Below are positions 1-8,590 of a stretch of DNA of 8,590 bases, piece after piece. This DNA is from JACRDV01 sp024860865 [NCBI: Methanobacteriota archaeon] (lineage in GTDB: Archaea > JACRDV01). The position numbers were made by a program, and so were the translations under genes. Positions within the stretch are counted from its first letter, which is position 1. Each line of letters begins with the position of its first letter. The stretch covers positions 1 through 8,590 of the forward strand of contig JACRDV010000022.1 in the NCBI GenBank assembly GCA_024860865.1. The letters run 5' to 3'. The notes under the pieces were generated by a model. It had not been told where the DNA came from and did no database searches. It saw only the letters and a list, made by a program, of their open reading frames with translations.

Positions 1-2
1 AG

Positions 3-137
3 CCTTTTAGCGGACCTAGGCGATTCTTTGCTTTGCTGCGATGGGTCCACGAGGACATGCAGAACAGAGAGCGATATGTAAAAACCGGCTGGAAGAGTTG
101 GTCGAAGTGGAAGAACTACAAGTTCAGAGAATTATGA
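3..137 (+). CDS. C-terminal fragment of an unrecognised protein
   Basis: An open frame enters from the left edge and stops at TGA 135-137, leaving 44 residues. The visible end is rich in Trp, Lys and Arg (for example VKTGWKSWSKWKNYKFREL) and contains RFFALLRWVHEDM. This composition looks like a real protein end rather than a random frame; the other two plus frames stop earlier or at once. No family can be named from so little. It converges on the hexuloisomerase gene, whose stop is at 229, leaving about 90 bp between them with no clear terminator. Confidence 0.55.
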   Translation, partial: PFSGPRRFFALLRWVHEDMQNRERYVKTGWKSWSKWKNYKFREL

Positions 138-228
138 ACATCCTTGTGGCTTAGTTTGTTTCGAATATAGTGATGTATTGCCAGACGGTTCGTATTAAAA
201 ATGTTACTAACTCTGAATAACAGCGATT

Positions 229-819
229 TTATTCAAAGGTAGTGTGCCTTGCCTTTAACTCTTTTTCAGTTTTACCTAAGATAATCATTAGTTCGCTAAT
301 AATTCCATCTAAAAAGAGGAGCGCAGTATCTTCAAACACAGTTCCTAGTGGAGCAAGTGTGGTATGCTTGCCTAGCATTTGTCTAGCTATATAGCTCGTT
401 GGTTTTTCCATCAACTTGGTGCGCCCTCGAACTTTAACAACTAAGTCAGCAATTTTTCCAAGAGTAGATTCAGGGTGAGAAGTTATTGCAACGACTTTTG
501 CTTTTGTTGCCTTGCTGATCTTTGCAGCATCTATTACTGAATGAGTTTCACCAGAGCCTGAGATAGCAATATAGAGATCTCCACGAGAAACTGGAGGGGT
601 AACAATTTCTCCTATCACCCAAACATTAAACCCAAGGTGCATTAATCTCATTGCAAATGCTTTCGCAACTAATCCAGAGCGCCCAGTTCCATGTATAAAA
701 ATTTTCTTTGCTTTTAGTATAGTTTTAATCATTTGCTCAACTTTTCCCTCATCTAATTCATAAATTGCATTTTGAATGTGCCCTAAAACTTCTCTCATGG
801 CAGATTTTACCGTTGCCAT
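229..819 (-). CDS. hxlB: 6-phospho-3-hexuloisomerase (SIS domain)
   Basis: This 196-residue protein should interconvert 6-phospho-3-hexulose and fructose 6-phosphate. In archaea lacking a full oxidative pentose phosphate route, the reverse ribulose monophosphate pathway supplies ribulose 5-phosphate this way, together with hexulose-phosphate synthase (not in this window). The SIS fold signature is plain: GTGRSGLVAKAFAMRLMHLG at residues 44-63, the phosphate-binding SGSGET at 87-92, then LGTVFEDTALLFLDG around 158-172 with Glu163. The C-terminal RHTTFE matches the RHxxxE ending usual for the family. Length is normal. The ATG lies only 4 bp after the stop of the upstream endonuclease IV-like gene, and its ribosome site (AGTGAG) overlaps that stop, so the two are probably translationally coupled. 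The family assignment is secure. Confidence 0.95.
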   Translation of the reverse strand: MATVKSAMREVLGHIQNAIYELDEGKVEQMIKTILKAKKIFIHGTGRSGLVAKAFAMRLMHLGFNVWVIGEIVTPPVSRGDLYIAISGSGETHSVIDAAKISKATKAKVVAITSHPESTLGKIADLVVKVRGRTKLMEKPTSYIARQMLGKHTTLAPLGTVFEDTALLFLDGIISELMIILGKTEKELKARHTTFE

Positions 820-823
820 ATTC

Positions 824-1660
824 TCACTTCAACAATTTTTCGAAAATAACCTTCATTTTCAAAGAATCTTTATCGAGTATTGGAGATTCGCTTATTATAG
901 TAGGTGAAATTCCTCTTTCAACTATCTCTCTTGCAAGTAAATCAAACTTTGGTCCATTAGATCCGAGAACTAGGTGATGTTTTTCATTCCCTTTTTTAAA
1001 AAATACTTCTGTAAAGTGGCTATGGAGGTTTCTAATAGCTTCAGCTCCAAGCCTTTTTTCAATTAGATCAAAAATATTGGCAAAGTCAGCTTGAGTTTTC
1101 AGGCCACCATCAGTCCTAGCATGAATATGCGCAAAATCAACCGTTGGAATAACTCCATCTATTTCTTCACAAAATGAAATTATTTCTTCTAGAGTTCCAA
1201 CCTGAGATTGACGACCAGTTGTTTCTGGTGCGAGAAAAACGTCCTTAATTCCCTCATCTCTTATTTCCCGAACCGTCTGTCGAAGGGCTTCCTTAGTTAT
1301 TTCCACAGCATGTTCTTTTGACTTTCCATAATAAGCTGGATGAAAGACAATATTTGATGCCCCCATTGAATGTGAAATTCTTGCAGTTTGAATGAGCCAG
1401 TTGATACTTTTTTTTAATTTGATTTTTTCTTCAGAAGCAAGATTTATAAAATAGGGAGCATGAGCGCTCAATAGGACATTACTTTCTTTTGCAACCTTAC
1501 CAACCTCTTTTGCCAAATAAATTTTCATCTTAACTCCGCGAACGAACTGACACTCAAATGCGTCCAATTTCTCGCTAGCAACATATTTGATCCCTTCAAG
1601 GGTTCCTCCCTTAACTCCAACAGGTGTCCCAGCAGGGCCAAAGCGAGGTTGAGCTTTCAT
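824..1660 (-). CDS. Endonuclease IV-like TIM-barrel AP endonuclease
   Basis: A 278-residue member of the AP endonuclease family 2 (Nfo-like, xylose-isomerase-type TIM barrel). Such enzymes cut DNA 5' to abasic sites with a trinuclear zinc centre. The metal ligands can be read in order: His67 (SAHAPYFINLAS), His107 (FHPAYYG), Glu146 (APETTG), Asp175 and His178 (VDFAHIHAR), His213 (LHSHFTEV), Glu226 and His228 (NEKHHLVLG) and Glu258 (SESPIL). Glu226 stands where the E. coli enzyme has Asp229, so one ligand is conservatively changed. Length matches the family. The ATG is preceded by a weak AGGTTAG; a TTATAAC box about 25 bases upstream (near 1684) might give a leaderless start instead. It is the first gene of a pair with the hexuloisomerase. 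Activity on abasic DNA is inferred from the ligand set; a sugar-phosphate role cannot be excluded given the neighbour. Confidence 0.85.
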   Translation of the reverse strand: MKAQPRFGPAGTPVGVKGGTLEGIKYVASEKLDAFECQFVRGVKMKIYLAKEVGKVAKESNVLLSAHAPYFINLASEEKIKLKKSINWLIQTARISHSMGASNIVFHPAYYGKSKEHAVEITKEALRQTVREIRDEGIKDVFLAPETTGRQSQVGTLEEIISFCEEIDGVIPTVDFAHIHARTDGGLKTQADFANIFDLIEKRLGAEAIRNLHSHFTEVFFKKGNEKHHLVLGSNGPKFDLLAREIVERGISPTIISESPILDKDSLKMKVIFEKLLK

Positions 1661-1745
1661 GCTAAACTAACCTAGTTAATGTTATAACTAAAACTAAAGA
1701 TTACTCTAAAAAACTTAATAGCACAAACAAAAATAAAACTTTGGT

Positions 1746-2114
1746 TCAGACTTTTCTAACAGATAGAATTGGTTTAAGCTCGAGCTTATTCGGATCGACT
1801 GAAAATGCTGGGTATTGCTGCAGAAACGCCTTTAGATCCTCGACCTTAAGTTGGACTATTACCTCTTGCTTCTGAGAAGCCATTATCTCAGGCCTCTGGA
1901 AATGTGGGCTTTCAATCGCTTTCGAAAGTTGGGCAGCTAAAGCAAAAATGGCTCGTTTATGTTCAGTTTTTGACTTATGCAAGTGACCTGGACCCACTTT
2001 TAGATTTTCGTACTCCTTAAAACTGTCGTGAGAAAGGCCCTGCTTTAGGAGATATTCTTTAAACTTGTTTAAGTGGCGATGTAGAGTTATGAGCTCAAGT
2101 TTTGTAAGAGTCAA
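1746..2114 (-). CDS. UPF0058 family protein with C-terminal extension
   Basis: This 122-residue protein belongs to the archaeal UPF0058 family of unknown function, small helical proteins sometimes suggested to bind metal. The diagnostic stretch is VGPGHLHKSKTEHKRAIFALA at about residues 40-60, with His44, His46 and His52 as possible ligands; the N-terminal helix (LELITLHRHLNKFKEYLL, 6-23) also fits. Typical members are about 90 residues, so residues 75-122 are an extension containing a strand-like QEVIVQLKVEDLKAFLQQYP segment. The start is TTG at 2112-2114, because no ATG or GTG occurs before the in-frame stop upstream and this start aligns with the family's N-terminus; its ribosome site is weak. 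It sits 85 bp upstream of the endonuclease IV-like gene on the same strand and could share its transcript. Its direction is opposite to the unknown operon on its right. Confidence 0.8.
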   Translation of the reverse strand: MTLTKLELITLHRHLNKFKEYLLKQGLSHDSFKEYENLKVGPGHLHKSKTEHKRAIFALAAQLSKAIESPHFQRPEIMASQKQEVIVQLKVEDLKAFLQQYPAFSVDPNKLELKPILSVRKV

Positions 2115-2195
2115 AATCTCAAACCAGCTATAACCTCTCTATTTCCAAATCTAAATTGTTATTAAGCCAAACACATTGAAATAACTGTCGTCTGC

Positions 2196-2212
2196 CTTTT
2201 GTCTGACAAAAG
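2196..2212. promoter_or_regulatory. 17-bp palindrome, candidate operator
   Basis: CTTTTGTCTGACAAAAG is a perfect inverted repeat of two 8-bp arms around a single central T. It lies in the divergent region between the UPF0058 gene and the operon starting at 2294, directly before a purine-rich AGAGGAAA and an AT-rich box that could be the BRE and TATA of the operon. This size and place suit a dimeric transcription factor site. It lacks a T-run on either side and is poorly placed for a terminator. Confidence 0.45.
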
Positions 2213-2225
2213 AGGAAATATTAAG
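2213..2225 (+). promoter_or_regulatory. Candidate BRE/TATA promoter for the 2294 operon
   Basis: AGGAAATATTAAG follows the palindrome. The centre of AAATATTAA is near 2220, which would place transcription start near 2246 and give a leader of roughly 48 nt that includes the strong AGGAGGG ribosome site. A second box, TATAAAAT at 2267-2274, is closer to consensus but would start the RNA at about the ATG and lose that ribosome site. Confidence 0.35.
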
Positions 2226-2280
2226 TATTGTCTTAGTAAAATAAGAAAAGTGAAGCTTCCGTTGGCTATAAAATAAATTT

Positions 2281-2287
2281 AGGAGGG
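2281..2287 (+). promoter_or_regulatory. Strong Shine-Dalgarno site
   Basis: AGGAGGG sits 6 bases before the ATG at 2294. It is among the strongest ribosome sites in the window and fixes the start of the downstream gene. Confidence 0.8.
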
Positions 2288-2293
2288 AAATTT

Positions 2294-2809
2294 ATGGATG
2301 CCCTCGTGCCTGCATTGGCTATTATAACTGCAGCTGGAGCATTTGGATTGAAGTATAGATGGGATTGGAAAAAGTGGAAGGCCAGCTTAGAAGATATAAA
2401 GACCAAATTTGATGTTCTTCAATATCACGATAGAACATTGCACACTAAAGTTGATACGCTTTCAGAAATTCTTGAAACTGCTTCTACTGAACGATTACAA
2501 ACTCAACATGGATTTTTAACAATCAAATATCCCCCGGTAATAGTAACGCAACCAAATAAAGCAATAACCCTGGACATCGAGATGTTTAATATAGGAACTT
2601 TTGCACCTCAAACCTATAGTATTGGTATTAGAGTTACAAAAACAAACACAAATTTTGAAGTCTTAAACAAAATCAATGGTACACTAAGTCCTCATGAGAG
2701 AAGAGTTCACAATATACCGCTCAAAATTACTAAAGAAGGATTTAACATATTTGAATATTTTGCCCCTTACGGCAAAATCGGTGAGACTATAGTCTTCGCT
2801 GTCTCTTGA
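2294..2809 (+). CDS. Unknown membrane-anchored protein with coiled coil and beta domain
   Basis: I do not recognise this 171-residue protein. Three parts are visible. Residues 4-20 (LVPALAIITAAGAFGLK) form one hydrophobic helix. Residues 21-68 are charged and helical, starting with a basic aromatic patch (KYRWDWKKWK) and continuing with heptad-like leucines and isoleucines that could coil. Residues 73-171 are strand-rich (FLTIKYPPVIVTQ, AITLDIEMFNIG, YSIGIRVTKT, FNIFEYFAPYG) and resemble an immunoglobulin-like sandwich. The positive patch just after the helix suggests the C-terminal part stays in the cytoplasm by the positive-inside rule, although such beta domains are often external. The start is set by AGGAGGG 6 bases upstream. 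The next gene follows after about 17 bp, so the two probably form an operon. Confidence 0.8.
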   Translation: MDALVPALAIITAAGAFGLKYRWDWKKWKASLEDIKTKFDVLQYHDRTLHTKVDTLSEILETASTERLQTQHGFLTIKYPPVIVTQPNKAITLDIEMFNIGTFAPQTYSIGIRVTKTNTNFEVLNKINGTLSPHERRVHNIPLKITKEGFNIFEYFAPYGKIGETIVFAVS

Positions 2810-2826
2810 TGAGATGAGGGTTGAAT

Positions 2827-3309
2827 TTGGATAAGCAGAAGATGATAGAATCACTAGTGCAAAGTGCTATGCGCGGTTATAAAAAAGATTCAAAGGATGC
2901 AACTATAATCAAACCTAGTAAACAAGACCAAACAGTTGAAGGAATAATTGTAACTATTGATAATACAAAGTTTTACGGAAAGATTTCCTTAAGTGATGGT
3001 TTAATTGTTATGTACAACCCATGCTCCGTCGAAGATGATGGCTCTCTTAAATCTGTGAAAATAAAAGTCAATGGCACAGAATCTACAACAAGCCAGCTAA
3101 TTTTTGGCGATGGAGGAGTTAAGTATATCCATTTGATCAATTCAATTGCCCCTTCAGCGCCAGAAGTTGCAAAGGACCCAGAAGTATCAACTAATCAGAG
3201 CAATCTCCCAAGTGAAAAATCGTTTGAAGTATTGAACGGCGCTCCAAATGCCTTAGCTGTTTCTCCATCTGCAAAAACCTCTAAAACTTATGATATAATT
3301 TCCCACTAG
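2827..3309 (+). CDS. Unknown protein, second gene of the 2294 operon
   Basis: An unrecognised protein of 160 residues. After a short charged helix (MIESLVQSAMRGYKK) there is a strand-rich core (VEGIIVTIDNTKFYGKISL, GLIVMYNP, SVKIKVNG, SQLIFGDGGVKYIHLINS), which could be a small beta barrel. The last 55 residues are rich in Ser, Pro, Ala, Asn and Lys and look unstructured. No signal peptide or membrane helix is visible. I chose TTG at 2827 because GAGGG (2816-2820) lies 6 bases before it. The in-frame TTG at 2821 would touch that site, and ATG 2842 would be over 20 bases away; all three keep the same frame. It follows the membrane-anchored gene closely, suggesting the two products act together. 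Confidence 0.75.
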   Translation: MDKQKMIESLVQSAMRGYKKDSKDATIIKPSKQDQTVEGIIVTIDNTKFYGKISLSDGLIVMYNPCSVEDDGSLKSVKIKVNGTESTTSQLIFGDGGVKYIHLINSIAPSAPEVAKDPEVSTNQSNLPSEKSFEVLNGAPNALAVSPSAKTSKTYDIISH

Positions 3310-3492
3310 TTCGATAAAATTTGAACTTAATTCCTTTCACCCTTTTTGAGAATTAAATTAATTAGCCCTTCTTTGCTTTGTAGCTATTTAGCAAATACGA
3401 GAAAGATTGGTTCTTATTAAAACTATGATGAAACTCTTTTCTACAAGAAATGTTTTGCAATAGGGAAATTGCCACAAATACAATTAAACAAC

Positions 3493-3500
3493 CTTAAATA
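3493..3500 (+). promoter_or_regulatory. TATA box of the small membrane protein gene
   Basis: CTTAAATA is centred about 34 bases before the ATG at 3531. A start about 26 bases downstream, near 3522, would leave a leader of about 8 nt carrying AGGTA as ribosome site. Confidence 0.45.
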
Positions 3501-3530
3501 CCTATGTTGTGACATTTCACCTAGGTAAAT

Positions 3531-3839
3531 ATGACAGGCCAAATAGGCCAAGTACATATACTGTTTGTTATTGTAACAATTGTTGTTATAACAATCTCTT
3601 TCGCTTGGATTTACAAATATACTAAAAAGCTTCTTCTTAGGCCATTACTATTGAGATATTCGATCTCTACGATATTTCTCTTAGGTTTTATAGCATGGCA
3701 TTGTTTTCGAGTATACTTCAAGTGGGGAGGAGAAGATTTAGCCATGTATCTAGAAATGGCCTTTATAGCAATGGCTAATATCGCATTTCTTTTAGCTGCA
3801 GTAAAAACAGTAAAACTTGCTAAAGATTATAGGTTTTAA
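3531..3839 (+). CDS. Small three-helix membrane protein, unknown function
   Basis: This 102-residue protein consists almost wholly of three hydrophobic segments: about residues 8-28 (VHILFVIVTIVVITISFAWIY), 42-62 (YSISTIFLLGFIAWHCFRVYF) and 74-94 (EMAFIAMANIAFLLAAVKTVK). The loop after the first is basic (KYTKKLLLRP), the second loop acidic (GGEDLA) and the C-terminus basic (KLAKDYRF). This points to an external N-terminus, internal first loop, external second loop and internal end. No catalytic or binding motif is seen and I cannot assign a family. The ATG has AGGTA 3 bases ahead. It appears to be a single-gene unit, with gaps of over 200 bp before and over 400 bp after it. Confidence 0.75.
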   Translation: MTGQIGQVHILFVIVTIVVITISFAWIYKYTKKLLLRPLLLRYSISTIFLLGFIAWHCFRVYFKWGGEDLAMYLEMAFIAMANIAFLLAAVKTVKLAKDYRF

Positions 3840-4263
3840 AAGGATTGGTCCCATACTCCCTTAAAGAAATGTTAGTTTCCCCAATTTGGTATGTTAAAAC
3901 CAAGATGAAACGGTAAGTGAGACCGACTGTCAATTATTTTTGATTATTTTAAAGATAGTTTTATTTTACGCTCATGTTAAGAAAGTTGTGGCTGAAGATT
4001 AAAAGTTTCAAAAAATGAAACAATTAAAAAACTGTTAAAGCAGAATTTTCTTCAGATAGAATAAATTTCAGATAAGAACCCTATTTAAGAAAATTTTTAA
4101 CTAAATTCACAAAATTAGTTAGCTTTTATAAGGATTAGAGCTTTTAACTAATTGTATTTCTCAGCCACAATCTTCGTTACAAGGGCGAAAAATTTATTCC
4201 ATTAACCCATTAACGCAAAAATCTTTTATCTTGCTAATTCTCTTTTCTTTAATTGGAGCGCAA
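3840..4263. other. AT-rich intergenic region, 424 bp
   Basis: No convincing coding frame is seen on either strand. The region holds a 10-bp inverted pair (TTGTGGCTGA at 3986-3995 and its complement at 4161-4170), the nested complementary segments at 4098-4153, and several TATA-like boxes (TTTTATAAG at 4123-4131, TTTATTCC near 4191, CTTTTATC at 4223-4230). The last would start the transporter mRNA near 4253. A small RNA gene here is possible but not shown. Confidence 0.4.
4098..4153 (+). repeat. Three-part alternating hairpin segments
   Basis: TAACTAA at 4098-4104 and TAACTAATT at 4145-4153 are both complementary to AATTAGTTA at 4113-4121. The middle segment can pair with the first (7 bp, 10-nt loop) or the last (9 bp, 23-nt loop), but not both. 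That is the layout of a switch or attenuator, though all arms are AT-rich and may be chance. Confidence 0.3.
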
Positions 4264-5139
4264 ATGCTAACAGTAAGTGAGCGAGCCGCAGTTATTTCAA
4301 CTGTTTTAAACATAAGTTTTACTCTCTTAAAGTTACTAGCTGGTTTGTTGTCTGGAAGTTTAGGTTTAATTGCTGAAACAGTACACTCTGCTATGGATTC
4401 TTTTTCATCAATTATCGCTTTCTCTGGTTTACATTTCGGAAAACGACCTCCTGACGTAACTCATCCCTATGGACATGGTAAAATTGAGACATTTAGCGGT
4501 GCTTTAATCACTTTAGTTCTGATTATTTCTGGAGTTACCATTGCTTGGGAAGCTACTCAGAGAATATTGAAAGGTAGCTACGTTCAGTTTACGGTTTTTG
4601 GATTTATAGTCGTTTTAGTCTCAATATTCTTCAATGAAGCCTTAGCGAGATATGAATTTAAAATAGGGCAACAAACTGCAAGCATATCGTTAATCGCTGA
4701 TTCATATCACGCAAGAAGTGATGTACTCAGCTCAATCTCAGTTTTAATAGGTTTAGTTGGAGTAAAGTTTGGTTTTCTAATCATAGATTCAATTGCCGCA
4801 TTAGCCGTTACTATTTTGATTATTAGAACAGGAGTGAGAATAGGGCATGAAGCAATCGATGTCTTACTGGATATCAGCCCAAGGCCAGAGGTCATAAAAG
4901 ACATTGAAACAACTTGTTTAAGTGTCCCAGGTGTTAAGAGTTGTCATGCTATAAGGGCAAGAAAAGCCGGCGGGAGAATTCTAGTTGATTTGCACATTAA
5001 AGTTGACCCTGGTCTAACCGTCAAAGAGAGCCATAAGCTGGCTACTAAAGCGGAAACACGAATAAAGGATAAAATTGCTGGGATTGAGTCTGTATTGACC
5101 CATGTTGAGCCTTTAGAGAATAAAAACAAAGGGGTTTAG
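4264..5139 (+). CDS. Cation diffusion facilitator (CDF) metal transporter
   Basis: This 291-residue CDF protein should export a divalent metal such as zinc across the membrane in exchange for protons. Six membrane helices are visible within about residues 9-190, followed by the cytoplasmic metal-sensing ferredoxin-like domain (about 205-285). The transport site is read as His41 and Asp45 in helix 2 (AETVHSAMDSFSS) with His149 and Asp153 in helix 5 (ADSYHARSDVLSS). This HD-HD set is usual for zinc-type CDFs, whereas FieF/YiiP has DD-HD. The loop motif DVTHPYGHGKIE (64-75) matches the second zinc site, and His244, His280 and Glu282 are candidates for the C-terminal site. I chose ATG 4264, with GGAG 6 bases upstream, over the in-frame TTG at 4231, because MLTVSERAAVIST is a typical CDF beginning. 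The substrate is inferred, not shown. Confidence 0.92.
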   Translation: MLTVSERAAVISTVLNISFTLLKLLAGLLSGSLGLIAETVHSAMDSFSSIIAFSGLHFGKRPPDVTHPYGHGKIETFSGALITLVLIISGVTIAWEATQRILKGSYVQFTVFGFIVVLVSIFFNEALARYEFKIGQQTASISLIADSYHARSDVLSSISVLIGLVGVKFGFLIIDSIAALAVTILIIRTGVRIGHEAIDVLLDISPRPEVIKDIETTCLSVPGVKSCHAIRARKAGGRILVDLHIKVDPGLTVKESHKLATKAETRIKDKIAGIESVLTHVEPLENKNKGV

Positions 5140-5147
5140 TTTTTTTT
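5140..5147 (+). terminator. Oligo-T terminator of the CDF gene
   Basis: Eight T residues follow the transporter stop codon immediately. Archaeal RNA polymerase stops at such runs without needing a hairpin. It separates the transporter from the tRNA gene about 40 bp further on. Confidence 0.6.
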
Positions 5148-5206
5148 CCGATAGTTATTTGGGGCAAAAATTAATTCTTAAATAAATGAAGCCGGGTGGG
5201 GTAGTG

Positions 5207-5237
5207 AAGGTTTAGAAATCATTCTAAACCTCTATAA
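5207..5237 (+). other. D-loop tRNA intron, 31 nt, between G18 and G19
   Basis: The central helix is GTAG (5201-5204) with CTAT (5232-5235). The 5' bulge TG^A and 3' bulge AA^G mark the cuts. The intron folds into a perfect 10-bp hairpin, AGGTTTAGAA with TTCTAAACCT and loop ATCA. The outer helix is only GG/CC. Confidence 0.88.
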
Positions 5238-5258
5238 GCCAATCCTGCGGGGCTTTGG

Positions 5259-5274
5259 AGATAGAATCGAAGAA
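5259..5274 (+). other. Anticodon-loop tRNA intron, 16 nt, position 37/38
   Basis: Exon CTTT (5253-5256) pairs with intron GAAG (5269-5272). Bulges are GG^A and AA^A, and the intron hairpin is GAT-AGA-ATC. The outer helix is the anticodon stem. This is the canonical archaeal intron position. Confidence 0.9.
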
Positions 5275-5295
5275 ACCCCGTGACCGCGGTTCGAA

Positions 5296-5316
5296 TTGAG
5301 GAAAACCTCACGGATC
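5296..5316 (+). other. T-loop tRNA intron, 21 nt, position 59/60
   Basis: Exon TTCG (5290-5293) pairs with intron CGGA (5311-5314). Bulges are AA^T and TC^T, and the intron hairpin is TGAGG-AAAA-CCTCA. The outer helix is the T stem. Cutting here rebuilds the invariant T loop TTCGAAT. Confidence 0.9.
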
Positions 5317-5505
5317 TCCGCGCCCGGCTATCCAGTTTTCATACTTAATCAACACTAATTTATGTAAATCCCTGTTGAAGGTATATCCGAAGCATGACCT
5401 AGAATATGTAAAAGAAAAAGTTTAGAAGAATTTAAAAGAGAAATTGGCTTTTTGCCTAGCATTAAAATGCTGAAAATGTCTAACAAAAGCACAATGTGAG
5501 CAAAC

Positions 5506-5513
5506 AATAAATG
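5506..5513 (+). promoter_or_regulatory. Possible TATA box of tRNA-Gln(CTG)
   Basis: AATAAATG is centred about 29 bases before the first tRNA base, so transcription would begin a few bases upstream of the tRNA. The box is not a strong consensus. Confidence 0.35.
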
Positions 5514-5554
5514 CCTTTGTTACATAAAAATATTAATAGCCCCGTGGGCTAGCG

Positions 5555-5583
5555 AGACTTTAGGAGTATCCTAAGTTCTAGAA
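5555..5583 (+). other. D-loop tRNA intron, 29 nt, between G18 and G19
   Basis: The central helix is CTAG (5549-5552) with CTAG (5578-5581). Bulges are CG^A and AA^G, the outer helix is GG/CC, and the intron forms a hairpin of about 9 bp with one bulged T (5559) and a GTA loop. Position and cut sites match the D-loop intron of the TTG gene. Confidence 0.85.
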
Positions 5584-5599
5584 GCCAATGCTGGCGGAC

Positions 5600-5616
5600 A
5601 TCCAAGTTGACCGCAA
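5600..5616 (+). other. Anticodon-loop tRNA intron, 17 nt, position 32/33
   Basis: Exon GCGG (5594-5597) pairs perfectly with intron CCGC (5611-5614). Bulges are AC^A and AA^T. The intron helix is only TC/GA and the outer helix about one pair, so the motif is relaxed. The cut restores loop CTCTGGA with U33. The intron also competes with the tRNA fold, since ATCCA (5600-5604) can pair with TGGAT (5619-5623). Confidence 0.8.
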
Positions 5617-5660
5617 TCTGGATCCGCAGGCACCGGTTCGAATCCGGTCGGGGCTACCAA

Positions 5661-5675
5661 TTTTTTATACTTTTT
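5661..5675 (+). terminator. Oligo-T terminator of tRNA-Gln(CTG)
   Basis: T6 at 5661-5666 followed by T5 at 5671-5675, starting 2 bases after the encoded CCA. This arrangement is typical for archaeal tRNA genes. Confidence 0.6.
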
Positions 5676-5822
5676 GCGGTCTTTATGATATTCTAGATTA
5701 CTTTTGTAGCATCGAAGCTTCTGATGATGGAAGCAATAATCAAATTTCAAATGAAAAGAAGTTTTGTTGTAACTAGTTGTAACTTTGATGAAAAATTTCA
5801 TAAAAAATGTAATACCACAATT

Positions 5823-5830
5823 TTTATAAA
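5823..5830 (+). promoter_or_regulatory. TATA box of pdaD
   Basis: TTTATAAA is centred about 35 bases before the ATG at 5862. The RNA would start near 5853 with a leader of about 10 nt, enough only for the weak TGAG ribosome site. Confidence 0.6.
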
Positions 5831-5861
5831 CTAGTTCACTCTTTTTAAAAAAAATGAGATA

Positions 5862-6323
5862 ATGATTCCAAAAGAATTTTTCATCACTAGCGGAAAAGCT
5901 GTTAGCAAAGTCTCAGCTTTAAATGCCTTTGATCTAGCCTTAGTAAATGCTGGTATAGCCCAATGTAATCTCGTTCCAGTTTCTTCGATTTTACCGCCAA
6001 AAGCAAAACAAGTCCGCAGAAAAAACTTTCCTATTGGTTCAATCACCCATGCTGTAATTGCTCGCATGGATGGTAATGAAGGTGAGACAATTGGAGCAGG
6101 AATTGCCTGGGCTTGGGAGAAAGGAGCTACGTATGGCTTAGTTGCGGAAGCCCATGGCCATATGGATACAAAGGCTTTAAAAGAAGTTCTTGAATGGAAA
6201 ATTACAGAGATGGCAAAAATTAGATCCATTGAGCTCGGAGAAATAAATTATAAAATTGAGGAACTTTGGATTCCAATGGATAACTATGGGTCGGTAATTT
6301 CTGCACTTGTATTCTTGTTTTAA
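5862..6323 (+). CDS. pdaD: Pyruvoyl-dependent arginine decarboxylase
   Basis: This 153-residue proenzyme decarboxylates arginine to agmatine, the first step of archaeal putrescine and polyamine synthesis. It cleaves itself between Ser41 and Ser42 in VSSILPP (40-46), and Ser42 becomes the pyruvoyl group. This gives a beta chain of 41 residues and an alpha chain of 112. GLVAEAHGH (92-100) carries the catalytic Glu95, and GSITHAVIARMDGNEGETIGAG (59-80) is the conserved trimer-core region. Length is close to the known archaeal enzymes. The frame is fixed by these motifs; an ATG 8 bases upstream is out of frame and stops at once. The family is common in Euryarchaeota, while Sulfolobus uses an unrelated S-adenosylmethionine decarboxylase-like enzyme, a small clue to lineage. 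It converges on the MoaD-like gene. Confidence 0.95.
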   Translation: MIPKEFFITSGKAVSKVSALNAFDLALVNAGIAQCNLVPVSSILPPKAKQVRRKNFPIGSITHAVIARMDGNEGETIGAGIAWAWEKGATYGLVAEAHGHMDTKALKEVLEWKITEMAKIRSIELGEINYKIEELWIPMDNYGSVISALVFLF

Positions 6324-6335
6324 TGTTAGTTTATC

Positions 6336-6351
6336 GTTTAAATTTTTAAAC
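6336..6351. terminator. Bidirectional terminator between pdaD and the MoaD-like gene
   Basis: GTTTAAATTTTTAAAC folds as a 7-bp inverted repeat (6336-6342 with 6345-6351) and contains a T5 run on the plus strand. It lies between two stops 40 bp apart on opposite strands, where termination of both is needed. Confidence 0.45.
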
Positions 6352-6362
6352 TTTAGTTAATT

Positions 6363-6701
6363 TTATATTTTTAACTTTGCTCGTTCTTGCCATCGTAAAT
6401 ACACTAAAGACTTACCTCCATGAAGAGCTGGCACTATAAAAATTTCGTCATTATCTTTAAGCTGCATTTTTAAGGCACTTGGGCGAGTATGTAAAACAGT
6501 CTTTCCATTCACAAGAATACCCATATAACCGTGAACTTTGCCAGTATTTTTGTTTATCAATCTCCCCTCAAAGTCGTTTCCATATTTTGCAACAAGCTTC
6601 TCTATTAGCTCCTCAACTGTTGTTGCATTTATGTTTATTTCCTCTTCATCATGTGTTACATCGGTTAAAAATGATGAGAAGCGCACTTTAACGGCGGCCA
6701 G
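6363..6701 (-). CDS. MoaD/SAMP-like ubiquitin-fold sulfur carrier with C-terminal tail
   Basis: A beta-grasp protein of the MoaD/ThiS/SAMP group. Its expected role is sulfur transfer, as a thiocarboxylate in molybdopterin synthesis, or protein modification. The family's order is seen: KVRFSSFLTDVT strand, INATTVEELIEKLVAKYG helix, GYMGILVNGKTV, LKDNDEIFIVPALHGG. The Gly-Gly is not terminal: 16 residues follow (KSLVYLRWQERAKLKI), so a protease would have to expose it. I place the start at CTG (6699-6701), 6 bases after a perfect GGAGGT, giving 112 residues beginning MAAVKVRF. The only standard start is GTG at 6684-6686 (107 residues), which has no ribosome site and trims the first strand. Its own promoter lies upstream. 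moaC and moaB are upstream on the same strand, consistent with a cofactor role. Confidence 0.82.
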   Translation of the reverse strand: MAAVKVRFSSFLTDVTHDEEEININATTVEELIEKLVAKYGNDFEGRLINKNTGKVHGYMGILVNGKTVLHTRPSALKMQLKDNDEIFIVPALHGGKSLVYLRWQERAKLKI

Positions 6702-6707
6702 ATCCCT

Positions 6708-6713
6708 ACCTCC
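6708..6713 (-). promoter_or_regulatory. Strong Shine-Dalgarno site of the MoaD-like gene
   Basis: GGAGGT on the minus strand lies 6 bases before an in-frame CTG (6699-6701) and 21 bases before the GTG at 6684-6686. Its spacing argues for initiation at the CTG. Confidence 0.65.
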
Positions 6714-6766
6714 GCTTGAAAATGAATTGTTTTTATCCTCTAGGAAGTAAATTCTACGAACTCTAA

Positions 6767-6774
6767 TTTTATAA
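6767..6774 (-). promoter_or_regulatory. TATA box of the MoaD-like gene
   Basis: TTATAAAA on the minus strand would start RNA near 6745, giving a leader of about 44 nt that includes GGAGGT. It lies in the 93 bp between the moaB stop and the MoaD-like start, so the gene need not depend on the moaCB transcript. Confidence 0.5.
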
Positions 6775-6794
6775 CCTTTCTAAATCCTAGAAAG

Positions 6795-7337
6795 CTAGAC
6801 CATTTGAACATGCTTAACTAAATGCGGAAGTTCAGGAATTATAAGTTTAGTTAAAGCGAGCTCAACTGCATTAGGTGAACCTGGTAAACATATTATAATT
6901 TTATTATTTATCGTGCCAGCAGTTGCCCTTGAAAGTATAGCAGCTGAACCAATTTTGGCATAACTAATGGATCGAAATAGCTCTCCTACGCCTGGCAGCT
7001 CCTTTTGAAACATCGGAGATAGAGTCTCTATTGTTATGTCTCGAGAGGTTATGCCGGTTCCACCTGTCGTTATTATTGCTTCAGCATCTGAATCGATAAG
7101 CTTAAGAATAGTTTTTTTTATGGTCTCCTTTTCGTCAGGCACTATTGAATAGGATACAACTTCGAACTTTGCTTTTTCAAGCAACTCTTTCATCAATTTT
7201 CCAGAAACATCTCCAATCTTTTTCGGGTCTAGTATTTTTAGTTGAGCAAAATTTCTAAACTTGGAATCGCTTATTGTTACTATCGCGCATTTGACCAGGC
7301 TGGAAGCCATTTCTTTGTGCTCTTTATAGCTAAGCAT
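6795..7337 (-). CDS. moaB: Molybdopterin adenylyltransferase, MoaB/MogA family
   Basis: This 180-residue protein should adenylylate molybdopterin with ATP, preparing it for molybdate or tungstate insertion; archaeal MoaB proteins take this MogA-type role. The fold's motifs are complete: AIVTISDSK (18-26), DVSG (43-46), the TTGGTG loop (90-95) followed by TSRDITIE with Asp100 and Glu104, [11 protein letters not shown] (131-141) and PGSPNAVE (152-159). The ATG at 7335-7337 overlaps the end of moaC by 8 bp (ATGCTTAG), and AAGGA lies 8 bases before it inside moaC, so the pair is translationally coupled. A second ATG at residue 10 (MASSLVK) is possible but has a poorer ribosome site. Length is normal for the family. 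Confidence 0.94.
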
Positions 7338-7788
7338 GCGGTATTTCCTTTATTTTCTCAACTACTTTTATATCTTCGATTTTTGTGCGAGGATATTGCC
7401 CTTTTTCATCCTTTTCATACTGCTTGACCATATCCCATACTGTTAGAAGGGCAGTAGTAACGCCAACTAATGCTTCCATCTCTACGCCTGTTTTCCCGAT
7501 GCTTGAGACCTCGACTTCTGCCGTTATTTTTTCTTCTGCTGTGTTCAGATCAACTTTAACATTTGTTATTGGTAGAGGATGGCAGAGAAAAAGCAGCTCA
7601 GAAGTTTTCTTTGTTGCTGATATTGCTGCTAACTTAGCTGCTGTGAATACATCGCCCTTTTCAATTTTTCCAGCTTTTACTTTTTCAATGGTTTCTTTTT
7701 TAAGTTTAATGCTACCTTGAGCTTTGGCGATTCGAATTACATCTGGTTTTTTGCTAATGTCGACCATTTTGGCGGTCATTTCTGTCAT
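7330..7788 (-). CDS. moaC: Cyclic pyranopterin monophosphate synthase MoaC
   Basis: MoaC converts the cyclic GTP product made by MoaA into cyclic pyranopterin monophosphate, the first stable intermediate of molybdenum cofactor synthesis. The 152-residue sequence shows MVDISKK (8-14), [19 protein letters not shown] (44-62), the catalytic-site LCHPLPIT with His70 (68-75), [19 protein letters not shown] (95-113) and [13 protein letters not shown] (118-130), where Lys129 is the likely counterpart of the catalytic Lys near the end of the family. The first of three nearby Met codons is chosen because a TATA box at 7813-7820 places transcription start almost exactly on this ATG, and there is no ribosome site; a leaderless mRNA is likely. 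moaA and moaE are not in the window. Confidence 0.95.
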
Positions 7789-7812
7789 CTATTTTTATTA
7801 AACTAAGCTAGA

Positions 7813-7820
7813 TTTATAAA
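7813..7820 (-). promoter_or_regulatory. Promoter of the moaC-moaB operon
   Basis: TTTATAAA is centred 28-29 bases before the moaC ATG, so RNA would begin at or within 2 bases of the start codon. No Shine-Dalgarno sequence lies between, which fits a leaderless transcript. Confidence 0.6.
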
Positions 7821-7892
7821 AATGTTTTGAGTCCATCGCCAAGTTATGAGCGAATTTATTAGTGGCTAGATTATTTCAAAAATGTGCAAGAG

Positions 7893-8461
7893 CTAAGTGA
7901 AAAAGCAAGCGAGATTGAGGGAATAATATTTCGATAAAGATAAAAATAAATGTATCTGTGTGATATGAAATTTTACTGCCGTTCTTTTGAGTGCCTTTCT
8001 ATCAAAATCTAAACCTTGCCATTGCAAATTCCTCACTTCATTCAGGCGCAAACCGGCATAGTAGAGGAACACGAGAACAAGTTTGTGCTTAATATTGTTT
8101 GTCACTTCAATCATTTTATTCACTTCCTCCTTGCTCAGCACTACAGGTAGCTTCAAGGTTTTTTAGCGAGAGGCAACTTTTCCTCGAATTTTTCATGCAA
8201 CACATTTTCATAGAAAAATCTTAAAGCAAAATATGTCACTCTCATAGTGGATTTGCTCTTATTGGATTGCGATAAAAGGAATTCCCTCGGTGTTTTGCCA
8301 AATTTTGAGGAAAAATTCTTAAACACGGAAATGTAAACCTTGCCGGTTTGGTAGGAATACTTTCTAAGCTTTATCTCTTCAATCAGCTTTCCTATGAGCT
8401 GGTATCGTTGCTGCGGCGAAAGGGTTTTAATTTCTGCATGTGAATCTCTATAGTGAAACAT
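7893..8461 (-). pseudogene. Frameshifted, truncated tyrosine recombinase (integrase)
   Basis: Two adjoining frames together resemble a XerA/phage-type tyrosine recombinase. The first (8461 to 8153, 102 residues) is the SAM-like core-binding domain: LIEEIKLRKYSYQTGKVY and TMRVTYFALRFFYENVLHE, ending LPLAKKP. The second (from TTG 8156 to 7893) begins the catalytic domain with KLPVVLSKEEVNKMI and YYAGLRLNEVRNL, which holds the first catalytic Arg. They are one base out of frame at a run of six A (8159-8164): one more A, or a -1 slip, gives LAKKTLKLPVVLS. After LDFDRK similarity is lost, and the HxxR region and the active-site Tyr are missing, as are recognisable remains up to the moaC promoter. 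It is therefore inactive as it stands, and marks a past integrating element. Confidence 0.75.
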
Positions 8462-8479
8462 AGATTATGAAACATGAAT

Positions 8480-8543
8480 GCAGGAATAAGAATTGGTAAG
8501 GGCTAGATAGCAGGATCACGGTTAGACTCCCTTACAATCCTGC
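8480..8543. repeat. Imperfect inverted repeat beside the integrase remnant
   Basis: GCAGGA (8480-8485) and GTAAGGG (8496-8502) reappear inverted as CCCTTAC (8529-8535) and TCCTGC (8538-8543). The left arm has extra bases between the two blocks. A third GCAGGAT copy lies at 8510-8516, inside the loop. It begins 18 bases upstream of the integrase start, so it might be a recombinase binding site or a small element's end. Confidence 0.35.
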
Positions 8544-8590
8544 ATATATTTCAAAAATGAAGAGCATCAACGGCTATCGCTGACAACCCG

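Follow-up and report, generated by a model that had tools for sequence, protein, structure and literature searches.

The question raised by this locus, a contig of 8,590 nucleotides (the window) in the 1.54-Mb, 0.73% contaminated genome of an uncultured archaeon, is whether a glutamine tRNA gene broken by three introns can be genuine and, if it is, which kind of splicing endonuclease would remove introns from the D loop, the anticodon loop and the T loop of one transcript. The first-pass annotation had read the locus as a tRNA-Gln(TTG) with introns in these three loops, a transcript of nearly twice the mature length, and junctions that each combine a 4-bp central helix with two 3-nt bulges and rebuild a loop on cutting. 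Every element of this description was borne out, the coordinates being exact and the spliced 73-nt tRNA complete.

Anatomy of the two glutamine tRNA genes

The interval 5190-5330 is a real pre-tRNA-Gln(UUG) carrying three bulge-helix-bulge (BHB) introns, and a second gene, which was absent from the first-pass annotation, starts 207 nt downstream of it. The features are listed below, with tRNA position numbers (18/19, 37/38, 59/60 and so on) that were assigned by us.

5190-5330, plus strand: pre-tRNA-Gln(UUG), 141 nt, mature form 73 nt, CCA not encoded
5190-5206, 5238-5258, 5275-5295 and 5317-5330, plus strand: exons of pre-tRNA-Gln(UUG)
5207-5237, plus strand: UUG gene intron 1, 31 nt, D loop, G18/G19 junction
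5255-5257, plus strand: anticodon TTG of the UUG gene, its loop CTTTGG/A completed by splicing
5259-5274, plus strand: UUG gene intron 2, 16 nt, canonical position 37/38
5296-5316, plus strand: UUG gene intron 3, 21 nt, T loop (TTCGAA/T, 59/60)
5538-5656, plus strand: pre-tRNA-Gln(CUG), 119 nt, mature form 73 nt
5538-5554, 5584-5599 and 5617-5656, plus strand: exons of pre-tRNA-Gln(CUG)
5555-5583, plus strand: CUG gene intron 1, 29 nt, D loop, G18/G19, central helix 4/4
5600-5616, plus strand: CUG gene intron 2, 17 nt, anticodon loop 32/33, central helix 4/4 (GCGG:CCGC)
5618-5620, plus strand: anticodon CTG of the CUG gene

The UUG precursor extends from position 1 (A5190) to the discriminator A73 (5330), which makes it 1.93 times as long as its product (141 versus 73 nt), and all three of its introns display four of four central pairs together with 3-nt bulges. 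In intron 1, the central helix is formed between GTAG (5201-5204) and CTAT (5232-5235) through the pairs G-U, U-A, A-U and G-C, with bulges at 5205-5207 and 5236-5238, an intron helix of 10 bp and an exon helix of 2 bp. Intron 2 pairs CTTT (5253-5256) with GAAG (5269-5272) between the bulges 5257-5259 and 5273-5275, its intron and exon helices being 3 and 7 bp long, while intron 3 pairs TTCG (5290-5293) with CGGA (5311-5314) between the bulges 5294-5296 and 5315-5317, with 5 bp in each helix. Cuts placed after the second base of each bulge restore UAGUGGCCAAU, CUUUGGA and UUCGAAU, and the spliced molecule is fully paired in the acceptor (7/7), D (3/3), anticodon (5/5) and T (5/5) stems, with the anticodon loop CUUUGGA; ARAGORN called this form tRNA-Gln(ttg).

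The CUG gene is followed directly after 5656 by a CCA in the genomic sequence. Its first intron occupies the same site as UUG intron 1 and is similar to it in sequence comparison, while its second has the weakest motif, with an intron helix of 2 bp and an exon helix of 1 bp; four of four central pairs are present at all five introns of the two genes. The spliced form was called tRNA-Gln(ctg) by ARAGORN. When the D-loop intron alone was excised, the same program returned tRNA-Leu(CAA), a reading that was rejected in favour of the alternative splice, which gives a tRNA-Gln aligning with unbroken orthologues. The tRNA pair is flanked by a cation-efflux gene (ending at 5139) and an arginine decarboxylase gene (starting at 5862). 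Elsewhere in the window, integrase-like frames lie in two pieces on the minus strand at 7893-8461, the one at 8153-8461 having a match to Pfam Phage_int_SAM_4.

The expectation that standard callers would overlook the UUG gene held for ARAGORN and Rfam, the two callers run. ARAGORN, applied to the raw 8,590 nt with the bacterial code and no archaeal intron search, reported no tRNA, and the Rfam tRNA model gave no match over the UUG gene and a sub-threshold match of 18.9 bits over the CUG gene. A genome of this kind can therefore wrongly look as if it lacked tRNA-Gln, both genes having been missed. An Rfam match to SNORA36 at 5129-5252, which lies under the gathering score and overlaps the 5' half of the tRNA, was taken as chance. 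A blind scan requiring acceptor pairing, U8, a T arm, four central pairs and a cloverleaf score of 33 or more after zero to three excisions recovered exactly two genes in the window, UUG and CUG, both on the plus strand; it returned none on the minus strand and none in 82 dinucleotide shuffles of the window (12 plus 70). The UUG pre-tRNA folds 4.3 standard deviations below its dinucleotide shuffles, and both precursors lie about 4 standard deviations below theirs.

Orthologues, host lineage and the tRNA intron census

An intact second tRNA-Gln(TTG), named by the first-pass annotation as the counter-evidence to look for, was sought across the genome by Rfam, T-arm and 5'-half searches, and neither it nor any other further tRNA-Gln was found in the 92.45% complete assembly among 26 Rfam matches, 46 T-arm pattern matches (many of them chance matches or fragments) and three matches of the tRNA-Gln 5'-half pattern, two of which are the UUG and CUG genes and one chance. 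The latter pattern was matched in 14 of 22 genomes, comprising the host, 20 named Bathyarchaeota and one named Thermoprotei. Reading of the 20 resulting loci by eye gave an unbroken 73-nt tRNA-Gln in 12, introns in three (L120, L121 and L127), a gene cut by a contig end (L118), chance matches in two (L110 and L128) and the locus under study in the remaining two. The three interrupted loci, from G075 and G064, are Bathyarchaeal tRNA-Gln genes that appear, by eye only, to have introns in the anticodon region, with further introns in the D or anticodon arm of the G064 tRNA-Gln on the same kind of reading.

A second orthologue set of 29 further archaeal loci, to which some genomes contribute two, yielded an unbroken 73-nt tRNA-Gln in 20, one intron in L041 and L046, and a 90-nt read in L048. 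L029, L047, L050 and L051 were left unsolved by the script; reading by eye gives an unbroken gene in L029 and in L047 and an intron of canonical type in L050. Two loci of this set, L033 (G057) and L034 (G014), contain tandem TTG and CTG tRNA-Gln genes; every one of these genes has a D-loop intron of 17-19 nt at 15/16, two mature nucleotides upstream of the G18/G19 site used in the genes described here. The two spliced forms and six orthologues chosen by us make a gapless alignment of eight mature forms. Since the unbroken orthologues align without a gap, the exon junctions of both genes are supported, and the intron-free orthologues match them.

The host was at first sight suggestive of a Bathyarchaeon, as 20 of 21 arginine decarboxylase loci are named Bathyarchaeota, and this assignment was given up in view of RpoB, of which the available part is 61% identical to that of G014, G027, G048 and G057, 57% to G080 (named Thermoprotei) and 47-54% to 11 Bathyarchaeota. 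The best PDB chains for this RpoB are the 8cro group (518 bits), 4qiw (504) and 2pmz (485), which are presumably Pyrococcus, Thermococcus and Sulfolobus chains. The host is the sole member of its phylum in the genome set compared. The pyruvoyl-dependent arginine decarboxylase itself (5862-6323) is 72% identical to Bathyarchaeota although RpoB places the host elsewhere, and its gene has probably been passed from one lineage to another. The upstream flanks of the 21 decarboxylase loci, searched for a T-loop motif over as much as 1.3 kb (only 90 nt in L071 and 527 nt in L077), yielded nothing tRNA-like.

The same resemblance of the neighbouring decarboxylase is what might lead one to regard the contig (C125) as a Bathyarchaeal contaminant, so that the tRNA genes and the endonuclease discussed below would come from different organisms. 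This is very unlikely, because the tetranucleotide use of the window correlates at 0.95-0.98 with four other contigs, including C51, the bearer of the endonuclease gene, whereas for three Bathyarchaeal loci the values range from -0.22 to 0.86 (G014, which has a higher GC, is likewise different from the window in this respect). Moreover, contigs C11, C81 and C147 of the genome carry multi-intron or T-loop-intron tRNAs, and G014 and G057, with their tandem Gln genes bearing D-loop introns, have EndAs in the clade nearest to that of the host. On the minus strand of L101 (C81), a glutamine-fructose-6-phosphate transaminase frame was observed with an apparent small intein-like insert.

Interruption affects most of the tRNA genes examined in the host genome, 27 out of 31. 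The script resolved 29 genes, of which four have no intron, 12 have one, 11 have two and two have three, for a total of 40 introns; two or three introns thus occur in 13 of 29. ARAGORN accepts 28 of the spliced forms and rejects that of Glu. The three-intron genes are Gln UUG and a Met gene on C11, the third intron of which has uncertain borders, as have the first of Glu(CTC) and both of Thr(GGT). Four central pairs are present in 30 of the 40 introns and three in the other 10; 22 combine four pairs with an intron helix of 2 bp or more, and in 10 the intron helix is reduced to 0-1 bp. Introns fall in the acceptor-D, anticodon, V and T regions, and the T-loop site UUCRAA/U is used in three tRNAs, namely Gln (21 nt), Phe (32 nt) and Tyr (239 nt). 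The two unresolved genes, Gly(CCC) and Pro(CGG), contain additional anticodon-loop bases and were counted as interrupted, the former being given one 13-nt intron in a separate script run. Arg(CCG) can alternatively be read as free of introns, at a lower score and with a long variable arm, and no His, Cys, Trp or Ile tRNA gene was resolved in the census. A control with near-identical code in the relative G014 found 23 genes without an intron, seven with one and none with more, that is, several introns in 0 of 30 genes versus 13 of 29 in the host; it covered 35 anchors, of which five gave nothing, from 30 of 45 Rfam hit loci plus L034, with at most two introns tried per gene.

Several tRNA-related objects were observed beside these counts. 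The tRNA-Tyr(GTA) gene with the 239-nt T-loop intron lies in L179 (C147) on the minus strand from 1256 downwards, and tRNA-Lys(TTT) at L106:1165-1522 (C100) has a 284-nt canonical intron with an 87-aa open frame lacking a Pfam match. Left out of the census were L093, L100, L105, L005 at 1982 and L020 at 2466, each with a plausible T arm and no gene, as well as one match at L171 and those lacking a T stem. L020 (C16) holds at 2445-2484 on the minus strand a miniature tRNA-like element in which the acceptor, the start of the D arm and the T arm are joined with no anticodon arm; it may be a pseudogene, a split half or a recombination scar. L093, L100, L105 and L005 display a T arm and the 3' end of an acceptor, the 5' half not being found in the locus, and could represent split-tRNA halves, attachment sites of elements or decayed genes.

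It could be supposed that both Gln genes are decayed pseudogenes and that glutamine is decoded by other tRNAs outside the assembly, considering that neither gene is uninterrupted and that the assembly is incomplete. Such decay is scarcely credible for genes whose spliced products have fully paired acceptor, anticodon and T stems and conserved loop invariants, the more so as the pairing is kept in two isoacceptors with different stems and as introns also break 25 further tRNA genes of this genome.

The splicing endonuclease

A Thermoproteales-like setting with a heteromeric endonuclease had been implied by the first-pass annotation, which proposed a genome search for two different subunit genes. 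The search did not bear this out: it gave one PF01974 (EndA) gene at E<=1 and no second subunit gene at that cut-off in the 92.45% complete assembly. The gene, on contig C51, adjoins frames read as TrpRS and PheST and encodes 182 aa with the Tyr, His and Lys triad intact, so that one gene of the size (about 170-190 aa) and triad of the alpha4 type was found. Relatives of EndA in viral contigs were looked for and none was found.

Among 21 comparison genomes, two PF01974 genes over the cut-off were found in 16, one in four (G071, G074, G076 and G078) and none in G066. The pairs consist of a catalytic subunit, into which a loop of the GIPKPK type is inserted, and a second subunit in which His is replaced (6/6 aligned). 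The loop is present in 11 of 12 aligned catalytic subunits from two-gene genomes, that is, in 6/6 of the Bathyarchaeota/Thermoprotei set and 5/6 of the others, G009 being without it. Judged by its place and its Lys rather than by alignment to the published loop, the insert would correspond to the crenarchaea-specific loop, and in the alignment the host EndA lacks this loop with its conserved Lys. In the four one-gene genomes, all named Bathyarchaeota, the lone gene is loop-bearing in three and of the other type in G078.

The host EndA joins, with a support of 0.63, a clade (0.86) of eight of the nine aligned EndAs from the phylum of G014, the ninth (G082) falling elsewhere. Across the 28 genomes of this phylum, a lone match passed the cut-off in 23 and no match in five, two matches being seen in none; all 11 of the genomes with a match that are at least 90% complete have one EndA. 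Ranked by E-value, the first PDB match is 5x89 from Methanopyrus kandleri, in two stretches of 85 and 63 bits, while the best single-stretch match is the alpha4 enzyme 1a79 (117 bits, query 16-182 against chain 7-171 of 171). Taken together, these sequence features suggest that the host EndA is most likely an alpha4 enzyme.

Alternatively, a heteromeric (alpha-beta)2 endonuclease could excise the introns, with the gene for its second subunit lying outside the assembled contigs. The completeness of only 92.45% leaves room for this, and a single gene is weak evidence by itself, because four of the 21 comparison genomes show one where 16 show two. In addition, three of four central pairs in 10 of the 40 introns would suit such an enzyme, the top match by E-value, 5x89, is itself a loopless (alpha-beta)2 enzyme, and the two-gene genome G009 is likewise loopless, so a loopless enzyme may still have two kinds of subunit. 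Against it stand the grouping of the host EndA with a phylum in which no genome has two matches and the best single-stretch match to an alpha4 enzyme. A heteromer is on balance unlikely; it is given this much weight, and the lone alpha4 reading considered below is held as tentatively as it is, on account of the one-gene genomes, the loopless two-gene genome and the rank of 5x89.

The locus is very probably a tandem of two functional tRNA-Gln genes whose precursors are spliced by EndA through a BHB motif at every junction. According to this proposal, each gene would be transcribed as a long precursor, the folding of which would place every exon-intron junction in a BHB, where four intron bases adjoining the 3' splice site would pair with exon bases, namely GUAG in the D arm, CUUU in the anticodon loop and UUCG in the T loop. 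EndA, probably acting as a homotetramer like the Methanocaldococcus enzyme, would cut both 3-nt bulges after the second nucleotide, and an RNA ligase, which we take to be RtcB, would join the exons, whereby the D, anticodon and T loops would be rebuilt in a 73-nt tRNA-Gln. Three points weigh against this explanation: the weak BHB of CUG intron 2, the 160-contig assembly, which may miss an EndA subunit or another tRNA-Gln, and the subsets of introns with three central pairs or an intron helix of 0-1 bp. Motifs that are paired at three of four positions or have short helices are reported, in the accessible part of PMC6379350, to be cut poorly by alpha4 enzymes, although, according to the same text, introns of this sort at 37/38 can be processed by an alpha'2 enzyme when the pre-tRNA is full-length.

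Comparison with known systems

Multi-intron tRNAs are known, with up to three introns per tRNA already described (PMC8450103, accessible sections), and the unusual part of this genome is the intron load alongside an alpha4-like enzyme. In the portions available of PMC4090602 and PMC6379350, lineages with alpha4 or alpha2 enzymes have few, mostly canonical introns and those with (alpha-beta)2 or loop-bearing enzymes have many, and only (alpha-beta)2 and epsilon2 enzymes cut relaxed motifs efficiently. No report of such a load in an alpha4-only genome was found in the literature searched, from which most subscription papers and Kaneta 2018 were out of reach. It is possible, and is put forward tentatively, that a phylum-level lineage evolved one of the heavier known tRNA intron loads while keeping a single loopless EndA of the alpha4 type. 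If so, heteromeric or loop-bearing enzymes would be dispensable for multi-intron, non-canonical tRNAs, and either the BHB kept at each site would suffice or the alpha4 enzyme would be unusually tolerant. Provided that its EndA set is complete, the genome would be a natural exception to the coupling of intron diversity with endonuclease architecture, and the three different junctions in one RNA offer ready substrates for asking if the limit lies with the enzyme or with the RNA motif.

In the Thermoproteales, exemplified by Pyrobaculum calidifontis with 71 introns in 46 genes (accessible parts of PMC8450103 and PMC3218864), the tRNAs are similar in having up to three introns, both canonical and non-canonical, and in being hard for callers, but the lineage is another one and the enzyme is (alpha-beta)2, whereas the host has one EndA gene found and no crenarchaea-specific loop. 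The view of the first-pass annotation that several introns in one tRNA are known mainly from this order is out of date, as the available text of PMC11291895 describes Asgard Atabeyarchaeia and Freyarchaeia with 92-95% of tRNA genes interrupted, more than half of them by several introns that are often non-canonical; these genomes resemble the host and differ from it in lineage. Caldiarchaeum subterraneum also has some multi-intron tRNAs and introns in the D, V and T arms, with 13 of 45 genes interrupted and three multi-intron (PMC3293823, in the part available), the corresponding figures for the host being 27 of the 31 genes examined and, for several introns, 13 of the 29 that were resolved. 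Partial precedents are provided by Korarchaeota, with one EndA protein, and by three thermophilic methanogens, all with non-canonical introns (PMC3218864, same sections), and G014, with its D-loop introns and one EndA gene, is another.

As regards the enzymes, the EndA of M. kandleri (5x89) is loopless like that of the host but has two subunit kinds versus one gene found, and it cuts relaxed motifs only slightly (PMC6379350 and PMC12397907, accessible portions). The alpha4 enzyme of Methanocaldococcus jannaschii (1a79) shares the triad and the lack of an extra loop, and the match of the host EndA spans its whole chain. Archaea with such alpha4 enzymes are mostly reported, in the available part of PMC4090602, to be poor in tRNA introns, which are canonical and single in each gene, and it is in this respect that the host genome differs from them.
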